The notes under the pieces were generated by a model. That model made no database searches. It worked only from the letters and a program-made list of their open reading frames with translations, and was not told the DNA's origin. Shown here piece by piece: positions 1-64,000 of a stretch of DNA of 64,000 nt. Within the stretch, counting starts at the first letter, position 1. Each line of letters opens with the position of its first letter. Location: positions 1,289,102 through 1,353,101 of the forward strand of contig NZ_BMJA01000001.1 in NCBI RefSeq assembly GCF_014642835.1. Direction: 5' to 3'. Made by a program: the position numbers and the translations under genes. Source of the DNA: Dyella nitratireducens. Its GTDB lineage: Bacteria > Pseudomonadota > Gammaproteobacteria > Xanthomonadales > Rhodanobacteraceae.

Positions 1-42
1 ACTCCTCGCGCGCTAGCGGCATGGCCAGGCCCCCGGAATGGT

Positions 43-1113
<1,071 letters not shown>

Positions 1114-1381
1114 CTAAAAAGTAAGCGCGCCAGTCTAGTCAGCAAACCCCTTGTCCGCAAGGACATAGGTGTTAAGAAAACGGTCTTTTTAAGGGCAAGA
1201 ATGAGGAAATCGCCGTGCATGACGCCAATGAGCCATGCCACTGGACAAGGGGCGAGGGACGCATGGCAAAAGAGCTGGTTCGGAATCGGCGCCATCCCTG
1301 CGTCAATCGCCCCACTACTCGCCCATCACCCTTATTCCCTCTACGATATGGCGTTTGCCTCCATCGGAAGCCCATCGCGCC

Positions 1382-2317
1382 ATGTCTGCCGTCATCTGCG
1401 GATCGCTTGCCTACGACACCATCATGGTGTTCCAGGACCAGTTCAAGAACCACATCCTGCCCGACAAGGTGCACATCTTGAACGTGTCGTTCCTGGTGCC
1501 GCAGATGCGCCGCGAATTCGGCGGCTGCGCCGGCAATATCGCCTACAACCTGAAGCTCCTGGGCGGCGATCCGCTGCCGGTGGCGGCGGTGGGCCAGGAT
1601 TTTGCCCCCTATCGCGAGCATATGCAGCGCTGCGGTATCCGCATGGACGGCATCCGCGTGTTCGAGGATCAGTTCACGCCGCAGTGTTTCATCACCACCG
1701 ACCTGGACAACAACCAGATCACCGCGTTCCACCCCGGCGCCATGTCCAGTGCGCATGCCAATCACGTGCGCAACATCCCGGACGCGAGCTTCGGCATCGT
1801 CGCTCCGGATGGGCGTGAGGCGATGCTGCAACACGTGGACGAATTTGCCGCACGCGGCGTGCCATTCGTGTTCGATCCAGGCCAGGCCATGCCGCTGTTC
1901 AGCGGCGAGGAATTCCAGGCGATGATCGAAAAATCCACCTACGTGATCGTCAACGACTACGAATCCCAGCTTCTGCAGCAGCGCACCGGCTGGAGCGCGC
2001 AGGACATCGCCTCACGCGTGAAGGCCTATGTCATAACGCTTGGCCCGAATGGCTCACAGATCCACGCCGAAGGCACCACACATGAGATCCCGCCTGCACG
2101 CGAGCGTCAGGTGGTCGATCCCACCGGCTGCGGCGACGCTTATCGTGCCGGCATGATCTTCGGCATCATGAAGGGCTGGAATTGGCCCACCATCGGCCGC
2201 ATGGCGTCGCTGATGGGCGCGTTGAAAGTGGAACATCCCGGCACGCAGAACCAGTCCTTCACCTACGACGAATTCGCGACCCAGTTCAAGGACCAGTTCG
2301 GCTACGCGCTGGGCTGA
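1382..2317 (+). CDS. PfkB-family carbohydrate/adenosine kinase
   Basis: A 311-residue ribokinase-fold kinase that phosphorylates a sugar or nucleoside with ATP. Visible features are the N-terminal substrate region with a GGCAGNIAYNL segment (the family's GG.. N motif) and the C-terminal signature DPTGCGDAYRAG near residue 246, whose last aspartate is the catalytic base; GCGD replaces the commoner GAGD. The overall pattern resembles bacterial adenosine-kinase-like members, but the substrate cannot be fixed from sequence. The ATG at 1382 is preceded by GGAAG at 1366-1370; the open frame runs further upstream but that part is not family-like. Followed after 17 bases by a small membrane-protein gene, probably in one transcript. 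Confidence 0.88.
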   Translation: MSAVICGSLAYDTIMVFQDQFKNHILPDKVHILNVSFLVPQMRREFGGCAGNIAYNLKLLGGDPLPVAAVGQDFAPYREHMQRCGIRMDGIRVFEDQFTPQCFITTDLDNNQITAFHPGAMSSAHANHVRNIPDASFGIVAPDGREAMLQHVDEFAARGVPFVFDPGQAMPLFSGEEFQAMIEKSTYVIVNDYESQLLQQRTGWSAQDIASRVKAYVITLGPNGSQIHAEGTTHEIPPARERQVVDPTGCGDAYRAGMIFGIMKGWNWPTIGRMASLMGALKVEHPGTQNQSFTYDEFATQFKDQFGYALG

Positions 2318-2334
2318 ACACCGGAAAAACCGCC

Positions 2335-2694
2335 ATGTCGACGCTCGCCAACATCGTGACCGCGATCATCGCACTGATGCATCTCTGGTTCCTGGTCCTG
2401 GAGATGGTGCTGTGGGACAAGCCCACGGGCCGGCGTGCGTTCGGCCTCACGCCTGAGTACGCCGCGCAAACCAAGGTACTGGCCGCCAACCAAGGCCTGT
2501 ACAACGGTTTTCTCGCGGCGGGCCTGGCATGGGGACTGATCCTCGGCGGCACAGAGGGCACGCACGTGAAGCTGTTTTTCCTCGCCTGCGTGCTGCTGGC
2601 GGGCCTGTTTGGCGGCCTGACGGCCACGCGCAAAGTGTTGTGGATCCAGGGACTTCCTGCGGCGATCGGTATCGCCCTGGTGCTGGCAGCTTGA
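2335..2694 (+). CDS. DUF1304 family small integral membrane protein
   Basis: A 119-residue protein made of four predicted hydrophobic helices, matching the DUF1304 family in length and in the segments HLWFLVLEM, NQGLYNGFLA and a C-terminal IQGLPA stretch. Function is unknown in the family. It starts 17 bases after the kinase stop and ends with TGA at 2692-2694, two bases before the ATG of the next gene, so the three genes from 1382 to 3368 look like one operon. No signal peptide beyond the first membrane helix is seen. Confidence 0.82.
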   Translation: MSTLANIVTAIIALMHLWFLVLEMVLWDKPTGRRAFGLTPEYAAQTKVLAANQGLYNGFLAAGLAWGLILGGTEGTHVKLFFLACVLLAGLFGGLTATRKVLWIQGLPAAIGIALVLAA

Positions 2695-2696
2695 AT

Positions 2697-3368
2697 ATGG
2701 ACGCGCAGGATCGCGAAGCTGTCGGCCAGCGGTTCGACCCCGCGCTGATGCAGCACGCACGCACATTGACCTGGCAAGCCCTGCACGGCATTCGTGAGCG
2801 CATGCGTCCGGGTATCAGCGAAGATGAGGCGCGCGCCGAAGCCAAGCAGGTGTTCGAACAGCTTGGCATGGAGCGGCTTTGGCATCCGGTGATCATCCGC
2901 ATCGGCCCGAACACCACGAAGACCTATCGCGAACCCTCCCATCCGGGCGTACGCCTGGCCGAAAACGATAGCTATTTCATCGACCTCGGCCTGGTATTCA
3001 GTGGGCACGAGGGCGATGTCGGCGATACTTTCGTGGTTGGCCATGCGCCTGAGCGGGAGGCTTGCGCGCAAGCTGCACGCGATTTGTTCCAGGAAGTCGC
3101 CGCGGCATGGCGCGATGAAGGCTGGAACGGCCAAAAGCTTTATAATTATGCGTCCGAGCGTGCCGAGATGATGGGCTGGCGCTTCAACCATGCCATCAAG
3201 GGGCATCGGGTGAGCGACTTCCCGCACTCGGTGCACAAGGGCGGCGACCTGGGAGATCTTTACCACACCCCCGGCAAAGGCTTGTGGATACTTGAAATCC
3301 AGATCGTCCACCCGACCGAACCGTTCGGCGCCTTTTACGAAGATCTGCTCGCCGATCCTGCGCCATGA
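2697..3368 (+). CDS. M24 (aminopeptidase P/methionine aminopeptidase-like) family protein
   Basis: A 223-residue pita-bread-fold protein. The metal-binding pattern of M24 peptidases can be followed: IDLGLVFSGHEGDVGDTF near residues 94-112 gives two aspartate ligands, the region HSVHKGGDLG near 178 gives a histidine, and ILEIQIVHP near 202 gives a glutamate. The final glutamate of the classical five-ligand site is less obvious, so catalytic competence is uncertain. It lacks an N-terminal creatinase domain and is shorter than most methionine aminopeptidases. ATG at 2697 lies two bases after the upstream stop, indicating translational coupling. Its physiological substrate is unknown. Confidence 0.78.
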   Translation: MDAQDREAVGQRFDPALMQHARTLTWQALHGIRERMRPGISEDEARAEAKQVFEQLGMERLWHPVIIRIGPNTTKTYREPSHPGVRLAENDSYFIDLGLVFSGHEGDVGDTFVVGHAPEREACAQAARDLFQEVAAAWRDEGWNGQKLYNYASERAEMMGWRFNHAIKGHRVSDFPHSVHKGGDLGDLYHTPGKGLWILEIQIVHPTEPFGAFYEDLLADPAP

Positions 3369-3508
3369 ACGCGCCTGACCGGCAACGAGGCATACACATT
3401 TGAGACGTACGCTGCGGATCATGGACGACCCGCCGAGCTTTTCATTCTCCCCTCGGGGAAAGCACCCATTTCTGATCGACAAACGACTTCTACTACGGAA
3501 CCAAGACT

Positions 3509-5647
3509 GTGGCCCGCCAGAAACCTCTCCACCTCTATCGCAACATCGGCATCATCGCGCACATCGACGCCGGCAAGACCACGACGACCGAGCGCATCCT
3601 GTACTACACCGGTAAGAAGCACCAGATCATCGACGTGCACGACACGAAGGATGGCAAGGGCTCCACGACCACCGACTACCTGGAACAGGAAAAGAAGCGC
3701 GGTATCACCATTCAATCCGCCGCCGTGTCGACCGAGTGGAAGGGTCACCAGATCAACGTGATCGACACACCAGGGCACGTGGACTTCACCATTGAAGTGA
3801 ACCGCTCCCTGCGCGTGCTCGACGGCGCCGTGGTGGTGTTCGACGGCGTGGCCGGCGTGGAGCCGCAGACCGAAACCAACTGGCGCCTCGCCGACCAGTA
3901 CAACGTGCCGCGCATGTGCTACATCAACAAGATGGACCGCATCGGCGCGAACTTTAAGCACGCCGTGAACGGCATCAAGAACCGCCTGGGCGCCAACATC
4001 GTGCTCTGCCAGGTTCCGCTGGGCAGCAGCGACGACTTCATCGGCATGGTCGACCTGATCGCCGGCGCGGGCTACATCTGGGACAGCAGCGACAAGGACA
4101 GCAAGTGGGAGACGATCCCGCTGGACCAGGTCGCCGACCATCCCAAGGTCAAGGCATTCACCACCACCGCCGACACGGAATGGGTGTCCCAACTCGCCGA
4201 GTTGCGTGCGCATAGCATCGAAAGCGCGGTGGAAATGGACGACGACGCCATGCACGCCTACCTCGAAGGCCAAGAGCCGACGCTGGAAACGCTGAAGAAG
4301 TGCATCCGCAAGGGCTGCGTGGCCGGCAAGCTGGTGCCCGTGTTCTGCGGCTCTTCGTACCGCAACAAGGGCGTGCAGCAGATGCTCGACGGCGTGATCG
4401 ACTACATGCCATACCCGGGCGAGAACGGCGGCATCTCGATGGTGGACGAGGACGGCAACATCATCGGCGAGCAGCCGGTGACCGACGACGCCCCGGTGCG
4501 CGCGCTGGCCTTCAAGGTGATCAACGACCAGTTCGGCACGCTCACCTTCACCCGCATCTACTCCGGCGTCATCAAGAAGGGCGACACGCTGCAGAACGTC
4601 ACCCGTGGCAAGAAAGAGCGCATCGGCCGCATCGTGGAAGTGCAGGCCAACGCCACCAAGGAAATCGACGAAGTGCGCGCCGGTGATATCTGCGCGTTCG
4701 TTTCGCTGAAGGAAACCGAGACCGGCGACTCGCTCACCGATCAGCAGCATCCGGTGCTGCTGGAGCGCATGCGCTTCCCCGACCCGGTGATCAGCGTGGC
4801 CGTGGAGCCGAAGAGCCGCAACGACATCGACAAGCTCTCCACCGCGCTCTACAAGATGGTGAAGGCCGATCCGTCGCTGCGCATGGAAGTGGACCAGGAA
4901 ACCGGCCAGACCGTGCTCAAGGGCATGGGCGAGCTGCACCTGGAAATCACCATCGACCGCATGCGCACCGAACTGGGCGTGGAAGCGAACATGGGCAAGC
5001 CCAAGGTCAGCTTCCGCGAAGCCTTCGGCCAGACGGTGGAACACACCTACACGCACAAGAAGCAGTCTGGCGGTTCGGGCCAGTTCGCCGAAGTGAAGAT
5101 GATCTTCGAGCCGGGCGAACCGGGCAGCGGCGTGGTGTTCTCCGACGAAGTGGTTGGCGGCCGCGTACCGCGCGAATACATCCCGGCGGTGGAACACGCC
5201 ATTACGGTGGAATCGCGCCAGGGCCAGGTGGCGGGCTACGAAGTACTGGACTTCAAGGCACGCCTCGTCGATGGCAAGTACCACGACGTGGACTCCTCGG
5301 CACTCGCCTTCGAAATCGCTGGCCGCGCCTGCTTCCGCGAAGCGCAGAAGATGTCCAAGCCCAAGCTGCTCGAGCCGGTGATGAAGCTCGAAGTGGTCAC
5401 CGAAGCCGATTACCTCGGCGACGTGATCGGCGACATCAACCGTCGCCGCGGCTCGGTCAGCGAGCAGGGCCAGAAGGGCACCAACGCCTTCGTGCAGGGC
5501 TTCGTGCCGCTGGCGGAAATGTTCGGCTACATCAACTTCCTGCGCTCTGCCACTAGCGGCCGCGGCACCTTCTCGATGATCTTCGATCATTACGAAGAAG
5601 TGCCGGCGAGCATGGTGGCGAAGTTGATGGAGAAGGAAGCGAAGTAA
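3509..5647 (+). CDS. fusA: Elongation factor G (probable second paralogue)
   Basis: A 712-residue translational GTPase that drives ribosomal translocation and, with ribosome recycling factor, recycling. G motifs are intact: AHIDAGKTT near residue 17, RGITI in switch I, DTPGH near 87 and NKMD near 141. The later EF-G domains include GMGELHLEI and a domain IV with [12 protein letters not shown]. Switch I reads [17 protein letters not shown], two residues longer and clearly different from the ATMDWMEQE form of the usual housekeeping EF-G, and no rpsL, rpsG or tuf gene is adjacent, so I infer a second copy. The start is GTG at 3509 with ACGGAA upstream. A strong terminator follows at 5672. Confidence 0.93.
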
Positions 5648-5671
5648 TTTTTCGCTAACCGTTTTCACAAG

Positions 5672-5699
5672 AAGCCCGGGAATTTCCCGGGCTTTTTTT
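5672..5699 (+). terminator. Rho-independent terminator of the EF-G gene
   Basis: GC-rich hairpin with arms GCCCGGGAA and TTCCCGGGC followed directly by seven T residues, 24 bases after the fusA stop. It separates fusA from the toxin-antitoxin operon. Confidence 0.92.
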
Positions 5700-5715
5700 C
5701 TTTCAGCTGTCAGGA

Positions 5716-5744
5716 TTGACATATATGCATAATATATGCATATT
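5716..5744 (+). promoter_or_regulatory. Sigma-70-type promoter of the brnTA operon with repeated operator
   Basis: TTGACA at 5716-5721 and CATATT at 5739-5744 are 17 bases apart. The spacer carries two direct copies of ATATATGCAT (5721-5730 and 5732-5741), 11 bases apart, each containing the palindrome ATGCAT. Such a duplicated palindrome over the promoter suits autoregulation by the ribbon-helix-helix antitoxin BrnA; this is inference. Transcription predicted from this promoter begins near 5751, at the brnT ATG. Confidence 0.6.
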
Positions 5745-5750
5745 AATGCC

Positions 5751-6017
5751 ATGGAGCTTGAGTTCGATCCTGCCAAGGCGGCGGCAAACTTTAGAAAACA
5801 CGGCATCAGCTTCGCTCACGCCGAACAAGCATTACGCGATCCTTCCGCTATCACCATCGAAGATCCTGATGCACTAGGCGAACAGCGGTTTGTTTCGTTA
5901 GGCATGGATGCACTTGGACGCATTCTGGTCATCGTGCACAGCCAACGAAGCAAGCGAGTGCGACTGATCTCCGCTCGCAAGGCAAGCCCAGGAGAGGCAG
6001 CTCAATATTTCGCGTAA
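5751..6017 (+). CDS. brnT: BrnT-family ribonuclease toxin
   Basis: An 88-residue RelE-fold toxin of the BrnT (DUF497) family, which in characterised members cleaves RNA and inhibits translation. Family signatures are visible: the opening EFDPAKAAANFRKHGISF, the central D..GE.RFVSLGMD stretch, and the end RLISARKASPGEAAQYF. ATG at 5751 gives the canonical short N-terminus; an in-frame ATG at 5736 lies inside the promoter. With a start site predicted at about 5751 the message may be leaderless. The antitoxin gene follows 16 bases downstream. Confidence 0.88.
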   Translation: MELEFDPAKAAANFRKHGISFAHAEQALRDPSAITIEDPDALGEQRFVSLGMDALGRILVIVHSQRSKRVRLISARKASPGEAAQYFA

Positions 6018-6033
6018 GCAAGGAGATTCACCA

Positions 6034-6324
6034 ATGAACAACGGGCGCCTCGCCAACTCAGAGGCTAGGAGAAACGCCATGAGCAAACCGTACGATTTCA
6101 GAAAGGGCAAACGAGGTCCGGTCATTCCTTCCCCGGGCAAAACACGCATTACGATCATGCTCGACAACGACGTGATCGAAGCTTTCCGGGCACGCGCAGA
6201 AGCCCATGGTACGGGCTATCAGACTGCCATCAACGAAGCCTTGCGGGCTGCTATCAGTGCGGAACCTCCCCTTACAGCCGAGACGCTGAGACAAATTCTC
6301 AGGCAGGAATTGCACTCCGCATGA
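6034..6324 (+). CDS. brnA: BrnA-family antitoxin (ribbon-helix-helix)
   Basis: Antitoxin partner of BrnT; the pair typically binds and represses its own promoter. The core KTRITIMLDNDVIEAFRARA, followed by TGYQTAINEALRAAI, is the ribbon-helix-helix/BrnA signature. Two starts are possible: ATG 6034 with AGGAG eight bases upstream (96 residues), and ATG 6079 with AGGAG seven bases upstream (81 residues, beginning MSKPYDF, closer to typical members). I list the longer one because it sits nearest the brnT stop. The stop overlaps the ATG of the next small ORF by four bases. Confidence 0.82.
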   Translation: MNNGRLANSEARRNAMSKPYDFRKGKRGPVIPSPGKTRITIMLDNDVIEAFRARAEAHGTGYQTAINEALRAAISAEPPLTAETLRQILRQELHSA

Positions 6325-6515
6325 TACGCACCAACTCATCCACGTCGCCCATGGAAACACAGAAGCTACTGGATGGCATCGCTCGCGGGGAGCGCGCCCT
6401 CAACGAAGGACGCACATTTACGATCGAACAGGCCAAGGATCGCCTGCGTAAATGGCTGGGCAACTCGACGGAAACCGCGGCTTTCCCGTCAACTCGAACC
6501 ATCAAGCTACAATAG
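6321..6515 (+). CDS. Small antitoxin-like protein, third gene of the brnTA operon
   Basis: A 64-residue ORF whose ATG overlaps the brnA stop (ATGA), so it is probably translationally coupled. The segment ARGERALNEGRTFTIEQAKDR resembles the C-terminal part of RelB/ParD-type antitoxins, in which a helix is followed by G.x(T/V)xxxE and a basic amphipathic end. No cognate RelE/ParE-type toxin lies next to it. It may be a remnant antitoxin or an accessory component; a later start at 6351 is also possible. Function is not established. Confidence 0.5.
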   Translation: MIRTNSSTSPMETQKLLDGIARGERALNEGRTFTIEQAKDRLRKWLGNSTETAAFPSTRTIKLQ

Positions 6516-6542
6516 TGGGTTAGCACCTCAGCCGGGCCGCCT

Positions 6543-8144
6543 ATGTCCCCACACCTGCAAGAAACCCACCGCCGCCGTACCTTTGCCATCATCAGCCACC
6601 CCGACGCGGGCAAGACCACGCTGACGGAAAAGCTGCTGCTGTTCGGCGGTGCCATCCAGATGGCTGGCTCGGTGAAGGGCCGCAAGGCGGCGCGGCATGC
6701 CACCTCGGACTGGATGGCGCTGGAAAAGGAACGCGGCATTTCGGTCACCTCGTCGGTGATGCAGTTCCCGTACGAGGGCAAGATCGTCAATCTGCTGGAT
6801 ACGCCCGGCCACGCGGACTTCTCCGAAGACACCTACCGCGTGCTGACTGCCGTGGACTCGGCACTGATGGTGATCGACTGCGCCAAGGGCGTGGAAGAAC
6901 GCACAATCAAGCTGATGGAGGTCTGCCGCCTGCGCGATACGCCGATCATGACCTTCATCAACAAGCTGGACCGCGAAGGCCGTTCGCCGATCGAGTTGCT
7001 GGACGAAGTGGAATCCGTGCTCGGCATTGCCTGCGCACCGCTGACCTGGCCGATCGGCATGGGCAAGCGCTTGAAAGGCGTGTATCACCTGCTGCTGGAT
7101 GAAGTGCACGTGTTCGAGCAGGGCAAGAATTTCACGCGCCAGGATTCCACTATTTTCAAAGGCCTCAACGCGCCGGGTCTGGAAGCGGCGATCGGCACTG
7201 AAGCATTGAACGAGCTGCGTGAGGAATTGGAACTGATCCAGGGCGCATCGCATCCCTTCGATCTGGACCAATACCTCGCCGGCAAGCTCACACCGGTGTT
7301 TTTCGGTTCTGCGGTGAACAACTTCGGCGTGCAATTGCTGCTGGATTTCTTCGTGGAACATGCGCCTTCGCCGCGCTCACGCACCACGCTGTCGCGCGAA
7401 ATAAAACCGGAAGAAGAAAAGCTCACCGGCTTCGTGTTCAAGATCCAGGCAAACATGGACCCGGCGCACCGTGACCGCGTCGCCTTCATGCGCATCTGCT
7501 CGGGTACCTATACCGCCGGTATGAAGATGATGCAGTCGCGCACCAACAAGGAAGTGCGTATCGCCAACGCACTCACCTTCATGGCCAGCGATCGCGAAAT
7601 CGTGGAAAGCGCTTATCCGGGTGATGTGATCGGCCTGCACAACCACGGCACCATCAGCATCGGCGACACGTTCACGGAAGGCGAAGCGATCAGCTTCACC
7701 GGCATTCCCAACTTCGCGCCGGAACTGTTCCGCCGCGCGCGCCTGCGCGATCCGCTGAAGATGAAGGCGCTGCAAAAAGGCCTGGCACAGCTTTCCGAAG
7801 AAGGTGCCACGCAGTTCTTCCGTCCGCTGATGAGCAATGACCTGATTCTGGGCGCCGTCGGCGTGCTGCAGTTCGATGTGGTGGCATATCGCTTGAAGGA
7901 CGAATACGGCGTGGACGCCAGCTTCGAACAAGTCGGCGTGGTGACGGCTCGTTGGGTGCACTGCGATGACGCCAAGAAGCTGGAAGAATTCCGCGAGAAG
8001 AACATCATGAACCTGGCCATCGATGGGGCCGGCGAGCTGGTTTACCTCGCGCCTTCCCGCGTGAACCTGCAGCTGACCCAGGAACGCTCGCCCGCCGTGC
8101 GCTTCTCTGCCACCCGCGAACACGCCGCTTCCGTCGAGCTCTGA
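6543..8144 (+). CDS. prfC: Peptide chain release factor 3 (RF3)
   Basis: A 533-residue GTPase that removes RF1/RF2 from the ribosome after peptide release. G1 SHPDAGKTT near residue 19, [22 protein letters not shown] and NKLDREGR are typical of RF3, and the length matches the family. The ATG at 6543 starts 27 bases after the preceding small ORF. A possible -10 TACAAT at 6508-6513 lies within the end of that ORF but has no good -35. The next gene begins 148 bases downstream. Confidence 0.96.
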
Positions 8145-8292
8145 GCGCGGCCAGCCGGATCTTCTTCACACAACCGTCACGTTTGCCGGGCAGTACCGCC
8201 CGGCTGAGCATCTCGCTAATCTGACTGCCAAGGGGACCGTCGCCCTACAGCTGGGCGCGGCATATCCAACAGTCATCTCAGCGGGATTTCGC

Positions 8293-11946
<3,654 letters not shown>

Positions 11947-11963
11947 CCGGGAGCCGCGCAACC

Positions 11964-12809
11964 ATGGACGTCTCGGAACTGGAAAGCATCGAAATGGATC
12001 TGCTCGTGCAGGCGATGCAAAAACGCCATGGCTATGATTTCAGCCAGTACGCGCCAGCCTCGCTCAAGCGCCGCGCCCACCTGCTGGCCAATCAGCTCGA
12101 GTGCAAGAGCCTCACCGGTCTGACCGAACGCATGCTGCACGAACCGGAGCTGCTTTCGCGCCTGCTGGAAGGCCTTACCGTCCCCATGTCGGACATGTTC
12201 CGCGATCCGGCCATGTTCCGCGCGCTGCGCGACCAGGTATTTCCCTTGCTGGCGTCCTATCCGCACATCAACATCTGGCAGGCCGGCTGCGCACATGGGC
12301 AGGAAGTGTATTCGCTGGCGATTTTGCTGGAGGAAGCCGGGCTGTACGAACGCACACAGATTTTCGCCACCGATCTGAGCGACCGTGCGTTGCAACGCGC
12401 CAGCGACGGCATCTATCCCGCTCAGGAAGCGCAACAGTGGTCGCGCAACTACCAAGCCGCCGGTGGAAAGCGCTCGCTGGCCGACTACTGCAGCGCTGGC
12501 TACAAGCTGCTCAAACTCAATCAGCGCTTGCGCAGAAACGTTACGTTCGCCGTGCACAACCTGGCAACCGACGGCGTATTCTGCGAGGCGCACCTCATCC
12601 TCTGCCGCAACGTGCTGATCTATTTTTCCAACTCGTTGCAGAACCGCGCACTGTCACTGTTTCGCGACAGTCTGGTACGCGCCGGCTTCCTCTGCCTGGG
12701 CGTGCGCGAAAATATGGACTTGTCGCCGGTTGCGCAAGCCTTCGTGCCCTTCATCGATCCTGAGCGCATCTACCGGCTCGCCAGCCATTTGGACGATCTC
12801 GTCGAATGA
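11964..12809 (+). CDS. cheR: CheR-type protein-glutamate methyltransferase
   Basis: A 281-residue S-adenosylmethionine-dependent methyltransferase of the CheR family, which methylates glutamates on receptors. An N-terminal helical domain with the SLKRRAHLLA segment (positively charged, receptor-binding in CheR) precedes the SAM site GCAHGQEVYS near residue 107, IFATDLSDRAL and CRNVLIYF. The alcohol/acid pattern GC..GxE.YS is a small variant of the usual GC.TGEE.YS. It starts 17 bases after the hybrid kinase and its stop overlaps the cheB start (ATGA). The substrate may be the hybrid kinase itself, since no chemoreceptor is near; that is inference. Confidence 0.9.
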   Translation: MDVSELESIEMDLLVQAMQKRHGYDFSQYAPASLKRRAHLLANQLECKSLTGLTERMLHEPELLSRLLEGLTVPMSDMFRDPAMFRALRDQVFPLLASYPHINIWQAGCAHGQEVYSLAILLEEAGLYERTQIFATDLSDRALQRASDGIYPAQEAQQWSRNYQAAGGKRSLADYCSAGYKLLKLNQRLRRNVTFAVHNLATDGVFCEAHLILCRNVLIYFSNSLQNRALSLFRDSLVRAGFLCLGVRENMDLSPVAQAFVPFIDPERIYRLASHLDDLVE

Positions 12810-13372
12810 ACGTACCCGCTGCCATCGCGATCGGCTGTTCGGCGGGCGGCGTAGATGCGCTCATGACGCTGCTCGGCGGCCTCCATGTCCGACTGCCGCA
12901 ACCTGTGCTGGTGTGTTGCCATCGCTCCGACACAATGGACATCCTGAGCGATGTACTGGGGCGTGCCTCAGCACTGCCCGTGCGTGATGCGATCGAGCGC
13001 GAGCCAGTGCAGCGGAGTGTTGTGTACCTGGCACCGGCGGGCTATCACCTGCTGGTGGAACGCGATCTGCAGTTCGCTTTGTCCGCCGATGCGCGCGTGA
13101 ACTACGCGCGGCCGTCCATCGATGTGCTGTTCTACTCCGCCGCCGAGGCATGGCGTCAGGCACTGGTCGGCGTGATCCTCACCGGCGCCAATGCCGATGG
13201 CGCCGCAGGATTGCGACGCATTCGCCAACTAGGCGGCATCGCGGTAGTGCAATCTCCCGCGGACGCCGAAGCGACCGCCATGCCGCAGGCTGCGCTGGAC
13301 ACGGCCGGCGCAGATTACTGCCTGCCGCTTACCGAAATCGCCCCGCTGCTCAACCAACTCTGCCTGATATGA
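12806..13372 (+). CDS. cheB: CheB-type methylesterase without receiver domain
   Basis: A 188-residue protein covering only the CheB catalytic domain. The catalytic triad is visible as Ser12 (GCSAGG), His39 (CCHRSD) and Asp131 (TGANADG). Classical CheB carries an N-terminal receiver that controls the esterase; here it is absent, so control must come from another protein, possibly one of the three receivers of the upstream kinase. Start overlaps the cheR stop and its own stop overlaps the next start (both ATGA), so the three are translationally coupled. Confidence 0.9.
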   Translation: MNVPAAIAIGCSAGGVDALMTLLGGLHVRLPQPVLVCCHRSDTMDILSDVLGRASALPVRDAIEREPVQRSVVYLAPAGYHLLVERDLQFALSADARVNYARPSIDVLFYSAAEAWRQALVGVILTGANADGAAGLRRIRQLGGIAVVQSPADAEATAMPQAALDTAGADYCLPLTEIAPLLNQLCLI

Positions 13373-14367
13373 ATACGCATATCCCAAAGATTCTGGTTGT
13401 CGATGACACGCATGCCAATCTGGTTGCGATGCGACACTTGCTGGCCGACTGCGGCGCCGAACTGGTGGAAGCGAGCAGCGGTAACGAAGCGCTGTCGCGC
13501 TGCCTGGATCAACACTTCGCGCTGATTCTGCTGGACGTGAACATGCCCGACATGGACGGTTTCGAAGTGGCGAGCCTGCTCGGTGAAACCGAACAGCTGC
13601 GTGATACGCCGGTGATTTTCGTCACCGCCGCCTACTCCGACGACATTAACCGTCTCAAAGGCTATCGTTCCGGTGCGGTCGACTACATTGCCAAGCCAAT
13701 CAACGACGTCATCCTCACATCGAAGGTGCGCGTGTTTCTGGAGCTGCATAACGCACGCATGCAATTGCAGGACACACTGGAGCAATTGTCGTCACGCAAC
13801 CAGCAATTGCAGGCGGAGATCGCCGAGCGTCAGCGTGCTGAGGCCAAGGTGCGGCACCAAGCTACGCACGACATGCTGACAGGGTTGCCCAATCGCATGT
13901 TGTTCCATGAGCGACTGCGTTCGGCAGTGCAATACAGCATGCTGCACGGCATTCCGTTCGCACTGGCGCTTGTCGACATCGATGGCTTCAAGGCGGTAAA
14001 CGACACGTATGGCCATCCCGCGGGTGATGCACTCTTGCAGGCTATTTCTTCGCGGCTGATCGGCCAAGTGCGGGCTGACGATACTGCCGCGCGCCTGGGC
14101 GGTGATGAGTTCGCGCTGATTTTCCAAGGTGCCGACCGTGTCGAGCCTCTGCTGGAACGTTGCCGCGAGATTTGCAAGGTGCTGGCGCAGCCGTATCCGT
14201 TGCAAGGCGAACAAGGCGCTTTCCTGGCACACGTAAGCGCCAGCATCGGCATCGCCTTGTGGAACGCGAAGGTCGACTCGGACGAAGCCTTGATCCAGGC
14301 CGCCGACCACGCGCTTTACCAGGTGAAGGAAAACGGCAAGAACGGATGTGCACTGGCGTCGACATGA
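13369..14367 (+). CDS. Receiver-GGDEF response regulator (diguanylate cyclase)
   Basis: A 332-residue cytoplasmic response regulator. The receiver domain (about 5-125) has Asp-Asp at 12-13, phosphoacceptor Asp56 (LLDVNMPDMDG) and Lys in YIAKPI. A coiled-coil linker (130-165) leads to a GGDEF domain with an intact LGGDEF signature near residue 244-248 and an RADD motif that fits the RxxD product-inhibition site. It should therefore make c-di-GMP when phosphorylated, probably by the hybrid kinase of the same operon. The ATG overlaps the cheB stop by four bases. Confidence 0.93.
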   Translation: MNTHIPKILVVDDTHANLVAMRHLLADCGAELVEASSGNEALSRCLDQHFALILLDVNMPDMDGFEVASLLGETEQLRDTPVIFVTAAYSDDINRLKGYRSGAVDYIAKPINDVILTSKVRVFLELHNARMQLQDTLEQLSSRNQQLQAEIAERQRAEAKVRHQATHDMLTGLPNRMLFHERLRSAVQYSMLHGIPFALALVDIDGFKAVNDTYGHPAGDALLQAISSRLIGQVRADDTAARLGGDEFALIFQGADRVEPLLERCREICKVLAQPYPLQGEQGAFLAHVSASIGIALWNAKVDSDEALIQAADHALYQVKENGKNGCALAST

Positions 14368-14436
14368 CCTGTGGCACTGCGTTCGATTAAAGACGGCAGC
14401 TTAGCCTGAATGCGTCATTCGCAAGGGGGAATCACC

Positions 14437-15369
14437 GTGTCCAACCACATCGCCTTTCGCACGCCACCGCTTGCACCGGCATGGCAGCGTTGGCTGGTCT
14501 ATTCGCCGCTTGCGCGCATTGTGATCTTTACCGCCTGTGCGTTCGGCATCGGTTACGTCGTGCATGCAGGTATGTCTGCGTTGGGTTGGTTGAGCAAGAC
14601 AGCCACCCCGTTGCACCATGCGCTAGCGGGATTGTCGATAGAGTTTCTGGCCACCACCATCGGCTACGCGATCCTCGTGTGGCTGATCGAACGACGGCAC
14701 ATGCGCGAATTCGCCTTGCGGACATTACCCACGTATGGCTTGGCCGGGCTACTCGGCGGCTTCCTGATCTTCAGCACCGTCGTTGGCTTGCTTTGGCTGT
14801 TCGGCAGCTATCACGTGCTGGGTACCAACACGCAGGTGGATTGGCTTCCTGCCGTGTTGATAGTAGGCATCGGTGCTGGTGTCGGCGAAGAGATCATCAC
14901 GCGCGGCGTGCTGTTCCGCATCGTCGAGGAAGGACTCGGCACCTGGTGGGCGTTGGCCATCTCTGCTGTATTCTTCGGCGGCGCGCATATCTTCAATCCC
15001 GGTGCCACCCTGTGGAGTTCAGCAGCGATCGCGATCGAGGCCGGCATTCTGCTGGCTCTGGTTTTCCACGTAACGCGAACGCTATGGGCGTGCATCGGAT
15101 TGCATGCTGCATGGAACATCACGCAAGGAACGATCTATGGCATTCCGGTTTCTGGCGGTGATGCCAAAGGTTTGCTGCTGTCATCGCGTACCGGGCCGGA
15201 CTGGCTGAGCGGTGGTGCATTTGGTGCAGAAGCCTCGGTCGTTGCGTTGGCCGTGTGCACATCCGTGTCAGTGGTGCTGCTGCTCATTGCTCTGCGGCGC
15301 AGGAGCATCGTGCGGCCGTCCTGGTCACGTCGCGTCAACGCGGCTTACGAGGCGACACCCACATCGTAA
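14437..15369 (+). CDS. CPBP/CAAX-type intramembrane metalloprotease
   Basis: A 310-residue polytopic membrane protein of the type II CAAX prenyl endopeptidase (CPBP, ABI) family. The family motifs are present: EEIITR (EExxxR, glutamates near 151-152), FGGAH (FxxxH) and HAAWN (HxxxN) in successive helices. Seven to eight hydrophobic segments are seen. The start is GTG at 14437 with AAGGGGG seven bases upstream; an in-frame ATG at 14410 has no ribosome site. Bacterial members serve in peptide maturation or immunity, but the substrate here is unknown. It stands alone, 69 bases after the signalling operon. Confidence 0.87.
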   Translation: MSNHIAFRTPPLAPAWQRWLVYSPLARIVIFTACAFGIGYVVHAGMSALGWLSKTATPLHHALAGLSIEFLATTIGYAILVWLIERRHMREFALRTLPTYGLAGLLGGFLIFSTVVGLLWLFGSYHVLGTNTQVDWLPAVLIVGIGAGVGEEIITRGVLFRIVEEGLGTWWALAISAVFFGGAHIFNPGATLWSSAAIAIEAGILLALVFHVTRTLWACIGLHAAWNITQGTIYGIPVSGGDAKGLLLSSRTGPDWLSGGAFGAEASVVALAVCTSVSVVLLLIALRRRSIVRPSWSRRVNAAYEATPTS

Positions 15370-15808
15370 TACGTGCGCGGAATACCGGCGTTCCGGACGG
15401 ATCCGTCACCTCCACGCACACCGGCCATTCCCTGCCGCCGCCTACCATGCCGAGCGGCGTTTCCGGCGTGGCGACGGCATGCATGCTGCCTTTCGCCCTG
15501 CTCAGGTATTCCACGCTCATGCCCTTGGGAATCCAGCGGGCATCGGAAGGAATAGTGACCTCCGTCATCACGCCTGCACTCAGTTCCGCGAGATTGCACA
15601 GCGCGATGGCGTGCACGGTACCGATATGATTATGCACGCGCCGGCGATCGCGAATGCGCACTTCGCAACGCCCCGGTTCCAAAGTGATGAACAAGGGTGC
15701 GATGGTAGCGAAATAAGGGGCGCGCAAGCAGACGGCACGGGAGAATAGCCAGTGACCGCAAGGCCAACGCGTTATGCGCTGGTAGAGAGACAGCAGTGAT
15801 GCGCTCAA
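15335..15808 (-). CDS. DUF4442 thioesterase-fold protein
   Basis: A 157-residue hotdog-fold protein of the DUF4442 family, related to acyl-CoA thioesterases. Recognisable segments are APYFATIAP, EPGRCEVRI, NHIGTVHAIALCNLAE and RWIPKGMSVEYL. I set the start at TTG 15808, with AGGGGA seven bases upstream, because residues from LSASLLSLYQR match the usual N-terminus and no ATG occurs there; the frame also stays open to 15859. Its 3' end overlaps the CPBP gene on the other strand by 35 bases. It lies downstream of fadE in the same orientation, beyond an inverted repeat, and could act on acyl-CoA. Confidence 0.75.
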   Translation of the reverse strand: MSASLLSLYQRITRWPCGHWLFSRAVCLRAPYFATIAPLFITLEPGRCEVRIRDRRRVHNHIGTVHAIALCNLAELSAGVMTEVTIPSDARWIPKGMSVEYLSRAKGSMHAVATPETPLGMVGGGREWPVCVEVTDPSGTPVFRARITMWVSPRKPR

Positions 15809-15843
15809 GACATTCCCCTGCTTTGATAGTGAACGCGTAGCAC

Positions 15844-15917
15844 GTAGGTTGAGGTGCAAACCCCAACGTCACCATGCATACATACATTTTGATGTTGGGG
15901 TTTGTACCCCAACCTAC
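15844..15917. repeat. Paired REP-like palindromes in inverted orientation
   Basis: Two 26-base arms (15844-15869 and 15892-15917) are inverted copies of each other, matching at 23 of 26 positions. Each arm is itself a palindrome around GTTGGGGT and ACCCCAAC. A 22-base spacer separates them. This is the layout of a REP/BIME element. It sits between fadE and the DUF4442 gene and could attenuate or terminate transcription. Confidence 0.85.
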
Positions 15918-15921
15918 AGGT

Positions 15922-18390
15922 TCAAGCCGCATCAGCCAGCTTCTTTGCATCCTTGCGCATCATCGCTGACTGCAACTCCGCGGGATCGAAATCATCCACC
16001 GAGATGAATTCAAACACGCCTTCCCGCACGCGCTTGAGCAACGTGGCCTCCGCGGCATCGATCACGCCGGCCTTCACCGCCTCGTCCAGCTGGCCAAGAT
16101 AGTCGTGTGAAGTGAACTGGCCTGCCTTCTGCGCCTTGAGCAATTTGCGCTCGACCGGCTCGGCGGCGATCACATCCGGCAGCAGTTGATTCATGCGACC
16201 GACGGTGTTGTTGGGCGTCGGCGTGAGATAGGCCCATTCCAGCAAGCGATCGCGTGCTTCGCCCGGCGCTGTGATGATCGCCGCGACGCGGCGGCCCAGG
16301 CGATCCGACGGTGGCACTTCGCGACGACCGAACGGGAACACCAACACACGCAGCAGCCAGGATACTGGGCGCACCGGGAAGTTGCGGATCGCACCATCCA
16401 GTGCCATTTGCGTGCGCCACATGCATTCGTGGAAGGCCCAGGCCAGCAACGGGCGATCCGCTTCCGGACGGCCGGTGTCTTCATAGCGCTTCAGCATGGC
16501 GCTAGCGATGTAGAGATAACTCAACACATCACCCAAGCGCGCGGAAAGCTTTTCCTTGAATTTCAGCTTGCCGCCCAGCACACCCATGAAGGTGTCGGCG
16601 CATAGCGCCAGGGCCGCGGAGTAGCGGTTGAGCTTGCGGTAGTAGCGGCGTACGTAGGCATCGCCCGCCGAATCACCGATGCGCGCGCCGGTGAGACCAA
16701 GCGCGAAGCTGCGCACGGCATTGGAAACACCGAAGCCGAGATGTCCGAACAGTGCACGGTCGAACGCCTTCAGCCGCTCGCTGTAATCCTCGATCGACAG
16801 CGCCTGCATTTCTTTCAGTACGTAAGGATGGCAGCGAATTGCGCCTTGACCGAAGATCATCAAACTGCGCGTCATGATGTTCGCGCCTTCGACGGTGATC
16901 GCGATCGGCACACCCTGCCACGCGCGTCCGGCGTAATTCTTCGGACCGAGCTGCACGGCCTTGCCACCGTGCACATCCATCGCATCGCCAGCGATGGCGC
17001 GACCCCACTCGGTCGCGTGGTACTTGGCAATCGCCGAAGGCACGGCCGGTTTCTCACCACGATCCACCGCGGCTGCCGTTGCGCGTGACAACGCCGCGGT
17101 GGCATAGGTGAGACCGCCGATACGCGCCAGCGCTTCTTCAACACCCTCGAAGCGCGCCACAGCCAGGCCAAATTGCTTGCGCATGCGCGCATACGCGCCG
17201 GTGCCCGCGACCGCCATGCGCACGCCGCCCGTCGCATTGGAAGGCAAGGAAATCGCGCGGCCTACTGACAAGCATTCCACCAACATGCGCCAGCCATGGC
17301 CGGCCATGTGCGGGCCACCAATCAACGTAGACATCGGCGCAAACACGTCCTTGCCGCGCACCGGTCCATTCTGGAAGGGAATATTGAGCGGAAAGTGACG
17401 GCGTCCGATTTCCAGCCCCGGTGTGCTGCGCGGCAACAGCGCGAGCGTGATGCCGAGGTCCTCCTTGTCGCCGAGCAGATGCTCGGGGTCATACAAACGG
17501 AAGGCCAGGCCCACCACCGTGGCGATCGGCGCCAGCGTGATGTAACGCTTGTCGAAGTTGAGCCGCATGCCAATCGTTTCGACACCGTCGACGACTTGCT
17601 TGCAGACCACGCCGTAATCAGGAATCGAGGTGGCATCCGAGCCTGCGTATGGACCGGTCAGCGCGAAGCATGGAATTTCCTCACCGACAGCCAGTCGCGG
17701 CAGGTAGTAGTTCTTCTGTTCGTCGCTGCCGTAGTGCAGGAGCAATTCGGCCGGCCCCAGCGAGTTCGGCACCGCGACGGTTGAAGCAACGGTTGCCGAC
17801 ATCGTGGCGAGCTTCTGAAGCACTGCCGAGTGCGCCAGCGCGGAGAAGCCCAGGCCGCCGTACTGCTTCGGGATGATCATGCCGAAGAATTTGTGCTTCT
17901 TGACGAAGTCCCACACTTCCGGCGGCAGATCGGCCAGTTCGTGTGTGATCTGCCAGTCATCGAGCATGCTGCACAACTGCTCGACCGGGCCGTCGAGGAA
18001 GGCTTTTTCTTCCACGCTCAGCTCAGGCTTGGGTTGCTTGAGCAGTTCGTGCCAGTCCGGTTTGCCGGAAAACAGTTCGCCCTCGAAACCAACCGTGCCC
18101 GCTTCCAGTGCGGTCTGCTCGGTGTCCGAAAGCTTCGGCGTCACCTTTGAGAAAACTTTCAGCAGCGGCGCGCTGATCTGCTTACGGCGAAAACCGAGAT
18201 TCAGCAGCGGCACGGCGATGACCAGCTCGACGATCAACAACACGATCATCGTGATCGGTGCGTGCGTCAGCAGGCCCACGACAAGCGTGGTAACGATCGT
18301 GACGATCGCCCAGGTGCGCAGACTGCTGCGATGGTAGGCGCAGGCGCCGGTCGCAATCAGCGCGGCCAACACGGTCAATAGAACGGACAT
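15922..18390 (-). CDS. fadE: Acyl-CoA dehydrogenase FadE
   Basis: An 822-residue FAD-dependent acyl-CoA dehydrogenase that performs the first step of fatty-acid beta-oxidation. Two N-terminal hydrophobic helices (about 1-65) anchor it to the membrane, as in gammaproteobacterial FadE; the dehydrogenase core includes FGMIIPKQYGG, CFALTGPYAGSDA and WQGVPIAITVEGANIM, followed by the FadE-specific C-terminal domain of DUF1974 type. Length matches the family (about 815). The ATG at 18390 has GAGGT seven bases upstream. It follows the alpha/beta hydrolase gene by 23 bases, indicating an operon, and its end abuts the REP pair. Confidence 0.96.
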   Translation of the reverse strand: MSVLLTVLAALIATGACAYHRSSLRTWAIVTIVTTLVVGLLTHAPITMIVLLIVELVIAVPLLNLGFRRKQISAPLLKVFSKVTPKLSDTEQTALEAGTVGFEGELFSGKPDWHELLKQPKPELSVEEKAFLDGPVEQLCSMLDDWQITHELADLPPEVWDFVKKHKFFGMIIPKQYGGLGFSALAHSAVLQKLATMSATVASTVAVPNSLGPAELLLHYGSDEQKNYYLPRLAVGEEIPCFALTGPYAGSDATSIPDYGVVCKQVVDGVETIGMRLNFDKRYITLAPIATVVGLAFRLYDPEHLLGDKEDLGITLALLPRSTPGLEIGRRHFPLNIPFQNGPVRGKDVFAPMSTLIGGPHMAGHGWRMLVECLSVGRAISLPSNATGGVRMAVAGTGAYARMRKQFGLAVARFEGVEEALARIGGLTYATAALSRATAAAVDRGEKPAVPSAIAKYHATEWGRAIAGDAMDVHGGKAVQLGPKNYAGRAWQGVPIAITVEGANIMTRSLMIFGQGAIRCHPYVLKEMQALSIEDYSERLKAFDRALFGHLGFGVSNAVRSFALGLTGARIGDSAGDAYVRRYYRKLNRYSAALALCADTFMGVLGGKLKFKEKLSARLGDVLSYLYIASAMLKRYEDTGRPEADRPLLAWAFHECMWRTQMALDGAIRNFPVRPVSWLLRVLVFPFGRREVPPSDRLGRRVAAIITAPGEARDRLLEWAYLTPTPNNTVGRMNQLLPDVIAAEPVERKLLKAQKAGQFTSHDYLGQLDEAVKAGVIDAAEATLLKRVREGVFEFISVDDFDPAELQSAMMRKDAKKLADAA

Positions 18391-18413
18391 ATGCAACACC
18401 TCATGGCAGATGG

Positions 18414-19307
18414 CTACGCCGTATCCACGGCGGATTCCAGGTCTTCGATGAAACCAGCGATGGCGGCAGTAAATGCATCATTGGCATCCCCGGCCAACAT
18501 ATGGGTCGCGCCTGGCACTTGCATATGCTGCGCATGCGGCACCAGCGCGAGGAATTCTTCAACGGTATGCTGCGAAACAACGTCGCTGCGCTCGCCCGAC
18601 AACAGCAGTACCGGCACTTCGACTTTCGCGGCGGCAGCGAACAGGCGTGGTTGATAACGTTCGCTTTCGCTGATCAGGTCACCCGACAGCAGAGCCGGAT
18701 CCCAGTGCCAGCGCAGGCGACCATCCGCGCCTTCGCGCAGTAAAGGGCGCAATTGCTGCTCGCTCTTGCGTTCACGACGCTGCGGTAGATAGGAGGCAAT
18801 CTGCTCCGCCGCTTCGGCATAGCTGACGAAACCATCCGGATGCGCTTGCATGAAAGCGAGGATACGTTCGACCCCAGCGGTTTCCCAGCGCGGCGTGATA
18901 TCCACCAGCACTAGCGCGCGGAACGGCGGCGGCCGCACTTCGCCTGCTGCGACCAGGCCCAGCAAGCCGCCCATGGAAGCGCCGACCAGGATCGGCGGTT
19001 CGGGCTGCGCATGGGTGAGCGCGAGCAGATCATCGACGAATTGCTGCATGTGGTAGTCGCCGCCTGACATACGGCCGCTTTCACCATGGCCGCGGCTGTC
19101 GAAGGTGACGCAACGACAGCCGCGCGCCGCTATCGTCGCCGCGGCCGCATTCCAAGCACCGCGGGTCTGGCCGAAACCATGCGCAAACAACAGCGTTGGT
19201 TTGCCCGCGGCATGGCGCACGTCCACGGCCAAGGGCAGTCCATCGGCCGTACTGAACGCAGCTGGATTGGCTTGGCAAGATTCCATACGCACGAGTATGG
19301 ATTGCAT
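18414..19307 (-). CDS. Alpha/beta-fold hydrolase
   Basis: A 297-residue serine hydrolase. HGFGQTRGAW forms the oxyanion region; the triad is Ser111 (GASMGG), Asp242 (GERSDVV) and His269 (GATHML). No signal peptide, so probably cytoplasmic. The ATG at 19307 was chosen because the family's N-terminal strand follows; in-frame ATGs at 19286 and 19343 are also possible and none has a strong ribosome site. It is the first gene of a minus-strand operon with fadE and is divergent from a TetR regulator, so esterase or lipase-like processing of fatty-acid substrates is a reasonable inference. Confidence 0.85.
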   Translation of the reverse strand: MQSILVRMESCQANPAAFSTADGLPLAVDVRHAAGKPTLLFAHGFGQTRGAWNAAAATIAARGCRCVTFDSRGHGESGRMSGGDYHMQQFVDDLLALTHAQPEPPILVGASMGGLLGLVAAGEVRPPPFRALVLVDITPRWETAGVERILAFMQAHPDGFVSYAEAAEQIASYLPQRRERKSEQQLRPLLREGADGRLRWHWDPALLSGDLISESERYQPRLFAAAAKVEVPVLLLSGERSDVVSQHTVEEFLALVPHAQHMQVPGATHMLAGDANDAFTAAIAGFIEDLESAVDTA

Positions 19308-19337
19308 GTCAGGCGTCGTCAACCTGCCGGGGAATCG

Positions 19338-19393
19338 GCCCATGCCCGCCGCTTTGCGCGTCAGGGTGACCACAGTTTCGTACCGGCATGGGC
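19338..19393. promoter_or_regulatory. Inverted repeat in the hydrolase/TetR divergent region
   Basis: GCCCATGCC (19338-19346) and GGCATGGGC (19385-19393) are exact inverted copies 38 bases apart between the divergent hydrolase and TetR genes. They could be operator half-sites for the regulator, although the spacing is larger than usual for one TetR dimer. Confidence 0.3.
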
Positions 19394-19405
19394 TACCATA
19401 CGGGA

Positions 19406-19984
19406 ATGAATGTCCGCCAAAAACCCGAACGTACACGCCTTTCCGCGGAAGACTGGGAAGACGCCGCTCTCAATCTGATCGCCGAACAAGGCGTGGGCGC
19501 GCTTGCCGTCGAAGCGCTAGCCCGTCAGCTGGGCGTGACCAAGGGCAGCTTCTACTGGCATTTCCGTACGCGCGAAGCCTTGCTGCAGGCAGCACTGGAA
19601 CGCTGGGAGCAGTACGGCGAACGCGAAATCATCGGACAGATCGAAGCGATACCCGATCCGCGCGAACGCTTGCCGGAACTGTTCCGTCGCGTCGCGCACG
19701 AATTGCATCCTCATCGCGTCTACGCAGCCTTGCTGAAGGCGCTGGATCACCCGCTGGTGGTGCCGGTGATGGCGCGCGTCTCCAAGCGCCGCACGGAATT
19801 TCTTCACACGGCCTACACCGAAGCGGGTATGGAAACCGGAGAAGCGCTCAACCGCGCACGTCTCACCTACGCAGCCTATGTCGGCTTTCTGCAACTTAAT
19901 TTCACGCTCGGCCTGCCAAGGTTGAGCCACGAAGAGTTCGACGCCTATGTCGAACACATGATCGCCACGCTGATTCCTTCGTAA
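19406..19984 (+). CDS. TetR-family transcriptional regulator
   Basis: A 192-residue one-component regulator. The N-terminal helix-turn-helix is clear: ALNLIAEQGVGALAVEALAR, then LGVTKGSFYWHF with the family's typical G.xYWHF recognition helix. The C-terminal ligand domain has no recognised family. It is divergent from the hydrolase-fadE operon with a 98-base gap, so control of that operon by an acyl ligand is likely but not shown. ATG at 19406 follows ACGGGA; an in-frame ATG at 19388 is less likely. Confidence 0.9.
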   Translation: MNVRQKPERTRLSAEDWEDAALNLIAEQGVGALAVEALARQLGVTKGSFYWHFRTREALLQAALERWEQYGEREIIGQIEAIPDPRERLPELFRRVAHELHPHRVYAALLKALDHPLVVPVMARVSKRRTEFLHTAYTEAGMETGEALNRARLTYAAYVGFLQLNFTLGLPRLSHEEFDAYVEHMIATLIPS

Positions 19985-20017
19985 GCAAGCGCGAATCGAA
20001 AATCGAGTTGGTGAGTC

Positions 20018-20050
20018 GTAGGAGCGGTAGTAACCGCCCCTGCGATTTTG
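20018..20050. repeat. Single REP-like element
   Basis: GTAGGAGCGG followed by TAGTAACCGC forms a small hairpin (GCGGT/AACCGC) in the gap before pckG. The GTAGGAGCGG head is a common REP start in Pseudomonas and Xanthomonadales genomes. Only one incomplete copy is seen in this gap. Confidence 0.5.
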
Positions 20051-20164
20051 AGTGCCCTGTTTTTCGATTTAGTCGTACTTATGCTGCACCACACCTTGCC
20101 ATGCCAGTACTCGTAACTTACCGTCACGCCTATCTTTTATGGGCATACCAAAAGTGAGGAAAGC

Positions 20165-21934
20165 ATGACGAGCAAGCTCGAGGTACTCGCGCGATGGGTT
20201 GATCAAATAGCGGCCACGACCCGTCCCGCGAAGATCCACTGGTGCGATGGTTCCGATGCCGAATATCACGCGCTGGTGCAGCAGATGCTGCACACAGGTG
20301 ATCTCATCGAACTCAATCAACAGACCCATCCGGGCTGCTACCTGCATCGTTCCCATCCATCCGACGTGGCGCGCGTGGAGCACCTCACCTTCGTGTGCAC
20401 CGAACACGAAGAAGATGCGGGCCCGAACAATCACTGGATGGCGCCGGCCGATGCGCATGCAAAAATCGATGCGCTGTTCGAAGGCTGCATGGAAGGTCGC
20501 ACCATGTATGTGATTCCATATTGCATGGGGCCGATCGATTCGCCGCTTTCGCGCTGCGGAGTGGAAATCACCGATAGCCCCTACGTGGTGGTCAACATGC
20601 GCACCATGACACGCATGGGCGCTGCGGCGCTCGCGCGCATCGAGCGCGAAGGTCATTTCGTGAAAGGCCTGCACTCCACGGGTGAACTCGATCCGGAGCG
20701 CCGCTTCATCATGCATTTCCCGGAAGAGCTGACGATCAAATCGTACGGCTCCGGCTACGGTGGCAACGCGCTACTCGGCAAGAAATGCCATGCATTGCGC
20801 CTCGGGAGTTTCCAGGCACGACGCGAAGGCTGGCTCGCTGAGCACATGCTGATCGTCGGCATCGAGAACCCGCAAGGCCAGACGCATTACGTCGCCGCCG
20901 CCTTCCCTTCCGCCTGCGGCAAAACCAACCTGGCGATGCTGATTCCGCCGGAGGGCTATCGCAAGAACGGCTGGCGTGTGTGGACCATCGGCGATGACAT
21001 CTGCTGGATGCGCCCCGGTGAAGATGGCCGTCTATACGCGATCAATCCCGAAGCCGGTTTCTTCGGTGTGGCGCCGGGCACCAGTGCCAGCAGCAATCCC
21101 AACGCACTGACCTCGATCTCGCACGACACCATCTTTACCAACGTCGCCGTCACCGCCGACAACCAGCCGTGGTGGGAAGGACTGCCGGGTACGCCGGTGA
21201 CGGATTGGCAAGGCCGTCCGTACGATCCAGCCAACGGCCCCGCTGCGCATCCAAACTCGCGCTTCACCGTCAGCGCCAAGCAGTGCCCCACTTGGTCATC
21301 GAAGGCCGAAGATGCGCAGGGCGTGCCGATCAGCGCCATCGTGTTCGGTGGACGCCGTCCGTCGCTGCTGCCGTTGGTGATGGAAGCGCAGGATTGGACG
21401 CACGGGGTGCTGATGGGAGCCGCGATGGGCTCCGAAACCACCGCTGCTGCCACGGGCGCCGTCGGAGTGCTGCGTCGTGATTCGATGGCGATGAAGCCGT
21501 TCTGCGGCTACCACTACGGTGATTACTTCAAGCACTGGCTGTCGTTCGACAAGCCCGGCGCCAAGCTGCCGAAGATCTTCCACGTCAACTGGTTCCGCAA
21601 AGGCCGGGACGGCAAGTTCCTGTGGCCCGGTTTTGGCGAAAACCTGCGCGTGCTGGAGTGGATGATCGCCCGCGTGGAAGGCAAGGCACGCGGAGTGGAA
21701 ACCCCCATTGGCACTGTGCCTGCCACCGGCGAACTCAAGTTGGAAGGTTTGGATCTGCCGCGCGACACCTTGGCTGAGTTGATCAACATCGACCCCGCCG
21801 GCTGGCAAACGGAGCTGCAAGCCATCGGCGAGTACCTGGACAGCTTCGGCGATCGCCTGCCTGCACGTCTGCGGCAGGAACAGCAACGCGTCCATCAAGC
21901 CCTGCAGATGCCGCGCAAGGCGGCAAACGCTTGA
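20165..21934 (+). CDS. pckG: Phosphoenolpyruvate carboxykinase (GTP)
   Basis: A 589-residue GTP-dependent PEP carboxykinase, which converts oxaloacetate to phosphoenolpyruvate in gluconeogenesis. The GTP-type signature FPSACGKTN (active-site Cys251) and the downstream TIGDDICWM metal site are present, with GYGGNALLGKKC and the nucleotide-binding NWFRKGRDGKFLWPGFGEN region. Length matches the family. The start ATG has GAGGAAAGC immediately upstream. It stands alone, after a TetR gene and before an ECF sigma operon. A cytosolic enzyme of central metabolism. Confidence 0.97.
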   Translation: MTSKLEVLARWVDQIAATTRPAKIHWCDGSDAEYHALVQQMLHTGDLIELNQQTHPGCYLHRSHPSDVARVEHLTFVCTEHEEDAGPNNHWMAPADAHAKIDALFEGCMEGRTMYVIPYCMGPIDSPLSRCGVEITDSPYVVVNMRTMTRMGAAALARIEREGHFVKGLHSTGELDPERRFIMHFPEELTIKSYGSGYGGNALLGKKCHALRLGSFQARREGWLAEHMLIVGIENPQGQTHYVAAAFPSACGKTNLAMLIPPEGYRKNGWRVWTIGDDICWMRPGEDGRLYAINPEAGFFGVAPGTSASSNPNALTSISHDTIFTNVAVTADNQPWWEGLPGTPVTDWQGRPYDPANGPAAHPNSRFTVSAKQCPTWSSKAEDAQGVPISAIVFGGRRPSLLPLVMEAQDWTHGVLMGAAMGSETTAAATGAVGVLRRDSMAMKPFCGYHYGDYFKHWLSFDKPGAKLPKIFHVNWFRKGRDGKFLWPGFGENLRVLEWMIARVEGKARGVETPIGTVPATGELKLEGLDLPRDTLAELINIDPAGWQTELQAIGEYLDSFGDRLPARLRQEQQRVHQALQMPRKAANA

Positions 21935-21942
21935 TGTTCTGT

Positions 21943-21966
21943 TCCCTCTCCCTTTCGGGGAGAGGG
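21943..21966. repeat. CCCTCTCC/GGAGAGGG palindromic repeat
   Basis: A hairpin with arms CCCTCTCC and GGAGAGGG lies just after the pckG stop. It has no T-run, so it is a repeat with possible terminator or mRNA-end function rather than a classic terminator. This palindrome type is widespread in gammaproteobacteria. Confidence 0.6.
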
Positions 21967-22022
21967 GATTCGGGGGCCATGCTCTAAACCCTCCCGCCCT
22001 CACCGGCATCCAAGCTGGCAAG

Positions 22023-22604
22023 ATGACTGCCGCTTGCATTGCCACCGGAAGCGCCATGCCACCTGCGCTCGCTGCGGGAAACAACGATCAGGACGACGTT
22101 CGCGCGGCCGCCGCAGGTGACCGCCATGCGTTCCAGCGCCTGTATCGACAGCATGTGGGCCGCATCCATGGCGCCATGCTGCGGTTGTCCGGCTACGATC
22201 ACGCACGTGCCGAAGATCTTACGCAGGATGCGTTCGTGCGAGCCTGGCAGAAGCTGGACAGCTTTCGCGAGCAGAGCTCGTTTGGCACCTGGCTTTACCG
22301 GCTGGCGGTGAATGTGGCACTCATGGACATCCGCGCACGAGGCGCCGACCCGGTCGGCTATGTCGATGAGGACAGCATGCCCGAACACGGCGAAACCCCG
22401 TTTTGCGCTGCCGAGCGCGAGGAGCTGGAACGCGCGATCGGCAAGCTGCCGCCACGGGCGCGCGCGGTGCTGGTGTTGCACGACGTGGAAGGCTGGCGCC
22501 ACGAAGAAATCGCCAGCGAGTTGGAGATGGCGGTAGGCTCGTCCAAGGCGCAATTGCATCGTGCACGGGGTCTGTTGCGCAAGGTACTCGGAGAAACGCG
22601 ATGA
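22023..22604 (+). CDS. ECF-type RNA polymerase sigma factor
   Basis: A 193-residue sigma-70 family protein with only regions 2 and 4. Region 2 is seen as RLYRQHVGRIHGAMLRL, then EDLTQDAFVRAWQKLDSFR (2.2) and SSFGTWLYRLAVNVALM (2.3/2.4); region 4 has LPPRARAVLVLHDVEGW and the helix-turn-helix EEIASELEMAVGSSKAQLHRAR. Its stop overlaps the start of a small membrane protein that looks like its anti-sigma factor (ATGA). ATG 22056 is an alternative start. Target promoters cannot be told; the adjacent exported DUF4097 gene is a likely one. Confidence 0.92.
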   Translation: MTAACIATGSAMPPALAAGNNDQDDVRAAAAGDRHAFQRLYRQHVGRIHGAMLRLSGYDHARAEDLTQDAFVRAWQKLDSFREQSSFGTWLYRLAVNVALMDIRARGADPVGYVDEDSMPEHGETPFCAAEREELERAIGKLPPRARAVLVLHDVEGWRHEEIASELEMAVGSSKAQLHRARGLLRKVLGETR

Positions 22605-23062
22605 ACGAATTCGAATGGTTGCGCCAGATGCGCGAATTGAACCAGCCGGTCACGCCACGGAGCGATCTGTGGTCGCGCATCGATGCCGCGCTGGACGATA
22701 CCGCATCACACCCTGCCGCTATCACGCAGGCACAACCGCCTCGCGCACGGCACGTGCGCGTGTGGGCGATGGCAGCGAGCCTCGCCGCGATCCTGGTGTT
22801 CGCCGGCGGTGTTGTATGGCGCATGCATGCGATTCCGCAAACCACACCGCAGGTCGCCAACACCGCCACGCACACCGAAGATGCTCACTGGAAACCGAGC
22901 GACCCCCGCTTGGCCGGCGCCGCGCTCGAATTGGATGCCGCGCGCATGGAATTGCAACAGGCCATGCAGCAAGCTCCCGATTCACCTGCGCTGCAGCGCC
23001 TGCTGCAGCAAACCCACGCACAGCAGAACTATCTGCGCGAACTCGAGAAACAAGCCGGCTGA
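22601..23062 (+). CDS. Probable anti-sigma factor, single-pass membrane protein
   Basis: A 153-residue protein with a cytoplasmic N-terminal part, one transmembrane helix near 55-73 (VWAMAASLAAILVFAGGVVW) and a periplasmic C-terminus rich in Gln and Ala that looks helical. No zinc-binding HxxxCxxC motif is seen, so it is not a classic ZAS protein. Four-base overlap with the ECF sigma gene and its topology support an anti-sigma role; this is inference from context. Confidence 0.72.
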   Translation: MNEFEWLRQMRELNQPVTPRSDLWSRIDAALDDTASHPAAITQAQPPRARHVRVWAMAASLAAILVFAGGVVWRMHAIPQTTPQVANTATHTEDAHWKPSDPRLAGAALELDAARMELQQAMQQAPDSPALQRLLQQTHAQQNYLRELEKQAG

Positions 23063-23083
23063 GACCATCAGGACATAACAACT

Positions 23084-23989
23084 ATGAAAACCATCCGCTA
23101 TCTGCCGCTGCTGCTCTGCCTGCTGCCAGGAGGGCAGGCCTTTGCCGACACCACATTGGATGTCAGCCATCCCGCCGCATCCACGGCGCACATCACCATC
23201 AGCAATGTGAAAGGCGAGGTCATCGTCACCACCTGGAACCGCAACGAAGTGCATGTAGGCGGACAGCTCGGCGATGGCGCAGACCCACTGACCATCGAAG
23301 GCAGCGAGAACAACCTCACCATCAACGTGCAGGCCAAGGGACATAGCGGCTGGTTCAACTGGAATGGCGAGAACGCGATGGGGCCGACGAATCTGGATGT
23401 GACCGTGCCGCGCGGTGCATCACTGAAGGTAAGCGTGGTGAGCGCACAAGCGAGTGTGGACGGTATCGATGGCGGCGATGTCGAGGTGAATTCGGTCAGT
23501 GGACGCATACGCGTCAATGCGCAAACGCCGACGCTCAATGCCGTTTCCGTCAGCGGCAACATCGCTTTCTCCGGCAATGCGAAGCAAGCGAAATTGCAAA
23601 CCGTGAGCGGTGACATCCTCGCGCCTTCGTTGGGTACCTCGGTCGATCTGCAGACCGTCTCCGGACGCATCCAGGCCGGCGGCGGTCCCTGGCAGCAGCT
23701 CAGTCTCAGCACGGTGTCCGGCGATGTACAGCTCAACGGCAGCCTGGCCGCGAACGGCAGCATGAGCGTCGACAGCATGAGCGGCGATGTGCAATTGCAG
23801 TTTCCCGGCACGCTCAACAGCAACGTGCACGCCAACACCTTCAGCGGCGACCTACGGAGCGATTTCGGTACACCTACCCATCCCGAGCATGGCCCAGGCA
23901 GCACGCTCGATGCCGTGGCCGGCAATGGCAACGGCAAGATTCACATCGAGACGTTCAGCGGTGATGTGAGAATCAGGAAAAGTGATTGA
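23084..23989 (+). CDS. Exported DUF4097 family beta-helix protein
   Basis: A 301-residue protein with a signal peptide (about 1-21, ending QAFA) and a body of repeated short beta units of the pattern VSG(D/R)I..., spaced about every 18-20 residues, as in DUF4097/adhesin-like right-handed beta-helices. Examples are VNSVSGRIRV, LQTVSGDILA, LQTVSGRIQA and LSTVSGDVQL. It is the third gene of the ECF sigma operon, 21 bases after the anti-sigma gene. Members often accompany ECF systems, but the function is unknown. A strong bidirectional terminator follows. Confidence 0.82.
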   Translation: MKTIRYLPLLLCLLPGGQAFADTTLDVSHPAASTAHITISNVKGEVIVTTWNRNEVHVGGQLGDGADPLTIEGSENNLTINVQAKGHSGWFNWNGENAMGPTNLDVTVPRGASLKVSVVSAQASVDGIDGGDVEVNSVSGRIRVNAQTPTLNAVSVSGNIAFSGNAKQAKLQTVSGDILAPSLGTSVDLQTVSGRIQAGGGPWQQLSLSTVSGDVQLNGSLAANGSMSVDSMSGDVQLQFPGTLNSNVHANTFSGDLRSDFGTPTHPEHGPGSTLDAVAGNGNGKIHIETFSGDVRIRKSD

Positions 23990-24019
23990 CGGAACTACGC
24001 TGCTCGCATTCCTACCGCA

Positions 24020-24059
24020 AAAACGAAAACGCCCCCAATGATGGGGGCGTTTTCGTTTT
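24020..24059. terminator. Bidirectional terminator between convergent genes
   Basis: A perfect 17-base stem (AAAACGAAAACGCCCCC and its complement) with a six-base loop. A-rich and T-rich flanks in both directions allow termination of the DUF4097 operon on the plus strand and of the barrel-like gene on the minus strand. Confidence 0.93.
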
Positions 24060-24075
24060 CAAGCTCAAGAACGGA

Positions 24076-24969
24076 TCAGAGATCCTGGTGATACTGCACG
24101 TACGGCGTACGTGACTGATCCGGTTCCGGTGGGCCAGCCGGCGTATTTGCTGCATTGCCGGATGACCACAGATTCTGTGCGCCGAAGCTCAACGAACCCT
24201 GCCACGGCAAATGCCACGTTACGCCCAGGTCGATGCTGTTCCAGCGGCGATCGGCATTGAGCATGCCCGGCACTGCTGTGCCCGGTTCGGGTTGCATGGT
24301 ACGGCCAACGATGCTGGTGCTGACTGGGCCGTGCTCGATGCCGAAGCTCAGTGCCCTCTGATCGAGGGTAGTCAGGCCCAATTGATTGCCGGGCAGCAGG
24401 CGGATGCGCCCCATGCTCGCGCCAAGCAACACACCACTGTTGCCGTTCAACGCAAAGCGACCACGGGCATTCACTTGGGTGGAACTATCAAAATCCGGCA
24501 GCCCGTTGACGCCGGGCACCGCACCCGGCAGCACACGCGGCAGCGGTGTGGCATTGGGAACCTGGTCCTGTGCAACGCTGACGCCAAGGCTGTAGCGGCC
24601 AGCGTTGTACGTAGCGCCCACTTCGCTGCTGATGATGCGCGGCTGGGTGGCCCACGAACGCTGCGTCACACCCGCCTGTGCAGAGATGTTCGGCGTCACA
24701 CCATATTGCACCGTGCTGCTGTTGACCGTGCCGCCGAAAAGCGGATTGAGCGAAAGCGAACTGCTGCCGTCGTTCTGTGCGCCGGCCGTGGTGCCGCTTT
24801 GCGCTTCCACCAGCAGCGAACCCTGCATAGGCTGCTGCTGACCGGTTTTCAGCAAAGTCTGCGGTTGCTGTGTCCACGCCGAATTGCTCAGCTGATCACC
24901 GGACAGCGTCTGCCCTGCCGCCATGAGCGGCAAGCCAAGCAGTGGCAATGTGAGCAGCAGTCGACGCAT
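24076..24969 (-). CDS. Exported protein, probable outer-membrane beta-barrel, function unknown
   Basis: A 297-residue protein that I do not recognise. It starts with a clear signal peptide (about 1-19, ending LMAAGQ). The rest is rich in Ser, Gly, Asn and Gln and alternates polar and hydrophobic residues in stretches such as SLLVEAQ, SSTVQYGVTP, RYSLGVSVAQ and SIDLGVTWHLP, as expected of membrane beta-strands; it lacks the final aromatic residue typical of barrels (ends HQDL). A -10-like TATACT lies upstream at 25034-25039 with only a weak -35. Divergent from a c-di-GMP gene. Localisation is inference from composition. Confidence 0.65.
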   Translation of the reverse strand: MRRLLLTLPLLGLPLMAAGQTLSGDQLSNSAWTQQPQTLLKTGQQQPMQGSLLVEAQSGTTAGAQNDGSSSLSLNPLFGGTVNSSTVQYGVTPNISAQAGVTQRSWATQPRIISSEVGATYNAGRYSLGVSVAQDQVPNATPLPRVLPGAVPGVNGLPDFDSSTQVNARGRFALNGNSGVLLGASMGRIRLLPGNQLGLTTLDQRALSFGIEHGPVSTSIVGRTMQPEPGTAVPGMLNADRRWNSIDLGVTWHLPWQGSLSFGAQNLWSSGNAANTPAGPPEPDQSRTPYVQYHQDL

Positions 24970-25253
24970 GAAAATTCGAAACCGTTCAACAACCCCGTCC
25001 GTTTCTACGATTAGTCGCGGACACCCTGGGTTAAGTATACCTTACTTTACTTTTTACTAACACCTGGAGGAGGAAGGTTTTTCTGCGGCAAGGCCGGCAG
25101 AAACGGCTCCTCGGACAAGTACTTGCTGGCATGGCAGATGCATGGGAAAAGCATTCCTTTCGTACAGGTTTGTGAAATCCATGAGCACCGCCACATGACG
25201 GTATCTTCACTATATAGTCACCCGACGTATCGCGATGGACCCGCTCATAGGTC

Positions 25254-28115
25254 ATGAGTTCAGTGCCAGACAGCCGCAATTTCGCGCCTCCCGGTGGGAT
25301 TCTGCCGGCGCCTCTGCGCGAAACGCTGGAACGGTTGTTCCGGGCTGCCGATGCAGCCAGCGTCTTGGAAATATGTGAGACGGCGCTGAGCCACCTGGGC
25401 CTGCGTGGCGACCTTCGCTGGCTGCCTCCTGAGGCCGACAGCACCCAGGGACCGGGACGACTCAACTTGGCGGTAGACCCGCAAAGCCTGCAAATGCTGA
25501 CCTGGGAAGGTGAATCCGTCCTGGGTCAGGAAGCAGGCGCTGAACTGGCCTGGCTAGGCCGCCTTGCCGGCATTCGACTACGGCAGCTCAGCGAAACCGG
25601 CCGGCTCTATGAATCCATCTCCCGTCTGGCCATGGCTGAGCGCCTGCAGCGCGCGCTCTATGCCATCGCCGAGCTGGCCGGCGCCGCACATAACATGGCC
25701 GAGATGATGCAATCGCTGCATTCCATCGTCGGCATGCTGATGTATGCGGAGAATTTCTACATCTTCCTGTACGACCCGGCCAGCGACAGCGTGCGCTTTC
25801 CGTACTACATGGACACGGTCGATCAGAAACCGCCGGCGCCGGACGAAAACTACCCACTACAAGACATGCGTTACAGCCTGACCTGGAACCTGCTGCAAAG
25901 CGGCCAGCCGATCATGGGTTCGGTGGAAGAGCTGGCGCGCCAGTTCGAAGGCCGCTTCACACTGGTCGGGCCGGCCTGCGAGCACTGGCTGGGCGTGCCG
26001 CTACTGCGTGGCAGCCAGGCGGTCGGCGGCATCGTCGTGCAAAGCTACCGGCCAGGTACGCATTACACCCATCACGACCGTGACTTGCTCAATTACGTCG
26101 CGCAGCACATGCAGACCGCACTGGAGCGGCGCGAGGCTCACGCCGAGTTGGAACGGCGCGTAGCCGACCGTACCGCAGCGCTGCGAGCCACCAATCGCGT
26201 GTTGCGCCAGCAGGTATTGCAACGCCAGCGCGGCGAACGCCTGCAGTCGGCACTGTTTCGCATCGCCGAACTGGCTAGCGCGCCGGAAAGCCAGCAGAAC
26301 TTCTATGCCGCCGTGCATCGTGTGGTCGGCGGCCTGATCTACGCACGCAACTTCTACATCGCACTGCTGGATGAGAACAGCCAGAACATCATCTTTCCGT
26401 ATTCGGTGGATGAGATCGATACGCGTATCTCGCGTCCCGTCGCCAACGGCGCTACCGAATACGTGCTCAAGCATGGCAAGCCGCTGCTGGCCGATGGCCA
26501 GACTTTCGAACGGCTGGCCGCGGCCGGCGAATGCGTGGAGATGGGCGCAAAATCCGTGTGCTGGCTGGGCGTGCCACTGATCTGGGACGACCGCGTCAAA
26601 GGCGTGCTCGCGGTGCAGAGCTACTCACCCAAGCACATTTATGACGCACGCGACCAGGAACTGCTCACTTTCGTCAGCTACCACATCGCCAACGCATTGC
26701 AGCGCAAGCAGACCAGCGAATCACTGAAGCAGGCCTACATCAACCTGGAGCGCCGCGTTACCGAACGCACACGCGCACTGGCGCTGGCCAACCGCGACCT
26801 GCGCGAACAGATTGCCGAGCGTGAACGCGTCGAACGCCGGCTGATGTACGAAACACTGCATGATTCGCTTACCGGCCTGCCCAATCGCACGCTGCTGCTG
26901 CAGCGCCTTGGTCAGGCGCTGCAGGCGTATCACGCCGATCCAAACAAGCTGTTCGCCGTATTGTTCATCGACCTGGATCGATTCAAGGTCATCAACGATT
27001 CGGTGGGTCACCTGATTGGTGATGATCTGCTGTTCCAGGCCGGCAGCCGCATCCGCGCCTGCCTGAAGACACGCGACCTGGTTGCGCGCCTGGGTGGTGA
27101 CGAATTCGCGGTACTACTGGAAGGCATCAGCGACGCCGGCAAGGCCATACTCGTGGCCGAACGCATCATCGCCGAGCTGCACGTGCCGTTCCGTCTGGGT
27201 GTCAAAGAAATTTTTACCTCTGCCTCGATCGGCATCGCTCTGCCCGGCCCGCACTACCAGCAACCGGAAGAACTATTGCGCGACGCCGATGCGGCGATGT
27301 ACCGCGCCAAGGATGAAGGCCGTCATCGCGCCGCAGTGTTCGACGATCGCCTGCGCCGTGAAGTGCTATCGCTGCTGGAAATGGAGGGCGATCTGCGCCG
27401 CGCCTTGAGCCGCAACGAATTCGTACCTTTTTATCAGCCGATCGTGTCACTGGAAGACGGACGCACGGTTGGCTACGAAGCATTGCTGCGTTGGCGTCAT
27501 CCCGTGCGCGGATTGCTGTGCCCTGGCGACTTCCTGGCTGTGGCCGAAGAAAACGGCAGCGCAGAGAGCATCGACTGGCAGATCTTTGAACAGATCGCAT
27601 CGCAAGCTGCAACCTTGGCCGGCAACGAAGGCTTCGTCAGCCTCAACGTTTCGGGCCGGCATTTTCGTCAATCCGACCTGGATGACCGGCTGCTCAATCT
27701 GATGCGCGCCTATCGCGTCAACCCGCGCTCGCTACGTATCGAAGTCACCGAGCGCACGCTGCTGGAAAACCCTGCACAAGTGAAGCGCATGCTCGACAAC
27801 CTGCGCCAGCACGGCGTGAGCATCGCGCTCGACGATTTCGGCACCGGCTATTCGTCGCTGAGCTATCTGCATCAGTATCCGATCGAAACGTTGAAGATCG
27901 ATCGCAGTTTCATCACCGAACTGGCCAAGGCCAATAGCCACAGCGTGCCGGTTGTACGCGCGATCCAGGTGCTGGCTGATTCGTTGCAGATGCAGGTCAT
28001 CGCCGAAGGCATCGAGGACGACGAGCAACGGCAGGTACTGCGGCATATCGGCTGCCGCTTTGGGCAAGGCTTTTTGTTTGCGCAACCGCAGCCTGCGGAA
28101 GTGTGGATGAAGTAA
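25254..28115 (+). CDS. GAF-GAF-GGDEF-EAL c-di-GMP signalling protein
   Basis: A 953-residue cytoplasmic protein. After a short N-terminal domain come two GAF domains (about 135-285 and 325-475) with the same internal pattern (Y..NFYI.L.D, W.GVPL), each followed by a coiled-coil segment RRV..RT.AL. The GGDEF domain (about 530-695) keeps LGGDEF; its inhibition site reads KTRD, not RxxD. The EAL domain (about 705-950) keeps YEALLRW, the SLNVSG asparagine, EVTE, DDFGTGYSS, LKID and AEGIE, so phosphodiesterase activity is expected. Both activities may exist; ligand control is through the GAF pair. It is monocistronic. Confidence 0.93.
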   Translation: MSSVPDSRNFAPPGGILPAPLRETLERLFRAADAASVLEICETALSHLGLRGDLRWLPPEADSTQGPGRLNLAVDPQSLQMLTWEGESVLGQEAGAELAWLGRLAGIRLRQLSETGRLYESISRLAMAERLQRALYAIAELAGAAHNMAEMMQSLHSIVGMLMYAENFYIFLYDPASDSVRFPYYMDTVDQKPPAPDENYPLQDMRYSLTWNLLQSGQPIMGSVEELARQFEGRFTLVGPACEHWLGVPLLRGSQAVGGIVVQSYRPGTHYTHHDRDLLNYVAQHMQTALERREAHAELERRVADRTAALRATNRVLRQQVLQRQRGERLQSALFRIAELASAPESQQNFYAAVHRVVGGLIYARNFYIALLDENSQNIIFPYSVDEIDTRISRPVANGATEYVLKHGKPLLADGQTFERLAAAGECVEMGAKSVCWLGVPLIWDDRVKGVLAVQSYSPKHIYDARDQELLTFVSYHIANALQRKQTSESLKQAYINLERRVTERTRALALANRDLREQIAERERVERRLMYETLHDSLTGLPNRTLLLQRLGQALQAYHADPNKLFAVLFIDLDRFKVINDSVGHLIGDDLLFQAGSRIRACLKTRDLVARLGGDEFAVLLEGISDAGKAILVAERIIAELHVPFRLGVKEIFTSASIGIALPGPHYQQPEELLRDADAAMYRAKDEGRHRAAVFDDRLRREVLSLLEMEGDLRRALSRNEFVPFYQPIVSLEDGRTVGYEALLRWRHPVRGLLCPGDFLAVAEENGSAESIDWQIFEQIASQAATLAGNEGFVSLNVSGRHFRQSDLDDRLLNLMRAYRVNPRSLRIEVTERTLLENPAQVKRMLDNLRQHGVSIALDDFGTGYSSLSYLHQYPIETLKIDRSFITELAKANSHSVPVVRAIQVLADSLQMQVIAEGIEDDEQRQVLRHIGCRFGQGFLFAQPQPAEVWMK

Positions 28116-28205
28116 GTTAAGGTGCAAACGCTGATATAGCTCGGCGCTTTTTCCGTTATTCCGGCGAGAACCCAAGTTCCCGTTATTGCTGTTTCAGAGC
28201 GAGCA

Positions 28206-28237
28206 GTCATTCCGGCGAACACCTTCGCCGGAATGAC
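28206..28237. repeat. GTCATTCC palindromic repeat between convergent genes
   Basis: A perfect 14-base stem, GTCATTCCGGCGAA and its complement, with a four-base loop, lies between the c-di-GMP gene and hslO, which converge. There is no T-run. A related palindrome occurs at 34543-34573. Confidence 0.75.
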
Positions 28238-28321
28238 GTCGAGGCAAGACCGACTTTTTCGCGGCGAACGACACTATCGAAGGCTCAAAAAAGTGGGATA
28301 TCTCAGCGAGCAAACCCCGAC

Positions 28322-29215
28322 CTACTGCACCGTGGAACTCGCCGCCGTACCACCACTCAGCAAGTGCTCCGCATCCACACGATCGAAGTTATACGTACGC
28401 GCACAGAACTCACAGGTGACTTCGATCTTGCCCTGCTGAGACTCCAACGTTGCCTCGATCTCCTCCCGACCCAGCGAGCGCAACATGGCTTCCACGCGCT
28501 CGCGCGAACAGCTGCAACCAAACGCCAATGGACGCGGTTTGAATAGGCGCACAGTTTCTTCGTGATACAGGCGATAGAGCAATTCTTCCGGCGGAGCGCT
28601 TAGCAGTTCGTCACGCCCCAGGGTGGCGGTGAGATGTTCGACACGCGGCCAGCCATCCTCATCTTGCTTTGCATCGTGACCACCCTCACCCGGCAGCTTC
28701 TGCAGCATCAATCCGACGGCATGCTGCCCGTTTGCCGCTAACACAAAGCGTGCGGGTAACTGCTCGGACTGTTGGAAGTAATTCTCAAGCGCCCCGGCCA
28801 AGTCCGGATGGCTTAGATCAACCAGGCCCTGGTAACGCTGCCCGCGCTCGGCCTGACCAATGGTGATGGCCATGATCGCTTGCGGCAGATCACTCAGGGC
28901 GAACGTATCCGGAATTTCCGCATTCCAGCGCGCCAAACCGCGCAGGCGGCCGGCGTCGGTGCATTCGGTAAACAGCAAACGCAGCGCACCTTGGCTCTTC
29001 AGTTCGACCGACAGCGCGCCTTCGAACTTGATATTGCCGGTGAGCAGCGCACTGGCGGCCAGGGTCTGGCCCAAGAGATCCAATAGCGGCGCGGGATACT
29101 CGGCACGGCCGGCAACCTCGCGCCAGGCCGGGCCCAGTCTCACGATCACACCCCGGACGCCGGCATCTTCCAACAAGAAGCGATGGAGCACATCCTCGGC
29201 AAGCACGGTTTCCAC
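28322..29215 (-). CDS. hslO: Redox-regulated chaperone Hsp33
   Basis: A 297-residue holdase that becomes active when oxidants release its zinc. The C-terminal zinc site is complete: Cys234 and Cys236 (FGCSCS) with Cys268 and Cys271 (TCEFC). The N-terminal domain contains LLGQTLAASALL and GNIKFEG, typical of Hsp33. Start ATG at 29215 is divergent from mtgA, with a 116-base gap. The length matches Escherichia coli Hsp33 (292). Cytoplasmic. Confidence 0.96.
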   Translation of the reverse strand: METVLAEDVLHRFLLEDAGVRGVIVRLGPAWREVAGRAEYPAPLLDLLGQTLAASALLTGNIKFEGALSVELKSQGALRLLFTECTDAGRLRGLARWNAEIPDTFALSDLPQAIMAITIGQAERGQRYQGLVDLSHPDLAGALENYFQQSEQLPARFVLAANGQHAVGLMLQKLPGEGGHDAKQDEDGWPRVEHLTATLGRDELLSAPPEELLYRLYHEETVRLFKPRPLAFGCSCSRERVEAMLRSLGREEIEATLESQQGKIEVTCEFCARTYNFDRVDAEHLLSGGTAASSTVQ

Positions 29216-29331
29216 GTAGGACTACCTCATAAAAACACAAAGAGCGGATATAGGGACTGGCGCCAGAATGAACAATGGCCTGCCCGTAACACCTTTTATA
29301 CTTCACCGGCTTTTTCCAGCCGATTGAAACC

Positions 29332-30078
29332 ATGCCGCATCTTCCGCTTTTTCGCCGCCTGTTGCGTTACGCCGGTATCGTGGTCCTGTCATGGGTGGCC
29401 CTGAGCTGGTTTGTCGTGCTGGTTTTGCGCTTTGTGCCGCCATGGACCTCGGCGGTGATGATGGAGCGCCGGCTGGACGCCCTGGTCCATGGCGAAAAGG
29501 ACTTCCAGTTGCGGCAGCACTGGGTGCCATGGTCGCGCATTTCGCCATGGGCACCGGTCGCGATGGTGGCCGGTGAAGACCAGAAATTCCCGTTCCATCA
29601 TGGTTTCGACTTTGATTCCATCGAGAACGCGATCGATTCGGCGGATGACGGCAAGCGCTTGCGCGGCGCCAGCACGATCAGCCAGCAGACGGCCAAGAAT
29701 CTGTTCCTGTGGAACGGACGCAGCTTTGTACGCAAGGGGCTGGAAGCATACTTCACCGTGCTGCTGGAACTGACCTGGCCGAAGCAGCGCATCCTGGAGG
29801 TGTATATGAACATCGCGCAGTTCGGCGATGGCATCTATGGCGTGGGCGCGGCCAGCGAAGCGTTTTTCCACACCTCGCCCGCACAGCTTGGCCCCGCACA
29901 GGCAGCGCGGCTGGCGGCAGTGCTGCCCAATCCGGATCGCTTCCACGTCGACCGTCCAAGCGGCTACGTCTTGGAACGCGCGCGCTGGATCGAGCAGCAG
30001 ATCAATCAGCTGGGCGGCCCTGCCTATCTGGAAAGCCGGCAGCCACCACGCGATGTGCGCCCGGCGCGACGACGTTAG
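29332..30078 (+). CDS. mtgA: Monofunctional peptidoglycan glycosyltransferase
   Basis: A 248-residue GT51 transglycosylase that polymerises lipid II into glycan strands at the outer face of the inner membrane. One N-terminal transmembrane helix (about 12-34) precedes the catalytic domain with Glu82 in AGEDQKFPFHHGFD and the GASTISQQTAKNLFLW and KQRILEVYMNIAQFG signatures. The length matches MtgA. The ATG at 29332 is the first Met before the membrane helix. The next gene, a glycosyltransferase, starts 58 bases downstream. Confidence 0.95.
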   Translation: MPHLPLFRRLLRYAGIVVLSWVALSWFVVLVLRFVPPWTSAVMMERRLDALVHGEKDFQLRQHWVPWSRISPWAPVAMVAGEDQKFPFHHGFDFDSIENAIDSADDGKRLRGASTISQQTAKNLFLWNGRSFVRKGLEAYFTVLLELTWPKQRILEVYMNIAQFGDGIYGVGAASEAFFHTSPAQLGPAQAARLAAVLPNPDRFHVDRPSGYVLERARWIEQQINQLGGPAYLESRQPPRDVRPARRR

Positions 30079-30136
30079 AGCCTGGGCACCGTTTACACTT
30101 CACCTCTCTACCCGCCTGAAGCTATGGATATCTGGC

Positions 30137-31105
30137 ATGCCGCGACTCACGGTTGTCGTTCCCGCCTATAACGAATCGGCCGTGCTCACCACCTTTCATG
30201 AGCGCCTTTCCAGCGTGCTGGACCAGCTTCCGCTGACGTGTGACGTGCTGTACGTCGACGACGGCAGCCGCGACGATACCTGGGCGATCATGCAATCGCT
30301 TGCTGTCGCCGATCCGCGTGTGGGCACGCTGAAGCTGTCACGCAACTTCGGCAAGGAGGCGGCGCTGACCGCCGGGCTGGATCATGTCGACGCGGATGCC
30401 GCGGTGGTGATCGACGCGGATTTGCAGGATCCGCCCGAGGTCATCCCGCAACTGGTCGAGCAATGGCAGGCCGGCTACGACGTGGTGTACGCCACCCGCT
30501 CCGGGCGTGCCGGTGAAACCGGTTTGAAACGATTCACCGCCGCCGCGTTCTATCGCACGATGGAGGCGCTCTCGGAAGTCGCCGTGCCGCGCGATACCGG
30601 CGATTTCCGACTGCTTTCGCGCCGCGCGCTGAATGCCTTGTCGCAACTGCGCGAACGGCAGCGCTTCATGAAAGGGCTGTTCGCCTGGATTGGCTATCGC
30701 CAAACCGCGGTGAAGTACATGCGCGACCCGCGCCTGGCCGGTAAAACCAAGTGGAATTACTGGCGCCTTACCCAGTTCGCCATCGAGGGCATCACCTCGT
30801 TCTCCAGCGCGCCGCTGAAGCTCGCCACCTGGACGGGCTCAGCTGCATCCGTGCTGGCGTTCCTGTTCGGACTGAAGGTTCTGCTGAAGGCGTTGTGGCG
30901 GGGTGATCCGGTGCCCGGTTATCCGAGCCTGATGGTGGTGATCCTGTTTCTCGGTGGCATCCAGCTACTGGCACTGGGTGTAATCGGCGAATACCTGGGC
31001 CGCAATTACAACGAAACCAAGCAACGGCCGTTGTACTTCATCGAGGAAGAACATCTCCCCACTGCACGCACGCCGATTCACACCGAAGCAACGCCACGGC
31101 GCTAA
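30137..31105 (+). CDS. GT2 glycosyltransferase with two C-terminal membrane helices (GtrB/DPM1-like)
   Basis: A 322-residue transferase of the dolichyl/undecaprenyl-phosphate glycosyltransferase type. The N-terminal GT2 fold has VVVPAYNES, VDDGSRDDT, IDADLQDPPE and the acceptor region GDFRLLSRRAL; two hydrophobic helices near 230-255 and 265-290 anchor it. Such proteins transfer a sugar from a nucleotide donor to polyprenyl phosphate. ATG at 30137 begins the domain MPRLTVVVPAYNES. It follows mtgA in the same direction. The sugar is unknown. Confidence 0.9.
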   Translation: MPRLTVVVPAYNESAVLTTFHERLSSVLDQLPLTCDVLYVDDGSRDDTWAIMQSLAVADPRVGTLKLSRNFGKEAALTAGLDHVDADAAVVIDADLQDPPEVIPQLVEQWQAGYDVVYATRSGRAGETGLKRFTAAAFYRTMEALSEVAVPRDTGDFRLLSRRALNALSQLRERQRFMKGLFAWIGYRQTAVKYMRDPRLAGKTKWNYWRLTQFAIEGITSFSSAPLKLATWTGSAASVLAFLFGLKVLLKALWRGDPVPGYPSLMVVILFLGGIQLLALGVIGEYLGRNYNETKQRPLYFIEEEHLPTARTPIHTEATPRR

Positions 31106-31147
31106 ACTGTCCCCACGCGGCCATGCTGCGGCCGCCGGGGAGGTCTG

Positions 31148-31576
31148 ATGCGTCAGGTCAAGCATTTGCTGGACAGGAAAGGCAACGACATCTATGCGAT
31201 CGCACCGGAAGCGCCGGTGCTGGAAGCGATCAAGCACATGGCGGAACGGGGCGTTGGCGCATTGCTGGTCATGCGCGGCGAGCAACTGGTAGGCATCATT
31301 TCCGAACGCGATTACGCGCGCAAAGTCATTTTGCAGGGCAGGTCATCGGCACAAACACCGGTGTCGGAAATCATGAGCAACTCGGTACTCACCGTGACAC
31401 CGGACACCGATGTGTTCGATTGCATGCGCATGTGCACCGACAACCGCATACGTCATCTGCCGGTGGTACAAGGCCATCGCGTGATGGGCGTGATCTCGAT
31501 CGGCGACCTGGTCAAGGAAGTAATCAGTGCGCAAGCGGAACAGATCGAGCAGTTGCAGCGGTACATTACAAGCTGA
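31148..31576 (+). CDS. Tandem CBS-domain protein
   Basis: A 142-residue cytoplasmic protein consisting of two CBS domains. The first includes APVLEAIKHMAERGVGALLV and the GIISERDYARKVI motif, the second TPDTDVFDCMRMC, RIRHLPVV and GVISIGDLVK. CBS pairs bind adenine nucleotides and regulate partners; no enzyme domain is attached, so the partner is unknown. The length is typical of stand-alone members. ATG at 31148 follows GGGGAGG, a strong ribosome site. Confidence 0.92.
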   Translation: MRQVKHLLDRKGNDIYAIAPEAPVLEAIKHMAERGVGALLVMRGEQLVGIISERDYARKVILQGRSSAQTPVSEIMSNSVLTVTPDTDVFDCMRMCTDNRIRHLPVVQGHRVMGVISIGDLVKEVISAQAEQIEQLQRYITS

Positions 31577-31600
31577 AGCGGTGACGGGGGACGTGAAGCG

Positions 31601-32911
31601 TCACGCAAGGCTTTCGTTCCCCGTTCGCTGTTGCCCCTTCCCTGCCTTGGTCTCCGGCGCCAGATCCGGTGAAGTCGCGGCTTTGCGCGCGATCCATGCC
31701 GCCAACGACGAAGCCCCTACGCCGATCAGCGCAATGCTGCCCACGCCGATGCCAAGCTTCACCAAGCCGCTGATACTGCTGGTGATCACCACGTCACCGA
31801 ATCGCCATACTGCCGTTTCCACGAAATTCTTACCCTTGTAGCGCGTCTCGCGCGGCACGCGCGTGTAGAGCGCATCGCTGGCAGGTTTGGTCATGCCGTA
31901 CATGAAGCCGCGCGTGCCGACCATCATCAGCGCCAACAGCGGCACGCTGTAACCCAGCACGCTCAGCTGCGCGTGGCCGCCAACCATCACCATGATCAGC
32001 AGACCGAGATTCACCAGCTGCGGCAGTACCAGCGCCCAAATGGCGCCACGGCGCATCAGCAACCAGGGCGACAGCGTGAGCTGTAGCAACGCCCCGAGCA
32101 AATTCACCGCCAGATCGATGTGCGCGTAAAACGCCGTGCGCTCCGCAGCGGACGTCAGATGCACCTTGGTGTAATCAGCCACCAGTGCATAAGCCAGCGT
32201 GCCGACGCCGTCGCCGAGCAACATCAGAATAGCCATCCAGCGCAGGAACGGACGCGACCAAAGCTCCCGTATGCCTGCCCAGAGCGAACCCCCAACCGGT
32301 TGCTCGGCGCTGCCGCCTTCCGCCCGCTGCACGGAAATGCGCAACAGCAATACCAGCGACATCCCAAGCATCGCTGCGGACACCAGCAACAAGGGGGCGA
32401 CACCGATCAGGCCAACCAACACGCTGGTTATCGATGGACCGAATATCGCGCCAGCCATGCCACCCAGTGCGATCAGCGAGAACACTTCACGCGCGCGCCG
32501 GCTGTCGAAAACGTCCGCCATGAAACTCCAGAACAACGAGACCACGAACAGGTTGAAGACGCTGACCCAAATGAAGAACACCACACCCAAGGCACGCGCG
32601 CCGATGCGGTCCTGCGCGAGGAACGCCGGAATGAAACCCAGCAGGCAGATGATGAAGAAGCTATAGCTCCAGCCCAATAGGCGCCGCCGAGGAAAGCGCA
32701 CCACCCATATGCCGAACACCGGCGTTAGCAGCAGCATGGCCACGAACGTGGCCAGATAGAACAGCGGCAACTGCGTAGAACCCACGGCGCCGCCAAGCTG
32801 ATCACGTACCGGGCGGATGATGTAGTACGAGGTCAACAGGAAGAAGAACGCGAGTGCCGACACCATCGGCGTGGCATCTCGGCGTGAGGAATCAGGGAAC
32901 GGCAAACGCAC
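31601..32911 (-). CDS. NTP/NDP-exchange-type membrane transporter
   Basis: A 436-residue protein with 11-12 hydrophobic helices. The segments YYIIRPVRDQLGG and SLFWSFMADVFDSRRAREVF, followed by IALGGMAGAIFGP, fit the ATP/ADP translocase-like (Npt) family better than generic sugar or drug MFS carriers. Those best known exchange nucleotides in intracellular bacteria; free-living members have unknown substrates. The start is GTG at 32911 with GGAAG seven bases upstream; the open frame extends to 33085 but that part is not family-like. Divergent from the beta-lactamase-family gene. Substrate is uncertain. Confidence 0.75.
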   Translation of the reverse strand: MRLPFPDSSRRDATPMVSALAFFFLLTSYYIIRPVRDQLGGAVGSTQLPLFYLATFVAMLLLTPVFGIWVVRFPRRRLLGWSYSFFIICLLGFIPAFLAQDRIGARALGVVFFIWVSVFNLFVVSLFWSFMADVFDSRRAREVFSLIALGGMAGAIFGPSITSVLVGLIGVAPLLLVSAAMLGMSLVLLLRISVQRAEGGSAEQPVGGSLWAGIRELWSRPFLRWMAILMLLGDGVGTLAYALVADYTKVHLTSAAERTAFYAHIDLAVNLLGALLQLTLSPWLLMRRGAIWALVLPQLVNLGLLIMVMVGGHAQLSVLGYSVPLLALMMVGTRGFMYGMTKPASDALYTRVPRETRYKGKNFVETAVWRFGDVVITSSISGLVKLGIGVGSIALIGVGASSLAAWIARKAATSPDLAPETKAGKGQQRTGNESLA

Positions 32912-33153
32912 CGGTCGGCTTCCAGCGGGAGGCGGGGCAAGACTAGCATGCTGTCGTGACGACCGATGGGCGGACCATTCATCTGGCTTCGCAGGTCCAT
33001 GCGATCCCGATGCAGTGCAACAGATAAGGAGGGTTGCCGCAGCATGCCGTTGTGACCCTGTCCGAAGTACAGGACAATTCGGCACTCATCCATGGACGAT
33101 TCCACCAGCCCATGACCCGAGGCGTGGCAGCACGCCCGCAAGAAGCGAGTAGC

Positions 33154-34470
33154 ATGCAGTTTCGTAAGCTTCCCCTGCTGATCGCCGGTTTGCTCGGCAT
33201 CGCCGCCACCTGGCTCCCCGCTTCCGCTACGCGAGCGTCGACGAACACGACGTCCACGCCTGATATTCGTCCGCCGCGCCAAGATGCTACCGGTCTGAGC
33301 GTCACGCTTCCGCCTGAACGTATCAAGGCAGCCCTGGATGCGTATTCGCATTGGTTGGACGTGGTGGCGCAACGCAATGAAGTAGCCGGCCTTGCTACCG
33401 CGGTGGTGGTGGACAACAAGGTGGCCTTTGAACGTACGATCGGTTACGCAGACGTCGCCACGCAGGAACCGGTCACACCCACCACCGTATTCCGCCTTGC
33501 ATCGCTGTCCAAGGCATTCGCGACGGCAATCACCGGCCTACTCATCGACGATGGCCGTTTCGGCTGGGATACCAAGCTCGCTGAAGCACTACCGTTCTTT
33601 CAGTTGAAGGATGCGCAGGCCTCCGGTGCCGCCACGGTGCGGGATATTCTCGGGCAACGCCTGGGGCTGCCGCACAACACCTACGATCAGATGCTGGAAG
33701 ACAACGTTCCCTATGAGGAACTGGTGCGCAAGCTCGACGAGGTGACGCTGACCTGCAACGTGGGTGAATGCTACGGCTACCAGAACGTTGCCTTTAGCCT
33801 GATCGGCGATCTGATCTATGCCGAAACGGGCGACTTCTTCTATCACCAGGTCGACAAGCGCCTCTTCTTTCCGCTGGGCATGACCACGGCAAGCTACGGT
33901 CGCGACGAGCTGGAAAGCAGCAAGAGCTGGGCGCATCCGCACCGCCCGCATGGCGCGCATGCATGGGAGTCGTTCGAGCCGAAGGAAGCCTATTACCGCG
34001 TGGCCCCGGCCGCCGGTGTCAATGCCAGCCTGCGCGACATGGAGCTATGGCTGATCGCGCAGATGGGCGGACGTCCTGACGTATTGCCGCAGCCGCTGCT
34101 GGATGCGTTGCACGCACCCGGCGTGCCGACACCTACCGAAATGCGCGACACGCCATGGCGCCGCGCTCGCGTGACTTCGGCAAGCTATGGCCTGGGCTGG
34201 CGCGTGTTTACCTACGCGGGTGAAACGATGATCTTTCACGCGGGCGCGGTCGAAGGCTATCGCACGATGATCGCGTTCTTCCCGAAATACCACGTCGGCA
34301 TGGTGTCGATGTGGAACTCGCCAGGCTCGGTGGGCACCGACCTGATGCCGATGGTGTTCGACGCGATGCTCGGCTTGCCACACGTGGATTGGGCCGGGGT
34401 GGAAAGCGATCCCCCGGCGAATCGGTCGGCACCGGCAAAAACGCGGCATAAATCTCGCCGTCGCGGGTAA
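33154..34470 (+). CDS. Exported serine beta-lactamase/esterase-family protein
   Basis: A 438-residue class C-like serine hydrolase with a signal peptide (about 1-25). The SxxK nucleophile motif is SLSK (Ser117, Lys120), the second motif YQN (Tyr209-Asn211) matches YxN, and FHAGAVEGY is the HxG third motif. HxG is common in esterase or peptidase members, so it need not confer beta-lactam resistance. ATG 33154 starts the signal peptide MQFRKLPLLIAGLLG; an in-frame ATG at 33034 would add 40 non-signal residues. The C-terminus is basic (KTRHKSRRRG). Probably periplasmic. Confidence 0.87.
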   Translation: MQFRKLPLLIAGLLGIAATWLPASATRASTNTTSTPDIRPPRQDATGLSVTLPPERIKAALDAYSHWLDVVAQRNEVAGLATAVVVDNKVAFERTIGYADVATQEPVTPTTVFRLASLSKAFATAITGLLIDDGRFGWDTKLAEALPFFQLKDAQASGAATVRDILGQRLGLPHNTYDQMLEDNVPYEELVRKLDEVTLTCNVGECYGYQNVAFSLIGDLIYAETGDFFYHQVDKRLFFPLGMTTASYGRDELESSKSWAHPHRPHGAHAWESFEPKEAYYRVAPAAGVNASLRDMELWLIAQMGGRPDVLPQPLLDALHAPGVPTPTEMRDTPWRRARVTSASYGLGWRVFTYAGETMIFHAGAVEGYRTMIAFFPKYHVGMVSMWNSPGSVGTDLMPMVFDAMLGLPHVDWAGVESDPPANRSAPAKTRHKSRRRG

Positions 34471-34542
34471 AGGGTTCCCCCCTTTCCCCATTGAGAAGCG
34501 ACGCGACAGACTCGTACCTTGGAGTCTGCAATCACTCACCGA

Positions 34543-34573
34543 GCCGTCATCCCGCTGTCGCGGGAATGACGGC
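34543..34573. repeat. GTCATTCCCGC-type palindromic repeat
   Basis: Arms GCCGTCATCCCGC and GCGGGAATGACGGC pair with one bulged base around TGTC. It is between the convergent beta-lactamase-family and TonB genes and shares the GTCATTCC core of the repeat at 28206. A second weaker hairpin (CCAGGAA/TTCCTGG) follows at about 34573-34605. Confidence 0.65.
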
Positions 34574-34622
34574 CAGGAAGTTTCTAACCAGGTAAAGGTT
34601 CCTGGCTAGAAAACCTGAAACA

Positions 34623-35687
34623 TCACTGCGAAGCGCTGAGCTTGAACTCGATGCGCTTCTGCTGCTGCGAGGCGATCGCCGCTCCGTCGCGCATCGCCGG
34701 CGAGAACTTGGCACGACGCAATGCATCGATGGCGGCGTTGTCGAACACGTGCCGCGGCTCAGCGCTGACTACCGTGATGTTGCTGACGCTGCCGTCTGTG
34801 TTGACCGTGTATTGCACATCCACCCAACCTTCCTGGTTGTTGCGCAGCGCCGTGGCAGGATAGCGCGGACGGATGGAGGAGATCGGGATAGCGTCGCGCG
34901 TCTCGCCGCCGCCAGCCGACGCATTCGCGCTGGCCACCTGGCTGTTTGGTGTGGCCGCGCTCGTCTGCGTCTGCGTGGCCTGTTCTTGCTTGACCTTCTG
35001 CTGCTGGGCCGCCAGCGCCGCCTGCTGTTGCGCCGCCTTGTCGGCCGCCGCCTTATCAGCGAGCGCCTTGTCCGCCGTAGCTTTGTCGACTGCCGCCTTC
35101 TGTGCCGCCAACTCGGCCTGGTGCTGCTGGTCGAGCTGTTTCTGCTGTTCCTGGTCGAGCGTCTTGCGCTGGGCATCCAGCTTGGAACGCAGAATGGTCA
35201 GCGTGTAGTTGGTGGGGTCGACCTTGGCCAGCAGGTTGATCTCGCGCTCGGCTTCGTCGAACTCGCGCTGGTTGATGACCTGCTCGACGTTGCTGGCGGC
35301 AAACGGGAACGTTTCGCGCAGGGCATCCGCCGCCACCTGGTTGCCGGGCTGCTTCTGCAACACCTTGAGGTAGAACTCGAAAGCGTTGTTGCCAGCCGGC
35401 GCGATGACGCGCTGCTGGTTCATCGCCTTGCGCGCTTCCGACAAGAGATCGTTGATGCTCAATGCATCCACGTTCACCGGCGGCGCCGCGGCCTGTTGCT
35501 GGCCAAGGTTGACCGGTGTGGATGGGTGCCCGCCTGAGTCCGCGGTCAACAAGTCTTCATGAGGCTTGATGATGAGGAACCAGGACACGACAGCGAGACC
35601 TGCAACGACGGCAAGTATCGCGATGATGACGGGCTTGATAGCCCCGCGCGCAAGCGAGCGCGCATGACGACTGTTTCGGGTATCCAT
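34623..35687 (-). CDS. TonB C-terminal domain protein with coiled-coil linker
   Basis: A 354-residue envelope protein. It has one N-terminal transmembrane helix (about 20-40), a periplasmic helical region, an Ala/Lys/Gln-rich coiled coil near 165-235 and a C-terminal TonB domain (about 270-350) with IRPRYPATALRNNQEGWVDV and a VVSAEP.HVFDNAAIDALRR segment. TonB domains couple the proton motive force, through ExbB/ExbD, to outer-membrane receptors; no exbB or exbD is adjacent. The low-complexity linker is TolA-like, so a TolA-type role is also possible. The ATG at 35687 is the first Met. Confidence 0.82.
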   Translation of the reverse strand: MDTRNSRHARSLARGAIKPVIIAILAVVAGLAVVSWFLIIKPHEDLLTADSGGHPSTPVNLGQQQAAAPPVNVDALSINDLLSEARKAMNQQRVIAPAGNNAFEFYLKVLQKQPGNQVAADALRETFPFAASNVEQVINQREFDEAEREINLLAKVDPTNYTLTILRSKLDAQRKTLDQEQQKQLDQQHQAELAAQKAAVDKATADKALADKAAADKAAQQQAALAAQQQKVKQEQATQTQTSAATPNSQVASANASAGGGETRDAIPISSIRPRYPATALRNNQEGWVDVQYTVNTDGSVSNITVVSAEPRHVFDNAAIDALRRAKFSPAMRDGAAIASQQQKRIEFKLSASQ

Positions 35688-35972
35688 GATCTTTCACTAC
35701 TGCAGTGGCATTAGATACCCGCGCTTCCCCCCTGTTATCCAGGAGCGGCTCCCCAAGTCGCCGCGGCGCGGATGGACCAAAGGTATCGCGATTGGGTCGA
35801 CACAGCAAATGTGGGGCATGTCACGAACACCCGCGAGGCGGGCTGTATGGACAGCGGGGGATTGCCGGGACAACCCGCAAGCCCTGTCCATGTCATTTTC
35901 GAAGGGTCGAGAACGTGCTGGGTCGAGAACACGCTCATCTCATTGTCGAAAATGCGGGACCCCAAAATGAAG
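35688..35972. other. Gap upstream of the TonB gene, with an inverted repeat enclosing two direct repeats
   Basis: No gene is seen in this stretch. CATTTTCGA (35894-35902) and TCGAAAATG (35946-35954) are exact inverted copies that enclose two direct copies of a GGTCGAGAAC motif ending in GCT. Upstream, ATGGACAG and CTGTCCAT also pair across a loop of about 30 bases. Possible structured RNA or regulator site; function unknown. Confidence 0.35.
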
Positions 35973-35995
35973 CGTCCCGGCACGAGGCCGGGACG
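35973..35995 (-). terminator. Terminator-like hairpin after the MetJ-histone gene
   Basis: Nine-base stem (CGTCCCGGC/GCCGGGACG) with a five-base loop, 75 bases downstream of the gene end. On the minus strand it is followed by GCTTCATTTT, so it is a fair but not strong terminator. Confidence 0.6.
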
Positions 35996-36069
35996 AAACG
36001 CTTTCGAACTACCTCCCTGCGCTGGGCACCGCAGGGAGACAAATCGAGTGCAACGTCTAGTTGTTGTGC

Positions 36070-36603
36070 TTACTTCTTGCTGGCCTTGGGGGCCTTGGCG
36101 GCCTTCGTGGCCTTCATGACTTTGGCAGCGGCTGCCTTCTTGGCAGTGCGCTTACGGGTTGCCTTCTTGGCAGCTTTCTTGGCAACGCGCTTGGCAGTTG
36201 CCTTCTTCGCGCCTACGCGCTTGGCACCCGCCTTCTTGGCGGTCTTGCGCGCGGTGCGCTTCTTGGCGGTGGCCTTCTTGGCGACCGGCCGCTTGGCTGC
36301 AGCTTTACGAGTGGTTTTCTTGGCGGCTTTCTTCGCCGACTTACGTGCAGTTTTCTTGGCAGTGGCCATAGTACGTCTTAGCTCCTCATCAGTTGGCAGT
36401 GGTTGCCCAGTAAAAGCGTGGAGGAACGCCTCGACCAGCAAATCGCTGTTCGTGGCGTGCCTCAAATTGTTGACCTGTCGGTAAGTACGGAGATCCGACA
36501 ACAGTCGCAATACGTGCATTGGAATCGAAACAGTGATCTTTCTCACCGCGCCGGCTTTTTCACCGTGATCTACGTAGGGCTTAATGAATTTCGATGCCAC
36601 CAT
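36070..36603 (-). CDS. MetJ repressor domain fused to a histone H1-like basic tail
   Basis: A 177-residue protein read through one unbroken frame. Residues 1-77 are a MetJ homologue: [34 protein letters not shown] and [13 protein letters not shown] match the beta-strand, helix A and helix B of Escherichia coli MetJ. The strand residues that contact the met box (Lys22, Thr24 here) and helix B of the SAM pocket are kept; the C-terminal part of MetJ is missing. From residue 78 the chain becomes a 100-residue Lys/Ala/Arg tail of repeated AKK/TRK/AKR, as in histone H1-like nucleoid proteins. ATG at 36603 has GGGGA upstream and a good promoter. It could be a nucleoid protein with a MetJ dimer core, or a true repressor with a DNA-compacting tail. 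Confidence 0.9.
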
Positions 36604-36630
36604 TGGAAACGTTCCCCGTTTATGGTGCGA

Positions 36631-36659
36631 AAGCTATTCCTGAACATTTCAACTGTCAA
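36631..36659 (-). promoter_or_regulatory. Sigma-70-type promoter of the MetJ-histone gene
   Basis: On the minus strand TTGACA (36654-36659) and TAGCTT (36631-36636) are separated by 17 bases. The -35 is perfect and the -10 is modest. The predicted start gives a leader of about 20 bases containing GGGGA before the ATG. No convincing AGACGTCT met box was found here. Confidence 0.6.
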
Positions 36660-37132
36660 TTGATTTTTGCCATGAAATCAATCCCTTCGCCTCCGCGACC
36701 TGTCGACCACGCGGTCGGGAGGATGGTATTTCGATGACCTAATGCAATGTAATCAGCCGTCCAAACATTCAAGGAATTCGCTTCGCGCGTTTTTAGAAAA
36801 GGGCCAAAAACAAGCTAAAAATGTGATTTTTCTCATTGGCGCTGATACACGCATGGTGCCCATGCAAGCTGTGCAGCCATGCGATGCAACGCGCCGTTCC
36901 GACTGCCCGAAAGGGCGATCCGGGAGCATGAACGAATTTAGACTGGGAGGCGCCCGAGTCGGTGCCGGAAACGATCCGGAACATCCCCAACACCCTCGAA
37001 GCACTCCATCGCGACCTGCCATCGCATACATGCGATGAGTGCTCACTCAGTCCGTCGCAACGTCCACCATGCATCTTCTTCACATCGCACGCCGCGCTCT
37101 TGCGGCGGTGGCTACACATACCGCTGACATGA
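36660..37132. other. Intergenic region without a recognised gene
   Basis: This stretch between the MetJ-histone promoter and the gcvH terminator contains only short, family-less frames. A GCCGC/GCGGC hairpin lies at about 37090-37107. Nothing else could be supported. Confidence 0.5.
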
Positions 37133-37156
37133 GAACGGCCGCCTAGGCGGCCGTTC
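37133..37156 (-). terminator. Palindromic terminator-like hairpin after gcvH
   Basis: A perfect 24-base palindrome (GAACGGCCGCCT and its complement) lies 23 bases after the gcvH stop on the minus strand. The following bases (TCATGTC) are not T-rich, so it is a weak or Rho-assisted terminator candidate. Confidence 0.55.
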
Positions 37157-37178
37157 CTCATATCGAGCCGATCGCGTG

Positions 37179-37580
37179 TCAGTGATCTTCGTTCTCGATC
37201 AGTTCGGCGTAGGCGTCGGCGTCGAGCAGCTCATCCAACTCGCCACGGTCGCTGGCCTTCACCACGAACAACCAGCCCTCGCCGTAAGCGTCTTCGTTGA
37301 TGGTTTCGGGCTTGTCGGCAAGGGCATCGTTCACTTCGACGACTTCACCGGACACCGGTGAATAGATGTCGGAGGCGGCTTTCACCGACTCCACCGTCGC
37401 CGCGCCACTGCCGGCCTGCACCTGTGCGCCGACCTCCGGCAATTCGACGTAAACCAGGTCGCCGAGTTGCTCCTGCGCGTGGTTGGAGATGCCCACGCGG
37501 ATCAACCCGTTCTCTTCGACACGGGCCCACTCGTGGGACTTGAGAAATTTCAGATCGCCGGGAATTTCGCTCGCGCTCAT
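37179..37580 (-). CDS. gcvH: Glycine cleavage system H protein
   Basis: A 133-residue lipoyl carrier that moves the aminomethyl group between the P, T and L proteins of glycine cleavage. The lipoylated lysine is Lys67 in [30 protein letters not shown] and the end GEGWLFVVK are typical. Length matches the family. It follows gcvT by 96 bases in the same direction; gcvP is not in the window. Confidence 0.97.
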
Positions 37581-37676
37581 GGTCAGGTCCAGTGATTGAT
37601 TTCGATGAGGGGGTTGTTGGAAGTGCGGATTCTAACTGCTGACGTTGCAGGAATGGGACATCTCCCACCGCGACGC

Positions 37677-38777
37677 TCAGATGCCTTCGCAGGCTTTACC
37701 GTCGCGCACGAACGGGAATTTCACCACGCGCACCGGTACTTCACGGCCACGGATATCGACCCGCACGTTGCCGGTGACGCCCGCAGGAATGCGCGCAAAC
37801 GCCACTGACTTGTTCAAGGTGGGTGCGAAGCTGCCGGAAAGGATTTCCCCTTCACCTTGCGGCGTCAGCACTTTCTGGCCGTGGCGCAGCACGCCTTTTT
37901 CATCCATCACCAGGCCGACCATCGCACGCGGCACACCGGCGCCCTTCTGTGCTTCCAGTGCCTTGCGGCCGATGAAGTCGCGACCTTCATCCAGCGAAAG
38001 GGTCCAGGCCAGACCGGCTTCCCATGGCGTGACGTTTTCGTCCATGTCCTGGCCGTAGAGGTTCATGCCGGCTTCCAAGCGCAGGGTATCGCGCGCACCC
38101 AAGCCGCAGGCAGCGACACCCACTTCAGCTAATGCCTTCCACAAAACCACGGCGTGTTCTTCCGGCAACAAGATCTCGAAACCGTCCTCGCCGGTATAAC
38201 CGGTGCGCGCAATGAATAGCGGCATCCCGTGCGGACCTTGCGCCGCGGCAGCGGCGAAACGGCCAAGCTTTTCGATGCGCGGGCGATCCACCTCGTGCAG
38301 CAGGCCGAGCACCTTGGCACGTGCATTGGGGCCTTGCACGGCGATCATCGCGAAATCGGGGCGTTCTTTCACGGCAACGTCGAACTCTTTTGCCTGCCGT
38401 TCGATCCAGGCCAGATCCTTGTCGCGCGTGGCGGCGTTGACCACCAGGCGGAAGTGTTCGTCACCCAACAGATACACGATCAGGTCGTCGATCACCCCGC
38501 CCTGCTCGTTGAGCATGCAGCTGTACAGCGCCTTGCCCTGCACCTTCAGCTTGTCGACGCTGTTGGCCAGCAGGTGACGCAGGAATTCGCGCGTGCGGGC
38601 GCCATGCAGATCGACCACGGTCATGTGCGACACATCGAACATGCCGGCGTCGCGACGCACGGCGTGGTGTTCTTCGATCTGCGACCCGTAACTGATCGGC
38701 ATATCCCAGCCGCCGAAATCGACCATGCGCGCGCCGAGCTCGCGATGGAGTGCATTGAGGACGGTCTTCTGGGTCAT
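37677..38777 (-). CDS. gcvT: Glycine cleavage system aminomethyltransferase (T protein)
   Basis: A 366-residue folate-dependent enzyme that releases ammonia from the H-protein-bound intermediate and forms methylenetetrahydrofolate. [40 protein letters not shown] and [14 protein letters not shown] are family signatures. ATG at 38777 begins [11 protein letters not shown]; the frame runs ten residues further but without support. It is driven by a clear promoter at 38808-38836 and is followed by gcvH, forming a gcvTH operon. No glycine riboswitch is visible, since the leader is only about 24 bases. Confidence 0.97.
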
Positions 38778-38807
38778 TGCGGGCCTGCCAGGGTGGGGAG
38801 ACCGCAC

Positions 38808-38836
38808 ATTATCCCCACCGCTCCGCGCTAATCCAA
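38808..38836 (-). promoter_or_regulatory. Promoter of the gcvT-gcvH operon
   Basis: On the minus strand TTGGAT (38831-38836) and GATAAT (38808-38813) are separated by 17 bases, in the 70-base gap between alkB-like and gcvT genes. Predicted transcription starts about 24 bases before the gcvT ATG. Confidence 0.65.
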
Positions 38837-38847
38837 GTTGCAGGGCG

Positions 38848-39483
38848 TCATGGCAGGTGGTGCGCGGTATCGATCAGGCGGAATGTCAGGTTGATGCGTG
38901 GTGCCAATAGGCCGGCGCTCTTTGGCAAATCGTGCTGATATCGACGCTGAGTATCGCCAGCCATGCACAACAGGCTGCCATGCGCGAGTGTGATGTTGAC
39001 GGGATGTGCTGCAGGTGTTCCACGCGGCACGCGGCGGCGGAAACGAAAACGGCGATCCGCACCCAGGCTCACTGAAGCGATGACAGGCTGGGCGCCGAGC
39101 TCCGGTTCGTCATCGCTATGCCAACCCATGGAATCCTGACCGTCACGGTACAGATTGGCGAGCACGCTATTGAAGCGTGCCTGGCAAGAACATTCGACAC
39201 GCTCGCGCAGCGCAAGCAGCGATGCCGTCCATGACTTTGGTTCGAAACGGCTGCGCGAATACACGTAGGTAGCACCCGAATCGCCGATCCAGCAACTCAA
39301 CCGTGGCGAATCTACCTCGCGCCCGAACATGTTCAGGCGATGGCGCTCCCAAGGGATTTCTTGGAGCAGACGAGCGAGCAGCTCATCCGCCTCTTCGCGG
39401 GAAAGCCAGGATGGCGCGTAAAGCACATCGGCATCCTGCAATGGCAGATGTTGCCAGCCACCGCCAATAAGCTCAGAGATCAT
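38848..39483 (-). CDS. AlkB-type 2-oxoglutarate/Fe(II) dioxygenase
   Basis: A 211-residue oxygenase of the AlkB family, likely acting on alkylated nucleic acids. The iron site is visible as HSD in [12 protein letters not shown] (HxD) and the distal His in [18 protein letters not shown] gives the Arg that binds 2-oxoglutarate. [18 protein letters not shown] matches AlkB-like members of the Alkbh2 type. ATG at 39483 begins MISELIGGG; it overlaps the end of the upstream amidase gene by 11 bases in another frame, so translation may be coupled. DNA-repair role is inferred from family. Confidence 0.88.
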
Positions 39484-40879
39484 CACACCCAACCGGATAT
39501 TCGGGTGCCGCATCCAGCGTGGCGGACCACACCGCCGCCAACTCGAGCAGGCGCAGATCCGAACCGCGCGCACCGACTAGTTGCATGCCGATCGGCAAAC
39601 CGTTCGGCAGCGTGCCCATGGGAATGCTCACCGCCGGGCAACCGGCGAGATTGGCGAAGCTGGTGAGATCGCCTTGCGTGTCCGGCACCGGGCCATCCAG
39701 CGGGAAGGCTCCCTGCGGCGTAGTAGGCGTGACCAGCACGTCAATTTGCGCGAAGAGTCGGCGCATCTTGAGCGCCGCGGCATCGAGCACGCGGTCGGCC
39801 TCGGCATAATCAGCCGCGGTCTTGCGCGTCGCGTAATCGAGCAGGCGGTGGAACTGCGGTGAGACGGGATGTTCGGTATCGGCAAGTTGCGCGGCGAAAG
39901 TGCCGAGCATTTCTGCCTCCATCAACAAAAAGCCGGCACGACGCGAGCGTGGGAAGTGCCAGTCTTCAAAATCCACGATGCGGCGTTCGCCCAATTCGCC
40001 ATTAAGTTTGGCAAGTGCTGCTTCGAAGACGTCCAGCACATCTTGCTGCACGCCTAGCACCGGCAAGTTGGGCAGCACGCCACAGCGCAACTTGCCTGGC
40101 TCCCAGTCGGGCGGCGACAAGGCCACGCGCCGATGGCGCGAACGTGGATCTTCCGCATCGTAGCCGGCCAGCACTTGCAGCAGCACGGTGAGATCGTCGA
40201 CACCGCGTGCAAGCAAGCCCACCGTATCGAGCCGGCGCGCTGCCGGTGTCATGCCGCGCGCGGAAATCTCGCCCTGCGTCGGCTTCAACGCAAACACGCC
40301 GCAATAGCTGGCAGGAATGCGAATCGAACCCAGGCTATCCGAACCGATGGCTGCCACCGCCAAGCCCGCTGCGACGGCCGCTGCGGCACCACCCGACGAA
40401 CCGCCCGCTGTATAACCATGACGGTGCGGGTTGTGCGTCGGACCAAAATGCGGATTGTTGGTGACCGCGCCCAGCGCGCCCTCATCCATATTGGTCTTGC
40501 CGATCAGCACCGCGCCCGATGCGCGTAACCGCCCCACGACATGCGCATCGTGCTCGGCCGACCGCCCGGGACCTGGAAGGCCGGAGCGCGTGGCCCAGCC
40601 CGCAATATCAAAGTTGTCCTTCAGTGCGATGGGGACACCATCCAGCCGCCCGATCACGCCGCCGCGCCGGCGACGTTCGGCGCCCTGTGCTTGCTCCAAC
40701 ATCAATGCCGGGCTCAGGCCGACATAGGCGTTGAGTCGCGGATTGATGCGGTCGATTGCATCGAGATAAACCGCTGCCAGCCGGCTCGGCTGTACCCGGC
40801 CGGATGCCAGCCAGTGCAGGATCTGGCATAGCGTGGCGCGGCGAAGGTCGATATCGGCGATCGGTGGAAGAGAACTCAT
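39473..40879 (-). CDS. Amidase-signature family hydrolase
   Basis: A 468-residue Ser-cisSer-Lys hydrolase. Lys87 (IALKDNFD), cis-Ser162 (AGGSSGG) and nucleophile Ser185 (SDSLGSIRIPAS) form the catalytic triad; the usual TGGS preceding the nucleophile is replaced by SLGS. It belongs to the same family as GatA, but no gatB or gatC is adjacent, so it is not evidence for amidotransferase activity. ATG at 40879 has GGAG five bases upstream; a GTG two codons earlier is less likely. The substrate amide is unknown. Cytoplasmic. Confidence 0.88.
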   Translation of the reverse strand: MSSLPPIADIDLRRATLCQILHWLASGRVQPSRLAAVYLDAIDRINPRLNAYVGLSPALMLEQAQGAERRRRGGVIGRLDGVPIALKDNFDIAGWATRSGLPGPGRSAEHDAHVVGRLRASGAVLIGKTNMDEGALGAVTNNPHFGPTHNPHRHGYTAGGSSGGAAAAVAAGLAVAAIGSDSLGSIRIPASYCGVFALKPTQGEISARGMTPAARRLDTVGLLARGVDDLTVLLQVLAGYDAEDPRSRHRRVALSPPDWEPGKLRCGVLPNLPVLGVQQDVLDVFEAALAKLNGELGERRIVDFEDWHFPRSRRAGFLLMEAEMLGTFAAQLADTEHPVSPQFHRLLDYATRKTAADYAEADRVLDAAALKMRRLFAQIDVLVTPTTPQGAFPLDGPVPDTQGDLTSFANLAGCPAVSIPMGTLPNGLPIGMQLVGARGSDLRLLELAAVWSATLDAAPEYPVGCDDL

Positions 40880-41209
40880 GCACACTCCGGTGGCGGGGAC
40901 ATCCAGTCAGGCTCATCGAGGAGCCTGCCGGACCTGAGCTGGCCGGGCTGCAAACTCGCCTGCGCGGTCCATATTTTCGTCGGTTCTTGACCCATAGAAC
41001 CACTATGGGCCTGCGAACCGCCGAAAATCTGTCCTCGCGCAGTCGAATTTTCGCCTCGACCACTCAAGTCCGACAGGCTCCTAGCCACCGGTTTGCCGCG
41101 CAGCAGGCGAACCCGGAGAATACCGTCCCAGCCGCCGCGGTAACTACATGCGGACACCCGCAGCAGCTCACCCCTCATCAACCCCTGGCCACCGACGGAG
41201 CCCAACCTC
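40880..41209. other. Divergent intergenic region, no gene seen
   Basis: Between the divergent amidase and ETF-QO genes. It should hold both promoters but I could not identify convincing -35/-10 pairs. A seven-base hairpin (CCCATAG/CTATGGG) lies at 40991-41009. Confidence 0.4.
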
Positions 41210-42811
41210 ATGACCGAACGCGAGACGATGGAATACGACGTGATCGTCGTCGGCGCAGGGCCGGCGGGGCTCTCGTTCGCCATTCGCCTCAAGCAGCTCA
41301 AGCCGGACGTGACGGTATGCGTGATTGAGAAGGCATCGACCATCGGCGCGCAGATCCTTTCTGGCGCCGTGATCGAACCGCAGCCGCTGGATGCCCTGCT
41401 GCCCGGTTGGCGTGACAATCCGCCGCCGATCTGCGTGCCTGCCACCGAAGATGAGTTCTGGCTGCTCAACAAGACCGGCGGCCGCAAACTGCCGGTACCG
41501 CAGACCTTGAACAATCACGGCAACTTCATCGTCTCGCTCGGCGCCCTGTGCGCGTGGCTCGCCCCGCAAGCCGAATCGCTGGGCGTGGACGTGTTCCCCG
41601 GCTTCGCCGCCGCCGACACTATCTATGACGCGGATGGTTCCGTAGCTGGCGTGCGCATCGGCGACATGGGCGTGGCGAAGGATGGCTCGCACAAACCCGG
41701 CTACACGCAAGGCATCGACATCAAAGCCAAGGTCACCGTGCTCGCTGAAGGCGCACGCGGCAGCCTCACCAAGCAGCTCATCAAGCGTTTCAAGCTGGAC
41801 CAGAACAGCGATCCGCAAGGCTATTCGATCGGCATCAAGGAGCTGTGGCAGGTGCCGTCCGGACGCGTCACGCCCGGCAAAATCTTCCACAGCTTCGGCT
41901 GGCCGGCCGACACTCGCACTTACGGTGGCGCCTTCCTCTATCACCTCGACAAAGACCGCATCGCGCTCGGCTACGTCAGCGGACTCGATTACAAGGACCC
42001 CAACTACCAGCCGTGGGAAGCCTTCCAGCAATGGAAGAACCACCCCATGATCAAGCCACTGCTGGAGGGCGGCAGCATCCTGTCGGCGGGTGCGCGCGCC
42101 ATCGTCACCGGCGGTTACCAGTCGCTGCCCAAGGTAGAGATGCCCGGCGCCCTGCTGATCGGCGACACCGCCGGCCTGCTGAACGTGCCCAAGATCAAAG
42201 GTACACACCAGGCGATCAAGAGCGGCATGCTCGCCGCCGAACACCTCGCCGCTAGTGATCTCAAACCAACCGGTTTCGATGCGAAGCTGCGCGGCTCAGA
42301 AGTGATGGCAGAGCTGAAAAAAGTGCGCAACATCAAGCCTGGCTTCAAGAAAGGCTTGTGGTTCGGCATGCTCAACGCCGGTTGGGAAACCGTAACGGGC
42401 GGCAAGTCACCCTGGACGCTGCAAAACAAACCCGACTGGAACTCCCTGCACAAACTCGGCCAGTACGAAGAACCCAAGCGCGACTACGTACAACGCGAAC
42501 TACCACCCCGCGATCGCCTGGCCGGCGTTTACTTCGCCGCCACCGAGCATGACGAAGATCAGCCCGTGCATTTGCACGTCGCCGATACGTCGGTTTGCGT
42601 GACGAAATGCGCGCAGGAATACGGCAACCCCTGTACCCGCTTCTGTCCTGCGAACGTCTATGAGATCGTCAATGACGAAGCGGGCAAGCGCTTGCAGATC
42701 AATGCCGCCAACTGTGTGCATTGCAAGACGTGCGATATCAAGGATCCGTATCAAATCATCAACTGGGTGCCGCCGGAAGGCGGGTCCGGACCGAATTATC
42801 AGAATCTGTAA
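41210..42811 (+). CDS. Electron transfer flavoprotein-ubiquinone oxidoreductase
   Basis: A 533-residue FAD/4Fe-4S membrane enzyme that passes electrons from ETF to ubiquinone, completing electron flow from acyl-CoA dehydrogenases such as FadE. The FAD motif VVGAGPAGLSFA is near residue 13. The Fe-S cysteines are one in RFCPANVYE and three in CVHCKTCDIKDP, giving the cluster. Membrane-contact hydrophobic segments and the GGYQSLPK region fit the family. The length matches. A glycosyltransferase gene starts 12 bases downstream, whereas its usual partners etfB and etfA begin 3 kb away. Confidence 0.95.
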   Translation: MTERETMEYDVIVVGAGPAGLSFAIRLKQLKPDVTVCVIEKASTIGAQILSGAVIEPQPLDALLPGWRDNPPPICVPATEDEFWLLNKTGGRKLPVPQTLNNHGNFIVSLGALCAWLAPQAESLGVDVFPGFAAADTIYDADGSVAGVRIGDMGVAKDGSHKPGYTQGIDIKAKVTVLAEGARGSLTKQLIKRFKLDQNSDPQGYSIGIKELWQVPSGRVTPGKIFHSFGWPADTRTYGGAFLYHLDKDRIALGYVSGLDYKDPNYQPWEAFQQWKNHPMIKPLLEGGSILSAGARAIVTGGYQSLPKVEMPGALLIGDTAGLLNVPKIKGTHQAIKSGMLAAEHLAASDLKPTGFDAKLRGSEVMAELKKVRNIKPGFKKGLWFGMLNAGWETVTGGKSPWTLQNKPDWNSLHKLGQYEEPKRDYVQRELPPRDRLAGVYFAATEHDEDQPVHLHVADTSVCVTKCAQEYGNPCTRFCPANVYEIVNDEAGKRLQINAANCVHCKTCDIKDPYQIINWVPPEGGSGPNYQNL

Positions 42812-42823
42812 AGTAATTTCTCG

Positions 42824-44911
42824 ATGTCACTTAATACTCTGCAATGGCGCGCGAAGCGCTTACGCTATTTGCTTCAGCGCGTTCAAGGCAGCTTGACCCA
42901 ACGGGGCTTGCGCAAAACCTGGGTGCGCATCACACAAGAACTCCAAACGCGCCCGACCGAAGAAAGCTCTCTTAAGCTAGAGCGGCTAGACATCCCATTC
43001 AGCCCCTTCGAGATTCCGACCAGCGAGTCGCCACAGGTTTCCGTCATCATTCCGGTGCATGGCAAATGTGCTTGGACCGTAGCTTGCCTGCGATCAATCC
43101 GACGCCACGGCGCACGCACCTCGTTCGAAATCATCGTGGTGGACGACACTTCACCCGATGATACCGCCGTAAAGCTATCGCAGATCCGTGGCATTCGGCT
43201 TCTACAAAACCAAGCCAACCTCGGCTTCATTGGAAGTTGCAATGCGGGAGCCGAAATCGCACGTGCACCCTTCCTATTGTTCCTCAATAACGATACGCAG
43301 GTTACCCCCGGATGGTTGGACGCGCTACTAGAGACGTATGTTGAAGAACCAGATTGCGGGATCGTAGGAAGCCAATTGATTTACCCGGACGGTCGCTTGC
43401 AAGAAGCTGGCGCACTCGTCTATTCCAATGCTGCAGCTTGGAACGTCGGGCGCTTCGAAAAACGCAACGATCCGCATTACCTCTATCGTCGTGACGTTGA
43501 CTATGTCTCCGGCGCAGCACTTCTCATTGAAAAAACTCTATTCATGGAGGTCGGTGGCTTCGATTTACGCTATGCGCCGGCGTATTGCGAAGACATGGAT
43601 CTCGCTTTTGCAGTAAGAGCACGCAGTCGACGTGTGATCTACGAACCCGCCAGTGTAATTGTACATTGCGAAGGCATCAGCTCAGGAACCGACGTTTTCA
43701 CCGGTATCAAGCAATATCAACGGATCAATCGCGAAAAGTTCGTCGCCAAATGGAGCACCATGCTGCAAAAGCAGCCAGCTCCAGATGTTCCCGTCGACAA
43801 AGCAATACATCACCATCAAAAACAACATATCCTCATTGTCGATGCACTCATGCCCGATCCCACTCGGGACGCCGGGTCACTTCAAGTGTTCAACATCATG
43901 CGTCTTCTCAGGCAGATGGGGTGGCGCGTGACCTTCATGGCCGACAATCGCACTGCTACCCCACGGGATGTCCACATCCTGGGCGCGATCGGGGTGGAAG
44001 TACTATGCAAGCCATGGTCACCCTCCTTGGTAAGTTGGCTAAAGCGCGAGAATGATAATTTAAAGGCGGTGATGCTATGCCGGCATTACGTTGCCGCCCC
44101 AAATATGTCTCTAATAAAGGAATTGGCCCCTAAGGCTCGGATTATTTTTGACACCGAAGATCTGCATTTCTTGCGCGAACGGCGCGCGGCGGAACACACC
44201 GGAAATGCAAGCTTGAGCCGTCAAGCAATGGCCTCTCAGCAGCAGGAATTTGCGCTGATGCGCGCAAGCCATGCCACTTTCGTGGTAAGTGCCGCGGAAC
44301 TTGACTTGCTTAAGCAAGAGCTGCCCGATGCCAACGTCATGCTGTTACCAAACATGCATCCGGTGCATGGCCGCAAGCTTGAATTCGAGCAACGCGCTGG
44401 CCTAGTTTTTGTAGGTGGCTTCGGACATCCACCAAACGTCGATGCGGTGCAATGGCTGACCAACGACATTTACCCGATCATCCGAGCACGACGGCCAGAT
44501 ATCGATTTGCATCTAATTGGTGATATACCGAAGTCCGCCCGCACTTCATTGCAAGGCGATGGTGTCGTTATCCACGGACGCGTGGAAGATCTCGCACCAT
44601 GGCTGGACCAAAGCCGTATTTCACTCGCGCCGTTACGCTATGGCGCAGGAGTTAAAGGCAAAGTCAACACCGCAATGAGCCACGGCTTGCCTGTGGTTGC
44701 CACATCGATGGCAGCCGAGGGAATGTGGCTGCGAAATGGCGACAATGCCCTACTCGCAGATGACGCGGAAGGTTTTGCCGAAGCCGTGCTTCATCTATAT
44801 GAAAACCGTGAGCTTTGGTATCGGCTATCCGAGGGCGGGCTACGCAATATTCGCGAGCACTTTTCCTTCGAGGTTGCTCGAGAAACCCTTCGCCGGGCAT
44901 TGCTCATCTAA
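42824..44911 (+). CDS. Two-domain glycosyltransferase (GT2 then GT4)
   Basis: A 695-residue protein with two transferase domains. The first (about 70-330) is GT2: VSVIIPVHG, IIVVDDTSPDDT, FLNNDTQVTPGWLD (metal site DxD-like NDT) and CEDMDLAFAVR. The second (about 345-690) is a GT-B fold like GT4: FVGGFGHPPN, HLIGDIP, VIHGRVEDLAPWLDQSRISLAPLRYGAG and a GVKGKVNTAMSHGLPVVAT motif. It probably adds sugars successively to a lipid-linked or LPS acceptor in the cytoplasm. Twelve bases after ETF-QO and visibly lower in GC, it looks inserted into the ETF locus. Confidence 0.9.
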   Translation: MSLNTLQWRAKRLRYLLQRVQGSLTQRGLRKTWVRITQELQTRPTEESSLKLERLDIPFSPFEIPTSESPQVSVIIPVHGKCAWTVACLRSIRRHGARTSFEIIVVDDTSPDDTAVKLSQIRGIRLLQNQANLGFIGSCNAGAEIARAPFLLFLNNDTQVTPGWLDALLETYVEEPDCGIVGSQLIYPDGRLQEAGALVYSNAAAWNVGRFEKRNDPHYLYRRDVDYVSGAALLIEKTLFMEVGGFDLRYAPAYCEDMDLAFAVRARSRRVIYEPASVIVHCEGISSGTDVFTGIKQYQRINREKFVAKWSTMLQKQPAPDVPVDKAIHHHQKQHILIVDALMPDPTRDAGSLQVFNIMRLLRQMGWRVTFMADNRTATPRDVHILGAIGVEVLCKPWSPSLVSWLKRENDNLKAVMLCRHYVAAPNMSLIKELAPKARIIFDTEDLHFLRERRAAEHTGNASLSRQAMASQQQEFALMRASHATFVVSAAELDLLKQELPDANVMLLPNMHPVHGRKLEFEQRAGLVFVGGFGHPPNVDAVQWLTNDIYPIIRARRPDIDLHLIGDIPKSARTSLQGDGVVIHGRVEDLAPWLDQSRISLAPLRYGAGVKGKVNTAMSHGLPVVATSMAAEGMWLRNGDNALLADDAEGFAEAVLHLYENRELWYRLSEGGLRNIREHFSFEVARETLRRALLI

Positions 44912-44975
44912 GTTCTTTGGCTACTTCAGCAAATAGCTAACACTTACACAGCAATTGATAGTGCAGGAGAAAACA

Positions 44976-45671
44976 ATGGAGTGCGGTGTTTGCGGCGGTA
45001 CTACATTTACCAGCCTTAAAGTCCTTTGGACTTCGCTTATCGATGAATGGCAAATATCACGCGAAGAGGCAGAATACGTCGAGCGACAGCAGGGCGAAAT
45101 CTGCGACAGCTGTGGTTCAAATTTGAGATCCATTGCGCTTGCAAATGCCATACGTGCTTATCTTGGCACTACCGAAGTTCTTCAAGACGCGGTGCGCAGC
45201 ATTGCAAGTCGCGAAATTTCTATTCTTGAAATTAACGAAGCCGGAAATTTGACGCCGTTCCTGAAGCAGTTTGAGCACTATGTCTTTGGTGCATACCCAG
45301 CAGTCGATATGCATGCCATTCCCTACGCAGATGGTACTTTCGACATGGTTATCCATTCTGACACGCTCGAACACGTATTTAATCCCATCCACGCTCTATC
45401 TGAATGCCGACGAGTACTCAAGCCAGAAGGAGCGCTCTGCTTTACTGTCCCCACTATTGTTGGGCGGATGTCCAGAGACCGCACGGGTTTACCGATGAGT
45501 TATCACGGCAACCCAGGTACAGCTACCGATGACTTGGTGGTACGCACTGAATTCGGCGCGGACGCATGGACTTATGCAATGCGCGCTGGATTCACGGATG
45601 TCACCATTCACACAGTTAGTTACCCAGCAGCCACTGCCATGCTGGCAAGGAATGGTTGGACAACACGCTGA
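44976..45671 (+). CDS. Zinc-ribbon SAM-dependent methyltransferase
   Basis: A 231-residue protein of the class I methyltransferase type. The N-terminus carries a C-x2-C (ECGVCGG) and a second C-x2-C (CDSCGS) that could bind zinc; the methyltransferase core has the SDTLEHVFNP and ECRRVLKPEGALCFTVP motifs. The usual glycine-rich SAM loop is weak (ISILEINEAGN), so activity needs proof. ATG 44976 has AGGAG seven bases upstream. It lies between the GT2-GT4 gene and etfB and shares the zinc-ribbon plan with two other methyltransferases in the locus. Confidence 0.78.
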   Translation: MECGVCGGTTFTSLKVLWTSLIDEWQISREEAEYVERQQGEICDSCGSNLRSIALANAIRAYLGTTEVLQDAVRSIASREISILEINEAGNLTPFLKQFEHYVFGAYPAVDMHAIPYADGTFDMVIHSDTLEHVFNPIHALSECRRVLKPEGALCFTVPTIVGRMSRDRTGLPMSYHGNPGTATDDLVVRTEFGADAWTYAMRAGFTDVTIHTVSYPAATAMLARNGWTTR

Positions 45672-45806
45672 CTGAGATCATAGATCAGTCCAGACCGAGA
45701 CCCGCCATTAACAGATTAACCATTCGTATGCGGATGGAGCATAGGCTAGAATGGGTTCTTTCATATCCTATCCCGCCCTCGTGGGTGCATGGCTAAAGGC
45801 ATCGAA

Positions 45807-46553
45807 ATGAAGATTCTCGTTGGGTACAAGCGAGTGGTGGATTACAACGTCCGTATCCAGGTCAAGCCAGATGGCACCGGAGTGGTGACCGATGGCGTAA
45901 AACTCTCCGCCAACCCTTTTGATGACATCGCCTTAGAAGAAGCACTGCGATTGCGTGAAAAAGGTGTGGCAGAAGAAGTAGTGGTGGTTGGCATTGGTCC
46001 TGCCGATTTGACCGCGCACTTGCGTAATGGCTTGGCGATGGGGGCCAACCGTGCCATTCACGTGGTCACGTCAGATATCGTGCAGCCTCTGACGGCAGCA
46101 CGCGTGCTCCTCAAGCTGATCGAAAAGGAATTGCCAGGCCTTGTGATCATGGGCAAGCAGGCCATCGACGATGACGCCAACCAGACCGGCCAGATGTTGG
46201 CTGCCCTATGGGACCGCCCACAGGCCACTTTCGCCAGCAAGATTGAAATTGCCGACGGAAAGGTGACAGTAACGCGGGAAGTTGATGCTGGCCTGGAAGT
46301 CCTCCAAGCCGACCTGCCCGCCGTCATCACTACCGACCTACGCTTGAATGAACCACGCTTTATCAAGCTGCCAGACATCATGAAGGCCAAGTCCAAGCCC
46401 ATCGACACCATCGAACTCGCGTCATTGAGCGTCGATGCACACGACCAGTTGAAGACCACCCATTACACCGCACCTGGAAAACGCAGCAAGGGCGTCATGG
46501 TGAAAGACGCCAGCGAGTTGGTGTCCGTCCTCAAGCAAAAAGGGCTGCTGTAA
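45807..46553 (+). CDS. etfB: Electron transfer flavoprotein beta subunit
   Basis: A 248-residue subunit that binds AMP and docks to acyl-CoA dehydrogenases. MKILVGYKRVVDYNVRI, EEALRLREKG, the AMP-binding QAIDDDANQTGQMLAALW and GVMVKDASELVSVLKQKG are signatures. ATG 45807 begins the family N-terminus; an ATG at 45789 is also in frame. A weak -10 TAGAAT at 45747-45752 lies upstream. etfA starts 28 bases downstream. It links FadE to the ETF-ubiquinone oxidoreductase. Confidence 0.95.
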   Translation: MKILVGYKRVVDYNVRIQVKPDGTGVVTDGVKLSANPFDDIALEEALRLREKGVAEEVVVVGIGPADLTAHLRNGLAMGANRAIHVVTSDIVQPLTAARVLLKLIEKELPGLVIMGKQAIDDDANQTGQMLAALWDRPQATFASKIEIADGKVTVTREVDAGLEVLQADLPAVITTDLRLNEPRFIKLPDIMKAKSKPIDTIELASLSVDAHDQLKTTHYTAPGKRSKGVMVKDASELVSVLKQKGLL

Positions 46554-46581
46554 GCAGCGGGCCAGACCTAAGGAAACATCC

Positions 46582-47526
46582 ATGAGCAAGATCCTGGTTA
46601 TCGCCGAGCACCTGAACGGCAAGCTGAATCCTTCCACTGCACGCGCTGTAAGCGCAGCGACCGCCATCAAAGCCGAGACCATCGACGTACTGGTGTTAAG
46701 CGACAAAGTGGATGCCATTGCCAAAGAAGCGGCCAAGATTCAGGGCATAAGTCGCGTATTCACCGTCGAACGTGCGGAAAATGCCCATCCGTTGGCTTCC
46801 ATGCTGGCCCCGCAGATAGCCAAAGCCGCCGCAAACTACAGTCATGTGTTCGTCCCCTCCACCACCTTCGGTAAAGACGTTGCACCGCGCGCGGCCGCTC
46901 TACTGGGTGTCGCACAAATCAGCGACGTCATGAGTGCCGAGGGGAGTCACACCTTCAAGCGGCCAATCTATGCCGGCAACGCCATCATTACGGTGGAGGC
47001 CGATCCCTCGCAGACCGTTGTGGCCACCATCCGCACAGCCTCCTGGCCCACTGCTGCGGACAACGCCAACAGCGCTCCAATTGAGGCGCTGGATCTGGAT
47101 GTGGCACTACCAACACACACACGATTTGTCGAACTCAAGCAAGGCAAGAGCGATCGCCCAGATCTGCAAAGCGCTAGCAGGGTGGTGTCCGGTGGTCGCG
47201 GCGTGGGCTCGAAGGAGAACTTCGAAATCATCTATAAATTTGCCGATAAGATTGGCGCCGCAGTAGGCGCATCCCGCGCAGCCGTGGATGCAGGTTACGT
47301 GCCTAACGAGTTGCAAGTAGGCCAGACCGGCAAGATCATTGCACCCGAGTTGTACATCGCCATTGGTATTTCTGGTGCCATTCAGCACCTGACCGGCATC
47401 AAAGATGCCGGCACCATCGTTGCCATCAACAAGGACGCCGAGGCACCAATCTTTGAAGTAGCTGATATCGGCCTAGTTGGCGATCTATTCAAGCTGATCC
47501 CAGAATTGGAGCAAGCCATAGGCTGA
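46582..47526 (+). CDS. etfA: Electron transfer flavoprotein alpha subunit
   Basis: A 314-residue FAD-binding subunit. The C-terminal FAD domain shows SGGRGVGSKENF, GASRAAVDAGYVPNELQVGQTGKIIAPELYI and GISGAIQHLTG in shortened parts; the N-terminal domain starts MSKILVIAEHLNG. Length is typical. It closes the etfBA pair, and the polysaccharide locus begins after it. Confidence 0.96.
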   Translation: MSKILVIAEHLNGKLNPSTARAVSAATAIKAETIDVLVLSDKVDAIAKEAAKIQGISRVFTVERAENAHPLASMLAPQIAKAAANYSHVFVPSTTFGKDVAPRAAALLGVAQISDVMSAEGSHTFKRPIYAGNAIITVEADPSQTVVATIRTASWPTAADNANSAPIEALDLDVALPTHTRFVELKQGKSDRPDLQSASRVVSGGRGVGSKENFEIIYKFADKIGAAVGASRAAVDAGYVPNELQVGQTGKIIAPELYIAIGISGAIQHLTGIKDAGTIVAINKDAEAPIFEVADIGLVGDLFKLIPELEQAIG

Positions 47527-47841
47527 TATCATCCCTACGGTGCTCATAGAAATTCAAATCGAGTCAAAAACTAGAGTCAACCTGTGACACACCACAAAGG
47601 TTGTCGATCCAACCTACAGCCCGCGACATTGCCCTAGTGTTAGTACGTACATCTCGACAGCAAGCTGTGCTCATTATGGACACAACTTGCTGATCATAAG
47701 TCGTGGTGCTGCAGCAAGCTTTAACGAGATTCCAAAAGACCACAGGGTGCTGATGTGCGTACAACGACTGACAATCAAAATTAAGCTCTATAATAATCTC
47801 GATTTATTGAACTGTATCTTCGCCTTAAATGGAAAGGCTCA
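47527..47841. other. AT-rich intergenic region after etfA
   Basis: No gene is supported. A small frame at 47564-47764 on the minus strand has no family features. The only signal is the promoter listed at 47768-47794. This stretch is the border of the accessory locus. Confidence 0.45.
47768..47794 (+). promoter_or_regulatory. Possible promoter of the acyltransferase gene
   Basis: A perfect -10 TATAAT (47789-47794) is preceded by CTGACA (47768-47773), but the spacer is 15 bases, shorter than ideal. The gene starts 48 bases further on. Confidence 0.5.
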
Positions 47842-48891
47842 ATGGAAAAGTACAAGCTAAAATGGGTAGACAATGTCCGATTACTTGCAGTAATAGGCGT
47901 ACTCTCTTTTCATTTTTGGCTACAGTTTGGCGCACCGCGGCAGACCGTCCTGCAAATGCTGCAATCACCGCATGGCATCCTTTCAATGCCATTTCAGTTA
48001 GGTTGGACCGCCGATTTTCTGTTCTTCGCAATCAGCGGCTTAGGCTTAGGCTTATCTGCAACGCGTAAACGTAAGACGTGGGCACGATTCTATGTTGACC
48101 GTGCTTCCAGAATATATATTCCCTACTGGTCAGCAATTGTTTTGATGTTTGCTTATCAGGGTATCGCTTATTCAGTGGGGACATGGGATCGCCTATTTGT
48201 GATACCAACGACCTGGATCGGCTGGCTAAAGGACATTCTGCTTCTTCCGCAAGCCCCTGAAGCGATGTTATCGACGCATTTTTGGTTTTTGCCTTCCCTG
48301 TTAGTACTGTATTTATCCTTCCCTTTGATCTTTTGGACTGTTGATAAGTTCAGTACATGGGGCTTCGCCGCGTGTCTAATCCTATCTATGGGAGCTAGGT
48401 ATCTTCCATTTGATTTGGGCTGGTTTCGAGCGGCCTATACAGCTTTTGCATGGAGCCCGTCTTTTGTAATTGGCGCCTACATAGGCGTCATGCTCGCCAA
48501 GCATCCCGAGCAGGCTGATCATTGGCTGGTTCGAACCATTCCGCTGGGTATTCTATGCCTGTTGATTGGAGTGGTTATCGTACCCAATGACGCCTACGCT
48601 TGGCTGGCCAACCCTTTGATGGGTTTTGGAACACTCAGCGTGGCGGGTGCGTTGGGTAGGCTGCCCTGGCACTTGCCAAAACTTACGGCAATTAGTTTCG
48701 AGGTATACCTTATCCATATGCCGTTCGTTGGCTGGTATCGACATTTTTTTGGGTTTGTGGTCGGGCCAAAAATTGTTCTTTATGCATTCTTCCTGATTTC
48801 CGTCGCCGTGATGGGAGCGGCTACTTATTGGGTAGTGTCGTCAATTAATACCAAACTAAAAGATGGTATAAAAGTTGTTTACACCCCATAG
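47842..48891 (+). CDS. Acyltransferase-3 family membrane protein
   Basis: A 349-residue polytopic membrane protein of the acyltransferase-3 (AT3) family, which acetylates or succinylates sugars of O-antigen or exopolysaccharide. The N-terminal WVDNVRLLAVIGVLSFHF carries the family's R and HF pattern, with FFAISGLGLGL and the YVDRASRIYIPY helix; ten or more hydrophobic helices follow. ATG at 47842 has GGAAAGG upstream. Located beside surface-polysaccharide genes, which fits a sugar-modifying role. The acyl donor and acceptor are unknown. Confidence 0.85.
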   Translation: MEKYKLKWVDNVRLLAVIGVLSFHFWLQFGAPRQTVLQMLQSPHGILSMPFQLGWTADFLFFAISGLGLGLSATRKRKTWARFYVDRASRIYIPYWSAIVLMFAYQGIAYSVGTWDRLFVIPTTWIGWLKDILLLPQAPEAMLSTHFWFLPSLLVLYLSFPLIFWTVDKFSTWGFAACLILSMGARYLPFDLGWFRAAYTAFAWSPSFVIGAYIGVMLAKHPEQADHWLVRTIPLGILCLLIGVVIVPNDAYAWLANPLMGFGTLSVAGALGRLPWHLPKLTAISFEVYLIHMPFVGWYRHFFGFVVGPKIVLYAFFLISVAVMGAATYWVVSSINTKLKDGIKVVYTP

Positions 48892-49090
48892 TTACTTCTG
48901 CCAACCACCCATGCATTAACTATCTAGGTCGCTTTATATAAATGCAAGCGTGAATGGGATGAAGATAACCGCGTTGCAAGCATGCTCTCGGTTGGGGAAC
49001 TTGATTAAACATTGAGATTGGCACTGGCGCCAAGGAATAGTCAGGAAAAGATATTGCTGCTAACAACACGTCTACGAATATAGGAGGGCT

Positions 49091-50014
49091 CTACGCAGGC
49101 TTCTCAGCCTCAAAAATCGTATTGCAGTTTCCCACGATGCCGCTCTCAGGCTCATAGAGATTCCAGGCGCGTACTTTGAAACCAAGCGTCTCAAGCTTGC
49201 GTATCATTTCGACCCCAAAGATTGTCCACACAAGGACACCTTCGCTCGGACGTACAGGATCGCTGTGATATAGCTTTTCGGCCAAGTACTTCACCTCACC
49301 GTTTTCGATAACTGCCCTAACATCATCTTCGATGGTCAATGGATTGAACGGAGCGGTGAATATGTGCCGCCCACCCGGCTTGAGTACTCTGAAAACCTCC
49401 ATATGGGCATCGTACGGCGCCGGCACATGCTCAAGTACGTCACTAGATAGAACCAGATCCAGTGATTTGCTTTCGAAAGAAAGCTTTTGCAGATCTTCAT
49501 GCCGAATTTTGTTGATGATCTCACCGCCAGGGTGTCCTTCGCCGAAGTATTCGGAACAGATATACCCTGGATTGATCATTAAGCGATTATGCAAAGGCCC
49601 ATTGGCTTCCACGTTATAAAACGAAAAGCTTTGTGGAAACCATATCGGGCCAATAGGAGATAGATTGAAGCGGCGTCGCACCATCAACGCCATTTGCCTC
49701 TGGCGATTTGATGAGCCGCACAACAAACAACCTCCTGACTCGCGAAGATTTTCAGTGAAATCCACGAATGTTGTGCGATTCCCGCATACGGGACAGATGC
49801 CCTCAAGAACACCAGAAGCAATCACCGCAGACGAATCTATATAAGGTTCAAGTGGGTACAGCAGCTGCGACTCAGTCTGGCTCGTCATCCTCCTGAAATA
49901 CCCTCCGACGGATGTTAAGGTCAAGTCAGGCGAGAATTTCTGTATTGAGGCGTTCATCCGAGATGGACCTCTTGCGCTGTAATAAGTAGACATAGCGCGT
50001 GTCATCTGTTCCAT
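49091..50014 (-). CDS. Zinc-ribbon SAM-dependent methyltransferase
   Basis: A 307-residue methyltransferase-like protein. A zinc ribbon is seen as CPVCGN and CLLCGS, about 27 residues apart; the methyltransferase core follows with DLVLSSDVLEHVPAP and EVFRVLKPGGRHIFTAPF. ATG 50014 was chosen over a TTG at 50053. It has a clear C-terminal WTIFGVEMIRKLETLGF segment typical of methyltransferase type 11 proteins. It lies in the polysaccharide locus, so a sugar-methylation role is possible, unproven. The second of three such proteins. Confidence 0.8.
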   Translation of the reverse strand: MEQMTRAMSTYYSARGPSRMNASIQKFSPDLTLTSVGGYFRRMTSQTESQLLYPLEPYIDSSAVIASGVLEGICPVCGNRTTFVDFTENLRESGGCLLCGSSNRQRQMALMVRRRFNLSPIGPIWFPQSFSFYNVEANGPLHNRLMINPGYICSEYFGEGHPGGEIINKIRHEDLQKLSFESKSLDLVLSSDVLEHVPAPYDAHMEVFRVLKPGGRHIFTAPFNPLTIEDDVRAVIENGEVKYLAEKLYHSDPVRPSEGVLVWTIFGVEMIRKLETLGFKVRAWNLYEPESGIVGNCNTIFEAEKPA

Positions 50015-50053
50015 ACTTACTTCTTCGATGCGCACCGAAGTCGCTTGGTGCAA

Positions 50054-50423
50054 ACCATCTTGACTGGATTGCTGTCGGCTTGCGCAACCGAATAAAGACC
50101 TTGGAACTCTGGCAGGCTACTACGTCTTGTTAGGCTAAGACACATTACCGCTCACTTGCCGTGATGAAAACCTTAATAGCCGTTTAATACTTCGAAGCAA
50201 GCCCTATCTCTTGGGAAGACTCTCTTGGTCACACTGACTTGCTTAGCAACAAGCTAAATACCTTCTTAGCAAAGGATTTCTGTGCCTCAAACCCGGATAA
50301 TAACCATGCATCCTTTAAAACTGGCTCCACCAGATGAAAGCCCACATTAGCGGTAGTGCTATAAAAGCAACCGTATTTGGCTAATCTCAATTTTATTGAT
50401 ATTGAGATTATTCAAGGCATTTA
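50054..50423. other. Intergenic region, no gene seen
   Basis: AT-rich sequence between the methyltransferase and lipoprotein genes. It holds no open frame with family features and no clear hairpin. It presumably contains the methyltransferase promoter. Confidence 0.4.
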
Positions 50424-50861
50424 TTAGGTCCGACCCAGACATTTGGATAGATAAACCTGCCGTAAAGCGAGGGTCTTGCCGGTTTCGGTATCCGTCATAC
50501 GAAACGTTGTGTCGTTACCAACCCATTCACCGGTTACCGCTGATCCTCTAGTCGATCCCGTCGTCCACCTTTTGGCGCGACTTTGCCCATCCTGCACCCA
50601 GATATCAACATGCTGAACCTCACTTCTAAATGTATTCCATGCAACCTCCGTGCTTTCTCGACCACTTGGATGCTCGCATAGATCGATACTCGCTGGCGTA
50701 ATCGTCAAACTCACTCCCTTCAATTGATAACCATCTCCGCGACCATTTAACAGACCACTGCCGGGGACATACAACTCACTTGTACTCTCCGAAAATCGTG
50801 AGCAGCTCGTGCAGAGAATCGATATCGCGAGTGCAAACGATACTGCGCTTAACGCCCTCAT
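50424..50861 (-). CDS. Small putative lipoprotein of a glycosylation operon, function unknown
   Basis: A 145-residue protein with a signal sequence ending CTSC, an atypical but possible lipobox (Cys at -3), giving a mature lipoprotein from about residue 20. The mature part is small and looks beta-rich, with LTITPASIDLCEHP and VDIWVQDGQ, then GSAVTGEWVGNDTTFRMTD. Its start overlaps the stop of the upstream GT2 gene by four bases, so it is part of that operon. I do not recognise its family with confidence. Possibly an outer-membrane or periplasmic accessory of glycan transfer. Confidence 0.62.
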   Translation of the reverse strand: MRALSAVSFALAISILCTSCSRFSESTSELYVPGSGLLNGRGDGYQLKGVSLTITPASIDLCEHPSGRESTEVAWNTFRSEVQHVDIWVQDGQSRAKRWTTGSTRGSAVTGEWVGNDTTFRMTDTETGKTLALRQVYLSKCLGRT

Positions 50862-51853
50862 TCTTTCTCCCTTTCCTTAATAAGGGGATGAATTGGCTGT
50901 GTTGGCTGGTTGGCCACATCATAGTTTAGCCATGAGAGCAACAGCTGTACTCCGATAATCAGGGGCAACGCTGCGGCCATCACGACACCCGCAGCGTTGG
51001 GTAAGCCATTGATATGCCCCTCGAGCCAATGCCAAGCCCCATAGCAAATCGCAAAAAAAATCAGCGGCACGGATAAAAGCAGTTCTATCGATGCCAACGA
51101 AAAATTTCTGATGAAGTAGCTATAGAGAAGACGTCGCCCGAAGTTCCGTAAATTACCTCTCAAAAATGGCAGCATCACTTTAGCGGGATTCAAGCTAGAT
51201 GGCTCATCACCATAAACTGCCCACATTGGCATCTCTGCTACGACTGCCCGTACTTGATTTAGGTTGTAGAGCATATCGGATTCAAAAAAATATCGCTTCG
51301 CGATATTGTCAAGCTCTAGCTCCTGCAAAACATCTCGATGAATGGCGGTAAAACCATTGGTGGGATCAAACAGCTGCCAATAGCCACTGGAAAGCTTGGT
51401 TAGAAAAGATAAGCCGGCATTACCAAACAATCGTACCCATGGCATTGCCGATACGTCGCGTATCCTATGAAAGCGATTGCCTTTCACGTAATCGGCACGT
51501 CCCATGAGGATAGGACGTGCTAATCTCTCGATCAGCGCAGGGTCCATTTGACCATCGCCATCGAGTTTCACTACAGCAACCGCCGCCGTGCTAGCCGCGG
51601 CCTTGTAACCAGTAACGGTAGCTCCTCCCACCCCTTGATTCAGCGCGTGCTTGATGACATGAACGCGCGAGTCAGTACATTCGGCCAAGACCAAATCCCC
51701 AGTATTAACCGGACAAGCATCGTCCACCACAAAAATCCAGCCGACCTCGCGACCAATACGCGGTATAAGATCAAGTACCAGCTTTCCAACTCGATAGCAG
51801 GGAATAACCACCGCAATTCTGGATTCCATGTCACCACCACTTGAAATATCCAT
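50858..51853 (-). CDS. GtrB-like GT2 glycosyltransferase with two membrane helices
   Basis: A 331-residue enzyme with an N-terminal GT2 domain (IAVVIPCYRVG, VVDDACPVNTG, KLDGDGQMDP) and two C-terminal transmembrane helices near 250-272 and 285-308, the plan of GtrB/bactoprenol glucosyltransferases. It would load a sugar onto undecaprenyl phosphate. ATG 51853 has GGAAAA upstream; ATG 51829 is an alternative. Together with the GtrA and GT-C genes upstream it forms a serotype-conversion-like module. The sugar is unknown. Confidence 0.88.
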   Translation of the reverse strand: MDISSGGDMESRIAVVIPCYRVGKLVLDLIPRIGREVGWIFVVDDACPVNTGDLVLAECTDSRVHVIKHALNQGVGGATVTGYKAAASTAAVAVVKLDGDGQMDPALIERLARPILMGRADYVKGNRFHRIRDVSAMPWVRLFGNAGLSFLTKLSSGYWQLFDPTNGFTAIHRDVLQELELDNIAKRYFFESDMLYNLNQVRAVVAEMPMWAVYGDEPSSLNPAKVMLPFLRGNLRNFGRRLLYSYFIRNFSLASIELLLSVPLIFFAICYGAWHWLEGHINGLPNAAGVVMAAALPLIIGVQLLLSWLNYDVANQPTQPIHPLIKEREKE

Positions 51854-51897
51854 GCACTTTTCCGATTAACCAACTACGTCGAGGGTGAAATATCTAT

Positions 51898-52281
51898 TCA
51901 ATTATAGACCCAATATTTTGATACCAAAAAGCTCAACAAAGCCAAAAAGATATCCACAACCGGTTTCACCATCCAAGCGACGTGGAGCCCCTTGTAATGC
52001 GAAATCAGCGTGATAATAACTGTGCTCACCAGCGTGGTCATGGACCAAAGCACAGCGAATTTCAAAAGATGCCAACCATGCAAACGCCATTCGCGCTCTT
52101 CGGAAAACGTCCATGCACCATTGAGCCAGAAACCAAAGCTCGCCCCAACGATACGCCCGGATACATTAGCGACACTGCTGCCGCAACCAACCTTAGTAAG
52201 CGCGACAAATACCAGCCAGTCGATCGCAAGCTGAATCAGGCCGACCATCACAAACGAAGCACCTTGCTTTAGAAGCCTCAT
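51898..52281 (-). CDS. GtrA-family small membrane protein (putative glycolipid flippase)
   Basis: A 127-residue protein with four transmembrane helices of the GtrA family. Typical features are FVMVGLIQLAIDWLVFVAL, RIVGASFGFWLNGAWTF and the terminal LSFLVSKYWVY. GtrA proteins are proposed to flip undecaprenyl-phosphate-glucose. It begins immediately at the stop of the GT-C-like gene and precedes the GtrB-like gene, giving the classic three-part set in one direction. Confidence 0.88.
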   Translation of the reverse strand: MRLLKQGASFVMVGLIQLAIDWLVFVALTKVGCGSSVANVSGRIVGASFGFWLNGAWTFSEEREWRLHGWHLLKFAVLWSMTTLVSTVIITLISHYKGLHVAWMVKPVVDIFLALLSFLVSKYWVYN

Positions 52282-54423
52282 TCATTTGCCTCGAAGATCA
52301 ATGTACTTTCTAACAACAAGTAACGGTTGTTCGTTCATCTTTCCACCAATATCTCGTGACTCCAAAAGTGGAAAGACGTCTGCCTCACAATCAACATTAC
52401 AAACTCGCCATAACTGAGCCTGTCCGACGCTGTATTCCTTGAAAGCATGCAACCGTATCAAAGCATTTCCAAGTGGTACACCGGGGTCATCGAATGTTAA
52501 AACATGATCAATCCCAGTTCTCGCGAACAGCCTAATCCAATTCTCTCCAGAAGAATCTTCATTTGCCTTCGCGGCCGCACTTGCGAAGGTTGAGTCATAC
52601 CAAACCGACGTAACCGCTCGCCCCTCGAAAGGCCCCAAGAATGGGCGCTTAATATCAGCCAAGTATAGGAAGTAACTGTCACCATAATGCGAAAAAAGAT
52701 AATTTTGTATCAATACCTCAGGCACAAATTGCTTATAAGCCTTCAGCTGAACACTATCCTGCAAGCCATTCATCCCTCGCATTATTTGCCAAATAATATC
52801 ACCATTGAATATGTAGCTACACGAAGGAATAAATACGACGTTAAGTGAAACAAGGCTAGCGAGAATAAGATTTCCAATTCTCTGGAAATTCATCCCTTGC
52901 CAAATAACAAGCGCAATTGGAAAAAGCGGCATCATGGATGGCAGAATATATCGCGCATACTGAATTCCCACGAATATACCAGACATACAAAGCAGCAGAG
53001 GTAAACTGATCCAGCGAAGCCTCGCTCTGGTAAGCGACATGAGCACTGCCCCCAAAAAAGCGAGCAATATGAATCCAAAGGCACCAGGGTAGGCCTCTTG
53101 AAATTTGTCAGTATGAAAGGTGATTTGCCAAATCGTGTCCCAGTGAAGCCCTTGATGCCAACGTTGATCGTCAAAGTTCGTTGCAGGGCCGAACGGTGAT
53201 TTAAAAATGCCGTTAAATATTGGGAATACAGGATTCCCAGTCACATACCATGCGTAGAAGTAGCTCGATCCGCACACCAACAAACCTATGGGAAGTGAGG
53301 AAAGCATCAGCCTTATGAAGCGACCCGGCTTGTATGTGACTAGCAATACGAGCGCGAAGGGCAATATAAGCAAGATTTGCGTCGCTTTTAACGCAATTAG
53401 CAGACCGCTTATAATAATAAAAGGATAAATTGCGTTATTCTTCCTATAGCGCATACCCTTAGCTGCAATCACGACAAGCGCTATGGTTGCTGTAGTGATA
53501 GCGTTGTCTGCCTGCATTGATGCATTTAGTGCCGTCAGCAGAGGAACGGATGCATACGCGGCCAGCGAAAACCACCTCAATCCTGCATGCAATCCGATAA
53601 CCCGCCCGAGTTGCCATAGTCCTCCCAAAGCCAGTGCAAACCAACATGCATTCGCAGCACTACTCTTAAGACACCCACTCAATACGGCTATATACCCCTG
53701 AAGGATATCGCTCGCCCAAGGTGCAAGCGCCCATCCTTGCGAAGCTACGTCCATCTTGTATCGACCCAGCGAAAGCAGCTGGGTTGGGAGAAGCATATGA
53801 TAGGCAACATCATCGAATTGAATAGTCGGTAGGAGCAATGCGAGCGAGGCAACAGTGATTATCAACATGGAGAATGCAGCTTGCCTGGGTGCAGCGGATA
53901 CACCTAAGGTCCAGTGCGTTCGAGCGTGATCCAACGCTCTAAAAATTTGTTGTCGGCCTGAAAACGAGATTGCACCTAATGTAGAAGCGTATATCAGGAA
54001 ACCATGAACGTGGAATGGCAACAACCAACCAACGACGCCCGTTAACATTGCAATGCCACACATTACAGATATTACATATCCTAGCGATCCATTTCGGCGC
54101 TGAATCCTCTCACCTATAACTAACGACGCAGCAAGCATTAGCAACGCTGCTACAATAGCGGTTACTCCAAGAACTCGTGCTAGAAGTAGCATAGCCGTGA
54201 CAGCGATGCCGGACGCCAAACGTATTCTACATATCCTGCTAATAATTCCGCCGCTTACCAAAATTAAGCCGGCGATAATCAAATTATGTCGAACGGTTTG
54301 CGAATCAAGTTGCACGAAGACGTTAGTGGTAAATAGCCCATATATCAATATTATAAAACCAGAAATCGTCACCGATCTTTCTGTCCACGGTGCCCGTCGC
54401 CGTATACCATTGATAAAACCCAT
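52282..54423 (-). CDS. Large GT-C-like polytopic membrane glycosyltransferase
   Basis: A 713-residue protein with about 13-15 hydrophobic helices and a soluble C-terminal part (about residues 540-713). The acidic motif FDDVAYHMLLP in a periplasmic loop resembles the DD/DE catalytic motifs of GT-C enzymes such as PMT/ArnT; the helix after it continues QLLSLGRYKMD. I start at ATG 54423, preceded by AGGAAGAGG, rather than at 54579. It neighbours GtrA- and GtrB-like genes, so it may be the acceptor-specific transferase that attaches the polyprenyl-linked sugar. Acceptor unknown. Confidence 0.75.
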   Translation of the reverse strand: MGFINGIRRRAPWTERSVTISGFIILIYGLFTTNVFVQLDSQTVRHNLIIAGLILVSGGIISRICRIRLASGIAVTAMLLLARVLGVTAIVAALLMLAASLVIGERIQRRNGSLGYVISVMCGIAMLTGVVGWLLPFHVHGFLIYASTLGAISFSGRQQIFRALDHARTHWTLGVSAAPRQAAFSMLIITVASLALLLPTIQFDDVAYHMLLPTQLLSLGRYKMDVASQGWALAPWASDILQGYIAVLSGCLKSSAANACWFALALGGLWQLGRVIGLHAGLRWFSLAAYASVPLLTALNASMQADNAITTATIALVVIAAKGMRYRKNNAIYPFIIISGLLIALKATQILLILPFALVLLVTYKPGRFIRLMLSSLPIGLLVCGSSYFYAWYVTGNPVFPIFNGIFKSPFGPATNFDDQRWHQGLHWDTIWQITFHTDKFQEAYPGAFGFILLAFLGAVLMSLTRARLRWISLPLLLCMSGIFVGIQYARYILPSMMPLFPIALVIWQGMNFQRIGNLILASLVSLNVVFIPSCSYIFNGDIIWQIMRGMNGLQDSVQLKAYKQFVPEVLIQNYLFSHYGDSYFLYLADIKRPFLGPFEGRAVTSVWYDSTFASAAAKANEDSSGENWIRLFARTGIDHVLTFDDPGVPLGNALIRLHAFKEYSVGQAQLWRVCNVDCEADVFPLLESRDIGGKMNEQPLLVVRKYIDLRGK

Positions 54424-54733
54424 TGCCTCTTCCTTATGCTCAATCAAATTGCCTTCACGACTGCCAAGCGACCAGTAGCAAGAGTACACTCGATCAAACT
54501 GTATCATCCCAAGCAGCAATCCTTTGAGATAAATACGGACGCTAACCGAATCCGCCGTGTTATCATTAAGCCCTTTCATTACTAGGAGTGAAAGTACTCG
54601 CTAATCATTGTAAGAGTAAAACAAGACTGGCCCGCTGGCTCAGCACATTGCCTACTTTTGACACAAACTATACGACACTGAGCAGAGAATTGCGGCAGAT
54701 TGCAAGCAGGTCATTAAGTCGATCGATCCGGGC

Positions 54734-55900
54734 TTACTCACTAGGGATGACTTCTCTAACTGCATCAATAACCCGCTCTACATCCTTATCTGACATACCG
54801 GCTGAAAGAGGCAAGCTCACCGTTTCTCGCCCCAGCTTCATGGCCCTTGGCCACCGCTCCGGTGTCCAGCCAAAACGCTGCTGATAATATGAGTGTTCGG
54901 GAATGGACATATAGTGCACGCCCGTGCCGACACCAACTGTTGTCATGGCTTCTAGGACAAAGTCGCGGGAGATGCCACAGCGGCTAGAGTCGACCATCAC
55001 TGTATACAAGTGCCGGCCATGACGGGTATTTGCTTCCGGCATCGCGGGAAGGGTGATCGGCAAGCCAGCAAAGGCCTCATCATAGCAATGCCAAATCGCA
55101 GCGCGGCGCTGCCAATTGCGATCCACCCTCGCGAGCTGATGAAGACCGAGTGCTGCTTGAATGTCCATCATGTTGTACTTGAAGCCACACTCCATCACTT
55201 GATAGTGCCTGTAACCACTGTCACTGAAGCGATGCCAGGCGTCCTTGCTCATGCCATGCAAGGCTAAAATGCGCGTGCGAGCAATCTGCTCTTCATTACG
55301 CCCGACGATCATGCCCCCTTCGCCCGCTACTACGTTCTTCGTAACGTAAAAGCTGAAACAACCAAATTCGCCGAATGTACCCACCGGCTGACCGTGGTAT
55401 GTGGCCTCTACGGCATGAGCGCAGTCTTCGATCACGACCAAATCGTGCTTGCGTGCAATCGCCATGATTGCATCCATGTCACACGGGCGTCCAGCAAAAT
55501 GTACGGGAAGAATGGCGCGCGTACGTGGCGTAATGGCCGCCTCAATGGCAGCCGGATCGATGTTCTGTGTTTGCGGATCGACATCCGCGAGCACTGGCTG
55601 CAATCCTGCATGTAGGATTGCGTTGACTGTGGCGCAAAACGTCAGTGGCGTAGTGATAACCTCGGCACCTGGCTCGATGTCTGCAGCAAGCATGCTGACG
55701 TGCAGCGCCGCCGTACAAGAATTGACCGCCGCTACCTGCGCAGGCCCCACTCCGCAGTGTTCCGCGAAATCAGCTTCGAAGCGCGCTACCCGTGGGCCAG
55801 TACCAAGCCATCCAGAACGTAGGCAAGCGATGACTTCGTCGATCTCCGCCTCCTCGATCTGGGGTGCCCCGAATACCAGGAACTGTGACGACGGCTCCAT
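54734..55900 (-). CDS. DegT/DnrJ/EryC1 aminotransferase
   Basis: A 388-residue PLP-dependent sugar aminotransferase. The Lys that binds PLP is in SFYVTKNVVAGEGG; other motifs are GWLGTGPRVARFE, VNSCTAALHV, EDCAHAVEATY and HYMSIPEHSYYQ. The family makes amino sugars from 3- or 4-keto nucleotide sugars. ATG 55900 has GGAG five bases upstream. It is the likely source of an amino sugar for the polysaccharide. The preceding dehydratase/ketosugar gene is not in the window. Confidence 0.93.
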   Translation of the reverse strand: MEPSSQFLVFGAPQIEEAEIDEVIACLRSGWLGTGPRVARFEADFAEHCGVGPAQVAAVNSCTAALHVSMLAADIEPGAEVITTPLTFCATVNAILHAGLQPVLADVDPQTQNIDPAAIEAAITPRTRAILPVHFAGRPCDMDAIMAIARKHDLVVIEDCAHAVEATYHGQPVGTFGEFGCFSFYVTKNVVAGEGGMIVGRNEEQIARTRILALHGMSKDAWHRFSDSGYRHYQVMECGFKYNMMDIQAALGLHQLARVDRNWQRRAAIWHCYDEAFAGLPITLPAMPEANTRHGRHLYTVMVDSSRCGISRDFVLEAMTTVGVGTGVHYMSIPEHSYYQQRFGWTPERWPRAMKLGRETVSLPLSAGMSDKDVERVIDAVREVIPSE

Positions 55901-55970
55901 GCTAACTCCACGTAAATATGAGGGCATAAGCTTACACGCCCTATTACCTCATAGGTTTGCCTCAATATCC

Positions 55971-57824
55971 TTAGCGGCTGGCAGGTATCAGATAGGTGAC
56001 TAACTGCTCCACCAGTGCCTCAAGCTTGGCACCTTCAGTATGCAGGTGCAGTTCCGGCGCAGCAGGCGTCTCATAGGGCGAATCGATTCCTGTAAAGTTG
56101 CTGATTTGTCCTTCTCTTGCCTTTCGATAGAGACCCTTCGGATCACGACGCTCGCACTCCTCTAGCGAGGTATCGACAAATACCTCGACGAATTCGTCAT
56201 GCGCAAACAAGCCGCGAGCGAATTCACGCTCATTGCGAAAAGGTGAGATCACACAGACCAGCACGATCAGTCCCGCATCCACCATAAGGTGAGCAACCTC
56301 GGCTACTCGCCGCACGTTTTCCACGCGCGCCTCAGGTGTAAACCCTAAATCACGATTCAACCCATGGCGAAGATTGTCCCCGTCCAATAGATATGTGTGA
56401 TAGCCCAAGGCACACAAACGACGTTCAAGCTGGTTTGCTATGGTCGACTTGCCGGCACCAGACAATCCAGTCAACCAGACGCAGCGCGGTGGCTGTCCTT
56501 TGCCCCTCGCACGTGCCTGCTTGTCAACATCCAAGTGCTGCCAATGTACGTTCGCCGCCCGACGCAGAGCAAAGTCCAGCATGCCGCAGGCAACAGTGGC
56601 ATGGCTTTGCCGGTCAATGAGTATGAAGCCGCCAAGGACGTGGTTTACGGCGTAAGGTTCAAACGCTATAGGATGATCAAGATCGATGTTGCAGGATCCG
56701 ACTTCATTGAGTTCCAGCCGATGCGCAGCGAGCTTCGCCTGAGTATTCACGTCAATCTTGTGCTTGATTGAAGTAATACGTGCACTGACAGTACGAGCAC
56801 CAATCTTCAACCAATAGCCACGGCTGGGGAGTAAAGGTTCGTCTCCAAGCCACAATACGTGCCCTGCAAACTGGTCGGCTTCGAGTGCTGGATGAGCCGC
56901 ATCGACGATGAGATCGCCACGGCTGATATCGACTTCGCGATCCAGCGTCAAGGTCACCGCCTGCCCTGTGCGAGCTTCGGATATATCACCATCGGCAGTT
57001 ACGATTCGCTCAACCTTTGCTTTATGCATACCGGGCTGGATCACGACCGCCTCGCCAACCTTTACATGCCCACCGCAGACCGTTCCTGCATAGCCACGAA
57101 AATGCTGATCGGGTCGATTGACCCATTGAACGGGCATGCGGAAGTTGCCAGGCTGCTGTGGTTCAATGGAGATTGATTCCAGCACTTCGAGCAGAGCAGG
57201 ACCTTTGTACCAAGGCATACGCTGGGAACGCGAACTAATGTTGTCTCCTGTCAGCGCAGCGATTGGCAACACATATGCGGTATCGCCACCTAGCTGTTCC
57301 GCAAGCGCCAGATACTCGTTTTTAATCTCCTCATACACGTCGCTGCGATAGTCGACCAGGTCCATCTTGTTTACTGCGAGAATGATCTTGCGAATTCCTA
57401 GCAATAAGCAGATATAAGTATGTCGCCGCGTCTGCTGCAGCAAACCTTTACGTGCATCCACCAGCACTACTGCCAGATCCGCATGAGACGCCCCTGTTGC
57501 CATGTTGCGCGTGTACTGCTCATGCCCAGGGCAATCAGCCACCATGAAATGGCGCCGCGCATTGTGGAAGTAGCGGTAAGCCACATCAATGGTAATACCC
57601 TGCTGCCGTTCAGCATCCAATCCATCGGTCAGCAGCGAAAAATCCAGGGTGTCACTGTCCGGATATCGGCGACGGCTGTCTTGGCGCAATATCTCCACCT
57701 GATCGTCTGACAGCATCCCGGAGTCGTAGAGCAAACGGCCAAGTAGCGTGCTCTTGCCATCATCCACGCTCCCGCAAGTAATGAAGCGCAGCAAGTTGTG
57801 CGTCGAGGTATCGCCTCCAGCCAT
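55971..57824 (-). CDS. cysNC: Bifunctional sulfate adenylyltransferase subunit 1/adenylylsulfate kinase
   Basis: A 617-residue fusion of CysN and CysC. The N-terminal GTPase (GSVDDGKST at 18-26, [19 protein letters not shown]) drives ATP sulfurylase with CysD; the C-terminal domain (about 440-617) is an APS kinase with GLSGAGKST and [10 protein letters not shown], forming PAPS. Such fusions resemble NodQ. The start overlaps the cysD stop by one base (TGATG). PAPS here would feed the neighbouring sulfotransferase; a general sulfate-assimilation role is also possible, but cysHIJ genes are absent. Confidence 0.95.
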
Positions 57825-58729
57825 CAGAAATACCCTTCCTGCTTCTTGCGCTCCATCGAGGCAGAGGGATCATGATCGATAATTCGCCCCTGCCGCTCTG
57901 AGGTTCGCGATTGTGTCATCTCTTTGATAATGGCATCTAGCGTTTCCGCAGTTGATATGACCGCACCAGTTAGCGGGTAACAGCCAAGCGTGCGAAACCG
58001 TACCATGCGCTTTTCAATATGTTCACCCTCTCGCAGCACGAAGCGCTCATCATCAACCATGATCAATGCTCCATCGCGCTCCACGACGGGGCGTTCACGG
58101 GCAAAATAGAGAGGTACCACCGGGATATGTTCACGCCGGATGTAATGCCATACGTCCATTTCAGTCCAATTGGACAAGGGAAATACTCGAACACTTTCGC
58201 CCTTGTGGATGTGTGTGTTGTACAAGCTCCAGAATTCGGGACGCTGGCGCTTCGGGTCCCAGTGGTGCTGAGCATTGCGAAACGAGAACACGCGTTCTTT
58301 GGCACGAGACTTTTCCTCGTCGCGACGCGCACCGCCAATGGCGGCATCGAAGCCATACTTGTCCAAGGCCTGCTTGAGAGCCGCCGTCTTCATAATGTCC
58401 GTGTGCACTGCAGCACCATGAATCAGTGGAGAAATACCTTGTCTCACTCCATCTTCATTGATATGTACGAGAAGCCGTACATCATTTGAAGCTGCAACGT
58501 GGTCACGAAATGCGATCATCTCTCGAAATTTCCATGTTGTATCAACATGTAACAGAGGGATTGGTGGCCGCGCCGGATAGAAAGCTTTACGCAATAGGTG
58601 GAGCAGTACCGACGAATCTTTGCCGATAGAGTACAGCATCACAGGCCGATCAAAGCAGGCCGCCACTTCACGGAATATATGAATACTCTCGGCTTCGAGA
58701 GCATTAAGATGGGCGAACTTCGTACTCAT
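57824..58729 (-). CDS. cysD: Sulfate adenylyltransferase subunit 2
   Basis: A 301-residue ATP-sulfurylase catalytic subunit (PAPS-reductase-like fold). The PP-loop [12 protein letters not shown] is near residue 40, with [20 protein letters not shown] and [11 protein letters not shown] typical of CysD. ATG 58729 begins [20 protein letters not shown]; the frame remains open to 58792 but that part does not match. Coupled to cysNC by a TGATG overlap. Length matches CysD. Confidence 0.95.
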
Positions 58730-58856
58730 CAAAGGCATAGATGGGAGCTTAAGATTACGCCATATTGCCACAGCCATTGGCACCTCACACATACCGGAAA
58801 GCTAACGGCATAAAGGGACATGAAGTCTCAGGCGGCACCCTCTTAGCCTCCGGCGT

Positions 58857-60110
58857 CTACATCTTCTTTACCCCAAGATCTTGTGTCAGCACAGAATTGA
58901 CTTGCGCTTGTGATGGGCCATGGCTATACCCATTGCGCCAATGACATTGGCGAAGGAGTCGAAGGCCATAATTCCGCAAGCCAGCCCGTCGGATTACTAT
59001 ATAGCCTCCGATTGAAGCGCTTGCCGTTAAGAGCCACAACGCAATTTGACTCAACGAGGTAAACCAGGTCGTTAACCACAAAGTGCAGAAGCAAATCGAT
59101 GCCATCAAAAAGTTGGCTGTTAGTACGACACCGCACCAATTTAGCCGCTTTGTCAATGCAGCAACTTTATGCTGTCCGGCCGCATACTCGATATCAAGCT
59201 CTGCCATGAAGGCGACTCGCTTGCTGAAATCCTTATTCATTTGAGTCAGAGCACTTCCCGAGATAGGCAAGCTTCTATTCTCCTGCTGCAGTTGCTCATT
59301 CAACTGTAAAGCATGGTTGATAACAGCTACATCGGTCTGTGGATCGCACCTTTTGAATCCAGCAGGTACGTTTGAACTATTGATTCTGCTAGCCAGTGGC
59401 TGAAGGCAAGTATCCATATATGGCTCATTCAAGAAATCAAGTACTCCTCGAATCGCCCACTCCGAACGCTTCACTAGATCCTCATAGCGCAATCTGTGCA
59501 CGACCTGTGGCCCATACGCATGTTCGGCTCGTATACACGCCTGCACTGTGCCGAGCCAATACTCATAGGCCTGCTGCTCTGTTTTCACCAATGGACGACC
59601 ATTACCCATTCTGAAGTTGAGCATGGAATCCACTACACAACGCACATTACGGACTATGTGTACGAATTTTGCGTCGGGAAAAAGTTTTCTCAGGCCAGTG
59701 ATGTAATAAGAATATTCAGGCGTACCGTCTACCCAGCGGGACTTTGGCTCTTCGATAGAGCGAGATATATTGAATGCTTGATGGATTTGAGATGGATCAC
59801 GTTTACTACAATCTTTGGATATGCATTCTTGCCGAAAGCGATGACCAAGTATCATTGCATTTGTGCAGTCACCGAAAGCCTGGAAAAAGGCTGCATCATC
59901 TACACCTAATGCGATGAGCTGCGAGCGTTGTCCATGTAAGGTCCCAGCCTTGAACTGCACACCAAGACTTACCGCAAATTCCCCAAGCCAACCCGATTCT
60001 TCTTGAGGCAAAATGTTGGCATGTTGGCCCAGGCACCAAGTTAGTATGCTGGTTCCTGATCGCGGGCATCCGACCACAAAGATCGGCCCCTTATTCTGTT
60101 TCGCGCTCAT
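58857..60110 (-). CDS. Sulfotransferase with a C-terminal membrane region
   Basis: A 417-residue PAPS-dependent sulfotransferase-like protein. The 5'-phosphosulfate loop is FVVGCPRSGTS (about 11-21) and a 3'-phosphate region KFVHIVRNVRCVVDS is near 148-163. An extra C-terminal part holds two hydrophobic helices near 333-360 and 366-386, then a basic end. It lies next to cysD-cysNC, which make PAPS, inside the glycan locus, so it probably sulfates a surface polysaccharide or lipid. ATG 60110 is the first Met of the motif-bearing frame. Substrate unknown. Confidence 0.87.
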   Translation of the reverse strand: MSAKQNKGPIFVVGCPRSGTSILTWCLGQHANILPQEESGWLGEFAVSLGVQFKAGTLHGQRSQLIALGVDDAAFFQAFGDCTNAMILGHRFRQECISKDCSKRDPSQIHQAFNISRSIEEPKSRWVDGTPEYSYYITGLRKLFPDAKFVHIVRNVRCVVDSMLNFRMGNGRPLVKTEQQAYEYWLGTVQACIRAEHAYGPQVVHRLRYEDLVKRSEWAIRGVLDFLNEPYMDTCLQPLASRINSSNVPAGFKRCDPQTDVAVINHALQLNEQLQQENRSLPISGSALTQMNKDFSKRVAFMAELDIEYAAGQHKVAALTKRLNWCGVVLTANFLMASICFCTLWLTTWFTSLSQIALWLLTASASIGGYIVIRRAGLRNYGLRLLRQCHWRNGYSHGPSQAQVNSVLTQDLGVKKM

Positions 60111-60760
60111 TTTTAATCCCCGCCCGCTGGAACCTTAAACATCTGTTCGATAGCTGAGCCGACGAGCCACTTCCCCTTGAAAACGGCAATGCGGCTGAAC
60201 ACCCTCGTCGTCAGTCTTATGCAAGCCTATATCAAAGCATAGGGCATGTCTGCGTGCCATGATGGCCGAAATGGCTTGTGCTTACGCAAAAGAAGCGAGC
60301 TACCTACATGTCCAGGCGTCACGTATGGGGTGGTTAAGATGACAGCGGGCTTCCGTTAGCTGGCGCGAGCAAGAAAAGGAATTGCCACTATTACGATCTG
60401 CCAGCGAGCAGAGACAGATGCTAAGAAGCGACTTTCAGCAAATCATCGCCCGACAAACATATCCGACACCCTGATCGGTATCCGTACGGGCATTCTTCCA
60501 GAGTAGCGGGCAATTTCAATAGATTAGCCCGCCTATTCCCTATACCTTAAAGGAACCTGATGTCCATGAAGAGAACATCAAAGGACCCTTTTAGAGGGCA
60601 GCTAAATAAGGTGCAATAAATTTTCTGCAGCGAGCTCATCCGCATGCGCATAGCCCAGACTGTGGTTTGTATTTATTCGAATTGCCCTAAGATCAAAACG
60701 AGCACATGCAGCCCTCAACGGCCACTTCGCCATGAAAGCCGAATCAGCTCCAGGCCTCGT
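60111..60760. other. Long gap without recognised genes in the polysaccharide locus
   Basis: About 650 bases between the sulfotransferase and a methyltransferase, both on the minus strand. Only short frames without family features occur, and no strong hairpin or promoter was found. It may hold a degraded gene, a regulatory RNA, or the sulfotransferase promoter. Confidence 0.4.
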
Positions 60761-61780
60761 CTAAGCCGTAAGCCTATTTACCAAACTTAATGCCCAGTTC
60801 GTGCGCTGCATAGCGATAGCATGCTCAAGATAGCACCGTGCACTTTCGATACCCACCGTATACATCAAGGGCCCGAACTCATGATCCTTTAGGCGATCGA
60901 TATTTTGCGGCAAAGCTGTCCAGACGCGGGTAAGCAGCTCATCCGCTGTGCACTCTTTGACTCGATCGAATTCTGCAAGAAAAGCCCAAGTGCGTCCGTG
61001 AAGCGGATGGATGGTGAAACCAAATTCGGCAAAAATGGGCCTCAATCCTTTGAGCGAATATGAAACGATGTGCCCGCGGCCATAAGGATCAAGATAACCT
61101 TGATCATACTGTTTGACGTGCTCGGGTTGCGCGCTATTGAAATAATAAAGAGCACCAGGAGTTGAGCGTGACGCCAACTGCCGCACAAGCTCCCGCAAGA
61201 TGGAAGGCGTGAGGTGCTCAATGACCTCTATGCACGAACCGGCCTCAAACTCTATGGACAAACTATCAAGTGTACCCACGACGTAGTTGGGATGCGTTGT
61301 TCGGTGCTCTTCCGCAGGAGGAAAGAGTTCCACTGCATGGAAAGTCGACTTGGAAGAAGGCATCACTAACGATAAAGCATCAAGTAAATACCCAGGACCA
61401 GAACCGACGTCGATATAACGATCAATCGGAATACGGCTGTATAAAAATGTTTCGGCAACACGATTCAACGACGAACCAAATGAGCGCTCACGAGCAGCCT
61501 TGAGTTCCTCTTGCCAATAGGCATCGGTATAGTTGCTTAGCTTTCCGGCTTCGACATCAGCAAGAAATTGAGCATCAGCGGATAAGCTGCCACAGCCACT
61601 GCACTCGAAATAGTGAACGTCTGAAATAGTTCGGTACGACGTCAACGACTTACTTGAGCAAACCGGGCAAGACACTATTACACCCCTCGTATGGACAATA
61701 ATGCCATTCATGCAGCCCGCAGGGTCAACCTCGCCCTGCACCAAGATCACAGAGAGTGCTCCGCGATCTTTAACGGCCAC
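60761..61780 (-). CDS. Zinc-ribbon SAM-dependent methyltransferase
   Basis: A 339-residue methyltransferase-like protein. The zinc-ribbon part is CPVCSS and CSGCGS near residues 38-64; the methyltransferase motif I is YIDVGSGPGYLLDAL, followed by CIEVIEHLTP and YYFNSAQPEH. It starts GTG at 61780 with AGGAGG eight bases upstream; ATG 61711 is an alternative. Such proteins often methylate polysaccharide sugars or ends. The third protein of this layout in the locus. The substrate is unknown. Confidence 0.8.
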   Translation of the reverse strand: MAVKDRGALSVILVQGEVDPAGCMNGIIVHTRGVIVSCPVCSSKSLTSYRTISDVHYFECSGCGSLSADAQFLADVEAGKLSNYTDAYWQEELKAARERSFGSSLNRVAETFLYSRIPIDRYIDVGSGPGYLLDALSLVMPSSKSTFHAVELFPPAEEHRTTHPNYVVGTLDSLSIEFEAGSCIEVIEHLTPSILRELVRQLASRSTPGALYYFNSAQPEHVKQYDQGYLDPYGRGHIVSYSLKGLRPIFAEFGFTIHPLHGRTWAFLAEFDRVKECTADELLTRVWTALPQNIDRLKDHEFGPLMYTVGIESARCYLEHAIAMQRTNWALSLVNRLTA

Positions 61781-61945
61781 ACCTGGCCCCTCCTGACAAG
61801 CATATCCTGCTTAGGAGATTCAATCCACTTCGAGGCAAAACTGCAGATTGCGAATGCTGCGTGAAGACATCGTCGACACAGCCTCACGACTGGGTTAATG
61901 CGTCAATAGCATTTCGTTCGGGTTGCAACTGCGCTTTTGGCTAAC

Positions 61946-62527
61946 TTACTCGCCTGATACGGATAGCGTACGATGCTTGTCGGCCATAGCGTCATCGACC
62001 ATGGCGTAAGTACCAACGCCCGCCGCCTCTGCCGCCTCTTGGTCGCTGACGCTATCCCCCACCATCACTGAGGTGGCCAGATTGAGGCTGAAGCGCTTGG
62101 CAGCCGCAAGGATCATACCTGGATGTGGCTTCCTGCAATCGCAGTTCAGCAGCCAGCCGTTATGTCCAGCTTCTGGATGATGAGGGCAATAGTAAGTCGC
62201 AAGCAGGTGAATACCCCGCTCCGCGAATTGGCGATGCATCCACTGCGTGTATGTAAGATAGGCAGCTTCGCTGTAATAGCCTCGAGCGATACCTGCCTGA
62301 TTCGTCACTACGACCAAGCTATAACCTGCATCCTGTGCTATATGGCATAGGTCAAAAATTCCGTCCACCCAATCGGTTTGCTCCGGGGTATAGACATAGC
62401 CGTGGTTGACATTGATTACCCCATCGCGGTCGAGAAACAGCGCCTTTCCACTAGTGCCGCACCTCAACGCTAGAAAGTAGTCTGCGGATTCAAACAGTCG
62501 CGGACACCCGCCTGCGCTCATGGTCAT
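61946..62527 (-). CDS. gmhB: D-glycero-D-manno-heptose 1,7-bisphosphate phosphatase
   Basis: A 193-residue HAD-family phosphatase. The catalytic pair Asp33 and Asp35 lies in FLDRDGVINVNHGYV; VTNQAGIARGYY, the zinc-binding CPHHPE and CDCRKPHPGM, and MVGDSVSD are GmhB signatures. It removes the C7 phosphate during heptose formation. Its start overlaps the stop of the HddC gene by four bases, in a hddA-gmhA-hddC-gmhB operon read leftward. Length typical. Confidence 0.93.
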   Translation of the reverse strand: MTMSAGGCPRLFESADYFLALRCGTSGKALFLDRDGVINVNHGYVYTPEQTDWVDGIFDLCHIAQDAGYSLVVVTNQAGIARGYYSEAAYLTYTQWMHRQFAERGIHLLATYYCPHHPEAGHNGWLLNCDCRKPHPGMILAAAKRFSLNLATSVMVGDSVSDQEAAEAAGVGTYAMVDDAMADKHRTLSVSGE

Positions 62528-63222
62528 TCCGCAAACATGCCTTGAGCACGCAGGTAATCGTCCGGCACCCCAATATCGATGAAGTCGAGCGATTCGCTGA
62601 ATGCGGCGACCCCACCTGCCAGCGCCTTCGGCCGGAGCACATCTGTCTCGAAGGAATAATTTTTCACAGTTGGCAATGCAGCAATGGCTCTGCTCGTCAG
62701 GAAGTAGGTACCGGCATTGATATAGCCCGCCGCTCTACTCCCTTTCTCCTGAAAACCAACAACTCGTCCTTCCTCAATATTCACTGCGCCATAGCGCGCG
62801 CTATTGGGAACCCAGGCCAAGGCCATTCCTATGGGGAGCTGAAGGGCTCTTGTGAAGTCCTCGAGTCCACCAAGGTCGACCCGTACGAAAGTATCCCCAT
62901 TTACAAGATGGGTCGCATCGCCTTTCAGTAATTGCGTGGCCTGACGGATGGCACCTCCGGTACCAAGTGGCTCGGCCTCGCGGGAATAGGTAATGTCCAT
63001 ACCACGCCAGCGGTCACCGATAGTTTGCTCAATCTTCTCAGCCATGTAACCAGTAGCAAGTATCACGTGGCGCATATCGCCTTGAGCCAACTGGTCTAAC
63101 AGATATGCGAGGAAAGGACGCCCGGCCACAGGCGCCAGCGGCTTTGGAAGGTCTGGCACCACATCCCGAAGCCTGGTCCCTAAGCCGCCCACCAGGACTA
63201 TGACTTCCTCACACCTTTGCAT
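62524..63222 (-). CDS. hddC: D-glycero-D-manno-heptose 1-phosphate guanylyltransferase
   Basis: A 232-residue nucleotidyltransferase. [22 protein letters not shown] is the donor loop (here in short), with GTGGAIR, VNGDTF and [15 protein letters not shown]. In the GDP-heptose pathway HddC transfers GMP to heptose 1-phosphate. ATG 63222 overlaps the gmhA stop by 14 bases; a TTG at 63243 is less likely. The presence of HddA and GmhB supports GDP-, not ADP-, heptose. Confidence 0.9.
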
Positions 63223-63808
63223 CGCCGAACATCTCTTGCTCAATCAGGTCGCACAGCAAATGCCCGAGAAACTCGTGACCTTCCTGTATTTTCGGTGTTT
63301 CATTGGATGGGATCTGAAAGCATATGTCGCAAAATTCGGCCATGGCCCCGCCGCTCTTGCCAGTAAAGCCGACGACGGCGATACCTGCGGCGTGAGCCGC
63401 CTTGATGGCCCGGAGAACGTTTTTCGAGTTACCCGAGGTGGAAATCGCGAGTAACAAATCTCCCTTTCGCCCGAGAGCTTCTACCTGACGCGCGAATACA
63501 TAATCGTAGCCGTAATCATTGCCGATGGCGGTAAGAATGCTGGTGTCCGTCGTCAAGGCAATGGCAGAAAGCCCGGGCCGATCGAAATTGAAGCGACTAA
63601 CCAGCTCACCTGCCCAGTGCTGGGCATCAGCTGCACTGCCTCCGTTGCCGGCAAACATCAACTTATTACCGCCACGAAGTGCTGCCACACATAGATCCAA
63701 AGCAGCTGCAATTTGGCCGCGAAGCTGTTCGTCGCTCGCCATGGCATTGAGTAATGCCAAAGATTTGCCGAATGCCTCATCAATACGAGAGGTCAACTGA
63801 TACGCCAT
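63209..63808 (-). CDS. gmhA: Phosphoheptose isomerase
   Basis: A 199-residue SIS-domain isomerase that turns sedoheptulose 7-phosphate into heptose 7-phosphate. [46 protein letters not shown] and the end [16 protein letters not shown] are the family's motifs. ATG 63808 has AAGGAG seven bases upstream. It overlaps the hddA end by 16 bases. First committed step of heptose formation. Confidence 0.96.
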
Positions 63809-64000
63809 GCCGTTGCTCCTTGTGCAGTGAAATGGAAGTCCAAAATGCTACCGCCCTGATCAATAAGGGCACGCGACAACCTCAATCTGTTCTCGGGATC
63901 GCAAAGAAACATCATGAAGCCACCACCGCCGGCACCAGACACCTTGGCAGCACGTGCGCCATTGGCGAAAGCAATGCTCTCCACATGTTCGATGAGCGGA
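63793..64000 (-). CDS. hddA: D-glycero-D-manno-heptose 7-phosphate kinase, C-terminal fragment
   Basis: The frame is open to the right edge and its N-terminal part lies outside the window. The visible C-terminus has [20 protein letters not shown] and [11 protein letters not shown], the glycine-rich motif 3 of GHMP kinases, as in HddA. Position before gmhA, hddC and gmhB matches the GDP-heptose operon. Only about 68 residues are visible. Confidence 0.85.

Follow-up and report, generated by a model that had tools for sequence, protein, structure and literature searches.

The window, that is, the whole stretch of 64,000 nucleotides of a Dyella-like genome analysed here, contains an open reading frame in which a domain of the methionine repressor MetJ runs on into a lysine- and alanine-rich tail reminiscent of histone H1 (Table 1). 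The locus raises the question of what such a frame encodes: a genuine fusion or an artefact, a methionine repressor or an architectural protein of the nucleoid, one product or two. The author of a preliminary description of this DNA knew of no described protein with this plan, and in the open-access literature searched we found no paper on a MetJ-H1 fusion or on a nested arrangement of the kind discussed below.

Table 1. Coordinates of the fusion gene, its parts and its neighbours in the window
Feature	Coordinates	Strand	Basis or remark
TonB C-terminal-domain protein	34623..35687	-	Pfam TonB_C 3.9e-20; downstream of the fusion gene, context
MetJ-H1 fusion ORF	36070..36603	-	177 aa, ATG start, stop 36070-36072
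MetJ domain, residues 1-78	36370..36603	-	phmmer to 1cma, residue table
Nested H1-like ORF from internal ATG 36367-36369 (Met79), 99 aa	36070..36369	-	initiation predicted
Frozen-codon stretch, codons 63-76, the H1-like 5' leader overlapped by MetJ	36376..36417	-	synonymous-difference comparison
Shine-Dalgarno-like GAGGAG, 12 nt 5' of the internal ATG	36382..36387	-	sequence
Promoter-like TTGACA (36654-36659), 17 bp, TAGCTT (36631-36636)	36631..36659	-	before the fusion gene; putative, read by eye
gcvH, synteny marker	37179..37580	-	Pfam GCV_H 2.8e-46
gcvT, next gene, same direction	37677..38777	-	Pfam GCV_T 2.5e-89

The MetJ-H1 fusion in Rhodanobacteraceae

Residues 5-82 of the predicted protein match the Pfam MetJ family PF01340 (1.4e-34; 118.4 bits, cut-off 25), the whole protein reaches the NCBIfam MetJ model PRK05264 (122.5 bits, cut-off 110), and a phmmer search aligned residues 4-77 with the E. 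coli MetJ chains in the PDB (1.7e-30, 74 residues aligned). The DNA-contact strand KITVSIP is present with Lys23 and Thr25 (the E. coli PDB numbering of MetJ equals the residue number plus 1), the residues that read the operator; these positions are KT in 111 of the 111 tabulated loci, a set that includes some species fetched twice. The 99 residues of the tail (79-177) comprise 34 Lys, 33 Ala and 9 Arg, with a computed isoelectric point of about 12; this is a Lys/Ala-rich, basic, low-complexity composition of the H1 type, in frame with the predicted ribbon-helix-helix domain, as originally described. Across 103 complete unique proteins of Rhodanobacteraceae (the window's family, f1 below), the tail spans 41 to 310 amino acids, 65-86% of which are Lys, Arg or Ala. 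The tail of the window protein did not reach the cut-offs of the histone H1-like family HC2 (PF07382; 12.5 bits, cut-off 40) or of the Burkholderia H1-like family NF038053 (11.7 bits, cut-off 80). The PF01340 match stops at profile position 82 of 97, and the region of helix C is absent. Thus, the normal MetJ C-terminus is indeed missing from the fusion, but this loss is not peculiar to it because the tail-less MetJ proteins of two other families (f9 and f12) are shortened alike.

The fusion is genuine and family-wide. In an order-wide draw of 398 genomes, 145 matched, 20 of these outside f1; MetJ is present in all 125 sampled f1 genomes, and the 20 match-less genomes listed (in order of kinship, with 233 more match-less genomes beyond them) include none from f1. 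In a separate draw, MetJ is found in 37 of 37 f1 genomes. Of 190 confirmed relatives, the 80 best are named loci, and these include Dyella, Rhodanobacter, Luteibacter, Frateuria, Fulvimonas and Oleiagrimonas. The frame continues beyond MetJ, free of stops, in 123 of the 125 f1 genomes (137-399 amino acids), the tail residues having been read in 131 f1 loci and the remaining genomes judged by frame length. In one of the other two (G386), the gene is interrupted where a contig ends, and its tail continues in frame on a second contig; the remaining genome (G396, locus L324) carries a TGA inside the MetJ domain, with the leader described below, the internal ATG and the tail all intact. The frameshift or sequencing error near 36370 that the preliminary description had named as one possible refutation is therefore discounted, and an origin of the architecture in a frameshift, a chimera or faulty gene calling has a negligible probability, the same architecture recurring across 125 of 125 sampled f1 genomes.

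Beyond f1, MetJ came up in 13 f9, 6 f12 and one f8 genome of the order-wide draw. At the loci read (13 of f9 and 2 of f12, leaving aside the f8 genome, which is 60% complete, and 4 f12 genomes), MetJ is short and tail-less and ends at about the same place as the f1 domain. A class-wide draw of 369 genomes included 5 with MetJ, two of them f1; the other three gave full-length matches (profile positions 1-96 or 1-97) in frames of 112-118 amino acids. In PMC4239095, no MetJ is listed for its 4 Xanthomonadales genomes, and PMC6230763 reports metJ as missing from X. campestris; by contrast, PMC7270179 states that Xanthomonas seems to have kept the system of E. coli. The string "xanthomonad" has no occurrence in PMC3228920. 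The range of MetJ is extended here to a family of an order for which PMC4239095 (4 genomes) and PMC6230763 (X. campestris) report absence. At two f12 loci (L112 and L113), the tail-less metJ lies directly 3' of a gene that, by eye, encodes a secretin (GspD-type), and at one of these (L113) it lies about 1.3 kb before gcvH.

Frozen codons and the stand-alone H1-like gene

At the end of the MetJ domain, synonymous variation is almost absent: the mean pairwise synonymous difference is 0.12 over residues 63-76 (E. coli codons 64-77) versus 0.50 over codons 5-59 (44 sequences less than 90% identical; Mann-Whitney p 1.2e-6). The exact codons ACT (108 of 108), GGG (107 of 108) and AGA (103 of 103) are kept, and the two Glu codons read GAG GAG in 107 and 108 of the 108 unique cores. 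A 33-nt core of this stretch (36382-36414) recurs, at up to 3 mismatches, in 75 of the 76 f1 genomes and in none of 223 others. The methionine at the junction with the tail is retained in 103 of 104 unique f1 proteins (two more are cut by a contig end); the sole f1 genome without the core (G021, locus L015) also encodes the sole protein of the 104 without the junction methionine. An internal ATG and a putative ribosome-binding site are conserved within the frame; the spacing between GAGGAG and the ATG is long, which counts against internal initiation. Other functions of the element were considered and rejected: a small GGCA/UGCC stem is broken in two loci (L003 and L007), and folding energies at the element are at the level of shuffled sequences (z 0.14 and -0.44), indicating no stable RNA structure there; six weak hits to known RNA families in 35900-36900 all fell short of the gathering score and away from the element; and in a divergent set, the five other frames contain no overlapping ORF with a common start or extent.

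A search of the window's own genome with the whole protein returned the fusion protein alone, and the HC2 model gave one ORF above the cut-off along with three weaker places. That ORF (L238, 1489-2082, plus strand; 41.9 bits against 40) encodes another lysine-rich protein, with MATTRKSAAKK near its start. Because these searches did not reveal the tail elsewhere in the genome, its origin was pursued via synteny, using the stretches around gcvH, a gene detected in 60 of 61 relatives, in 12 genomes outside f1. A lysine-rich ORF was found near gcvH in 3 of 3 f2, 2 of 2 f3, 1 of 1 f6 and 1 of 2 f4 genomes; no stand-alone ORF of this kind was found in the 4 stretches from f5, f7, f8 and f10. Sister families that lack MetJ thus encode a free protein starting with MATKKAAKK near gcvH, and the 5' leader of this gene, ACTGGGC...GAGGAG...ATGGC, is the very sequence that in f1 lies inside the last codons of the MetJ domain. 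Alignment of the leaders, that of f4 left out, with the f1 element shows a shared C, a GGGC-type motif, CACTRAC, GAGGA and ATGGC. The GAGGAG-ATG spacing of the stand-alone f3 and f6 genes, which no other gene overlaps, is 11 nt, in the same class as the 12 nt of f1; leaders from f2 are of different length and contain no CTRAGAC. The preliminary description missed this relationship: the tail is the counterpart of a separate gene of the sister families, the leader and start codon of which are preserved in the fusion frame.

A sequence-only model built on 13 leaders (7 from f1, 3 from f2, 2 from f3 and 1 from f6) matches 162 of 299 genomes, including 76 of 76 f1, 76 of 78 f2, 3 of 3 f3 and 1 of 1 f6, along with weak matches in 3 f9, 2 f12 and 1 f10 genomes; the 13 source leaders match by construction, and the E-values lean on the included f2, f3 and f6 sequences. 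In the window, the match lies at 36353-36423. In 20 of 20 further matches outside f1, hand-picked for different genera among the 86 matched non-f1 genomes (19 f2 and 1 f3), a lysine-rich ORF begins at the predicted ATG.

The frozen codons could also be explained if the tail were made solely as part of the fusion, raising the affinity of MetJ for DNA, with the codons conserved because they form a DNA element, be it a promoter or a binding site, or because a pause at rare codons gives the MetJ domain time to fold ahead of tail synthesis. In 124 of the 125 f1 genomes, no stop separates the MetJ frame from the tail, and a translational pause is possible because the codons of the leader region are mostly rare: in 11 genes of the window, ACT, GGG, CCA, CTA and AGA are minority choices, AGA accounting for 1 of 301 Arg codons. 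However, the conservation extends to the exact codons, beyond rarity, and the same string, GAGGAG and ATGGC included, precedes the stand-alone gene, which is free of any overlapping metJ. We consider this explanation unlikely, although a DNA element may be located there. The reading that we prefer is a nested gene: because the repressor codons still contain what was formerly the start region of the H1-like gene, one gene probably makes two DNA-binding proteins, as judged from the sequence. The genome with a stop inside MetJ and an intact tail (G396) is as expected if the tail is expressed separately; a sequencing error there is possible. The possibility, raised at the outset, that the two parts are translated as separate proteins would then hold for one part: the tail is probably made both ways, its leader and start being kept, but the MetJ domain is always joined to a tail unless it is cleaved.

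The history of the arrangement is a distinct issue. One possibility is that in f1 metJ was placed over the leader and its stop was lost; the other is an older fusion, with metJ having disappeared from the sister families. In the latter scenario, f2, f3 and f6 would have lost the MetJ part, and the leader of their H1-like gene would be a remnant of the metJ 3' end. In the tail-less f12, the codons of MetJ itself already resemble the leader, and because of this resemblance the leader of the MetJ-less families could be a metJ relic; in addition, TNEELRPIMATAKK can be read in frame 5' of the ATG of one f3 gene, and metJ and gcvH are neighbours in one f12 genome, too. Against this stand the lack of a MetJ match among the f2 or f3 genomes listed and the differences of the f2 leaders noted above. 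An ancestral fusion is, in our estimate, somewhat short of an even chance, and it is equally compatible with the nested gene.

MET boxes, the SAM-I riboswitch operon and SAM contacts

The best array of MET boxes in the window's own genome, GGACGTTTAGACGTCTAAACGT, is located immediately 5' of a SAM-I riboswitch (RF00162, 1.4e-17), and the gene 3' of the riboswitch encodes a protein of the alpha/beta-hydrolase fold, which we take to be of the MetX type. The met operon of Xcc, as described in PMC7270179, helps this reading. Because of the position of this array, the regions upstream of the riboswitch were compared across 61 relatives, using all 54 riboswitch rows (38 from 37 f1 genomes and 16 from 14 MetJ-less genomes). 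Tandem MET boxes precede the riboswitch operon at 38 of the 38 f1 sites, the best 16-mer showing 0 (2 sites), 1 (9), 2 (21) or 3 (6) mismatches, and at none of the 16 sites of the MetJ-less genomes, where there are 6 (3 sites), 7 (9) or 8 (4) mismatches; the best of 1080 shuffles had 4. A TTGAC follows the MET boxes within 9 nt at all 38 f1 sites, and at 1 nt in 30 of these, such that a bound repressor would meet the -35 region there. In the f12 genomes of this draw, MetJ is present and the riboswitch was not found.

Genome-wide, 16-mers with up to 3 mismatches are not in excess in the window's own genome (22 sites versus 19 for a reversed control). A stricter pattern, allowing 1 mismatch, gave 40 matches versus 6 for the reversed control in 13 genomes of the genus and 1 versus 2 in 8 genomes of other families. 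Sites with up to 3 mismatches also precede metJ: they occur in 38 of the 109 unique upstream regions, mostly about 170 nt before the start, versus 1 of 1090 shuffles. Autoregulation of metJ is a possibility for the family suggested by these sites; in the group with Leu39 and Tyr42 (see below), just 3 of 20 regions have such a site, and the window's own has 6 mismatches, which is the shuffle level.

Sequence-specific methionine control appears to be retained, then, because MET boxes precede the SAM-I riboswitch operon, and judged by its sites the f1 fusion is still a methionine repressor. The suggestion that a repressor had been turned into an architectural protein does not agree with this. The same suggestion, in the sense that the protein has left methionine control and acts mainly in the nucleoid, could draw on the length and basic composition of the tails across the family, on the altered SAM contacts in the window's genus and on MET-box arrays that lie between convergent gene ends at 7 loci; with operators in front of the riboswitch operon at every f1 site, we regard it as improbable. 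The 7 loci, all from the window's own genus (L147, L222, L224, L227, L228, L231 and L234, the site being near 1501), carry pairs of MET boxes between the 3' ends of convergent genes for a cell-wall hydrolase (Hydrolase_2) and a glycine-zipper protein (Pfam, on L147), which is not a promoter position. In 5 genomes of the genus (L217, L218, L223, L236 and L148), GGACGTCTAGACGTCT-like pairs occur within a coding frame, by eye of the YjeF/Nnr type, and may reflect coding constraint.

In PMC2775130, Glu39 and Arg42 are given as crucial partners of SAM in MetJ, and helix C is stiffened upon SAM binding. The window protein has Leu and Tyr at these positions, and therefore its response to SAM, and that of its genus, is uncertain. 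In the residue table of 111 loci, repeated species included, the pairs at 39/42 are Glu/Arg (44), Leu/His (36), Leu/Tyr (28), Leu/Ser (2) and Glu/His (1). Because these pairs vary and helix C is gone, the response of MetJ to SAM would differ within the family, if it persists at all, and in the window's genus the protein is probably a poorer sensor of SAM. The responsiveness to SAM envisaged in the preliminary description is uncertain for the protein it was proposed for, while 44 loci keep the classical pair.

Proposed mechanism and related systems

The explanation that best accommodates these observations, to which we assign a probability of roughly 0.6, is a nested gene that yields both a MetJ-H1 fusion and a free H1-like protein, with repression through MET boxes. 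In Rhodanobacteraceae, metJ and the gcvH-proximal H1-like gene would share one reading frame; the last codons of the MetJ domain would serve also as the leader and ribosome-binding region of the H1-like gene, the start codon of which is retained as an internal ATG. Ribosomes starting at the first ATG would make the fusion, with a computed mass of about 19 kDa, and those starting at the internal ATG would make the free H1-like protein, of about 10 kDa. A dimer of the fusion would bind the tandem MET boxes that abut the -35-like TTGAC of the met operon and repress it, placing an operon with a SAM-I riboswitch under two layers of control, protein and RNA; in the window's genus, the riboswitch may be left as its main SAM sensor. 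Each dimer would bring two basic tails, which should contribute non-specific affinity for DNA and may bridge or compact the DNA around the operators. We put at even odds a further reading, in which the one frame supplies a sequence-guided chromatin protein, namely the fusion with MET boxes as its seeding points, as well as the free H1-like protein, the ancient leader of the inner gene being embedded in synonymous codons of the repressor.

Compared to E. coli MetJ (PDB 1CMA and 1CMC), the f1 proteins keep Lys23 and Thr25 and have tandem AGACGTCT-type operators before a methionine-linked operon, but the helix C end is replaced by the H1-like tail, Glu39 and Arg42 are changed in the window's genus, and the target operon also contains a SAM-I riboswitch. 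The stand-alone H1-like proteins that offer the closest comparison, presumably of the HC2/AlgP/BpH type, are likewise Lys/Ala-rich, of low complexity and with a MAT-KK start, whereas here such a sequence is joined to MetJ. Among HU proteins, HupB has a lysine-rich tail. Another tailed HU, HupS (PMC11229371), resembles the fusion in combining a folded DNA-binding domain with a basic disordered tail; in the fusion, however, the folded domain is a metabolic, sequence-specific repressor. Genes with two in-frame products, such as those of phage endolysins (PMC9430671), similarly give two proteins from one frame with a common stop. Unlike these, the gene described here is cellular, it would encode two unrelated regulators, with the internal product predicted from sequence, and the leader of the inner gene predates or outlives the fusion in sister families.

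The locus provides a testable case of a gene born inside the frame of another, or of two genes fused with the inner start kept, in which selection is visible as frozen synonymous codons; moreover, one operon carries MetJ-type operators and a SAM-I riboswitch together. Should both products exist, one locus would supply a metabolic repressor together with a nucleoid protein, and how local repressors acquire or shed chromatin functions would become directly testable. If the reading of the fusion as a chromatin protein is correct, methionine/SAM control would be tied to DNA packing across a whole family.

With respect to the surroundings of the gene, a search of viral contigs for a phage or mobile origin gave no confirmed relative (9 stretches fit a pattern, none of which was confirmed). 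Hairpins 3' of the fusion gene give a weak match, the best of the six RNA-family hits mentioned above, to the anti-hemB sRNA (35965-36037, minus strand; 26.5 versus 49.5 bits) and are probably a terminator. Farther along the window, at 42824-64000, the G+C content falls from about 0.61 to 0.47-0.56, and this region contains matches to glycosyltransferases, an acyltransferase, a DegT aminotransferase, a sulfotransferase and a nucleotidyl transferase, along with an APS kinase fused to an EF-Tu-like GTPase domain; we read it as a surface-polysaccharide cluster that includes sulfation genes.
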